From positions 1 to 38,065 of the forward strand of contig JAGRPC010000126.1 of NCBI GenBank assembly GCA_020439925.1: a stretch of 38,065 nt of DNA. The letters are read 5' to 3'. Numbering within the stretch: position 1 is the stretch's first letter; each line of letters starts with the position of its first letter. Shown here piece by piece: positions 1-38,065 of the stretch. A program made the position numbers and the translations under genes. The notes beneath the pieces were generated by a model. It was given only the letters and a program-made list of their open reading frames with translations, had not been told where the DNA came from and ran no database searches. Source of the DNA: Verrucomicrobiia bacterium. Lineage in GTDB: Bacteria > Verrucomicrobiota > Verrucomicrobiia > Verrucomicrobiales > DEV007.

Positions 1-1096
1 CGAGAAGACCGCGCTGCTTCAAGTCGCGCACCAGCGCCGCTGCGGGCTTGTCGACGTAAACGCAGGCCGCCGGCAAGGAAGTGAGAATGCTGGTGTGGTT
101 GTCCCAGGTCTGGTTTCCGGTGAAGATCGAGACAAAACGCACCCCCCGTTCGATGAGTCGACGGGCAATGAGACAACGGGTTCCGAAATCGTCGGTCTCC
201 TTCACTCCAATGCCATACATGGCCTTGGTGGCCTCGCTCTCCTGCGAGAGATCGAGAGCTTCCTTCGCGGCGACCTGCATGCGGGCCGCAAGTTCGAAGC
301 TCTGGATGCGGGCCTCGAGTTCATTCTCTCCGGGACGCTCGTCGAGATGCTTCCGGTTCAGCCCTCCCACGAAATCGAGGTAACGCTGCTGCGCCTCCCC
401 CTTGAGTGACATTGGTGGATCGAGGTTGAGGATACGCGGCTCCTTCGGGCGGATCACGGTTCCCTGGTAGACCGAAGGCAGCCAGCCATTGGTGAAGTTG
501 TCGACACCAAGCACGGGAAGACCGCGGGGATCGGTGAGGGCGACGTAGGCGGGAAGGTTCTGGTTCTCCGATCCCAGACCGTAGGTGAGCCAGCTGCCGA
601 GGGTGGGACGACCGGTGAGGATGGACCCGTTGTGAAGCGCGTTGATGGATTGCCCGTGATTGTTCACCCCGGTGTGCATCGAACGGATCATTGTGATGTC
701 GTCGGCGATCCCGGCCATGTGGGGCACAAGTTCGCTGAAATCCATCCCGCTCTTTCCGTGCTTTGAGAACTTCCACGGAGAACCCATCACCTCGCGGCTG
801 GCGCCGGCGGCGTCATCGTATTTGACCTCACCAGGGAAATCCTTCCCATCGAGTCGCGTCAGCTCGGGCTTGGGGTCGAACAGGTCGATGTGGCTCGGCC
901 CGCCCTGCATGAACATCGAGATCATGGCCTTCGCCTTGCCGAAACTGGTCGGCGGCTTGGGAAGGTTGTCGTAACTCCGATGGTCGGCCCCCGAAAGAGC
1001 GGGATTGGCGAGCAAGCCCTGTTCCTGCAACAGCGTGGCCAGGGCGATACCACCGAGACCGTAGCTGCCTTCGAGAAAATGTCGCCGGGTCAGCAT
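1..1096 (-). CDS. DUF1501 domain-containing protein (3' end beyond window)
   Basis: The reading frame is open from an ATG at 1096 to the left edge, about 365 codons, so the C-terminus is missing. The N-terminus has a Tat-like signal (TRRHFLEGSYGLGGIAL), followed by blocks typical of DUF1501: FMQGGPSHIDLFDPKP near residue 60, SMHTGVNNHGQS near 145 and TGNQTWDNHTS near 330. DUF1501 proteins are related to the alkaline-phosphatase/sulfatase fold and are exported; their substrate is unknown. The start lies 9 nt after the stop of the PSD1 gene, so the two form an operon, the usual arrangement in Planctomycetes and Verrucomicrobia. The family call is secure; the function is not known. Confidence 0.88.
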   Translation of the reverse strand, partial: MLTRRHFLEGSYGLGGIALATLLQEQGLLANPALSGADHRSYDNLPKPPTSFGKAKAMISMFMQGGPSHIDLFDPKPELTRLDGKDFPGEVKYDDAAGASREVMGSPWKFSKHGKSGMDFSELVPHMAGIADDITMIRSMHTGVNNHGQSINALHNGSILTGRPTLGSWLTYGLGSENQNLPAYVALTDPRGLPVLGVDNFTNGWLPSVYQGTVIRPKEPRILNLDPPMSLKGEAQQRYLDFVGGLNRKHLDERPGENELEARIQSFELAARMQVAAKEALDLSQESEATKAMYGIGVKETDDFGTRCLIARRLIERGVRFVSIFTGNQTWDNHTSILTSLPAACVYVDKPAAALVRDLKQRGLL

Positions 1097-1105
1097 GATC
1101 GTTGT

Positions 1106-3808
1106 TCAGTCGAGATAGAGAAACTCGTTCGCGCTCATCAAGGCGTGCCCGAGGGCTGCAAAACCCATGACACGGGCCGGGGCCGGATTGGGGTCGATGG
1201 GACCTGCGGACTTTTCGAACCTGGCCGGTTCCACCATATAGTGCGCGGTCTGCATGGTCAGGAAAGCGATGCCCGACTCCAGTTCCTCGCTGACCGGATC
1301 GCGTCCATAGACGATCTGCCAGGCGCGGCGCACCTGCTCCTCCACGGGGGCGTCACCGCACTCCTTGAAGAGCCGTTCCCCGAAGTACTGGGCAAATTCC
1401 CGCATGCCGAGATTGTTCATGAGGAGAAGGCTCTGCGGACTCACCGTGGTCACGGGCCGGATCTCGCAGTTGGCGGTGGTCATGTCGGGAGCGTCGAAGG
1501 TGGCAAACATCTCGAGCGGACGCGAGCGGCGGATCTGCACATAGACGCTTCGCCGGAATTCTTCGCCATTCAGGGGAATGTATTTGCCCGTCTGGCGGCC
1601 AGCCGTGTCCATGGTGTCCACTCCGAGGACCACCTGCCCCTCCTCCGTGAGCATGACCGGCACGGGCGTACCGCCCCTCTTCGGATTCAGTTTGCCGGAG
1701 ACGACAAGCAGGGCGTCGCGCAGAACCTCGGCTTCGAGGCGTTTCTTGTTCTGACGGCTGAGAAGGCGGTTGTCGGGATCGATGAGGTCGCGCTTCGCGT
1801 CGCGGTCGGACTGCTGGCGCCAGGTGTGGCTGTTGAGGATGAGACGGTGCAGTTCCTTCAGGCTCCATCCCTTCGCCATGAACTCCGAGGCGAGCCAGTC
1901 GAGCAGTTCGGGATGACTGGGGGTTTCCCCGAGGTGACCGAAATCTGCCGGCGTCTTCACCAGGCCCGTGCCGAAGTGGTGCATCCAGACGCGGTTCACG
2001 ATGACACGTGCGAGCAGCGGGTGCGTGCCATCGGTGAGCATCTCGGCGAAAGCGAGGCGGCGACCCGTGGTCGGAACGTCTTCGCGGTTCTCGGGTAATT
2101 GGGCCTTCCTCCAGTCTCCAAACACGTCCAGGTCGGAGGGAGTCACCGCATCCTTGGGCGACTCGGGATTGCCACGGTGGAAAAGGTGGGTGGCAGGGAT
2201 GGCCCCCGGTTTCGCGGGAAGTTCGGCAAAGGCCTGGACAAGGTCTTCCTTCGGCTTCTTCGCACGCACCGCGGCCGCCTCCTCGGTCATCTTCTTGAGC
2301 GTGTCGGCGTGCTTGGTCTTGTAGGTCGTGTCGTAGAGGTAGAGTGACCCCGCACTCAGCTTTTCGACGCTGGGATGCTGCTTGAGCAGGGCGAGTTGCT
2401 CGGGTGTGCGATCCTTCGCCGCAGCCCGGAACGCCTTCCGGAGCGGATCGCGGACCGCCTCTTCACGCTTGGCGAGTTCCTTCTCCAGCACCTCGGAGAT
2501 GAACTCTTCCTGCTTGATGAGACGGGCATCGTCGATCTTCTTTGCCTCGGCCTCGATCGCGTCCGCCGCGGCCTTGTCCTCCTTGGTTCTCAGGGAGACC
2601 AGTCTCTGGGCCGGCAGCCGCCAGGCCGCAGGCTGGAATCCCGGTTCGAAGACCGCCCGGAGTTCGTAGAAGTCTTTCTGAGTGATGGGATCGTAACGGT
2701 GGTCGTGGCACTCCGCACACTGGATCGTCATGCCATAAAACGCCGTGCTGACGATCTTGAGAGTATCGGTGATGGAGGCATTCCGCGCCAGGAGCGTATT
2801 CTCCGAGGCGGTGCCGTCGGGCGCCATGCGAAGGAAGCCGGTGGCGGCCATCAGTTCGGCGTAACGCGCCCTACCCTCGCTCGTGGGCGCATCCGCATTC
2901 AGTCCCAGCTTGGCGGCGATCTCGTCTCCCGCGAGTTGTTCCCGCACGAACTCGTCGAATGGCTTGTCGGCGTTCAAGGCGTTGATGACATAATCACGAA
3001 ACCTCCAGGCATGGGGTCGTTCCGTGTCCTTCTCGTTGAATCCATCGGAATCGGCATAACCGGCCACATCGAGCCAGTGCCGCCCCCAGCGTTCCCCGTA
3101 AGCCGGGGAAGCCAGATATCGGTCGACCAGTTTCCCCCATTCCTCGTCGGAGAATGGCGATCCGTTTCCGGCGGCCGGAGAAAGCGGATCGACGCTTCCC
3201 GGAGGCAATCCGGAGAGATCGTAAGCGAGGCGGCGCTCCAGCGTCGCGGCATCGGCTTCGTCGGAAAACGAGAGCCCGTTCTCATCCAGCTTCGCCCGGA
3301 CGAAAGCGTCGATGGGATTGTTCTCGCGGGAATCCCTTTTCGCGGGAACGTCCGGGCGCCGGATCGGCTGCAGGGACCACCAGGAGCGCTCTTCCTCGGT
3401 AAACTGCGGCTCGGCACCGAGAGTCTCGGGTTCAGGCCTGGCCGTGGGGGCACCCGCGAGAATCCATTGCTCGATGGTTGCGATGTCACGTTCGGGAAGT
3501 TTCGCCTTCTCCTTGGGCATCTCTCCGTTCTTGATGAGTTCCAGGAGGTGGCTCCCGGCCGGCTTCCCGGGAACCAGGGCGGGACCGGACTCCCCCCCCT
3601 TCAACAGAAAGCGTGTCAGTCGCACATCGAGATCGCCCTTTTTCTCACCATCCTCCCCATGGCAGTGAAAACAGTGGGCTTTCAGGATGGGACGCACGTC
3701 TTTTTCGAAAACCGGCGCCGAAATACCCTCCCTCGCCGGAGCCATGGCAAGGACCATGACCAGCAAAGGAAACGCGAACGGGGCCGGCGAGACGATCCGG
3801 ATTGTCAT
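1106..3808 (-). CDS. PSD1 / planctomycete cytochrome c domain surface protein (DUF1549-DUF1553)
   Basis: A 900-residue exported protein. Order: signal peptide (1-31), a planctomycete cytochrome-c-like domain with a CFHCH haem-attachment motif at 46-50, DUF1549/PSCyt2 from about 165 (FVRAKLDENGLSF, RRLAYDLSGLPP) with a second CxxCH motif (CAECHDH) near 370, a charged helical middle at 410-520, then DUF1553/PSD1 (from NRVWMHHFGTGLV onward, ending near the C-terminus). Members are thought to be cell-envelope redox or scaffold proteins linked to breakdown of complex polymers, but no reaction has been proven. It is first in an operon with the DUF1501 gene. A promoter with TAAATT at 3822-3817 ends only 8 nt before the ATG, suggesting a leaderless message. 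No LamG domain is present, although some relatives carry one. Confidence 0.93.
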   Translation of the reverse strand: MTIRIVSPAPFAFPLLVMVLAMAPAREGISAPVFEKDVRPILKAHCFHCHGEDGEKKGDLDVRLTRFLLKGGESGPALVPGKPAGSHLLELIKNGEMPKEKAKLPERDIATIEQWILAGAPTARPEPETLGAEPQFTEEERSWWSLQPIRRPDVPAKRDSRENNPIDAFVRAKLDENGLSFSDEADAATLERRLAYDLSGLPPGSVDPLSPAAGNGSPFSDEEWGKLVDRYLASPAYGERWGRHWLDVAGYADSDGFNEKDTERPHAWRFRDYVINALNADKPFDEFVREQLAGDEIAAKLGLNADAPTSEGRARYAELMAATGFLRMAPDGTASENTLLARNASITDTLKIVSTAFYGMTIQCAECHDHRYDPITQKDFYELRAVFEPGFQPAAWRLPAQRLVSLRTKEDKAAADAIEAEAKKIDDARLIKQEEFISEVLEKELAKREEAVRDPLRKAFRAAAKDRTPEQLALLKQHPSVEKLSAGSLYLYDTTYKTKHADTLKKMTEEAAAVRAKKPKEDLVQAFAELPAKPGAIPATHLFHRGNPESPKDAVTPSDLDVFGDWRKAQLPENREDVPTTGRRLAFAEMLTDGTHPLLARVIVNRVWMHHFGTGLVKTPADFGHLGETPSHPELLDWLASEFMAKGWSLKELHRLILNSHTWRQQSDRDAKRDLIDPDNRLLSRQNKKRLEAEVLRDALLVVSGKLNPKRGGTPVPVMLTEEGQVVLGVDTMDTAGRQTGKYIPLNGEEFRRSVYVQIRRSRPLEMFATFDAPDMTTANCEIRPVTTVSPQSLLLMNNLGMREFAQYFGERLFKECGDAPVEEQVRRAWQIVYGRDPVSEELESGIAFLTMQTAHYMVEPARFEKSAGPIDPNPAPARVMGFAALGHALMSANEFLYLD

Positions 3809-3816
3809 CGATTACG

Positions 3817-3845
3817 AATTTAAATACCTGTGACTGAACCTTCAA
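3817..3845 (-). promoter_or_regulatory. Candidate sigma-70-type promoter of the PSD1-DUF1501 operon
   Basis: On the minus strand TTGAAG (3845-3840), a 17-nt spacer and TAAATT (3822-3817). The -10 ends 8 nt before the ATG at 3808, so the expected start of transcription falls on or next to the start codon. The spacing is ideal and the region is otherwise non-coding; the assignment is from pattern only. Confidence 0.55.
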
Positions 3846-3928
3846 GAAGGCCGAAAGACGGGTTGACGTGAGGCGCATTCGAGGCGCACGGCGGTAGGGA
3901 AACGGCAGGAATCACGCCAATTTTTGCA

Positions 3929-3957
3929 TTTCCATTTTCAGGAGGGCTTGCTAGGGT
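3929..3957 (+). promoter_or_regulatory. Weak candidate promoter of acs
   Basis: TTTCCA (3929-3934), 17 nt, TAGGGT (3952-3957). The -35 matches the consensus only in part, but the -10 resembles those at other genes here (a C followed by TAGnnT). Predicted transcription start about 3964, giving a leader of about 17 nt before the ATG at 3981. Confidence 0.35.
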
Positions 3958-3980
3958 CCGGGCTCCAAAAATTCCGACCC

Positions 3981-5927
3981 ATGAGCCAGAACATCGAATC
4001 CCTCCAGAAAGAAGACCGGATTTTCGCCCCGCCCGCCGCCTTTTCCGCCAAATCTCATGTCCGTTCCATGGAGGAATACGAGTCGATGCACGAACGCTCG
4101 ATCAACGATCCCGAAGGCTGGTGGAGTGAACGCGCCGCCACCCTGCAATGGCAAAAGACCTGGGACCAGGTCCTCGACTGGAGCGACGCCCCTTTCGCGA
4201 AATGGTTTGTCGGCGGTCAGATCAATGCCGCGGAGAACTGTCTCGACCGGCACGTAGCCGCCGGCAAGGGCGACCAGGTGGCGATCCACTGGGTCGGTGA
4301 GCCGGGTGACACACGCGATCTCACTTATTCCGAATTGCTCGTGGAAACCTGCCGTTTTGCCAATGCCCTCAAGGCCCAGGGAATCAAGGCCGGCGACCGG
4401 GTTCTCATCTACATGCCCATGGTTCCCGAAGCGGCCGTGGCGATGCTGGCCTGCGCCCGCATCGGAGCGGTTCATTCGGTCGTCTTTGGTGGATTCTCGG
4501 CAAGTTCGATCCGGGACAGACTCGATGACTCCGAAGCCGTGGCCATCGTCACCGCCGATGGCGGATGGCGTCGGGGATCCATCGTCCCGCTGAAGGCCAA
4601 TGTCGACGACGCCCTCTCCGCCTACGGCAAAGTCGAGACCGTATTTGTCCTGAAACGCTGCGGCAACGAAGTCTCCATGCAGGCAGGGCGGGACCTGTGG
4701 TGGCACGAGGCCGTCGCCGAGGCTTCGGCGGAATGCCCTGCGGAGGGTTTCGATGCCGAACATCCCCTCTTCATTCTCTACACCTCCGGTTCGACCGGCA
4801 AACCGAAGGGCATCCTTCACACCACAGGCGGTTATCTCACGGGAACGTCCACGACCTTCCACTACATCTTCGACCACCAACCCGACGACGTTTACTGGTG
4901 CACCGCCGACGTCGGCTGGATCACCGGTCACAGCTACATCGTCTACGGACCCATGGCCTGCGGCGCCACTCAGGTGATGTACGAGGGTGCCCCCAATGCA
5001 CCGGACTGGGGGCGATTCTGGAAGATCATCCAGGATTACAAGGTATCCGTCTTCTACACCGCCCCGACGGCGATCCGCGCGTTCATCAAGGCCGGCGACG
5101 AATTCGTCGATTCCTACGATCTTTCTTCCCTCCGCCTTCTTGGATCGGTCGGCGAGCCGATCAATCCCGAAGCCTGGATGTGGTATCACGAAAAGATCGG
5201 CGGAGGTCGCTGCCCCATCGTGGACACCTGGTGGCAAACGGAGACGGGAGCGATCATGATCTCCCCGCTTCCCGGCGCAACTCCCATCGTGCCCGGAACC
5301 GCGACGAAGCCCTTCTTCGGGATCGACGCCGCGATTCTCGACGAATCCGGCAATCCCTGTGGCCCGAACGAAGGCGGAAAGCTCGTCATCCGGAAGCCGT
5401 GGCCCAGCATGCTCCGCACCATTTACAAGGATCCCCAGCGCTTCAAGGACACCTACTGGAGCGAATACGAGGGCATCTACCTCGCCGGTGACGGTGCCCG
5501 CACCGACGACCACGGCTACTTTTGGATCGTGGGCCGTCTCGACGACGTCCTCAACGTCTCGGGTCACCGCCTCGGCACCGCCGAAGTGGAGAGCGCCCTC
5601 GTCTCCCACCCCGCCGTCGCCGAAGCCGCCGTCGTGGGCCGTCCTCACGAGATCAAAGGCCAGGCCGTGGTTGCCTTTGTCACGCTAAAGGAACACGCCG
5701 TGCACGGACCCGAACTCGCCAAGGAACTCCAGAACCACGTCGGTCACGAGATCGGTGCGATTGCCAAACCCGATGACATCCGCTTCACGCAATCCCTGCC
5801 CAAGACCCGCAGCGGCAAGATCATGCGTCGCCTTCTCAAGGAGATCGTCGCCGGCGGAGAAGTGAAGGGAGACACGTCGACTCTCGAGGATTTCAACGTC
5901 GTGGCGAGCCTGCAAAAGGAAGACTGA
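3981..5927 (+). CDS. acs: Acetyl-CoA synthetase (AMP-forming)
   Basis: Cytoplasmic enzyme converting acetate, ATP and CoA to acetyl-CoA, AMP and pyrophosphate through acetyl-AMP. 648 residues, the usual length of the family. Visible motifs: the N-terminal Acs block (residues about 30-80), the A3 P-loop [12 protein letters not shown] at 266-277, DTWWQTETG near 415, the hinge and A8 region ([16 protein letters not shown], about 516-531) and the C-terminal [11 protein letters not shown], whose lysine at about 613 is the residue controlled by acetylation in characterised Acs enzymes. The ATG at 3981 was chosen over a TTG at 3924 because the extra 19 residues do not resemble Acs. An AGGAGG at 3940-3945 is too far upstream to set this start. 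Divergent from the PSD1 operon. Confidence 0.97.
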
Positions 5928-5953
5928 GCGAAGCCGCAAAATGCGGAGTTAGC

Positions 5954-5994
5954 GCGCCCATACCTTCGCAAAGGATTCGGGCGCCTTTCCCTTT
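5954..5994 (+). terminator. Possible intrinsic terminator after acs
   Basis: An outer stem GCGCCC (5954-5959) / GGGCGC (5979-5984) encloses a small inner hairpin CCTT-CGCA-AAGG; a pyrimidine run containing five Ts follows. The U-tract is interrupted by Cs, so the terminator is moderate at best. Confidence 0.4.
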
Positions 5995-5999
5995 TTGCC

Positions 6000-6028
6000 T
6001 TGACGCAGGAACCGCGTGCTTTTTGGAT
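6000..6028 (+). promoter_or_regulatory. Weak candidate promoter of the PAS sensor gene
   Basis: TTGACG (6000-6005), 17 nt, TTGGAT (6023-6028). The -35 is good and the -10 poor. The predicted start near 6035 would leave a leader of about 22 nt before the ATG at 6057. Confidence 0.28.
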
Positions 6029-6056
6029 AGCTCCGGGAAACCGCGACGCCAATCCA

Positions 6057-7412
6057 ATGAGCCGCCGTCCGTTCGCCTCCAGACCTGTTGTGTTCAGGTG
6101 GGGACTCCTCCTTTTGTGCGCAGGAGCGACGGTGTTCGCGACCTCTCAGGAATCCTTCAGGCCATCCACTTCACTCGAACTTACTCCGATCGAAGTGGCC
6201 TGGATCCGCGATCATCCCGTGGTCCGCTACGGCTCCGATCCGGCCTGGCCCCCTTTTTCGCAGCAGGAAAGAAATCACTCCTCTGGACTCGACCACGAAT
6301 ACATCGAATTGGTCTCACACCGCCTGGGAGTTCGATTTGAATATGTCCCGAGTTCCGATTGGAACGATACCTTGGCCAGATTCAACCGTGGGGAAATCGA
6401 CCTCCTTACCGGTGTTGCCGACCTTCCGTCCCGTCGGCTGGATCTGCTCTACACGGATCCGATTACGACCTTTCCTCTCGCCATCATCGTCCGTCGCGAC
6501 GGGCCTTTCTTCGAATCCCTCGCCCGAATGGCCCGGGACGGCGTTCCATTCGCGGGTCCGGCCGGTTATGCCCCCACCGTATTTCTCGAAACTCGCTATC
6601 CAGCCCTGCGCCTCACACCAACCCGGACTTCGCTCGAGGCACTCACCCTCGTGTCGAACGGCGAAGCCGACGCCGTGCTCGAGAATCTCGGAGTTGCCTC
6701 CCATCTGGTACGGTCACAGGGGCTCTCCAATCTCAAGATCACCGGCGTCTCGGAAGAACGATTCGATCCCCGCTTCGGGGTGCGGACCGATCTCCCTATC
6801 CTGCGCGGGCTTCTCGACAAGGCCCTCGACCAGATCACCGAGGCCGAGCGCCTCCAGATCAACGACAAATGGGTCATGCTGGAAACGTCCCGGCTCTGGG
6901 ACTGGAAACGAGTCCTCACGATTCTGGCCCCCGTCCTCGGTGCCGCCACGCTCATCGTTCTGATCCTCCTTTATCTGAACCGCCGCCTCCAGCGTGAGCT
7001 GACCCTTCGTCGGGCTGCCGAAGATTCCCTTCGAAGCAGTGAAGCCAGATTTCGCCACCTTTTCGAAACCATGCCGGATGCCTTCCTTCTGACCCAGACG
7101 GACGGTCGCATCCAGTTCGTGAACGAAACCGCCGTCTCGATGCTGGGAATCGGATCCAAACCCGTCATCGAACGGCTCAATCTTGCCACTTTCCTGGGTC
7201 ATCCCGAGGATCTGCCACGGATTCTATCGCTGCTGAGAACCCACGGCCGGGTCCTCGACCATCCCATCGAGTTCGTCCGAAGCGACGGAAGGCACCTCAA
7301 TTGCCTCTGCCACGTGCAACTGGTAAACGGTCGTTCCGGCGAAGAAGCAGGCCTCGAGTGGATCGCCTCCCGGGACGAAGATCCCGATCGCGAGCCACCC
7401 TGCTTGACCTGA
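6057..7412 (+). CDS. Membrane sensor with periplasmic SBP_bac_3 domain and cytoplasmic PAS domain, no output domain
   Basis: 451 residues. Order: signal sequence or first membrane segment (about 8-30), a periplasmic solute-binding family 3 domain (about 45-275; opens with TPIEVAWIRDHPVVRYGSDP, the form seen in the Venus-flytrap domains of BvgS-like sensors), one transmembrane helix (about 286-308), a short coil, and one PAS domain (about 328-430). The frame then stops after an acidic tail. No histidine kinase, GGDEF, EAL or phosphatase domain follows, and the DNA beyond is the 3' end of the opposite-strand NHL gene, so a simple frameshift cannot restore one. It may signal through a partner protein, or be a decayed kinase. 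The bound ligand cannot be told; amino acids are common for the family. The ATG at 6057 gives a proper signal sequence. Confidence 0.85.
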   Translation: MSRRPFASRPVVFRWGLLLLCAGATVFATSQESFRPSTSLELTPIEVAWIRDHPVVRYGSDPAWPPFSQQERNHSSGLDHEYIELVSHRLGVRFEYVPSSDWNDTLARFNRGEIDLLTGVADLPSRRLDLLYTDPITTFPLAIIVRRDGPFFESLARMARDGVPFAGPAGYAPTVFLETRYPALRLTPTRTSLEALTLVSNGEADAVLENLGVASHLVRSQGLSNLKITGVSEERFDPRFGVRTDLPILRGLLDKALDQITEAERLQINDKWVMLETSRLWDWKRVLTILAPVLGAATLIVLILLYLNRRLQRELTLRRAAEDSLRSSEARFRHLFETMPDAFLLTQTDGRIQFVNETAVSMLGIGSKPVIERLNLATFLGHPEDLPRILSLLRTHGRVLDHPIEFVRSDGRHLNCLCHVQLVNGRSGEEAGLEWIASRDEDPDREPPCLT

Positions 7413-7418
7413 ATCGAC

Positions 7419-8903
7419 TCACTTCCGTTTCCCCAGCACCGTGACCTTCTGCACGGAAGAGAAATTCCCGGCGGGATCGATTGCCCGAAATCCGACCAGG
7501 ACACGCCGCTTAACAGATTTGATCGTCTGTCTCCAAGCGATCTGTCCGGAAACAGGCAACCACGCGGCACCCGTCCGATATTCGACGCGAGTCACCGCAT
7601 GATTGTCGGATGCGGTTCCCCGAATGACCACCTTTCGTCGTTTTGTTACAAGACGTCTCTTCCCCAAGACCTTCAGGAGTGGCGTCACCTTGTCCAGAAC
7701 GGATGGATCCAACCTCAAAATACGATGGTTTCCCGTGTCGGCTAACCACAAGGCTCCGTCCCCCGAAATGCCCAGCCCCTCCGGCAGAGTCAAACTCGTC
7801 TGGTTGGTATCGGAAGAGTTCTGGGTAAACCCGTCCTGCCCGATCACGCCATCAGCGTCCCCGCCGTTCCCTTTCGTCACCACCCGGTTGAACCACGTGA
7901 CCCGGTTCGTAAACTTCTGGGAGACATAAAGACGGTCAAATTCGTCGATCCCCAGAGAGTAGGGATACCAAAGATCGGCAGCGCCCATTCCAGACAATGG
8001 ACCGACCGTTGTGAGGTCGGGTTGGCCGAGGACCCGCACGGCCGATACTCCATCACCCAGTGTCGCCGCATTGGCGAACACTACGACACGATGATTTGTC
8101 TCCTCGGCGACATAAAGATTACCCGCCGAATCGAGGGCGAGGTCCTTGGGCAATTCCAACTCTGCGGCAGTGGCCCCGCCATCTCCGGGTACGTCCACGT
8201 CGTTGGAGACGAAATCGGATTGTCCCAGCACCCGGGAGGCATTTGCTCCATCGCCAATGGAATATACATTATCGAATCGAAGGACCCGGTGATTGAGCGA
8301 ATCCGCGACCCATACGTGTTGCTCGCGATCCGCGCAGATCCCCTTGGGAAGGCTCATTCGCGAACGCGATAGGCCGCTGCCACGGTCCGCGTAGTTGCCC
8401 TGTCCAAGCACGAGGCCGGCGCTACCGCCTGTCATAGGCTGGGAGGAAGCGTTGAAAAACGCAAGAACCCGGTGGTTTCCCGAGTCCGAAACCCACAAGG
8501 TCCCAAAGGAGTCAACAAAAACTTCACCAGGTGAAGCGAGACGATCGGCCGAAGCACTGACCTGTCCTCGGTTGATCTGATTCGACGTGAAATCGGGCTG
8601 ACCAAACACCGCCTCGGCTTCCGCTCCGTTCGCCAAGTCCGCAACGGATTGAAAGCGGAGCACCCTGTGGTTCAGCGTATCGGCGAGAAACACCTTCTCC
8701 GAGGTCGGATCGACCGCAACGGCCTGCGGCCCCGACACACCGGAAGTCGAGGCAGATGACCCGCTGACAAAAAAAGTCGGCTGACCGAGAACGAGATCCG
8801 CTTCCGGCCTCTGGGCCATCACCGCGGAAGCGGAAATCAGCATAAACAGACCGAGAGGAAAACCTTGATAGGCAGAAGGAAGAGGAAAACGAATCATCAT
8901 CAT
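7419..8903 (-). CDS. Secreted NHL-repeat beta-propeller protein with C-terminal Ig-like domain
   Basis: About 494 residues. A signal peptide ends at VMAQ; about six NHL blades follow, each with a variant of the LADTxNHRVLRF motif (ADTLNHRVLRF, SDSGNHRVLAF, ADSLNHRVLRF, AEETNHRVVVF, SQKFTNRVTWF, ADTGNHRILRL). Between blades recurs a VLGQPDF-like motif, common in verrucomicrobial NHL proteins. The last ~70 residues (from VIRGTASDNHAVTRVEY) look like a bacterial Ig-like domain. The propeller probably binds a ligand or protein outside the cell; no enzyme activity is evident. The start is one of three adjacent ATGs (8903, 8900, 8897); the frame is open further upstream but without signal-like sequence. 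It ends 6 nt from the convergent sensor gene. Confidence 0.85.
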   Translation of the reverse strand: MMMIRFPLPSAYQGFPLGLFMLISASAVMAQRPEADLVLGQPTFFVSGSSASTSGVSGPQAVAVDPTSEKVFLADTLNHRVLRFQSVADLANGAEAEAVFGQPDFTSNQINRGQVSASADRLASPGEVFVDSFGTLWVSDSGNHRVLAFFNASSQPMTGGSAGLVLGQGNYADRGSGLSRSRMSLPKGICADREQHVWVADSLNHRVLRFDNVYSIGDGANASRVLGQSDFVSNDVDVPGDGGATAAELELPKDLALDSAGNLYVAEETNHRVVVFANAATLGDGVSAVRVLGQPDLTTVGPLSGMGAADLWYPYSLGIDEFDRLYVSQKFTNRVTWFNRVVTKGNGGDADGVIGQDGFTQNSSDTNQTSLTLPEGLGISGDGALWLADTGNHRILRLDPSVLDKVTPLLKVLGKRRLVTKRRKVVIRGTASDNHAVTRVEYRTGAAWLPVSGQIAWRQTIKSVKRRVLVGFRAIDPAGNFSSVQKVTVLGKRK

Positions 8904-8928
8904 TAGGAGTGAACCCTGATTACTTCGC

Positions 8929-8956
8929 ATGCTAACCCTCTTGCATGATGACTCAA
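8929..8956 (-). promoter_or_regulatory. Candidate promoter of the NHL gene
   Basis: On the minus strand TTGAGT (8956-8951), 16 nt, TAGCAT (8934-8929). The predicted start near 8922 lies downstream of the more upstream in-frame ATG at 8930 and so supports a start at 8903. The remainder of the 303-nt gap 8904-9206 holds the rpsU promoter and otherwise nothing recognisable. Confidence 0.4.
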
Positions 8957-9106
8957 ACGTTTCCAGCCTCCCGGGGTCATTCACGTAGTGCAAGCCTCTG
9001 CTGTATCCGAACAACAGGCCGGATTGCAAAGAGTCGGGCCCCATGAAACCCTTGTTCTCGCGGGAAAAATTCATAAAGAAACGGCGCAGGAGGCGGACTC
9101 TCCCCC

Positions 9107-9135
9107 TTGACGAACGGGTCTTCCCCTCCTAAATT
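9107..9135 (+). promoter_or_regulatory. Strong sigma-70-type promoter of rpsU
   Basis: TTGACG (9107-9112), exactly 17 nt, TAAATT (9130-9135), with -35 matching TTGACA in five of six positions. Predicted transcription start about 9142, giving a 5' leader of about 65 nt before the rpsU ATG. This is the clearest sigma-70-type promoter in the window and fits a ribosomal protein gene. Confidence 0.7.
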
Positions 9136-9206
9136 CCCGGCTTTCCGTCCCCGGAGGCGTTCCCCCCGGACCATCTCGTATTTCCCGAACTTATCCCCCC
9201 AGCGAC

Positions 9207-9437
9207 ATGCCCGAAGTAGAAGTCAAAAAAGGCGAGCCGATCGACCGCGCCCTCAAGCGGCTCAAGAGCAAAATGGAATCCGAAGGCATCATGGAGGAAA
9301 TGCGCCGCCTCCGCGCCTTCGAAACCCCGACGCAGAAGACGAAGCGCAAGGCTCGCTCCAACGCCAAGCGCAACAAGAACAAGTTCCGCTTCACGCTCCG
9401 CACCGCCGCCACTCCGGCAGCGACCGAAGAGGGTTGA
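9207..9437 (+). CDS. rpsU: 30S ribosomal protein bS21
   Basis: 76 residues, basic. The N-terminus MPEVEVKKGEPIDRALKRLK and the following EGIMEEMRRLRAFETP and KTKRKAR segments match bS21, which sits near the anti-Shine-Dalgarno end of 16S rRNA and helps initiation. The tail after about residue 65 (TAATPAATEEG) is an unconserved extension. The gene is monocistronic, with its own promoter (9107-9135) and intrinsic terminator (9465-9496). No Shine-Dalgarno precedes the ATG: the upstream sequence is a run of Cs. This is consistent with the weak SD use seen across the window. Confidence 0.95.
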   Translation: MPEVEVKKGEPIDRALKRLKSKMESEGIMEEMRRLRAFETPTQKTKRKARSNAKRNKNKFRFTLRTAATPAATEEG

Positions 9438-9464
9438 TCCTCGCGACGGTTTAAGGGAAATACG

Positions 9465-9496
9465 AAAAGAGGCTGCCGGTTCAGGCAGCCTTTTTT
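9465..9496 (+). terminator. Intrinsic terminator of rpsU
   Basis: Perfect 7-bp stem GGCTGCC (9471-9477) / GGCAGCC (9484-9490), loop GGTTCA, followed by six Ts (9491-9496). An A-rich flank upstream can extend the stem, so it may also work for transcription arriving on the minus strand. Confidence 0.85.
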
Positions 9497-9515
9497 GTTT
9501 CGTCACCGGCCGACT

Positions 9516-9896
9516 TCAGGAGGCTACGGGCACCGGAGCCAGCCATTCCGAGGCAAGGGCGGACATGAGGTAGTCCTTGAGGAAGGCCCGTGACGCCATC
9601 GCCACGAAATCAACTTCGTCTGCCTGGTGGTGAAACACGACCAGCCGATGGTCCCCGGAAATCATGATGAGAAGATTCCCCCCGTCGTAACCGAAGACCA
9701 GCTGGTCGGGCTGGCGCTTCTCCTGCTCGAAATAATAGATGATGTCATCCACGGTCGAAGCGAGCTCGGCTACTTTCTGCTGTTCGTAGGGTGTGTCGTG
9801 CAGAAGGAGGTCGTGCCCCTTCGCAAACACGACTCCGTAAACAGAACCGGCCTGCCGGATCGCGCCCAGGGAAGCCTCCAGTGCGGCTGCGCTCAT
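9516..9896 (-). CDS. Roadblock/LC7-like small protein
   Basis: 126 residues, no signal or membrane segment. The alpha/beta pattern fits a roadblock/LC7 fold: helix (LEASLGAIRQAG), strand (YGVVFAKGHDLLLHD), helix (KVAELASTVDDIIYYF), strands (DQLVFGYDGGNLLIMI and HRLVVFHH), then a C-terminal helix. In bacteria such proteins act as MglB-type GTPase regulators or as subunits of signalling complexes. Its start overlaps the stop of the upstream gene by 4 nt (ATGA, 9893-9896), implying translational coupling and perhaps a complex of the two products. No partner GTPase is next to it. The fold assignment is by eye and moderately uncertain. Confidence 0.6.
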   Translation of the reverse strand: MSAAALEASLGAIRQAGSVYGVVFAKGHDLLLHDTPYEQQKVAELASTVDDIIYYFEQEKRQPDQLVFGYDGGNLLIMISGDHRLVVFHHQADEVDFVAMASRAFLKDYLMSALASEWLAPVPVAS

Positions 9897-10246
9897 GGAT
9901 TGATATAGTTCCGGATCGTCAGGAGAAACTCGCGCACCGGCATGCGGCGGTTCACGATCGCTCCGGCCACATCGGGAGAATGCGGGTTGGAGTTCGGATC
10001 AAAGCAGAAGCCGGTCGTTTCCTCCCCTTCGAGAAAGACAGCGTGGGCCACCGCGTTCATCTCCAGCCTTTCTCCAATGAGGAGCGCACATTCCTGAAGA
10101 ATCATCAGATTCTCCGCAAAACATCCGGTGTCTTCGGGTCCCGTATGTCCCTTGGCGGCACCCCGACTCGCGCGGAAAAAGCGGGGCGTTCGTTTGCGGA
10201 GAGCCTCTGCAAGAGCTTCGTTGGCAACGGGAGCGAGGGGATCCAT
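9893..10246 (-). CDS. Conserved small protein of unknown function
   Basis: 117 residues, first gene of a coupled pair with the roadblock-like gene. A basic N-terminal segment (LRKRTPRFFRASRGAAKGH) precedes a helix with LMILQECALLIGERL and a strand-rich end (AVAHAVFLEGEETTGFCF). It has no signal peptide, membrane helix or recognised catalytic motif. The second half could itself be a short alpha/beta sensor-like domain, which would make a heterodimer with its neighbour plausible, but this is inference. The ATG at 10246 was chosen as the first in-frame start; no Shine-Dalgarno is visible. Confidence 0.6.
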   Translation of the reverse strand: MDPLAPVANEALAEALRKRTPRFFRASRGAAKGHTGPEDTGCFAENLMILQECALLIGERLEMNAVAHAVFLEGEETTGFCFDPNSNPHSPDVAGAIVNRRMPVREFLLTIRNYINP

Positions 10247-10298
10247 CGGGGAAGCACGTTTCGGGAATGCTGGAAAGATAACGCGAGGCCTCCTTCCT

Positions 10299-10343
10299 GT
10301 CGATCTTTTCGACCTCGCAGAACCCGTTTCGGTCAGGAAACGG
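10299..10343. repeat. Two inverted repeats in the divergent gap before pgsA
   Basis: GTCGA-N5-TCGAC (10299-10313) and the stronger CCGTTTC-N6-GAAACGG (10324-10343) sit between the divergent small-gene pair and pgsA. They have the size and spacing of operator sites for dimeric regulators, and lie just upstream of a TAGGAT box at 10368-10373. No T-run follows, so terminators are unlikely. Confidence 0.45.
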
Positions 10344-10379
10344 CTATCCTAGGTCGCCCCCGCGGTGTAGGATGCCGAC

Positions 10380-10991
10380 ATGACTCTCGCCAACAGAATC
10401 ACGGTGGCCCGTTTTTTTCTGATCCCGGTCTTCATTGTTTTCGCGGCCTACTACAGCGAAAGCATCACCTCCGGGGAAGAGCGCCGAGTCTTCCGGGTAC
10501 TCGCCCTTGTGACCTATGCCCTGGCCTCCATCAGTGACGCCATCGACGGCTACATCGCCCGAAACTTCAACCAGAGCACCCCTCTCGGTCGCGTTCTCGA
10601 CCCGATTGCCGACAAGCTGCTGCTCCTCACCGGAGTCGTCACCCTGAGTGTCACCAAATGGCATGCCGGTCTTCCCATCTGGTTCGCGGTGCTCGTCATC
10701 GCCCGTGACGTGGTCATCTCGGTAGGGATGCTCATCATCTATCTGACCCATGGAAAGGCGAAGGTCCGTGCCCGCATCAGCGGAAAAATCTGCACCTTCC
10801 TAACCTTGAGTTGCGTCTGCTGGGTTCTCGTCGACTTTTGGAGCGTCGGTGCCCGTCCCTGGCCTCTCGAAGTCCTCATCTACCTCGCGGCCATTTTCAC
10901 CGTGGTCACGGGATACCTCTACCTCGGCGATGGAATCCGCCAGTTGAGAGAGGCCGGCCACACCCTTCCCGATTCCGAATCCTCCCGTTGA
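10380..10991 (+). CDS. pgsA: CDP-diacylglycerol-glycerol-3-phosphate 3-phosphatidyltransferase
   Basis: 203 residues, integral inner-membrane enzyme making phosphatidylglycerophosphate from CDP-diacylglycerol and glycerol-3-phosphate. The CDP-alcohol phosphotransferase signature is complete: D53, D56-G57, A-R, then G, D and D in DAIDGYIARN and GRVLDPIADK (about 53-80). Several hydrophobic helices follow. Length and order favour PgsA over cardiolipin or phosphatidylserine synthases, although these belong to the same superfamily. Its stop overlaps the ATG of der by one base (TGATG at 10989-10993), so the two are co-transcribed and probably coupled. A TAGGAT box ends 6 nt before the ATG, but no matching -35 is evident. 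Confidence 0.88.
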   Translation: MTLANRITVARFFLIPVFIVFAAYYSESITSGEERRVFRVLALVTYALASISDAIDGYIARNFNQSTPLGRVLDPIADKLLLLTGVVTLSVTKWHAGLPIWFAVLVIARDVVISVGMLIIYLTHGKAKVRARISGKICTFLTLSCVCWVLVDFWSVGARPWPLEVLIYLAAIFTVVTGYLYLGDGIRQLREAGHTLPDSESSR

Positions 10992-12583
10992 TGCCCTCAC
11001 GCCCCTCGCTTCCCCGCATTGCCATTGTTGGACGCCCCAACGTCGGCAAGTCGGCCATTTTCAACCGGCTCGCCGGTCGGCGCATTTCCATCGTGCACGA
11101 TCAGCCCGGGGTCACCCGAGACCGCATTGCAACCGAGGTTACCCGTGCTCGCATCCCCTACGAACTCTGCGATACCGGGGGCATCGGCGCCCTGCTGGAC
11201 GACGGATTCGCCGAGCAAGTCAAGACCGAGGCCGACATCGCCATCGCCGCGTCCGATCTCATTCTTTTTGTCGTCGACGCCCGCGAGGGCCTGCATCCCG
11301 TCGATCGTGAAATCTCCCGACTCCTCCGGGCCAGTGGACGGCCCGTCCTTCTCCTCGTCAACAAGGTGGACACCGCCAAGACCGATCCCCTGACTCCGGA
11401 GTTTGCCGCCCTCGGGTTCGAAATCCAACTCGACCTCTCCGCCGCCCATGGCCGGAACTTCGGAGAACTGGAGGAACGGATCCACGAGGCACTCTCTTCG
11501 ATGGGTTTCAGCGCCGGAGCCAGGGATTCCTCCACGGGCCCGGAACCGGTGAAGATTGCGATCGTAGGCCGTCCGAACGTCGGCAAGTCATCGCTCATCA
11601 ACGCCCTCCTCAACGATCACCGTGCCATTGTCTCCGATGTCGCAGGCACCACCCGGGATGCCCTCGACGTGCCTTACGAGCGTGACGGAGATCCCTATCT
11701 GCTCATCGACACGGCCGGCATCCGCAAACGAACCCGACGCGACACCTCCGTGGAAGTCTTCTCGGTGATGCGCTCCGAAAAATCGATTCGGCGCGCCGAC
11801 ATCTGCCTCCTCGTCATCGACGCCTCCTCGGGCGTCACTTCGCAGGACCGGCGTATCGCCAAGATCGTGATCGACGAAAACAAGCCCTGTATCGTTGTCC
11901 TCAACAAGTTCGATCTTTACCATCCCGACGCCAACTACCGAGACCGTATCGAGCAGTTCCGCGAGGAACTCGGTGACGATCTCTTCTTTCTTCCGTATGC
12001 CCCCAAGGTCGCCATCTCTGCGAAACATCGGGATCACCTGGGGAAAATCTTCGAGGCCGTGAAACGGGTCGTCTCTGCCGCCGCCGCTCCCGTCCCCACC
12101 GGTGCCCTCAACCGGCTCCTGCATCACGCCATCGAACGCAATCCTCCTCCGGTCCGCACAGGAAAACGTCTCAAGCTTCTTTACGCAACCCAGCGCAGGG
12201 AGGACGAACCCCGCCGCGTCCCCGTGCCGGAGTATCTCCTCTTCGTCAACCACGCTGCGCTTCTCACCCGCACCTACGAGCGTTTTCTCGAAAACCAGAT
12301 TCGTAGCGAATACCCCATGGAGGGCCTTCCCTTCGTCTTCGCGGTGAAATCCCGGGTTTCGGAAACCAAGGAGGCAAGAAACCTCGTGGCCAAGGCGAAG
12401 GTTTCCGGAGGAAGCGAGGCAAAGAAGACCCCGCCCGGAAGATCTGCCGGAAAGTCGAAACCCTCTCCCTCATCCGGGAAGTCTGCATCAAAACCCCAGA
12501 ACCGTTCGAGCAACGCGCGCAAGGCAGGGGCTTCACCGAAGCGTGGAGGTTCGTCCGCTCCCAAACGGCGTCCCGGCCGCTAG
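10991..12583 (+). CDS. der: Ribosome biogenesis GTPase Der (EngA)
   Basis: 530 residues with two consecutive GTPase domains and a KH-like domain, the Der arrangement. Domain 1: GRPNVGKS at 14-21, PGVTRD, CDTGG, NKVD. Domain 2: GRPNVGKSS from 193, AGTTRD, DTAGI, NKFD. The KH-like region (about 370-460) ends near VFAVKSR. Der is needed for 50S subunit assembly. The last ~65 residues are a low-complexity tail rich in K, S, P, G and R, longer than in E. coli Der (490 residues), and could bind RNA. The ATG at 10991 is set by the 1-nt overlap with pgsA and by the conserved N-terminus. A short CCGGCC/GGCCGG stem spans the stop codon but has no T-run. Confidence 0.95.
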   Translation: MPSRPSLPRIAIVGRPNVGKSAIFNRLAGRRISIVHDQPGVTRDRIATEVTRARIPYELCDTGGIGALLDDGFAEQVKTEADIAIAASDLILFVVDAREGLHPVDREISRLLRASGRPVLLLVNKVDTAKTDPLTPEFAALGFEIQLDLSAAHGRNFGELEERIHEALSSMGFSAGARDSSTGPEPVKIAIVGRPNVGKSSLINALLNDHRAIVSDVAGTTRDALDVPYERDGDPYLLIDTAGIRKRTRRDTSVEVFSVMRSEKSIRRADICLLVIDASSGVTSQDRRIAKIVIDENKPCIVVLNKFDLYHPDANYRDRIEQFREELGDDLFFLPYAPKVAISAKHRDHLGKIFEAVKRVVSAAAAPVPTGALNRLLHHAIERNPPPVRTGKRLKLLYATQRREDEPRRVPVPEYLLFVNHAALLTRTYERFLENQIRSEYPMEGLPFVFAVKSRVSETKEARNLVAKAKVSGGSEAKKTPPGRSAGKSKPSPSSGKSASKPQNRSSNARKAGASPKRGGSSAPKRRPGR

Positions 12584-12620
12584 GCCGGAAACGATCCTCA
12601 TAACCCGTTCGCCGCCTGCC

Positions 12621-13427
12621 TCAGCGGGAACGGATTTCCTCAATCTCTTCGGGAGACGCCGGAAGAACATTCATCTTCGCGTTGTCCGGCACCTCAACCT
12701 CGGGATTCTCCTCGTAGAGATAGGACTCCATGATCATGTAAACCTTTCCGCGGGTGTTGGGACGATAGGTCCTGGCACCAAAGGCACGAGTGATCTTGAT
12801 CGGTTCCTTTCCTGTCTCGATTTCGAGGACAAACTGCTGCTGTCCGGTCAATCCGAAGGTGGGATCGACCTTGCGCATCTCCGCCTGGATCTCCACAAGG
12901 GGACGGAAGAGTTCCTGGTAGGAAACCTTTCCTTCCTTGATCACCGGTGGCGACACGCGGGGGACCTCCAGATCCACAAAAATGTTCAGCGAGCCACGAG
13001 GCTGGTTGGCAACGAGATCGGGATTGAGGTCAACCAGATCCTTGCGGTTCGGCACCTCGACGAACCCGTCGTTGTCGACCACGATGACGATAGGCTTGTC
13101 CTTGATGTCGAGAAAGAGCTCGATGTCCTTGGGCTTGACGTTCGGGTTCCGGCTCTGGATCCTCAGCTTGTAGGTCTCCGCATCGGGCTTCGCCCGCACA
13201 TCGCTCTGGGCGATACGAAGAAGCTGCTGATACGGAAGCCGGGCCAGATCGTTGTAGGCCACCGGACGACCCGAGAGGGTTTCCGCGGACGGTTCCGAAG
13301 ATCCCTTGGCAGGAGAGGAAACGGAGGCTTCCGCCGGTTTCTCAGCTTCCTGGGAAACAAGGACGGCTGGAAATCCGAGAGAAGCGACGCAAAGGGTCGT
13401 TCGGACGAGGCGGGGCAGGCTGTTCAT
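12621..13427 (-). CDS. Exported protein of unknown function
   Basis: 268 residues: signal peptide (1 to about 25, ending near LVSQEA), a low-complexity linker rich in A, E, K, S and P (about 27-52), then a folded region of alternating strands and helices with acidic patches (KDIELFLDIKDKPIVIVVDN; LNIFVDLEVPRV; FVLEIETGKEPI). No catalytic or metal motif stands out and no family is recognised. It probably acts in the periplasm or on the outer membrane. It has its own promoter (13445-13473) and converges with der 37 nt away. Confidence 0.7.
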   Translation of the reverse strand: MNSLPRLVRTTLCVASLGFPAVLVSQEAEKPAEASVSSPAKGSSEPSAETLSGRPVAYNDLARLPYQQLLRIAQSDVRAKPDAETYKLRIQSRNPNVKPKDIELFLDIKDKPIVIVVDNDGFVEVPNRKDLVDLNPDLVANQPRGSLNIFVDLEVPRVSPPVIKEGKVSYQELFRPLVEIQAEMRKVDPTFGLTGQQQFVLEIETGKEPIKITRAFGARTYRPNTRGKVYMIMESYLYEENPEVEVPDNAKMNVLPASPEEIEEIRSR

Positions 13428-13444
13428 GACGTCCTAGGGAGGCA

Positions 13445-13473
13445 AATCTAGCCATTCTCCCGAGGAAAGGCAA
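13445..13473 (-). promoter_or_regulatory. Candidate promoter of the exported unknown gene
   Basis: On the minus strand TTGCCT (13473-13468), 17 nt, TAGATT (13450-13445). The predicted start near 13438 leaves only about 11 nt before the ATG at 13427. The -10 is the same hexamer as that of the cytochrome c gene at 28075. Confidence 0.55.
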
Positions 13474-13498
13474 CTCAAGTCTCAGCACTCCCGCCAAC

Positions 13499-14407
13499 TC
13501 AAGCCCGCTCTTCCTCTTCGGCAAAGCGCCCCAACCAGAAACGCTCCATTCCGGCGGCACACATGCCGCTGCCATTCACCAGCTCATATTCTGCGAGCAA
13601 CGCTGCGGGCACCCCGAGTCGGAATGCCTGCTCGAGTTGGAAGGCCTCGTAGGCAATTCCGAGAATCTCGCCAGCCATGCCCTCCCTTACTCGCTGCCGA
13701 ACAAACTCCGCATTCAGTTCCACAGATTCCCGGTAAGCCGCAAGATGGTCGAAAGCCCCTTCGATTTGCCCGAAGTGGGTCAGGAAAAGCCGCTCCGGCT
13801 CCAGCGCCTCGATCCGGGAGATGCTAGCCAGGGTGTGCTCGAAATGAAACTGGGGCGGTGCAGAGGTCACCGACAGGTAGGGAGAACCCTGCAGACGGGC
13901 ACCCGCGGCATCCCCGGTGAAAACCGTTTTCCCCAGGGCAAAGACATGATGATGGAAGGCGTGTCCGGGTGTGTCGACCGCCACGATTTCCAATCCAGCA
14001 ACCTCCACCCGATCCCCATCCGCCAGTTGCCTTACCCTTTCGGTGGGAGCGGGCACCATACCGCCCCAGAGGACATCAAAACGATCGCCATAGACTCTCC
14101 GGGCACTTTCGACCAGCTTGGAAGGATCGATCAGGTGACGGGCGCCGCGCTCATGGACATGGACCGGAACACCGAGATCGGCAAACCATCCCGCGGCGCC
14201 GGCATGGTCGAGATGAATGTGAGTGACAAACACTCCCGAGAGATCGGCTGGATCGATGCCTTCTTCACGGAGTCCGGCCAAAAGAGCTTCCCGCGTGGAT
14301 TCCGGTCCGGTCTCGATGAGAATGGCACCCTCCGCCCCTTTCACGAGAAAGGCCGCGATGCCTCCCTTTCGTCCCTGAAACTCCAGGTCGATGATTTTGA
14401 TCTCCAT
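13499..14407 (-). CDS. Metallo-beta-lactamase-fold hydrolase
   Basis: 302 residues. The metal-binding motif THIHLDHAG places H63, H65, D67 and H68 as expected. Further ligands appear in DTPGHAFHH, FTGDAAG and the late LTHFGQ. The arrangement resembles glyoxalase II-like and general hydrolytic MBL enzymes; a C-terminal helical region of about 90 residues is extra. The substrate cannot be inferred. The ATG at 14407 starts the conserved strand MEIKIIDLEF; a 21-residue longer form from 14470 is possible but would overlap the divergent promoter. It is transcribed away from the Lrp/AhbAB-like gene. Confidence 0.85.
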   Translation of the reverse strand: MEIKIIDLEFQGRKGGIAAFLVKGAEGAILIETGPESTREALLAGLREEGIDPADLSGVFVTHIHLDHAGAAGWFADLGVPVHVHERGARHLIDPSKLVESARRVYGDRFDVLWGGMVPAPTERVRQLADGDRVEVAGLEIVAVDTPGHAFHHHVFALGKTVFTGDAAGARLQGSPYLSVTSAPPQFHFEHTLASISRIEALEPERLFLTHFGQIEGAFDHLAAYRESVELNAEFVRQRVREGMAGEILGIAYEAFQLEQAFRLGVPAALLAEYELVNGSGMCAAGMERFWLGRFAEEEERA

Positions 14408-14414
14408 TGCGCGC

Positions 14415-14443
14415 AAATTGGCCGAAACCCGTCGCTTGGCCAA
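14415..14443 (-). promoter_or_regulatory. Weak candidate promoter of the MBL hydrolase gene
   Basis: On the minus strand TTGGCC (14443-14438), 17 nt, CAATTT (14420-14415). The -10 ends 7 nt before the ATG, which would again give a leaderless message. Confidence 0.28.
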
Positions 14444-14450
14444 CTCAAAC

Positions 14451-14479
14451 TTGCCGGATTCCCCTGCCATGCCTAAGTT
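14451..14479 (+). promoter_or_regulatory. Candidate promoter of the Lrp/AhbAB-like gene
   Basis: TTGCCG (14451-14456), 17 nt, TAAGTT (14474-14479). The ATG at 14489 starts 10 nt after the -10, so the leader is at most a few nucleotides. Confidence 0.5.
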
Positions 14480-14488
14480 CCCTGCTCC

Positions 14489-15622
14489 ATGAGCGCCGAA
14501 ACCCTCTCCCCCGTTCCCACCGAGCACGATGATCCAATCAACACCCGGATCCTCGAAGTGTCCGAAGACCTCGTCGAGGGCTTTCAGCGGTATCCCTTCC
14601 AGCACATCGCGGAAAAGTCCGGAGTGCCCCTCGAAACTGTCCTTGAGCGAATCCGGGCAATGGTCGAGGCCGGCGTCATCCGGCGCGTTCGCCAAACCCT
14701 CCTCGCCACCAAGCTCGCCCATGGCGCACTTTGCGCCTGGAAAGTCGACTCGAACAAGCTGGACGCGACCTTCGACTTCATGTTCCGGGAAGACCCCTTC
14801 TCCGGTCACGTCGTGACCCGCTCAACCGATCGCGAGATCTCAGGAAGCGATTACAAACTCTGGACAACCCTCAAGGTGCCCCAGGGCGAATCGCTTGAGG
14901 AACACGCGGAAGTGCTCCGCCGCATCACCGGAGCCCACGAGTTTGTCCTCATGCCGGCCAACGGGATTTTCGCCCTTGGTGTCGGTCATGTCCGCCGCAA
15001 ATCGATGGAGCCCGGTGCACGATCCGACGAGCCGGCCGAAATGACCACCACAACCCCCGTCGAACTCGACGCCGACGAATGGGAAGTCCTCCTTGCGATC
15101 AAGGAAGAACTGAAACCCGAGGAAATTTGCGAGGACCCGTGGGGGCCACGTGCCGATGCCATCGGCTTTGACCGGGAAAAGTTCTATCAAATCGCGGAAT
15201 CACTTGATCATAAGAAAGCTATCGGTCGTTTTTCTACTTTTCTTGAACACGTCAAACCGAGCCAGACGGGACAAAGAGTGACCCGGTTCAACGCCCTCTT
15301 CCACTGGAAGGTTCCGGAAGGAATGCAACCCAGAGCCGGTGCCGAGGTCGGCCGCCACCTCATCATGACCCATTGCTACTGGCGCGAAGGGGGGCCGCGC
15401 TTCGGCGGAGTCAACATCATGGGCGTGGTCCACGGAACCGAACGCGAGAAGGTGCTTGCCCACAAGGCAGCCATTGACGCCCATCTTGCCGAAGTTGGAA
15501 TCCCCCTGCTCTATACCAATGTGTTCTGGGGCGGACGCAGTGAAATCAAGCCCTCCGAAATTTCGCCGAAAGTCTACCGCGCCTTTCACGAAAAATGGAA
15601 GGACTCGGGCTGCGTTCTGTGA
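14489..15622 (+). CDS. Fused double Lrp/AsnC protein resembling siroheme decarboxylase (AhbAB/NirDLGH type)
   Basis: 377 residues in two related modules. Module 1 (about 17-175): a winged helix (FQHIAEKSGVPLETVLERIR, GVIRRVRQ) and an AsnC-like sheet with YKLWTTLKVP. Module 2 (about 190-370): a diverged helical part, then FNALFHWKVPE, MTHCYWREGG and VNIMGVVHG. Known AhbA/AhbB and NirD/L/G/H subunits share the YNLWFTL-type motif and the CYxR...NLxxMxHG pattern, and convert siroheme to didecarboxysiroheme for haem or haem d1. Normally the two are separate subunits or NirDL fusions. The winged helix leaves a DNA-binding role open. No other haem genes are nearby, so the substrate is inferred. It precedes gatC by 14 nt and is probably co-transcribed with it. 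Confidence 0.72.
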   Translation: MSAETLSPVPTEHDDPINTRILEVSEDLVEGFQRYPFQHIAEKSGVPLETVLERIRAMVEAGVIRRVRQTLLATKLAHGALCAWKVDSNKLDATFDFMFREDPFSGHVVTRSTDREISGSDYKLWTTLKVPQGESLEEHAEVLRRITGAHEFVLMPANGIFALGVGHVRRKSMEPGARSDEPAEMTTTTPVELDADEWEVLLAIKEELKPEEICEDPWGPRADAIGFDREKFYQIAESLDHKKAIGRFSTFLEHVKPSQTGQRVTRFNALFHWKVPEGMQPRAGAEVGRHLIMTHCYWREGGPRFGGVNIMGVVHGTEREKVLAHKAAIDAHLAEVGIPLLYTNVFWGGRSEIKPSEISPKVYRAFHEKWKDSGCVL

Positions 15623-15636
15623 TAGTCGTCCCGACA

Positions 15637-15912
15637 ATGAACATCCGCCAAGTCGCCGCCCTCGCGCGGCTCGAACTCACCGACGAGGAAGCCGGACGTT
15701 ACCAGGCCCAAGTCGACCAGATCCTCCATTACGTCGAGCAACTGAACGCCATCGACGTGAGCGGCATCGAACCCACCGCCCACGCCGCGGCGGTTTACGA
15801 CGTCGTCCGCGAGGATGTCGCCACCGGTGGAGGGCTCACCCGCGAAGAGGCCCTCTCCAACGCCCCGCTCGTCGCCCAGGATCAGTTCCGCCTGCCCAAG
15901 GTGGTGGAGTGA
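15637..15912 (+). CDS. gatC: Asp-tRNA(Asn)/Glu-tRNA(Gln) amidotransferase subunit C
   Basis: 91 residues, matching GatC in length. It opens with MNIRQVAALARLELTDEE, contains QVDQILHYVEQLNAIDVSGI and ends with the EALSNAPLVAQDQFRLPKVVE block, all typical. GatC holds the GatA and GatB subunits together in the enzyme that amidates mischarged Glu-tRNA(Gln) or Asp-tRNA(Asn). The ATG at 15637 aligns with the family start; an upstream GTG at 15619 would overlap the preceding stop. gatA follows after 163 nt; gatB is not in this window. Confidence 0.93.
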   Translation: MNIRQVAALARLELTDEEAGRYQAQVDQILHYVEQLNAIDVSGIEPTAHAAAVYDVVREDVATGGGLTREEALSNAPLVAQDQFRLPKVVE

Positions 15913-16015
15913 ACCCTTACCTCATACTCCTACCCTTACCTCATACTCCTACTCCAAACCGGACCATCCCCGCCCCACGGGGAGTAAGAGCAGGCGTAAG
16001 AGGTATGTGTAGGAG
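15913..16015. repeat. Tandem and inverted repeat cluster between gatC and gatA
   Basis: Two perfect head-to-tail copies of ACCCTTACCTCATACTCCT (15913-15931 and 15932-15950). Part of this (15927-15946, CTCCTAC..TACCTC) is inverted at 15996-16015 (GAGGTA..GTAGGAG), able to form a long stem with a 3-nt internal bulge. A second perfect hairpin TCCCCG-N5-CGGGGA (15967-15983) lies inside. No T-run follows. It could be a small interspersed repeat or an RNA structure tuning gatA expression; no other copy was noticed in the window. Confidence 0.6.
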
Positions 16016-16075
16016 GTCCTGAATTCGATACCCTATTCAGTTCCCCTCTGCACCCTCTTCAGTCCCTTTCCTCCC

Positions 16076-17500
16076 GTGAATCCCGCGACTCTCACCATTT
16101 CCGGTCTCCGTGCCGCCTACGCCGCAGGCGATCTCACGCCGGTCGACGCCCTCACCTGCCTTTCGTCCGAAATCGAATCGCGCGACCCGTCGATCGGCGG
16201 TTACCTCTCGCACGATCTCAAACTCGCCCTCGCCGATGCGAAGCAGGCCGATCTTTCCAAACCACTCGGCGGGGTGCCGATCGCCATCAAGGATCTCATC
16301 AATGTGAAGGGGCATCCCTGCTCCTGCGCCTCGAAGATCCTCGACGGCAAATACACCTCGCCCTACGACGCCACGGTGATCCGCAAGCTTCGCGAGGCCG
16401 GCGCCATTCCCTTCGGACGCACGAACATGGATGAGTTCGCGATGGGCTCGTCGAACGAGAACTCGGGGATCAAACCCTGTCGTAATCCCCACGATCCCGA
16501 TCGCATCCCGGGAGGCTCGTCCGGAGGATCCGCTGCCGTCGTGGCCGCCCACATCGCCATTGCCGCCCTCGGCACAGACACGGGAGGATCGATCCGGCAA
16601 CCCGCCTCGCATTGCGGCATCGTCGGGCTGAAGCCCACCTACGGACGGGTTTCCCGATATGGGCTGGTTGCCTTCGCGTCTTCGCTCGATCAGTGCGGCC
16701 CCATGACCAAGACCGTGGCCGACGCCGCTGCCATGCTTGAAGTCATCGCTGGAGCCTGCGACCGCGATTCCACCTGCCTCGACGCTCCCGTTCCCCGCTA
16801 CACCGAGGAAATCGGGAAGGACATCAAGGGGCTTCGTATCGGCCTCCCCGCGGAGTATTTCGCCGCCGGACTCGATCCTGCCGTGCGCGAGCGGGTTGAA
16901 TCTGCGGTGAAGGTCCTCGAGTCCCTCGGTGCCGAGATCGTGCCCGTTTCCCTGCCGAACACGGAACACGCCGTCGCCACCTACTACATCATCGCCACGG
17001 CCGAGGCGTCCTCCAACCTGGCCCGTTTCGACGGGGTCCGTTACGGCCACCGCGCCCAGGCCGACGATCTCATCGGGATGTATGGGAAGACCCGTGACGA
17101 AGGATTCGGAGAGGAGGTGAAACGCCGTATTCTCCTGGGGACCTACGTACTCAGCTCCGGCTATTACGACGCCTACTACCTGCGGGCGCAGAAGGTTCGT
17201 ACCCTCATCCGTCGTGACTTCGAGGAGGCGTTTGCCAAGGTCGACCTGATCGCCTCCCCCGTCTCCCCCGTCCCGCCTTTCAAGCTCGGTGAAAAACACA
17301 GCGATCCCCTCGCGATGTATCTTGCCGACATCTACACGATCTCCGCGAACCTCGCCGGGATCTGTGGTATTTCCGTGCCCTGCGGCACGGTCACGGTTGA
17401 CGGCAAGGACCTGCCTGTGGGACTGCAACTCCTCGGCAAATCCTTTGGCGAGACGGAGCTCATCCGCGCGGCGCATGCCTACGAGGCGGGAAGGTCATAA
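16076..17500 (+). CDS. gatA: Asp-tRNA(Asn)/Glu-tRNA(Gln) amidotransferase subunit A
   Basis: 474 residues, amidase-signature family; frees ammonia from glutamine for transamidation of mischarged tRNAs. The catalytic Ser-cisSer-Lys triad is visible: the lysine in VPIAIKDLI, then GGSSGGSAA and GTDTGGSIRQPA. FGRTNMDEFAMGSS and GLKPTYGRVSRYGL are GatA hallmarks. The start is a GTG at 16076 preceded by a pyrimidine-rich stretch, not a Shine-Dalgarno; its N-terminus (MNPATLTISGLRAAYAAGDL) aligns well. It is separated from gatC by a repeat cluster, unlike the tight gatCAB operon of many bacteria. Confidence 0.95.
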   Translation: MNPATLTISGLRAAYAAGDLTPVDALTCLSSEIESRDPSIGGYLSHDLKLALADAKQADLSKPLGGVPIAIKDLINVKGHPCSCASKILDGKYTSPYDATVIRKLREAGAIPFGRTNMDEFAMGSSNENSGIKPCRNPHDPDRIPGGSSGGSAAVVAAHIAIAALGTDTGGSIRQPASHCGIVGLKPTYGRVSRYGLVAFASSLDQCGPMTKTVADAAAMLEVIAGACDRDSTCLDAPVPRYTEEIGKDIKGLRIGLPAEYFAAGLDPAVRERVESAVKVLESLGAEIVPVSLPNTEHAVATYYIIATAEASSNLARFDGVRYGHRAQADDLIGMYGKTRDEGFGEEVKRRILLGTYVLSSGYYDAYYLRAQKVRTLIRRDFEEAFAKVDLIASPVSPVPPFKLGEKHSDPLAMYLADIYTISANLAGICGISVPCGTVTVDGKDLPVGLQLLGKSFGETELIRAAHAYEAGRS

Positions 17501-17571
17501 CCCCCCGTTGGATCCGGCCGAAGCCCGAGTTCCTTGTTGCCTCGTATCGACCCTACCTACACGATGGGAGG

Positions 17572-17733
17572 ATGATTCCCAGGCTTCGCCTGTTGGCCCT
17601 CTCATTTCTCCCGATCCCTTTCGCCGCCGCTGAAGCTCCGTCGCTCACTTCCGTCCTCATGTGCATCGTCGAAAGCGGCAAGGAGCAGGGAGTGTTCAAT
17701 TCCAACGCTTTGAAGACAACCGACCACCAATGA
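17572..17733 (+). CDS. Candidate 53-residue exported peptide, coupled to the next gene
   Basis: ATG at 17572, stop at 17731-17733 overlapping the next start by 4 nt (ATGA). The product begins with a convincing signal-peptide-like stretch (MIPRLRLLALSFLPIPFAAA, basic then hydrophobic, with AAA-E as a possible cleavage site) followed by about 30 residues with a single cysteine. GGGAGG lies directly before the ATG. A weak TTGCCT-17-CACGAT (17537-17565) precedes it. It could be a small secreted protein, a leader peptide that couples translation, or chance. No homologue is recognised. Confidence 0.4.
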   Translation: MIPRLRLLALSFLPIPFAAAEAPSLTSVLMCIVESGKEQGVFNSNALKTTDHQ

Positions 17734-19355
17734 TCGCCGCCGTATCGCAGGCGAGGCGCAGCTTCCTCAAGTCCGCCGCGCTCGCGTCCCTCGGATTCGC
17801 AGCGCCCCGTTCCCGTGCGGAAGGCAGCCCGAACCCAAGGATTCTCTACAGCAACGACACGACCCATATCACCTCCTGCGCCCCCCCCTGGCGCGACCCC
17901 AAGGAAGGGTTCACCGACGGACATCTCCGCGCCTCGATCCGGGAAGCCGCCGGGGTCGACGTCCACCTTCTCCAACCGGGTCTGGGATGGATTCCCTGGT
18001 GGGACTCCGAACTCTATTCCCCGAAAGCGCACTACGAAGAGTTTCTCGGTTCTTTCGGCGTCACGAAGCTTCCTGCGATTGCGCGCTATCTGCTCGCCGG
18101 GGGCGATCTCGTTCGCACCCATCTTGAGGAGTGTCGGTCTCTCGGAATCGAAGCCTTCGTCTCCATCCGCCTCAACGACGGTCACCATGTCCGAAGTCTC
18201 GCAGAGGCGCTCAAAGAAAAGAAGCCGTCGCATGACATGTCGCGCTTCTTCTGGGAAAACTATGAATCTTTCCGCATCGGCCCGGATCCGACCGATTGGG
18301 GACAAGGAGTCCTGAACTGGGCCTATCCCGAAGTGCCGGAGCACAAACTGGCCCTCATTCGCGAACTCATCGCGCGCTACCCGATTGACGGTCTCGAACT
18401 CGATTTCCTGAGACACTGGAACCGATTTGCCCCCGATGGAATCCCGACAACCGAAAGGGCGGCAATCACCACCCGATTTGTCCGCGAAGTCCGGACCGCC
18501 CTTGACGAGGGAGGGTCTGACTCTCCGCGGCGCCCCCTCGCCATTCGCGTTCCCGCGAAACTTGCCCTTCATCCCGAACAAGGCATAGACCTTCGTGCGC
18601 TCGCCGATGCCGGAGTCGATCTCGTGACTCTGTCGTGGTCCTACTTCACCTTCCAGGATGACAGTGTGCGCCAGGCAAAGACCCTCGTCCCCGATACCCC
18701 AGTTTATGCAGAGATGACTCACACCACCTACACGGGAAGGGCCCTCGGGGGCAGTGGCACCCAACCTTACCTGAGGACGACGGATGAACAGTTCTACTCC
18801 ACGGCCGACCTCGCCTACGAGCAGGGTGCGACCGGGGTGAGCCTTTTTAATTTTCCCTATTATCGTGCCCACACGACTCCAGAGATCGGCCCGTTCACGG
18901 AACCGCCCTTCCACGTTCTTCCGAAGCTGCGGGACCGTGACTTTCTTTCCCGTAAGCCACGCTGGTATTTCGCAACCGCAGCACGAAAGGACCCCGTTCT
19001 GCCCGACCTGGATCTACCCTGCCTCATCCAGCGAACGGAAACGAAACTTCTCCGGCTCGAGGCCAACCCGATCGTCGGCATACATCGCGACGGCACGCTC
19101 CGCCTACGGTCCGACGAACCCATCACCGACCGTGGCGTGACCGTCTCCCTCAATGGGGTTAAGCTCATCCCGGCTGTCTTTTCGGCCAAGCCTCTCCCCC
19201 ATCGCTACGAGGCATTCCTGGGAGAGGAAGAGCAATTTCTCTCCTTCGCCTGTCCCGTAAGTCTTGTCCGGAGAGGCGAGAACGAGCTCGCCGTCCGCCT
19301 CGATGCGGGCATTCGCATGCGGATTGTTTTTGCCGACCTCGTCCTCCCAACGTGA
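17730..19355 (+). CDS. Tat-exported TIM-barrel protein, putative glycoside hydrolase
   Basis: 541 residues. The N-terminus has a twin-arginine-like signal (ARRSFLKSAALASLGFAA). The body reads as a (beta/alpha)8 barrel of the type seen in glycosyl-hydrolase-like families: GVDVHLLQPGLGWIPWW, GIEAFVSIRLND, the barrel strand YPIDGLELDFLRHWNRF (acidic residues after a strand, candidate catalytic site), DLVTLSWSYF and GATGVSLFNFPYY. The last ~110 residues form a beta-rich module. The acidic and aromatic residues suggest a carbohydrate substrate, but no CAZy family is named with confidence. The start at 17730 overlaps a small upstream frame by 4 nt. It ends 4 nt from the convergent ABC gene. Confidence 0.75.
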   Translation: MIAAVSQARRSFLKSAALASLGFAAPRSRAEGSPNPRILYSNDTTHITSCAPPWRDPKEGFTDGHLRASIREAAGVDVHLLQPGLGWIPWWDSELYSPKAHYEEFLGSFGVTKLPAIARYLLAGGDLVRTHLEECRSLGIEAFVSIRLNDGHHVRSLAEALKEKKPSHDMSRFFWENYESFRIGPDPTDWGQGVLNWAYPEVPEHKLALIRELIARYPIDGLELDFLRHWNRFAPDGIPTTERAAITTRFVREVRTALDEGGSDSPRRPLAIRVPAKLALHPEQGIDLRALADAGVDLVTLSWSYFTFQDDSVRQAKTLVPDTPVYAEMTHTTYTGRALGGSGTQPYLRTTDEQFYSTADLAYEQGATGVSLFNFPYYRAHTTPEIGPFTEPPFHVLPKLRDRDFLSRKPRWYFATAARKDPVLPDLDLPCLIQRTETKLLRLEANPIVGIHRDGTLRLRSDEPITDRGVTVSLNGVKLIPAVFSAKPLPHRYEAFLGEEEQFLSFACPVSLVRRGENELAVRLDAGIRMRIVFADLVLPT

Positions 19356-19359
19356 CGGA

Positions 19360-21144
19360 TCACACCCGAACTTCCTCAGCCTCCTCCACCTCCCATCGGT
19401 GGTAGGCATCGACATAGCCAGGACACCCGGCGACCAGTTCTTCGTGGGTACCGTCGCCGGAGAGCCGTCCATCCTCAAGGAAGAGAATCCGTGGAGCCTG
19501 ACGAAGCAGGTCGATGCGGTGAGTGACCAGCAGGGTCGTTCCCGCCCCTTCCCGGGTCCGCTTGAGGATGGAGTCGTGGATGAGAGCTTCGCTCTCCGGC
19601 TCGACGCTCGCGGTCGGTTCGTCTAGGAGGAGAATGACCGGATCGGTCAGGAAGGCGCGGGCGAGACTCAACCGCTGGCGCTGCCCGCCGGAAAGCTTCA
19701 CGCCATTCTGACCCACCCGTGTTTCGTAACCCTCGGGCAGTTCGAGAATGAAATCGTGTGCGTTCGCGGAGCGGGCTGCGGTCTCGATCTCGGCTTCAGT
19801 GGCTCCAGGCCTGCCATATCGGAGATTCTCACGGACGGTCCCGTCGAAGAGGTAGTTTTCCTGCCCCACGTAACCGATTGATCCGCGCAATTCCTCGAAC
19901 CTGAGATCTCGCACATCAACCCCGTCGATAGCTACCGATCCCGATACGACGTCATAAAAACGAGGGATGAGATTGAGAATGGTGCTCTTGCCGGAACCGC
20001 TGCCTCCGGCGAGGGCGACAAACTCTCCCGCCCCGATGGTAAAGTCGACTCCACAAAGAATGGGCCTGGCGGGAAGGTAATGAAATTGGACCCCGCAAAA
20101 CTCGATCCGTCCCTGCGGGTTCTCCCATGGCCTGGCATCGGGTTTTTCTGTGACCGCAACGGGTGCCTCCAGCAACTCAAGGACTCGCTGTCCGGCGGCA
20201 CGGGCACGCTGAAGGATGTCGCTGGTCTGGGCGATCGTGCGGATCGGGCTCTGCAGGCGCCACCAAAACCCGCGGTAAGCAAGCAAGCCTCCGAGCGTGA
20301 ACCAGTCGCCGCCTTTCAGGATGAGCCAGGCCCCGACGCCGAGCATGACGAGATTATTGACGAAACCGAAGATCGAAACGACGGGGAAGTAGGTGTTGCG
20401 CAGGCGACTCGCACCGACACTCGCCTCGTAGAAAAGTTCGGCCCGTTCCTCGAAGTCCGCTTTTTCCGCCTCTTCGCGGGCGAAAGACTGAGTCACCTGA
20501 ATACCGGCGAGACGATCCTGCACGAAGGCGCCGATTCGCCCGAGTTTCTGTCGCACACCCTCGTAAATCGCCTTCACGCGGAGATTGTATTTCCGGATGA
20601 AGATGAAGGCGAATGCCAGCGGTAGAATGGAGGCGGCGCCGACCAGGGGGCTGATCCACAGGACCATCCCCGCGACGACCACGAAGGTGACGATTTCTTC
20701 GAGAAGGCTCGTGAGCCCCTGGAGCACCGAAGCCTCCATCGCATCGACATCGCTCGTCACCCGGGTCACGAGTTCTCCCGTGCTCGTGTCGCGATGGTAG
20801 GCGAGGGATTGCGCCTCGAACTTCGCGAAGAGTTCGCAACGAAGGTCGCGGACGACTGCCTGCCCCGTCTTCTCCATGAGATAGGAATGCACCGCCGATG
20901 CCGCGATCCCGACGAAGTAGGAGGCAAACATCACCGCCAGCCAGACCCCGAGAACCGCGGGAGTCAGGGTCTTTTCGACAAGACCATCCGCGACATAACC
21001 CCAGACGAGAGGGTGGAAGTTCACGAAAGGAACCGAGAAAACGAGCAGGCCGAGCGAAAGGAAAAGCCTTCTCCGGTAGGGCCGCAAGCGTGTCCAGATG
21101 CGGGCGCAGAGTTCGCGGTTCGAGAATGTGGAGGTGGTGGTCAC
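19360..21144 (-). CDS. ABC exporter, fused permease and ATPase (MsbA-like)
   Basis: 594 residues: a six-helix transmembrane domain (about 25-320; intracellular loop motif STGELVTRVTSDVDAMEA) and an ATPase domain with Walker A GGSGSGKST (about 379-387), Q-loop GYVGQENYLFDGTV, signature LSGGQRQR (about 483), Walker B VILLLDEPTA and an H-loop histidine in VTHR. Such half-transporters work as homodimers exporting lipids, drugs or peptides across the inner membrane. Similarity is to the MsbA/multidrug group; the substrate is not predictable. The start is GTG at 21144. It is monocistronic as far as can be seen. Confidence 0.92.
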   Translation of the reverse strand: MTTTSTFSNRELCARIWTRLRPYRRRLFLSLGLLVFSVPFVNFHPLVWGYVADGLVEKTLTPAVLGVWLAVMFASYFVGIAASAVHSYLMEKTGQAVVRDLRCELFAKFEAQSLAYHRDTSTGELVTRVTSDVDAMEASVLQGLTSLLEEIVTFVVVAGMVLWISPLVGAASILPLAFAFIFIRKYNLRVKAIYEGVRQKLGRIGAFVQDRLAGIQVTQSFAREEAEKADFEERAELFYEASVGASRLRNTYFPVVSIFGFVNNLVMLGVGAWLILKGGDWFTLGGLLAYRGFWWRLQSPIRTIAQTSDILQRARAAGQRVLELLEAPVAVTEKPDARPWENPQGRIEFCGVQFHYLPARPILCGVDFTIGAGEFVALAGGSGSGKSTILNLIPRFYDVVSGSVAIDGVDVRDLRFEELRGSIGYVGQENYLFDGTVRENLRYGRPGATEAEIETAARSANAHDFILELPEGYETRVGQNGVKLSGGQRQRLSLARAFLTDPVILLLDEPTASVEPESEALIHDSILKRTREGAGTTLLVTHRIDLLRQAPRILFLEDGRLSGDGTHEELVAGCPGYVDAYHRWEVEEAEEVRV

Positions 21145-21258
21145 AGGGAGGATACGATTTCGCCTTTGCTACGGTCGAACTCAAGGAGGAATGGCGCGAT
21201 CGCATCCCCTTCCAAATGACTCTTGTCGACGCAGCGAAAACTTGGCACGCTCCATCCC

Positions 21259-22590
21259 ATGCACGTCCTCCCCGCACGCACCCTTCTTGGGCTTGCATGG
21301 ATCGCCAGTCTCGGGGGATCCTATTGGGCCGGGCGAACTTTGAATCCGGTCGGCGCTGGCTCCCGCGTGGAGCAGGAGACCTTCGTGGGGGTGACGATGA
21401 CGCCATCGAGCGGATCCACGACACCTGCCGAAGGGACGGATGGGGCGGGAGAAGCCGAAGGCGTAGGTCCGTGGGATGCCACCTCCGCCGACTCGGCTCC
21501 GAGCGATCTGCTGGAACGGGCCCGCCGGGAAATGGGACCGGGGATGAGTTCGATGATGAATCCGTCGACGATGTTCCGGGCGCTGGCGCCGCTGATGTCC
21601 TTGCCGGCTTCGGAGATCCCGGCGGCCCTCGCAGAGGTGGCGGCGACCGTGGATGACCCTCAGCAGCGCGCCATGTTCCAGTCTCTCCTCCTCTCGCGTT
21701 GGGCGGAAGAGGACCCGAAAGCCGCGCTCGGATATGCCGAGAAGCTCGCGACCGGTGGTGGTCCGGTCGAGGCCCAGGCCTTGATGGGGGTGGTAAGCAC
21801 CTGGGCCAAACGCGAGCCGGAAGCCGCGTGGAACTGGTACCTGAAACGACGGGACTCGGGAGAGGCGTTCCCCGGAGGAAACGGTTTCGACGGGGCCCTC
21901 ATCGCCATCTTCGGAGCGACCGCCGCCAACGATCTCGACTCCGCTCTGGCTAAACTGCCGCTCTTGGACAACGACAGCTCGCGGAACCGGGCCTTGATGG
22001 GCATCGCTTTCACCGCCATGGACGGCGAAAAGAGGAACGAGATCCTGGCCCGTTCCGGGTCCCTCGACACGGATACGAGGCAATCTCTTCTCCAGCATGT
22101 CCTGTCGCAATGGGCCCAGACCGAACCCGACGGGGTGATGGCCTGGTTGCGCTCGCAACCCGCCGGGGATCGGACGGAACTGACGAATCGAATCTCCTAC
22201 GCCCTCATCGGCAACGATCCGGAAAAGGCGGCCGCGTTTCTCATGGAAGATGCCACCGAACAGAACGCGGGACAACGCTACACCACTATCGTCAGCAGCT
22301 GGGCCAATCGCGATCCGATCGCCGCTGGCGAATGGCTCAATCGACGACCAAAAAGCCCGGCCCAGGATCAGGCACGAATGAATTTCGCCAACCAGGTGGT
22401 GCGGATGGATCCCGAGGCAGCGATGGAGTGGGCAAAATCAATCACGGCGGATGAAACCCGGCAAGCTTCGATCCGCAACGTCTACCAGCAGTGGAGCCGT
22501 CGTGACGCCGATGCCGCGAATGCCGCGCTGGGCAACTCGGGCCTGCCAGACGGGATGATCGAGGAGATCCGGACGCGGGTGGCGAACTAA
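21259..22590 (+). CDS. Exported tandem helical-repeat protein
   Basis: 443 residues. A hydrophobic N-terminus (ARTLLGLAWIASLGGSYWAG) acts as signal or anchor, followed by a Gly/Ser/Thr/Glu-rich linker (about 35-90). The rest is made of repeats of roughly 30-35 residues with a W-A-x-x-(D/E)-P-x-A-A-x-x-W-like core: SRWAEEDPKAALGY, STWAKREPEAAWNW, SQWAQTEPDGVMAW, SSWANRDPIAAGEW, and weaker copies. The repeats should stack as an alpha solenoid for protein binding. Proteins of this kind are frequent in Verrucomicrobia; their role is unknown. The ATG at 21259 begins the signal sequence. The stop lies 1 nt from the convergent YdeP-like gene. Confidence 0.75.
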   Translation: MHVLPARTLLGLAWIASLGGSYWAGRTLNPVGAGSRVEQETFVGVTMTPSSGSTTPAEGTDGAGEAEGVGPWDATSADSAPSDLLERARREMGPGMSSMMNPSTMFRALAPLMSLPASEIPAALAEVAATVDDPQQRAMFQSLLLSRWAEEDPKAALGYAEKLATGGGPVEAQALMGVVSTWAKREPEAAWNWYLKRRDSGEAFPGGNGFDGALIAIFGATAANDLDSALAKLPLLDNDSSRNRALMGIAFTAMDGEKRNEILARSGSLDTDTRQSLLQHVLSQWAQTEPDGVMAWLRSQPAGDRTELTNRISYALIGNDPEKAAAFLMEDATEQNAGQRYTTIVSSWANRDPIAAGEWLNRRPKSPAQDQARMNFANQVVRMDPEAAMEWAKSITADETRQASIRNVYQQWSRRDADAANAALGNSGLPDGMIEEIRTRVAN

Positions 22591-22591
22591 G

Positions 22592-24919
22592 TCACGCCCT
22601 CGCCGCGACTGTCACCGGGATCGACTTGGAGCACGGGGTATTCGAAATCTCCGCAGTGAGACCGATGGGGACAAGCACATTGAGTTCGGGAAAATACCCG
22701 GCCACCGCCCCTTTCGGCAACTCGTAAGGGATCGCCAGGAACCGCTCGGCGACACGAAGCCGTCCGTCGCTCTCGTTGCGGATGTCGATCTCGGCCAGGG
22801 GCTTCAGACCACGCTCCGCCAAGTCTTCCGGATGCATGAAAAGGACACGCCGCTCGTTGGCGATCCCCCGATAGCGGTCATGCAGTCCATAGACGGTGGT
22901 ATTGAACTGGTCGTGGCTGCGGATGGTCATGAGCATGAGTTCGCCCTCCCCCGGTTTCACACCTGACAAGGCGGCATTCGAAAAGTTCGCCTTGCCGGTG
23001 GCGGTGTCGAACCTCCGCTCGCGTGCTGAATTCGGGAGGTAAAAGCCACCCGGTTCCCGGACTCTCTCGTTGAACCGTTCGAATCCAGGCAACGTGCGCT
23101 CGATCAGGTCGCGGATTCGGTCGTTGCTCGCGGCAGTCCTTACGAAAGGAAAGCTCGTGCGCTTTCCCAAGGTCGCCTCTGCGAGGCGGGCGACGATCAT
23201 CGATTCGCTGAGAACCTTGTCCGAGACGGGAGCCAGTGTGCCCTTGCTCTGGTGGACGACACTCATCGAGTTTTCCACCGTCGAGAACTGAAGGCCGCCT
23301 TTGTCATCACGATCCTCTTCGCTGCGCCCGAGACAGGGAAGAATGAGAGCGGATCGCCCGGTCACGACATGACTCCGATTCAACTTGGTCGAGACATGCA
23401 CGGTCAGGGAACACCGGCGCAAGGCCTCAGCGGTGAATTGAGTGTCAGGGGTGGCCTGGAGGAAGTTGCCCCCCATTCCGAAGAAGACCTTCGCCTCGCC
23501 GCGATGCATCGCGAGAATGGAGGCCACCACGTCGAAACCGTGTTTCCGGGGGGACTGGAATCCAAACTCACGGTCGATGGCGTCGTGATAGGCTGTCGGC
23601 ATTTTTTCGAAGATACCCATGGTGCGGTCGCCCTGAACGTTGCTGTGGCCGCGAACGGGACAAAGGCCGGCCCCCGGACGTCCCACCGCCCCGAGGAGAA
23701 GGTGAAGGTTCACCACCTCGCGGATCGTGGCGACGGCATTGACGTGCTGGGTCAGTCCCATCGCCCAGCAAGTGATGAGTTTCCGCTCTCCGCGGAGCAC
23801 GGTCCGTGCGGTCCTTTCGATTTCCTCGCGGGACAGGCCTGAGAGCGATTCGATCTCGTTCCATCCGGTCGCCTTGACCTCCCTGACAAATTCCGCGAAT
23901 CCATGGGTGTGCTCCGCGATGAACCCCTGATCCAGCACAGTTCCGGGCTCCTCTTCCTCGGCCGCAAGGACTGCCTTGCAGAGGCCGCGGAAGAGGGCGA
24001 AATCGCCGTTGATGGCGACTCGAAGGAAACTTGACGCGAGCGGGGTCGCGGCGCCCATCATCCCGGCGATCTCCTGCGGATGGGCGAAACCGACCAATCC
24101 CGCCTCCTTCATCGGATTGATCGCGATGATTTCGGCGCCATTCCGAACCGCCGCCTGCAGGGTCGAAAGCATGCGCGGATGATTCGTCCCGGGATTCTGT
24201 CCAGCGATAAGGATGGTATCCGCCTCCTCGAGGTCGCGCAGGGTTACCGTCCCCTTTCCCACCCCGAGCGACTCCCCGAGGGCCGCGCCGCTTGATTCGT
24301 GGCACAGGTTTGAACAGTCGGGCAGGTTGTTGGTTCCGAACATCCTGACAAAGACCCCATAAAGAAAGGCCGCCTCGTTGACGGTACGCCCCGAGGTGTA
24401 GAAAACCGCTTCGTCAGGGTGATCGAGCGCGTTCAGCTCTGCGGCAATCAGCGCGAAGGCCTCGTCCCACCCGATCGCCTCGTAATGAGTCGCCCCCGGG
24501 CGCAGTACGACGGGATCGGTGATCCGTCCCTGCTGCTCCATCCAGTGGTCCGATTCTCGGGAAATTTCCGCAACCGAGTGTTTCGCAAAGAAGACGGGAT
24601 CGACCCGGCGCCTCGTCGTCTCCGAGGCGAGAGCCTTGGCACCGTTTTCACAGAACTCGGTTGCGGCGCGGTGATCGTCGGGATCGGGCCAGGCACAGGA
24701 GGGGCAGTCAAAACCGTCGGTCTGGTTCAGCCTTGTCATCCCTCGAATGCCCCGCGAGACGCCGGCCTGCCCGAAGACGTGCTTGAGGGACGAAGCCACT
24801 GCGGCGGCCCCTGCCGCATAATCCTTCGGATCGCCCACACGAATCCCGGTGAACTCGGCGGGAGGCTCAGCGAGCGGAGCGTTGGTAGCGACGGGAACGA
24901 TTGGAGATGACTGGGACAT
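22592..24919 (-). CDS. FdhF/YdeP-family molybdopterin oxidoreductase
   Basis: 775 residues, similar in length to E. coli YdeP (759). It carries a CPSC motif (C72, C75; FDCPSCAWP) in place of the usual four-cysteine cluster site, then SGRTVNEAAFLYG, GTNNLPDCSNLCHESS, GQNPGTNHPRML, RPGAGLCPVRGHSNVQGDRT and a C-terminal molybdopterin dinucleotide-binding domain (SHDQFNTTVYG). The family belongs to the formate dehydrogenase/DMSO reductase superfamily; YdeP is linked to acid resistance, but its substrate is unproven. It lacks a Tat signal, so it is cytoplasmic. The ATG at 24919 is preferred over a GTG at 24955. Neither fdhD nor cofactor genes are adjacent. Confidence 0.9.
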   Translation of the reverse strand: MSQSSPIVPVATNAPLAEPPAEFTGIRVGDPKDYAAGAAAVASSLKHVFGQAGVSRGIRGMTRLNQTDGFDCPSCAWPDPDDHRAATEFCENGAKALASETTRRRVDPVFFAKHSVAEISRESDHWMEQQGRITDPVVLRPGATHYEAIGWDEAFALIAAELNALDHPDEAVFYTSGRTVNEAAFLYGVFVRMFGTNNLPDCSNLCHESSGAALGESLGVGKGTVTLRDLEEADTILIAGQNPGTNHPRMLSTLQAAVRNGAEIIAINPMKEAGLVGFAHPQEIAGMMGAATPLASSFLRVAINGDFALFRGLCKAVLAAEEEEPGTVLDQGFIAEHTHGFAEFVREVKATGWNEIESLSGLSREEIERTARTVLRGERKLITCWAMGLTQHVNAVATIREVVNLHLLLGAVGRPGAGLCPVRGHSNVQGDRTMGIFEKMPTAYHDAIDREFGFQSPRKHGFDVVASILAMHRGEAKVFFGMGGNFLQATPDTQFTAEALRRCSLTVHVSTKLNRSHVVTGRSALILPCLGRSEEDRDDKGGLQFSTVENSMSVVHQSKGTLAPVSDKVLSESMIVARLAEATLGKRTSFPFVRTAASNDRIRDLIERTLPGFERFNERVREPGGFYLPNSARERRFDTATGKANFSNAALSGVKPGEGELMLMTIRSHDQFNTTVYGLHDRYRGIANERRVLFMHPEDLAERGLKPLAEIDIRNESDGRLRVAERFLAIPYELPKGAVAGYFPELNVLVPIGLTAEISNTPCSKSIPVTVAARA

Positions 24920-24955
24920 ACGGGGCTCTCTAAGGGAAGGAGGAATTGGGTTCAC

Positions 24956-25226
24956 GAAGATCGCATCCGAACGCTGAATTATCCGGCAGAATCTGTTCCC
25001 TCAGTTACGAGGACCGAACCTTTTCGGGCCAACACGCGTGCTGCCGAACCCTTCGAGTCCGAAAGAATTGAAGGACCTCTGAAATTCCCGTGGAAAAAAG
25101 ACACCGCTATGGAACGATACCGCGATCGCGCCACCCTCCGGCGGCATGGAAGACGCCCCTACTTGAGATGTCCAATCCTTCTCGCCGCTGGATCCAGCGT
25201 TCCACCGCGATCACCTCACCGCCTCC
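24956..25226. other. Intergenic gap between divergent YdeP-like and OpgH-partner genes
   Basis: About 270 nt without a convincing gene. Short frames on the plus strand (from GTG 25090 and ATG 25109) are arginine- and proline-rich and run out of frame into the next gene, so they look like chance. A poor TTCCCG-17-TATGGA box (25085-25113) is the only promoter-like signal noticed. No clear terminator or repeat is seen. Confidence 0.5.
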
Positions 25227-25832
25227 ATGGAATTGTCCGTCGAACCTCTTTTTTTCCCGACTCCTGCCGGAGGCTGGAGCGATTGTGCCGAGTCGCTCGA
25301 GGAGTGGAACGAGGCCTATCGACGGGTCGAGGCCTACTTTTCGGCGCTGCGGGTGGAGAACAAGCTGCTCCTCAGTTCGCTTGTCTTCAAGATCCTGGGG
25401 CGCGTGAGCGAGCGCGCCGCCACCGAACCCGAGCGGCTTCCGGTCGAACTGGCTGCAGAGGAGACGGACCGCCTTCTCGTGCAGTGGTTCCGGCGCGTCC
25501 TTGACGGCTCCGAGGTCGAGCCGGTCGACCGTCTCTCCGCGAGAGGTCGCCTCGCCCTGCTCATGGTGCAGTCGGAGATCCCCTGGCAACAGTTTTTCCT
25601 CACCGACGAGCCGGTCCCCGATTCCATGGCCGCGGCGATGAAGCAGGCCTATCTCCACGCCGATCCCGACTTTCGCTTCGTCGCAATGCGCCCCAGGCCG
25701 ATCGACCTCGGCATTGTCGATGTGGCCAACCGAACCTTCGAGAGCATGGGATCCTGGAAGACGGCCGTCCAATGGCTCCTCTGGCTCGGATTCGGGGGGC
25801 TGCTCGCTGCCCTCTTCTATTTCACCCGATGA
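25227..25832 (+). CDS. Small single-pass membrane protein upstream of opgH
   Basis: 201 residues. The first ~170 form an acidic, mostly helical cytoplasmic region (ESLEEWNEAYRRVEAYFSAL; LLSSLVFKILGRVSER; ELAAEETDRLLVQWFRRVL) and the C-terminus is one hydrophobic helix (AVQWLLWLGFGGLLAALFYF) ending FTR. No known family is recognised. Its stop overlaps the start of opgH by 4 nt (ATGA, 25829-25832), so the two are coupled and the product is a likely partner or regulator of the glucosyltransferase. The start at 25227 is the first in-frame ATG; no Shine-Dalgarno is visible. Confidence 0.75.
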   Translation: MELSVEPLFFPTPAGGWSDCAESLEEWNEAYRRVEAYFSALRVENKLLLSSLVFKILGRVSERAATEPERLPVELAAEETDRLLVQWFRRVLDGSEVEPVDRLSARGRLALLMVQSEIPWQQFFLTDEPVPDSMAAAMKQAYLHADPDFRFVAMRPRPIDLGIVDVANRTFESMGSWKTAVQWLLWLGFGGLLAALFYFTR

Positions 25833-27955
25833 GCGAGGCCCCCAACCAACGGGACGAGGGCAGGGAAGAACGGGCCACCTTCTGGGAAGCCTTCGTGTTC
25901 TTCTCCACGACACTCGTGATCACCGGAGTCGGAGCCTATCTCATGGCCGACTATCTCTGGGAACTTGGTTGGCGATCCTCCTCGACCGCCCTCTGGATCC
26001 TTTTCACCCTTCTCTTCGGGTATCTCGCCTTCGGATTCTGCCACGCGTTCTTCGGCTTTCTCCTCCGCCGCCTCCACCTTCCCTTCGCCCATATGCCCCG
26101 GGTCGACGAAGAAGCCTCGACCCTCCAGGATTTCGACCATACCCCGAGGGTCGCCATCATCATTCCCGTCTACAACGAACCCGTTGACCGGGTATTCGCG
26201 GGCATTCGCGCCATTTTCGACTCGGTCATGCGAAGCTCCCAGGGAGATGCCTTCGATTTCTTCATTCTCTCGGATTCGAATCAACCGGAGCAATGGGTCA
26301 TCGAGGAGGCCGCCTGGCTCACCCTGCTCCGTGACCCGAAAGCCCAGGATCGCGTCTTCTACCGTCGCCGCCCTGACAACTACGCAAAAAAGAGCGGCAA
26401 CGTGGCCGACTTCTGCCGCACTTGGGGAGATCATTATCGCTACATGATCGTTCTCGACGCGGACAGCATCATGACCGGGGAAACCCTCGTCGAACTCTAT
26501 CTGCGGATGGAGTCCAATCCCCGCGTCGCCCTGATCCAGACGGCGCCGGCACTGGTCAACGGAGAGTCCCTCTTCGGCCGCATGCAGCAGTTCGCGAACC
26601 GGCTCTACGGACCCGTCTTCATGGAGGGCCTCGCCTTCTGGCAGCAGAATGGAGGGAACTTCTGGGGTCACAACGCCATCATCCGCTTGCGCCCTTTCAT
26701 GGAGCATTGCGACCTCCCCCAGTTGCCCGGGAGAAAGCCTTTCGGAGGCCACATCCTCTCCCATGACTTTGTCGAGGCCGGTCTCCTCCGCCGTGCCGGA
26801 TGGGAGGTCTGGCTCGCCCACGACCTCGGCGGGAGTTACGAAGAGGGACCGCAGAGTCTCATCGATTCCGCGATCCGCGATCGTCGCTGGTGCCAGGGAA
26901 ACCTGCAGCACGGACTCCTTCTCTTTGCCCGTGGACTCCGTGGAAAGACGCGGGTCCACCTCGCGAACGGCATCCTCGGATACGTCGCCTCGCCTCTGTG
27001 GCTGCTTTTCATGGTTATCGCCTTCTGGCGTGGCTACGCCGGAGGACCGGAATCCCTGGTCGCCAGCGATTCCACTCCCCAGGCGTTTGCGGTCTTCATC
27101 CTCACGCTGGTCCTGCTCTTCGCGCCGAAACTTCTCTGCCTCGTCGATGTGGCCTTCGACCGAGAGCGACGCCGAGGATTCGGCGGGATTTTCAACGCCG
27201 CCACCGGAGCGTTCGTCGAAACTCTTTTTTCCGCGTTGATCGCTCCGGTGATGATGCTCTTCCACACCCGCTTCGTGATCTGGAACCTCATCGGCAAGAC
27301 CGTAGGTTGGAACGCCCAGCGAAGGGGGGCCCAGGGAACCTCGTGGGACGAAGCCATCTCCGTTCACGGCATTCACACCCTCGTGGGAATCGGGATCGGC
27401 CTGTTCACCGGCTTCACCAACCTCACGCTCTTCGCCTGGCTTTCCCCCGTACTCGCCGGACTCTGGTTCAGCATTCCCGTTTCCGTCTGGACCAGCCGAC
27501 TCGAGCTGGGGCTTCACGCCAGACGGGAAAAACTCTTTCTCGTTCCCGAGGAGTCCTCACCGCCCCGTGAAGTCGTCGAGGCGGTGAATCCTTCGGGCGA
27601 GCCCGACACCCGCCAATACCGGGGAATCACTTCTGCGGTTCTCGATCCCTTTCTCAACGCCGTCCACGTTTCCCTGCTGCGTCGCAACCGGCGCCGCCTC
27701 ATGACCGGACAGAAGGTTTACGGGGAAACGGCGGGCACGACTATCCCGACTTCCGGGGAGTCTAGGGCGCGAAGACTACTCGCTGAAAAGCTCCTCCTCG
27801 AAGGACCCAGGGCACTCGACACGGCAGAAACCCTGTCGGTGCTCTCCGACATCGACAACATGCTCTGGCTTCATCGGCAGGCGTGGCTGCGTCCCAACAA
27901 GGACCTGGCGCCCTGGTGGCAACAGGCGATCAGGGAAACGTCGGCAGCGGTCTGA
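25829..27955 (+). CDS. opgH: Glucan biosynthesis glucosyltransferase OpgH/MdoH
   Basis: 708 residues, inner-membrane family 2 glycosyltransferase that polymerises UDP-glucose into osmoregulated periplasmic glucan. Two N-terminal membrane helices precede the GT2 domain (IPVYNEP near 115; DADS at 210-213; the conserved GGHILSHDFVEAGLLRRAGW block; RDRRWCQGN with W354). Several membrane helices follow (about 370-555), then a cytoplasmic tail. The similarity to E. coli OpgH is strong in the active site. E. coli OpgH is longer (847 residues) with a bigger N-terminal region that here seems shortened. opgG, the usual periplasmic partner, is absent from this neighbourhood; instead a small membrane protein is coupled upstream. 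The ATG at 25829 is set by the overlap. Confidence 0.93.
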   Translation: MSEAPNQRDEGREERATFWEAFVFFSTTLVITGVGAYLMADYLWELGWRSSSTALWILFTLLFGYLAFGFCHAFFGFLLRRLHLPFAHMPRVDEEASTLQDFDHTPRVAIIIPVYNEPVDRVFAGIRAIFDSVMRSSQGDAFDFFILSDSNQPEQWVIEEAAWLTLLRDPKAQDRVFYRRRPDNYAKKSGNVADFCRTWGDHYRYMIVLDADSIMTGETLVELYLRMESNPRVALIQTAPALVNGESLFGRMQQFANRLYGPVFMEGLAFWQQNGGNFWGHNAIIRLRPFMEHCDLPQLPGRKPFGGHILSHDFVEAGLLRRAGWEVWLAHDLGGSYEEGPQSLIDSAIRDRRWCQGNLQHGLLLFARGLRGKTRVHLANGILGYVASPLWLLFMVIAFWRGYAGGPESLVASDSTPQAFAVFILTLVLLFAPKLLCLVDVAFDRERRRGFGGIFNAATGAFVETLFSALIAPVMMLFHTRFVIWNLIGKTVGWNAQRRGAQGTSWDEAISVHGIHTLVGIGIGLFTGFTNLTLFAWLSPVLAGLWFSIPVSVWTSRLELGLHARREKLFLVPEESSPPREVVEAVNPSGEPDTRQYRGITSAVLDPFLNAVHVSLLRRNRRRLMTGQKVYGETAGTTIPTSGESRARRLLAEKLLLEGPRALDTAETLSVLSDIDNMLWLHRQAWLRPNKDLAPWWQQAIRETSAAV

Positions 27956-27976
27956 TCGCACTCAAGTCAAGAGGGT

Positions 27977-27995
27977 GGGTCGCGACACTCGACCC
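27977..27995 (+). repeat. Hairpin after opgH
   Basis: GGGTCG (27977-27982), 7-nt loop, CGACCC (27990-27995), flanked by GAGGG and TCTCG. It sits just past the opgH stop but no T-run follows, so termination is doubtful; it may only stabilise the 3' end. Confidence 0.35.
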
Positions 27996-28051
27996 TCTCG
28001 ACTCACCCCCCCGACTCGCGCCATCGCGCAAGAAATGCGTGGTGTTCCACA

Positions 28052-28080
28052 TTTACGATTCCCGCGAAAAACGCTAGATT
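28052..28080 (+). promoter_or_regulatory. Candidate promoter of the cytochrome c-DUF3500 operon
   Basis: TTTACG (28052-28057), 17 nt, TAGATT (28075-28080). The -10 ends 7 nt before the ATG at 28088, predicting a leaderless mRNA. Confidence 0.5.
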
Positions 28081-28087
28081 CGCATCG

Positions 28088-28525
28088 ATGATGTCGCCCG
28101 CTCTCCGCCTTCTCGCCGGTTTCCTGGTTTTGTTTGTTGCAGTGTCCCTGGTCGCCCAGGATGAATCGGACGAAGCGAAGACCGTTTTCCCGGCCGGCAA
28201 GGCGGAAGCCGGCATGGGCATCTTTGTGGAAAAGGGATGCTACCAGTGCCACAGCGCCGGCTCGACGAAACTCCCTCCGGTCGACCTCGCACCGCGTCTC
28301 GTCATTGAACTCGGTGGCGATGTCCACCGCAAATGGACCCGCGACGATTACGCCAGGGCGATCATGGATCCGAACCACCTCGTCGCGGAAGACTACAAGA
28401 TTGCCATGATTCGCCTGGGGGATCATTTCAAAGCGGAAAACTCCCCCATGCCCACTTTTGCCGATGTCCTCAAAGTCACCGAACTGGTCGACCTCGTCAG
28501 TTTCCTCGACAGCCTCACCAAATAA
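28088..28525 (+). CDS. Small exported cytochrome c
   Basis: 145 residues: signal peptide (1 to about 24, ending VAQDE), then a single class I cytochrome c domain with CYQCH (C51, C54, H55) and a probable methionine ligand in SPMPTFAD near 120. It would carry electrons in the periplasm. It resembles the cytochromes that serve PVC redox enzymes rather than respiratory oxidases. Two adjacent ATGs (28088, 28091) are possible starts. The DUF3500 gene follows after 19 nt, so the two form an operon. Confidence 0.88.
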   Translation: MMSPALRLLAGFLVLFVAVSLVAQDESDEAKTVFPAGKAEAGMGIFVEKGCYQCHSAGSTKLPPVDLAPRLVIELGGDVHRKWTRDDYARAIMDPNHLVAEDYKIAMIRLGDHFKAENSPMPTFADVLKVTELVDLVSFLDSLTK

Positions 28526-28544
28526 CCCCCGACCCTGCCGCGCC

Positions 28545-29525
28545 ATGATCCATCGTCGTGAATTCCTCCGCCGCTCCCTCTGCTCCGGTGCCGCCCTCGC
28601 CGGTCTTCCCCTGATCGGAGCGGAGACCTCCACCTCCAGTCCCGCTACATCGGAGACCCTCGTCAAGACCCTCTTCGACACTCTCTCCGAAACCCAGCGT
28701 CAGGCCCTCGTCTTCGACTTCGACAATCCGCTGCGGACGAAGATCTCGAACAACTGGCACATCACCGAGCAACGCATCGGAAACTTCCTCAATGCGGACC
28801 AGAATGCGATGGTCCGCGAGATCTTTCTGAAGGCACACAGCGAGGAGTATGCGGAGACCGTTCTCAATCAGGTCGCCCACGACAGCGGCAAAGCCGGATT
28901 TGGAGACTCCTCGATCGCGATCTTCGGAGAACCCGGAACGGGCAAGTTCGAGTTCGTTCTTACGGGAAGGCACTGCACCCGTCGCATCGACGGAGACTCC
29001 GTGGCCGGCAAAGCCTTCGGCGGTCCGATCTTTTACGGTCACGCCGCAGAGAGCTTCAACGAAGGTCCCGAACACAAGGGCAATGCCTACTGGTATCAGG
29101 CACAATCCGCCAACAAGGTATTCCAGATGCTCGACGGCAAACAAAGGGAAAGCGCGCTCGCTCCGAAGGAAGCCCCCGACAACGCGGCCACGATCCAGTT
29201 GAAACGCCAGGCGGGCGATCTCCCCGGACTTGCTTTCTCCGACATGAGTTCCGACCAGAAGGACGGCGTTCGAGCCGTCTTAAAAGACCTCCTCATGCCC
29301 TTCCGCGAATCCGACAGGGAGGAGTCGATGAAGCTGATTGAAAAGGGAGGAGTCGACAACCTCCACCTCGTTTTCTATCAATCCGGCGACATCGGCAACG
29401 ATGGGGTCTGGGACAACTGGCGCCTCGAAGGACCGCACATGGTCTGGTATTTCCGAGGCGCTCCGCACGTCCACACCTGGGTCCACGTTTCCGACCCGGA
29501 AACTCCGCGCGAACCGCGGGCGTGA
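28545..29525 (+). CDS. Tat-exported DUF3500 protein
   Basis: 326 residues. The Tat-like leader HRREFLRRSLCSGAALAGL is followed by DUF3500 features: LSETQRQALVFDFDNPLRTK, NNWHITEQRIG, a phenylalanine-rich strand FEFVLTGRHCTRRIDGD, GPIFYGHAAESFNEG, and a C-terminal WYFRGAPHVHTWVHVSDP. The clustered histidines (RHCTRR, YGHA, HVHTWVHV) suggest metal binding, which is inference. The family has no proven reaction. Placed 19 nt after the cytochrome c gene, it may be a periplasmic redox partner. It converges with the COG2509 gene 24 nt away. Confidence 0.85.
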   Translation: MIHRREFLRRSLCSGAALAGLPLIGAETSTSSPATSETLVKTLFDTLSETQRQALVFDFDNPLRTKISNNWHITEQRIGNFLNADQNAMVREIFLKAHSEEYAETVLNQVAHDSGKAGFGDSSIAIFGEPGTGKFEFVLTGRHCTRRIDGDSVAGKAFGGPIFYGHAAESFNEGPEHKGNAYWYQAQSANKVFQMLDGKQRESALAPKEAPDNAATIQLKRQAGDLPGLAFSDMSSDQKDGVRAVLKDLLMPFRESDREESMKLIEKGGVDNLHLVFYQSGDIGNDGVWDNWRLEGPHMVWYFRGAPHVHTWVHVSDPETPREPRA

Positions 29526-29549
29526 AGCGAGCGTGACTTCCGACAACTC

Positions 29550-31130
29550 TCAGACGAGACGTTCCGCGCAACGCATCCCGTCGAGGGCCGCACTGACAAT
29601 CCCCCCGGCAAAGCCGGCTCCCTCCCCGCAAGGGAACAAGCCCTTCACTTGGGGGTGCTGGAGGGTGTCCGGGTCGCGGGGAATCCGCACCGGAGAACTG
29701 GTTCGCGTCTCGAATCCGATCAGTCCGGCTTCCTCACCGGTGAATCCAGGCATGCGTTTTCCAAAGAGCTTGAGCCCTTCGCGCATCCTCGAGACGATGA
29801 ACGGCGGAAGCAGTTCGTCGAGCCGGGCAGGCTTCAGTCCGGGTTTGTAGCTCGTCCCGGGGAGGGAATCCGAATCCCTCCTCGCCATGAAGTCGATGAC
29901 TCGCTGTCCCGGAGCAGTCTGCCCTCCCCCGCCGGCCTCCTTGGCGAGCCGTTCGAGGTGTTTCTGGAAAGCCACTCCCGCAAGAATGCCGTGTTCTTCG
30001 CTGAATCCGGCCGTGTCCTCAGGCTCGACCGTGACGACGAGCCCGCTGTTCGCGAACGGCGAGTCGCGGCGAGAGAGACTCATGCCATTGACGACCACCT
30101 CGTCGTTTTCCGTGGCCGAGGGAACGATGAACCCGCCGGGACACATGCAGAACGAGTGAACTCCCCGGTCCCTGATCTTGGTTGCCACCGTGTAGCTGGC
30201 GGCCGGGAGAAGACGAGGACGTTCGAGCCCCCTTTCGTAATGGTATTGCAGACTGTCGATGAGGCCCTGGGGATGCTCAATGCGGACACCGACGGCAAAA
30301 GGCTTCTGTTCGAGTCGTATCTTTCTCGCATTGAGAAGGCGATAAATGTCGCGCGCCGAGTGTCCCGTCGCGAGGATGAGGGCGTCTCCGGCGACTTCTT
30401 CACTTCCGTTGACGACGACCCCACGCACGGAATCGCCTTCGATCTGCAGGTCGGTGACTTTTGCTCCGAAACGGACTTCCCCGCCCACCCGGCGGATGCT
30501 TTCGCGGATCGCCTTGACCACGTTGGGCAGCAGGTTTGATCCAATGTGCGGATGGGAGTCGATGAGGATCCGTTCGGGGGCTCCGTGAGCGACGAGGACT
30601 TCGTAGACTTTTCGCACCGGTCCGCGCTTGGTTGCCCGGGTGTAGAGTTTGCCGTCCGAGAAGGTTCCCGCGCCGCCCTCCCCAAAGCAGTAGTTGGAGT
30701 CCTCGATCACGGTGCCGTGGCGCAGGATGGGCGCAAGGTCGTAACGCCGCGAAGAGGCGTCCTTGCCCCGTTCGAGCACCACCGGTCTCCACCCGCGTTC
30801 GATCGCCGTGAGAGCGGCAAAGAGCCCCGCGGGGCCGCTGCCGACGATGATGACGGTCCGGCTCGATCCGAAGACATCGGGCAGTTCGAGGCGGATCTCC
30901 GGTTCCGGCGGCAATTCCTCGTCGATACCGACTTCAAATCGCAACTGAACCTTGATGTCCCGTTTTCGGGCGTCGATGGAATGCTTGCGAAGCCGAAGGG
31001 TGCGGATTCGCCCCGGATGGACATCGAGCTTGCGCGCCACGGCCTTTCGATGGACCGCCGGGTCCTCCGAGAGGGCAAGTGGCAGAATCACATCGACGAA
31101 AACCGTCCCGGAGTCGGAAGGTGTTTTCAT
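29550..31130 (-). CDS. FAD-dependent dehydrogenase of the COG2509 type
   Basis: 526 residues. An N-terminal ~85-residue domain (LDVHPGRIRTLRLRKHSIDARK) is typical of this group, followed by the FAD-binding dinucleotide fold (VIIVGSGPAGLFAAL from about 95; VLERGKD) and GEGGAGTFSDGKLYTR, LATGHSARDIY, FCMCPGGFIVPSA and a C-terminal CGEGAGFAGGIVSAALDG. COG2509 proteins are widespread, cytoplasmic and lack a proven substrate. It lies 13 nt after thiG on the same strand, so the two form an operon; a link to thiamine or sulfur-relay chemistry is possible but only suggested by position. Confidence 0.88.
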   Translation of the reverse strand: MKTPSDSGTVFVDVILPLALSEDPAVHRKAVARKLDVHPGRIRTLRLRKHSIDARKRDIKVQLRFEVGIDEELPPEPEIRLELPDVFGSSRTVIIVGSGPAGLFAALTAIERGWRPVVLERGKDASSRRYDLAPILRHGTVIEDSNYCFGEGGAGTFSDGKLYTRATKRGPVRKVYEVLVAHGAPERILIDSHPHIGSNLLPNVVKAIRESIRRVGGEVRFGAKVTDLQIEGDSVRGVVVNGSEEVAGDALILATGHSARDIYRLLNARKIRLEQKPFAVGVRIEHPQGLIDSLQYHYERGLERPRLLPAASYTVATKIRDRGVHSFCMCPGGFIVPSATENDEVVVNGMSLSRRDSPFANSGLVVTVEPEDTAGFSEEHGILAGVAFQKHLERLAKEAGGGGQTAPGQRVIDFMARRDSDSLPGTSYKPGLKPARLDELLPPFIVSRMREGLKLFGKRMPGFTGEEAGLIGFETRTSSPVRIPRDPDTLQHPQVKGLFPCGEGAGFAGGIVSAALDGMRCAERLV

Positions 31131-31143
31131 CCTGATCGCTCCC

Positions 31144-31941
31144 TCAACCTTCCCCTCCCGGAAAGAGGAACCCCGTCAGCGGACTGCTTGCCGACGCCGC
31201 GGTGGAAATCTCCGGCACCCCGCCCGACTCAAAGGCGATGCGGCCGGCTTCGACGGCCATGCGGAAAGCGCCGGCAACCGCAACCGGATCCCCCGCAATG
31301 GCGATGGCCGTGTTGACAAGTACCGCGTCGGCACCCATTTCAAGCGCTTCGGCGGCATGACTGGGCCTCCCCAGTCCCGCGTCGATCACTACCGGCACGG
31401 TGGCCTGCGCGATGATGATCTCGATCTGGCGCTTCGTCGCGATCCCCTGGTTGGATCCGATGGGGGCTCCGAGTGGCATGACGGTGGCTGTCCCCACATC
31501 CTGGAGCCGCTTCGCCAGCACCGGATCGGCATTGATGTAGGGCAACACGGTGAACCCTTCCCTGACAAGAATCTCAGCAGCCTTGAGAGTCTCGATCGGG
31601 TCTGGCAGCAAGTAGGTGGGATCCGGGTGGATCTCCAGTTTCACCCATTGCGGAAGGCCGGCGGAAGCGGCGAGCCGGGCCAATCGAACCGCTTCCTCCG
31701 CGTTCATCGCTCCCGAGGTGTTCGGAAGAAGGAGGTAACGTTCCGAGTCGATAAAGTCGAGGATATTGGCAAAAGGATCTCCCTTCCCCGTGAGGTCCGC
31801 ACGACGCAGAGCCACCGTGACAATTTCCGTTCCCGAAGCCTCAAGGGCGTCGCGCATGGCTTCGTTCGAGGAAAACTTCCCCGTTCCCAAGAGGAGACGG
31901 GAGGTGAAGGAACGGCCGGCGATGACGAGAGGAGTGGTCAC
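31144..31941 (-). CDS. thiG: Thiazole synthase
   Basis: 265 residues, TIM barrel. It makes the thiazole phosphate of thiamine from 1-deoxyxylulose-5-phosphate, dehydroglycine and ThiS-thiocarboxylate. The Schiff-base lysine is K101 (VKLEIHPD). Other conserved segments: [79 protein letters not shown]. The start is GTG at 31941, aligning with the family. No thiS, thiF, thiH, thiO or thiE occurs nearby and no TPP riboswitch was recognised upstream; instead a terminator-ended RNA precedes it (31990-32104). Confidence 0.95.
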
Positions 31942-31989
31942 GGGAGAGGAACGAGGGGGGAAACTAAGGGAAGCTCCCAAAAGCTCCAC

Positions 31990-32026
31990 AAAAAAACCTC
32001 TCCGATTTCTCGGAGAGGTCCTTTTT
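31990..32026. terminator. Strong bidirectional intrinsic terminator
   Basis: Perfect 10-bp stem ACCTCTCCGA (31996-32005) / TCGGAGAGGT (32010-32019) with loop TTTC. On the minus strand six Ts follow (31995-31990 plus one stem-edge T); on the plus strand CCTTTTTG follows. It should stop readthrough from mscL and end the candidate RNA before thiG. Confidence 0.85.
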
Positions 32027-32104
32027 GATTCGCAAGCCCGCACAACCAGGCTTACCACAACAACCAAGCAATGAAACTCTGGGCGACGTCGCCCTCAAAA
32101 CAAC
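31990..32104 (-). ncRNA. Candidate structured small RNA or attenuator leader upstream of thiG
   Basis: A promoter-like TGGACG-17-TAAGTT (32139-32111) predicts transcription from about 32104. The ~115-nt product would contain a perfect 14-nt palindrome GGGCGACGTCGCCC (32094-32081), a hairpin AAGCC-N10-GGCTT (32052-32033) and a 10-bp terminator stem (32019-31996) followed by Ts. No convincing coding frame lies in it. It ends about 50 nt before the thiG GTG, so it could be a free sRNA or a leader that attenuates thiG. It does not match the TPP, SRP, 6S or tmRNA patterns that I can recall. Confidence 0.4.
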
Positions 32105-32110
32105 GGTCGG

Positions 32111-32139
32111 AACTTACCAGTTTTCAAAAACCCCGTCCA
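32111..32139 (-). promoter_or_regulatory. Candidate promoter of the RNA upstream of thiG
   Basis: On the minus strand TGGACG (32139-32134), 17 nt, TAAGTT (32116-32111). The -10 hexamer is identical to that of the Lrp/AhbAB-like gene. The flanks (32120-32188) are unusually AT-rich for the window. Confidence 0.4.
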
Positions 32140-32188
32140 TCTTTTTTGCAAAAACGGAGAAAAGTTTTTAGATTTTTCTCAAATCTGA

Positions 32189-32629
32189 TCAGGATTTCTG
32201 GTTTTTCAGGAGATCGCGGATCTCGGTGAGCAGGACAATGTCTGCGGACGGTGCCGCCGGCTCGGCAGGGGCTTCATCCTTTTTCTTCAGGGCGGCCATG
32301 AATTTCTTGATCACGATAAAGAGGACCAGCGCGAGAATGAGAAAGCTGATGAATGAGGTGATGAAGTTGCCATAGGTGAGGAGAACGACCTCCCCCGCTT
32401 CGGCGGCTGCCTTGACGGTTTTTCCTTCGGGGACTTTCCCAAGGGGAATCACCTTGTCGCTGAAATCCACCCCTCCCGTCACGGATCCGATCAGAGGCAT
32501 GAAGATATCGTCGACAAGGCTCTTCACCAGAGTGCCGAACGCCCCACCGATGATGATACCGACGGCCATGTCGATGAGATTGCCCTTGAACGCGAATTCC
32601 TTGAAATCGTTGATGAAGTTTTTGATCAT
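32189..32629 (-). CDS. mscL: Large-conductance mechanosensitive channel
   Basis: 146 residues. The N-terminal helix and TM1 (FKEFAFKGNLIDMAVGIIIGGAFGTLVKSLVDDIFMPLIG) are split here by family motifs FKGN, AVGIIIGGAFG and DDIFMPLIG; TM2 is FITSFISFLILALVLFIVI, then FMAALKKK and a cytoplasmic helix LLTEIRDLLKNQ. Homopentamer of the inner membrane that opens under tension to release solutes on osmotic downshock. The periplasmic loop is a little longer than in E. coli (136 residues). Downstream an AT-rich AGATTT-N5-AAATCT hairpin (32170-32186) may aid termination before the stronger terminator at 31996. Confidence 0.96.
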   Translation of the reverse strand: MIKNFINDFKEFAFKGNLIDMAVGIIIGGAFGTLVKSLVDDIFMPLIGSVTGGVDFSDKVIPLGKVPEGKTVKAAAEAGEVVLLTYGNFITSFISFLILALVLFIVIKKFMAALKKKDEAPAEPAAPSADIVLLTEIRDLLKNQKS

Positions 32630-32711
32630 AGCGTGGCGAGAATGAAAGAATCCTCGCTTTCAGGCAAGCCAAAGCTTTTGCCCCGCCAGAAATCTTCCTC
32701 AGACGCGAATC

Positions 32712-34127
32712 TCACACGCCCTTCGTGAACTTGTCGAAGCCCGTCCAGACAAAATAGACCGCCACCAGCACGATCGAAACGGCGCTGACCCAGAAACCGA
32801 GATCGTAGAACAGGCCAGGCTTCAGTGACTTCGGGAGGCGCCGATAACGAAAATGAACGGCGCTGACGAGGACGAGGAGGAGAATGGCCGCGGTGATGGC
32901 TCCGCCCACGAGAACCATCCATACCGGATCCTTGTAAATGAGCGCCAATACTGCCCAAAGGGCGGGAAAGAAAAAGGCGAAGAACGCAATGGCCCGACCG
33001 CGCGCGACCGGATCGTGATAGTTCAACCAACCTACCGCACTGAACGCATCGGAAAAGAGGCGGCTCCATCCGGCGAGGGCCGAGAACAGCGTGGAGAACA
33101 GCACAAAAAAGGCCCCGGTGAGGAAGGCGACCTCGGCCCATTCACCGAGAGAGTCGGTGTACATCCTCGAGAGGGTTTTGACCATTTCATACCCCTCCGG
33201 TTTCAGTCCCTGGGCATGGAGAATCGCAGCGCCCAGAAGGTAGAACGCGACGGTCATGAACGTATAGACGAGCATGGAGAGAAAGGCGTCCCAGTACATC
33301 ACCCGGATCCAGCCTTTCGCACGGCGGGTCCACTCCGAAGTGTCTTCACGCGGACCGGTGCGGGCGGCATACCCCTTTTCCAACAACCAGTAGTTGTAGG
33401 CCATCACCTCGTCTCCCCCTACCCCGGTGATCCCGAAAGCGGCAACCGCCACTCCCACCACGGCCGCGGGGATTCCGTTCCAGACGGAGAGCCCTTCGGC
33501 AATCTGGCCGCGATTCATGGCAAAGTCGGTCAACTGGACCCCGGCCAGGCAGGCCACGGTGAAGAGGGCAAAAAGCCCGATCATGACGAGGGAAAGTTTT
33601 TCGATAAACTGATACTTCCCGCGGAAAATCATCAGCGAAACCGTGGGCGCGGACACGCAAATCCAGGCCCAGACCGGAACCGAGGGCACGATGATGTTCA
33701 GGATGATTCCCACCCCCCCGATGATGCCGCCGACCTGCAGGGGCTTGATCATCATCATGAGCAGCCACAGCCAGGTCGCCCAGCTCCCTTTTCCAAAATG
33801 AGGGCCCGGCAGTTGATTGAGCGCCTCGAAGGTCGTCTCGCCGGAATGGATCGCGTGTTTCCCGAACTCCAACTGCACAAAGACCTTCACGAGGCAGCTC
33901 ACGATGATGACCCACAGGGCAACAAAGCCCGCTTCTGCTCCGAGAGCGGTCGTGGCAATCAACTCTCCCGAACCGACAATGGATGCCGAAAGAATGAAAC
34001 CGGGCCCCAGATAGCGGACCATCCCTCCGAAGGAAGAAGGAGGATCCTGGACAAGGCTCCTGTCGACGGCGTAGGGATCGGCGGTCACGTTTTGATTTTC
34101 GGTTTTGCTGATGTTAATGGCCGGCAA
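32712..34127 (-). CDS. Nramp-fold membrane transporter lacking the canonical metal-binding motifs
   Basis: 471 residues with about 11 membrane helices. The N-terminal part aligns with Nramp TM1-TM3 (YLGPGFILSASIVGSGELIATTALGA, ALWVIIVSCLVKVFVQ), but the Asp-Pro-Gly-Asn of TM1 is here G-S-G-E (52-55) and the TM6 Met-Pro-His region reads GITGVGGDEVMAYNYW. Such divergent members, common in planctomycetes and verrucomicrobia, are annotated as Nramp family, but metal specificity cannot be assumed; transport of Mg2+ or another solute is possible. The start is TTG at 34127; GTG at 34088 is an alternative. It lies 33 nt after the sialate O-acetylesterase gene and is probably co-transcribed with it. 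Confidence 0.8.
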   Translation of the reverse strand: MPAINISKTENQNVTADPYAVDRSLVQDPPSSFGGMVRYLGPGFILSASIVGSGELIATTALGAEAGFVALWVIIVSCLVKVFVQLEFGKHAIHSGETTFEALNQLPGPHFGKGSWATWLWLLMMMIKPLQVGGIIGGVGIILNIIVPSVPVWAWICVSAPTVSLMIFRGKYQFIEKLSLVMIGLFALFTVACLAGVQLTDFAMNRGQIAEGLSVWNGIPAAVVGVAVAAFGITGVGGDEVMAYNYWLLEKGYAARTGPREDTSEWTRRAKGWIRVMYWDAFLSMLVYTFMTVAFYLLGAAILHAQGLKPEGYEMVKTLSRMYTDSLGEWAEVAFLTGAFFVLFSTLFSALAGWSRLFSDAFSAVGWLNYHDPVARGRAIAFFAFFFPALWAVLALIYKDPVWMVLVGGAITAAILLLVLVSAVHFRYRRLPKSLKPGLFYDLGFWVSAVSIVLVAVYFVWTGFDKFTKGV

Positions 34128-34160
34128 CCGGCGTTTCCATGAGTGGCCCAGCGGATTCCC

Positions 34161-35705
34161 TTACTGAGCGGGCGCGTTGGCCGGATCAGTCGTGAGCGGC
34201 CAGTCGTCGGTGCGGAAAGGCACGACCGGCAGGCCATTCCGCCCGCGCAGGTTTGCCACCGGATTGTCGGCCCAGGCGTAACGGACCGCCACGGGATTGG
34301 GGACCTCTCCGCTCGTTACCTCGACCTTGTCAGATCCAACGAGCTTGCCGGTCGCCCAGTGCCAGACCTTGTCCTCCCCGGCAACGGCAAATCCCACGGC
34401 CTCCTGCGTGTCAAAGGTGTAGAGCCCGGCCGTCCCCACGTTTTCGAAGGTCAGCGTGGCCTTTCCGTCCTTCACCTCCATCGACTTGTAGGAGGGGCTC
34501 TGATACTCGAGGGCCATTCCATAATCTCTCGCAAGGGCAATACGGGCGAGGCGCTTGCCAACGTCCTGCTTGTTGCGAGGATGGATGTCGCGTCCTTCTC
34601 CGAGATCGTAGATGACCGCCTGACCGGTGTTGGGAAGGGCAAGGGTGTTGGTCTGCGCCTCGCGAAGCTCGGCCCAGGAGGAGTCCCCGGGATCGGGTTT
34701 TTCGGCCATGAAATCGGCGAGTTGCACCCAATAGAACGGGAAGTCGCCAATACCCCAGGCCTTTCGCCACTCCGTGATCATGAGCGAGAAGAGGTCGTCG
34801 TATTGATAGGCCCTCCCGGCATTGGATTCACCCTGATACCAGACCGTGCCGCGGATGCCATATCCGATGGTCGGATGCAGCACACCAGCCCACAGATTTC
34901 CCGGTCGGTGCTGGCCGCGGAGTTGGTCGGAAGGCGCCCGAGGAGGGGTCTTGCCGGCCGCCTGGGCTTCGTCCGCCTTGACTTTCCAGTCCGCCATGGC
35001 CTTTTCATGGTCGTAGTTTGCCTCAATCTCACGCCACTGGTCCATCACGACGGAGAACCGGGCATCCGCCTCCATGACCTCGCGAGGCACCCAGGCTTCG
35101 GCCGCGGATCCTCCCCACGCGTTGTCAATGAGTCCGATCGGGACCCCTAGGGTCTGGTGCAGCTGGCGACCGAAGAAAAACCCAACTCCCGAAAACTCCC
35201 CGACGGTCTCGGGGGTGCAGAGCTCCCATCGGCCCTTGAAATCATCCTGCTCCTCCTGGGTTCCGGTTTGCGGAACGGAAATAAACCGGATGTTCGGATA
35301 GTTTGCCGATGCGACCTCGAGGTCCGGATCATTGGACTGGCTCACCGACCACTGCATGTTCGATTGGCCCGAACAGATCCACACTTCTCCAATGACGATG
35401 TTGGAAAGGACGCGCACTTCGCCGTTCGAGGAAAGAGTCATGCGCAAGGCGTGCTGGGCTCCCGACATGGGTTGAAGCACGATCTTCCAACGGCCCTGAT
35501 CATCCGCCTTCGTCGCATGGGTTTGCCCCGCGATGGAGACACTCACATCCGCCCCGGGGTCGGCCCATCCCCAGATGGGATTGGCCAGATCCCGCTGCAG
35601 AACCATATGATCACCGACGAGGGCGGGAAGACGCAACCCGGCCTCGAGCAGGGAGGAAGATCCCAGCGAGAGTATCAATGTCAGGAAGAAGAAGCCTCTT
35701 TTCAT
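34161..35705 (-). CDS. Sialate O-acetylesterase-type SGNH hydrolase
   Basis: 514 residues, exported (signal peptide 1-22, KRGFFFLTLILSLGSSSLLEAG). The catalytic serine is S115 in GQSNM; TVWYQGESNAGRAY gives the Gly/Asn oxyanion block and GRDIHPRNKQDVG the Asp-x-x-His pair near the C-terminal third. A beta-sandwich segment precedes the catalytic domain, and another beta-rich part follows it. Family members remove acetyl groups from sialic acids or plant and algal polysaccharides; in this phylum a polysaccharide role is likely. The ATG at 35705 starts the signal peptide and fits the promoter; the frame is open further upstream. Confidence 0.9.
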   Translation of the reverse strand: MKRGFFFLTLILSLGSSSLLEAGLRLPALVGDHMVLQRDLANPIWGWADPGADVSVSIAGQTHATKADDQGRWKIVLQPMSGAQHALRMTLSSNGEVRVLSNIVIGEVWICSGQSNMQWSVSQSNDPDLEVASANYPNIRFISVPQTGTQEEQDDFKGRWELCTPETVGEFSGVGFFFGRQLHQTLGVPIGLIDNAWGGSAAEAWVPREVMEADARFSVVMDQWREIEANYDHEKAMADWKVKADEAQAAGKTPPRAPSDQLRGQHRPGNLWAGVLHPTIGYGIRGTVWYQGESNAGRAYQYDDLFSLMITEWRKAWGIGDFPFYWVQLADFMAEKPDPGDSSWAELREAQTNTLALPNTGQAVIYDLGEGRDIHPRNKQDVGKRLARIALARDYGMALEYQSPSYKSMEVKDGKATLTFENVGTAGLYTFDTQEAVGFAVAGEDKVWHWATGKLVGSDKVEVTSGEVPNPVAVRYAWADNPVANLRGRNGLPVVPFRTDDWPLTTDPANAPAQ

Positions 35706-35712
35706 CGCCGGG

Positions 35713-35741
35713 GTTGTAGCGAAACACGGACAGTGGCGCAA
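35713..35741 (-). promoter_or_regulatory. Candidate promoter of the sialate O-acetylesterase gene
   Basis: On the minus strand TTGCGC (35741-35736), 17 nt, TACAAC (35718-35713). The -10 ends 7 nt before the ATG at 35705, predicting a leaderless message. Confidence 0.48.
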
Positions 35742-35823
35742 CCGCTTTTCTTCACCGATTTGCGTGGACGATGAGGAGATCACCCTCATTCCATCCGCCG
35801 ATTCCGATCCGAGGTTTCCGGCC

Positions 35824-35852
35824 TTGGTCGTGCAAGCAAACTCGTCTAGAAT
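35824..35852 (+). promoter_or_regulatory. Weak candidate promoter of the TPR membrane protein gene
   Basis: TTGGTC (35824-35829), 17 nt, TAGAAT (35847-35852). The -10 is good and the -35 partial. Predicted start about 35859, giving a leader of about 17 nt. Confidence 0.35.
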
Positions 35853-35875
35853 GAGAACCGCTTTCTCTGGAATCG

Positions 35876-36388
35876 ATGCAAACGGGACGTTTGACCGGTA
35901 TTTTTCGCACCCTCGGCGGCCTCGCCTGCCTCTGCGCAGCGTGGTATCTCGGGATTCACCAGCAGGCCCCGGACGCCCTCCTCGACGCGGGTTCCGTTCT
36001 CCTCGGAGCGCTCCTTTTCGTCCTTGGCATGGCCCTGCTCTGGCCCCTGCTGTTCCAGATCGCGATGAAACCTCTCTTCGCCTTGGCCGACCAGGTTTTT
36101 TCTCCTTCAGACCGGGAAAGTAAGCCGGCCCTGAACCTGAAACTACCGGACCACTACCTCAACGAGGGGCGCCACGAGGAGGCGCTCGCCGAATATCTGG
36201 AGGCCATCAGACATCACCCCCGGGCAAGGGAGGCTTACGAGAAGGCGATCTGGCTGCAGGCATCGGTATTTCAGAATCCAGCGGAAGCCGAAAGACTCTT
36301 CAAGAAGGCCAGGAGAAGGAAGCTGACCCTCGACCCCGCCATCGAGAACCTGGTCAGACTGACCCGGACCTCCCAGCATCCCCTCTGA
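35876..36388 (+). CDS. Small membrane protein with TPR-like helices
   Basis: 170 residues: two membrane helices (about 12-28 and 38-66; GSVLLGALLFVLGMALLWPLL), a short linker, then a cytoplasmic TPR-like region (YLNEGRHEEALAEYLEAIRHHPRAREAYEKAIWLQ and a second, weaker copy with NPAEAERLFKKARRRK; each under one and a half repeats). No function is recognised; it may act as a protein-interaction anchor. Its stop lies 5 nt before the T-tract of the glnA terminator, and it converges with glnA. Confidence 0.75.
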   Translation: MQTGRLTGIFRTLGGLACLCAAWYLGIHQQAPDALLDAGSVLLGALLFVLGMALLWPLLFQIAMKPLFALADQVFSPSDRESKPALNLKLPDHYLNEGRHEEALAEYLEAIRHHPRAREAYEKAIWLQASVFQNPAEAERLFKKARRRKLTLDPAIENLVRLTRTSQHPL

Positions 36389-36392
36389 CGCC

Positions 36393-36427
36393 AAAAAAAA
36401 CGCCGCAGCCCGGAGACTGCGGCGTTT
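36393..36427 (-). terminator. Intrinsic terminator of glnA
   Basis: Read on the minus strand: stem CTGCGGCG/CGCCGCAG (36408-36401 with 36424-36417; flanking A/T pairs extend it to 11 bp), loop of 8 nt, then eight Ts (36400-36393). It begins about 30 nt after the glnA stop. On the plus strand the stem is followed by TTTCG only, so it mainly serves glnA. Confidence 0.88.
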
Positions 36428-36456
36428 CGAAAGGCACGGTCAGTGCAACCAATGGA

Positions 36457-37476
36457 TCAGGCCGTGGGAACCGTGGCGATCGTCTTGGAGACGCGAGCCA
36501 CGATCTGGTAAGGATCGGCCTGGGAGTTGGGGCGACGGTCTTCCAGATAACCCTTGTATCCGTTGTTCACGAAAGAGTGAGGCACACGGATGGACGCACC
36601 GCGGTCGGCCACCCCGTAGCTGAACTTGTCGATCGACTGGGTCTCGTGAAGACCCGTGAGGCGCAGGTGGTTGTCGGGTCCATAGGCGGCGATATGCTCG
36701 TCGCGGAATTTTTCGAAGGCACCCATGAGCGACTCAAAGTACTCCTTGCCACCCTTCTCACGCATGTAGTCGGTGGAGAAGTTGCAGTGCATGCCGGATC
36801 CGTTCCAGTCGCCCTGGAAGGGCTTGCAGTGCAGGATCACGTCGACACCGTATTTTTCGCAAACGCGCATGAGAAGGTAACGAGCCACCCAGATCTGGTC
36901 GGCAGCGGTGCAAGCACCCTTGCCGAATACCTGGAACTCCCACTGTCCCTTCGCCACTTCGGCATTGATACCTTCGTGATTGATTCCTGCTGCGATGCAG
37001 ATGTCGAGGTGCTCTTCGACGATGGTACGGGCCAGGTCACCGACCTGCTTCGAGCCGACGCCGCAGTAGTACTCACCTTGGGGATCCGGATATCCGGCAT
37101 CGGGCCAACCAAGGGGACGACCATCCTGGAAGAGGAAATACTCCTGCTCGAGACCGATCCAAAGACCCGGATCTTCGGGAATGGTGGCACGCGCGTTGGT
37201 CGGGTGCGGGGTCACACCGTCCGGCATCATGACCTCGGCGAGAACGATGAACCCGTTGGTGCGGGTCACGTCAGGGTAAAGAGCGACCGGCTTGAGCATA
37301 CAGTCCGAACTGCGACCCTCGGCCTGCATCGTGGAACTTCCGTCAAAACCCCACAACGGGCAATCCGCGAGGGTGAACTTATCGGGATCTCCATCGACCA
37401 TTTTGGTCTTGCCACGGAGGTTAGGGGTGGGCTCGTATCCGTCCAGCCAGATATATTCGAGTTTCAGTTTTGCCAT
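36457..37476 (-). CDS. glnA: Glutamine synthetase, type II (eukaryote-like)
   Basis: 339 residues; joins ammonia to glutamate using ATP. The short length and motifs mark GSII, the form of eukaryotes and rhizobial glnII, not the ~470-residue GSI: WGFDGSSTMQAEGRSSD (beta-grasp), GLEQEYFLF, GWPDAGYPDPQGEYYCGVG, AGINHEGINAEVAKGQWEFQV, GSGMHCNFS, and GYLEDRRPNSQADPY at the end. GSII lacks the adenylylation tyrosine loop of GSI. The ATG at 37476 (MAKLKLEYIWLDGYEP) was chosen; the frame continues 39 codons upstream, but that part overlaps the leader and is not conserved. A sigma-54 promoter (37577-37593) precedes it and a strong terminator follows. Confidence 0.95.
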   Translation of the reverse strand: MAKLKLEYIWLDGYEPTPNLRGKTKMVDGDPDKFTLADCPLWGFDGSSTMQAEGRSSDCMLKPVALYPDVTRTNGFIVLAEVMMPDGVTPHPTNARATIPEDPGLWIGLEQEYFLFQDGRPLGWPDAGYPDPQGEYYCGVGSKQVGDLARTIVEEHLDICIAAGINHEGINAEVAKGQWEFQVFGKGACTAADQIWVARYLLMRVCEKYGVDVILHCKPFQGDWNGSGMHCNFSTDYMREKGGKEYFESLMGAFEKFRDEHIAAYGPDNHLRLTGLHETQSIDKFSYGVADRGASIRVPHSFVNNGYKGYLEDRRPNSQADPYQIVARVSKTIATVPTA

Positions 37477-37576
37477 TTTCTTGTCGTTTTTGTATTTGGG
37501 ATTCGAAGCCCTGCAACTGCCTGAGCATCCTGCGCTTTCAGCACGAACTTCGGGTTGAATAACCGCACGGAAGAAA

Positions 37577-37593
37577 AGCAAGTTCCATGCCAA
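37577..37593 (-). promoter_or_regulatory. Sigma-54 (RpoN) promoter of glnA
   Basis: On the minus strand TTGGCATGGAACTTGCT (37593-37577) matches the consensus YTGGCACGNNNNTTGCW in all defined positions but one, with the -24 GG and -12 GC at correct spacing. Transcription would start near 37566, giving a leader of about 90 nt. A TTGACA box just upstream (37600-37595) with TTTTCT 17 nt on could form an overlapping sigma-70 promoter. No clear NtrC-type dyad was found upstream. Confidence 0.72.
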
Positions 37594-37669
37594 TTGTCAA
37601 CGGCCTCCGTAATTTATTATCAGGCAGTTCCAATCACCCCGCCAATGGGACAACGGCTCCCCTTAAAGA

Positions 37670-38065
37670 TCACTGGCGGCACCCCTGGAGCAGCAGGTCG
37701 AGGAAATCGGCGATGCCTCCCAAAGCGGCGCGGTGCTCGCTTGCCGGCAGGATCAGCAGGAGTTTGCGGGCTTCCGCCACCAGTTCCTGACCGGTGTCGA
37801 TGGCCGACTCGATCGCTCCGACGTAATCGGCAATACTGGCAAGCGCGGGAAGGTCGATGGGCTCGCGCTGGAGGAGAAGTTTGTGAAGCTTTTCCCTCTG
37901 GCGTTCGGTGGCCGAGCCGAGGAGGTTGAGGATGGGCAGCGTCAGCTTTCCCTTGTGCAGGTCGGTTCGCAGCGTTTTCCCATACTCCTGCTCGTCGCCG
38001 ATGAGGTCGATACAGTCGTCGTAGACCTGGTAGGCGGTCCCGATACGAAGGCCGAAATCGAGAAG
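37670..38065 (-). CDS. Polyprenyl diphosphate synthase, C-terminal part (5' end beyond window)
   Basis: The frame is open from the right edge to a TGA at 37672-37670: 131 residues of the C-terminal half. The second aspartate-rich motif is present (YDDCIDLIGDEQEYGK, then TDLHKGKLTLPIL), which binds the allylic diphosphate through Mg2+ in trans-prenyltransferases. Product chain length (octaprenyl, heptaprenyl or geranylgeranyl) depends on residues outside the window. The rest is helical, as expected. The gene lies upstream of glnA in the same direction, with a 76-nt gap to the sigma-54 promoter and no clear terminator. Confidence 0.9.
   Translation of the reverse strand, partial: LLDFGLRIGTAYQVYDDCIDLIGDEQEYGKTLRTDLHKGKLTLPILNLLGSATERQREKLHKLLLQREPIDLPALASIADYVGAIESAIDTGQELVAEARKLLLILPASEHRAALGGIADFLDLLLQGCRQ

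Follow-up and report, generated by a model that had tools for sequence, protein, structure and literature searches.

Organisation of the mscL–thiG intergenic region

We analysed a 38,065-nucleotide stretch of DNA (the window) from an uncultured Verrucomicrobiia bacterium of the order Verrucomicrobiales. The putative small RNA (sRNA) block described here occupies the minus strand of the intergenic region between mscL and thiG, both of which are also encoded on the minus strand. The features of this region, in the direction of minus-strand transcription, are as follows.

32629..32189, minus strand: mscL, upstream neighbour, outside the RNA (Pfam PF01741, E 1e-40)
32139..32134, minus strand: putative −35 element TGGACG; T-N-GAC is retained among relatives
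32116..32111, minus strand: putative −10 element TAAGTT; TAnnnT recurs at the same place in relatives
31990..32104, minus strand: putative sRNA gene body of about 115 nt, from promoter and terminator anatomy; covariance model R1 matches at 31983-32111 with 99 bits
32094..32081, minus strand: hairpin 1, GC palindrome GGGCGACGTCGCCC; two-sided changes and individual folds
32076..32055, minus strand: G/U-rich core UUUCAUUGCUUGGUUGUUGUGG, presumed functional site; near-invariant
32055..32032, minus strand: hairpin 2, 9 bp, GTAAGCCTG/CGGGCTTGC; two-sided changes, stem letters varying between species
32019..31990, minus strand: intrinsic terminator with a 10-bp stem ACCTCTCCGA/TCGGAGAGGT and U7; terminator scan and covariation
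31990..31986, minus strand: TGTGG, adjoining the U tract; probable −35 region of the promoter of thiG itself
31966..31961, minus strand: TAGTTT, probable −10 element of the thiG promoter
31941..31144, minus strand: thiG with a GTG start, downstream neighbour, outside the RNA (Pfam PF05690, E 1.7e-104)

The hexamers TGGACG and TAAGTT are 17 nt apart in the window genome. We infer that the RNA starts at 32104, 7 nt past the −10 element, and place its 3' end at 31990, where the terminator's U tract ends. The core at 32076..32055 (minus strand) reads TTTCATTGCTTGGTTGTTGTGG, and the terminator stem (32019..31996) is followed by seven T at 31996..31990. A first-pass annotation of this DNA had listed TGGACG-17-TAAGTT, a palindrome, a second hairpin and a 10-bp terminator, with about 50 nt left before the thiG GTG codon. 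The minus strand contains all of them, and the distance from the end of the terminator (31990) to the GTG (31941) is 48 nt. The palindrome, which it called perfect, is indeed so in the window genome, whereas relatives carry a hairpin at this place, usually with a GUUGUUG loop. The 126-nt stretch 32105..31980 has a predicted folding energy of −55.7 kcal/mol, compared with −34.9 ± 3.4 kcal/mol for shuffled sequences (z −6.1).

The terminator region (31990-32025) is nearly symmetrical, with a run of A 5' of the stem and a run of T 3' of it, and the covariance model also matched it on the plus strand. It could act bidirectionally, although no converging gene is present there. Just upstream of mscL lies a membrane-protein-like open reading frame (ORF) of 471 amino acids (32712-34127, minus strand), which had no Pfam match at E 1e-5 and by eye recalls Nramp-type transporters.

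Conservation and distribution of the element

The core, a G/U-rich sequence of about 20 nt (UUUCAUUGCUUGGUUGUUGU), is nearly invariant among relatives. Identity to eight relatives reaches 98% over 32076-32062, compared with 42-72% across the upstream positions 32136-32077, and is 0.98 at the end of the terminator (32001-31987). The core and the terminator end are thus the most conserved blocks. A lack of conservation beyond the terminator in close relatives had been named in advance as grounds for abandoning the idea of an sRNA; conservation extends well past it. Within the core, UUUCAUUGC is also nearly fixed, in addition to the GUUGUU repeat. The core is largely unpaired, with moderate accessibility (mean 0.61 unpaired).

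The flanking stems follow a different pattern. We examined covariation in 34 sequences aligned by the covariance model. Two-sided changes occur in 20 of 26 pairs, compared with 12.3 ± 1.6 in shuffled alignments, and the covariation score is 0.374, against 0.184 in shuffled and at most 0.125 in slid controls. These values are to be read with the alignment leaning to structure and the sequences being related by descent. None of 500 shuffles reached any of the observed values, and all three stems covary: two-sided changes affect 5 of 5 pairs in hairpin 1 (86% of cells paired), 5 of 5 modelled pairs in hairpin 2 and 10 of 16 pairs in the terminator (96% of cells paired). The compensatory changes that the first-pass annotation had proposed to look for are therefore found in each stem. 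Although their stems differ widely in sequence, the hairpins found in other genera each fold on their own. Variants of the hairpin 1 stem include AACUC/GAGUU in other genera and UUUGGGC/GCCCAAA within the genus. We take the core to be the probable working part of the RNA, because it stays fixed while the stems change their letters yet keep pairing.

The putative promoter is similarly retained. A T-N-GAC hexamer followed by a hexamer starting with TA was found in 32 of 35 sequences, some of them from other genera, at a spacing of 16-17 nt (19 nt in two cases) and 32-55 nt upstream of the UUGG of the core; the second hexamer reads TAnnnT in 29 of the 35. Since the scan itself required GAC and TA, the evidence lies in the constant place and spacing of the pair. 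We propose that it is a sigma-70-like promoter belonging to the sRNA. At the level of sequence, the element thereby has both its own promoter and an intrinsic terminator, as a trans-encoded sRNA gene would.

A blastn search with the whole intergenic region hit 23 of 34 genomes of the genus, counting that of the window itself. Covariance model R1, built from 22 same-genus sequences, detected the element in 27 of these 34 genomes and in six genomes from three other genera of the family, none of which had been used for model building. A search with the core pattern added two genomes (G061 and G069), so that clear copies are present in five genera of the family. A 19-mer of the core was found in 30 of 75 family genomes, and its reversed-pattern control in none. 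Nearly all genomes possess one real copy; additional covariance-model matches were on the reverse strand, covered a terminator alone (bare terminator L139), or lay on possibly foreign contigs (G014:C29 and G017:C273). In the order and class samples searched, nothing convincing was found outside the family. Four weak covariance-model matches there were bare terminators, and 15 class-wide core matches with two mismatches were rejected on inspection, having neither promoter nor terminator.

Two of the unusual loci deserve mention. A diverged copy with the core TTTCATTGTTAAGTTGTTGTTGTG (L146, G017:C273:2345-2466) was found on a contig possibly derived from another species, and may represent a further lineage of the RNA family. 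The G014 bin holds two different thiG-mscL-sRNA loci, L147 (on G014:C29) and L006 (JAGNMT010000322), one of which closely resembles the locus of another species; contamination of this bin is therefore likely.

The element is kept independently of its flanking genes. In six genomes (G057, G058, G059, G060, G062 and G063) other, unrelated genes flank the full element, and neither thiG nor mscL was found beside it in the 1 to 3 kb fetched on either side. By locus, thiG was not found in the fetched stretch of L138 and L140-L145. Within the genus, G019 has mscL at the locus and thiG was not found, and at some other loci thiG is present and mscL was not found.

A search of Rfam 15 returned no match at the gathering score, and under relaxed thresholds the best match below the cut-off (56 bits) scored 20.6 bits. 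Searches of the open-access literature on sRNAs of Verrucomicrobia and Akkermansia found neither this RNA described nor any characterised regulatory sRNA from Verrucomicrobiota. The proposal of a possible new small RNA is thus upheld by the following: 1) a promoter and a terminator of its own; 2) covarying stems; 3) a nearly invariant core; and 4) the lack of a matching Rfam family. From these comparisons we consider it probable (roughly 0.7) that the element is a free-standing gene for an sRNA of about 115 nt with the core as its working part, and we infer that a discrete transcript is made from it.

Possible modes of action of the core

The complement of the core, ACAACAACCAAGCAAUGAAA, is CA-rich and contains AUG-AAA, which makes the blocking of mRNA starts a natural reading. 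In the mechanism that we propose, the minus strand would be transcribed from the sigma-70-like promoter and transcription would stop at the element's own terminator, giving an RNA in which hairpin 1, the exposed G/U-rich core, hairpin 2 and the terminator follow one another. The core would act in trans, base pairing over a short length with CA-rich sequence surrounding the start codons of mRNAs and so blocking translation, in the manner of the GcvB R1 seed. We regard base pairing as an even bet.

GcvB, an Hfq-dependent sRNA of E. coli and Salmonella about 200 nt long, has a G/U-rich R1 region and targets C/A-rich start regions. Like GcvB, the element would be a single trans-acting sRNA gene, with an internal seed placed between structured parts and a terminator; unlike GcvB, it is about 115 nt long, matches no Rfam family, and occurs in a genome in which Hfq (PF17209) was not found (G000, 93% complete). 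GcvB acts on many mRNAs, mainly via the R1 seed (PMC11878033).

Searches for targets limit the form that such pairing could take. Complementary sites of 14 nt with up to two mismatches numbered 13 in the genome, compared with 16 for the reversed-pattern control, and exact 12-nt complements of the core were almost absent besides the sRNA locus itself. As long complementary targets are at background level, in the genome or across the genus, any base pairing would have to be short or imperfect. One weak candidate start site was noted, at L199, which encodes an MBOAT-like membrane protein as judged by eye.

Because Hfq went undetected in the genome, we propose that an RRM-type RNA-binding protein may assist. 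Five RRM-domain genes are present in G000 (C440, C334, C522, C490 and C89; loci L230-L235). In Bacteroides thetaiotaomicron, FopS and GibS are sRNAs bound by RbpB, an RRM protein, and they are reported to repress at start codons (PMC11697453). By analogy, an RRM partner is plausible for the sRNA described here. The element resembles FopS and GibS in having a conserved single-stranded putative seed and a terminator, in a genome with RRM genes. In FopS, which has 14 paralogues, the seed is at the 5' end and no hairpin precedes it, whereas the element has a 5' hairpin, an internal core and a single copy. A FopS model has been deposited in Rfam (PMC11697453), and no Rfam family matches the element, assuming that this model is in the Rfam copy used.

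The same RNA gene might instead serve as a decoy, its GUUGUU repeats titrating an RNA-binding protein such as one of the RRM type. Outside the core, GUUGUU occurs 41 times in the 35 sequences, compared with 4.9 expected from dinucleotide shuffles, in the hairpin 1 loop, in the 5' tail and sometimes in the hairpin 2 loop. Common descent accounts for part of the loop motif's occurrence, so the 41 cannot be counted as independent. In most of the window's genus the motif occurs several times in loops; outside the genus such copies are mostly absent, and most elements have GUUGUU solely in the core. The five RRM genes, the failure to detect Hfq and the lack of long complementary mRNA sites would all suit a decoy, although a simple repeat-binding protein would not need the nearly fixed UUUCAUUGC. 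A short motif that recurs in loops and single-stranded parts is reminiscent of CsrB and RsmY, which titrate CsrA; in contrast to these, the motif is GUUGUU rather than GGA and the repeats are far fewer. Titration seems to us somewhat unlikely, the remaining weight beside it and base pairing going to other modes of action. A broader conjecture, which we offer tentatively, is of an Hfq-independent sRNA family in Verrucomicrobiota, with GUUGUU in the core and loops, acting either as a decoy for an RRM-type protein or by guiding it to CA-rich mRNA starts.

Relation to the neighbouring genes

The element had also been put forward as an attenuator or control element of thiG: a leader with an upstream promoter and a terminator switched by a ligand or a protein. 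Its position is suggestive. In most same-genus genomes it lies on the same strand directly upstream of thiG, with the terminator between promoter and gene. On the other side, no thiG was found near the element in other genera or in G019, and the distance from the core to the thiG start varies from 115 to 288 nt within the genus. Nor is an alternative antiterminator pairing conserved. Pairing of the 5' end with the core, considered as an antiterminator or a mask of the seed, was rejected as a general feature: it is strong in a few species, its mean z is −0.54, and it beats shuffles (at about p 0.05) in a minority of the 35 sequences.

Past the strong terminator, thiG keeps a conserved promoter-like element, TGTGG-N19-TAVnnT, which recurs in 19 of the 33 loci of the genus with its spacing unchanged at 19 nt and is retained where the sRNA core has decayed (L016 and L017). 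This is probably thiG's own promoter. In the window it spans 31961-31990 and overlaps the end of the terminator U tract, so that the thiG promoter follows the sRNA gene immediately, in tandem.

The TPP riboswitch (RF00059) is the expected control element of thiamine genes. As the first-pass annotation had noted, none is recognisable here: RF00059 had no match within the window. The only copy detected in the genome (L107, G000:C370:3356-3458, 76 bits) is on another contig, where it precedes an ORF resembling the N-terminus of ThiC by eye, which places TPP control at thiC. Furthermore, the core pairs with the start regions of thiG or mscL no better than shuffles do. Because the element exists without thiG elsewhere, lies at varied distances from it and is followed by thiG's own promoter-like element, and given TPP control at thiC and the lack of pairing by the core, attenuation of thiG is unlikely, indeed very much so in our estimate, and the sRNA would simply adjoin this gene.

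We give equally little credence to the reading that the mscL transcript ends in the conserved block, which would then be either a UTR-derived sRNA or a mere terminator, with no promoter of its own. The mscL gene, which shares the strand of the element, stops 85 nt upstream of the predicted sRNA start, and in the interval separating the two the terminator scan revealed no other terminator on the minus strand. Set against this are promoter elements conserved at a fixed spacing, the occurrence of the element without mscL in other genera and at some same-genus loci, and a core conserved far above the rest, for which termination has no need.

A small protein gene is the least credible reading, since the open frames of the window genome, a plus-strand ORF (32071..32229) starting with ATGAAA within the core complement and a TTG-started frame running from 32067 into thiG, give way among relatives to indels and kept RNA stems past the ATGAAA and, in nearly all of them, to stops that close the frame upstream of thiG. 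The earlier statement that the block has no coding frame thus overlooked the TTG-started frame, which we nevertheless regard as non-coding because of those stops.

With these comparisons a false lead is removed, in that thiG would not be the regulated gene. The element would instead represent a new family within a known class of RNA, the bacterial trans-encoded sRNA, unusual for its nearly invariant G/U core with UUG repeats, for the absence of detectable Hfq and for its occurrence in bacteria from which the literature searched yielded no described sRNA. A conserved, covarying sRNA offers a concrete entry point to the use of sRNAs in bacteria without detectable Hfq, and the link to RRM proteins makes the question of its partner directly testable.
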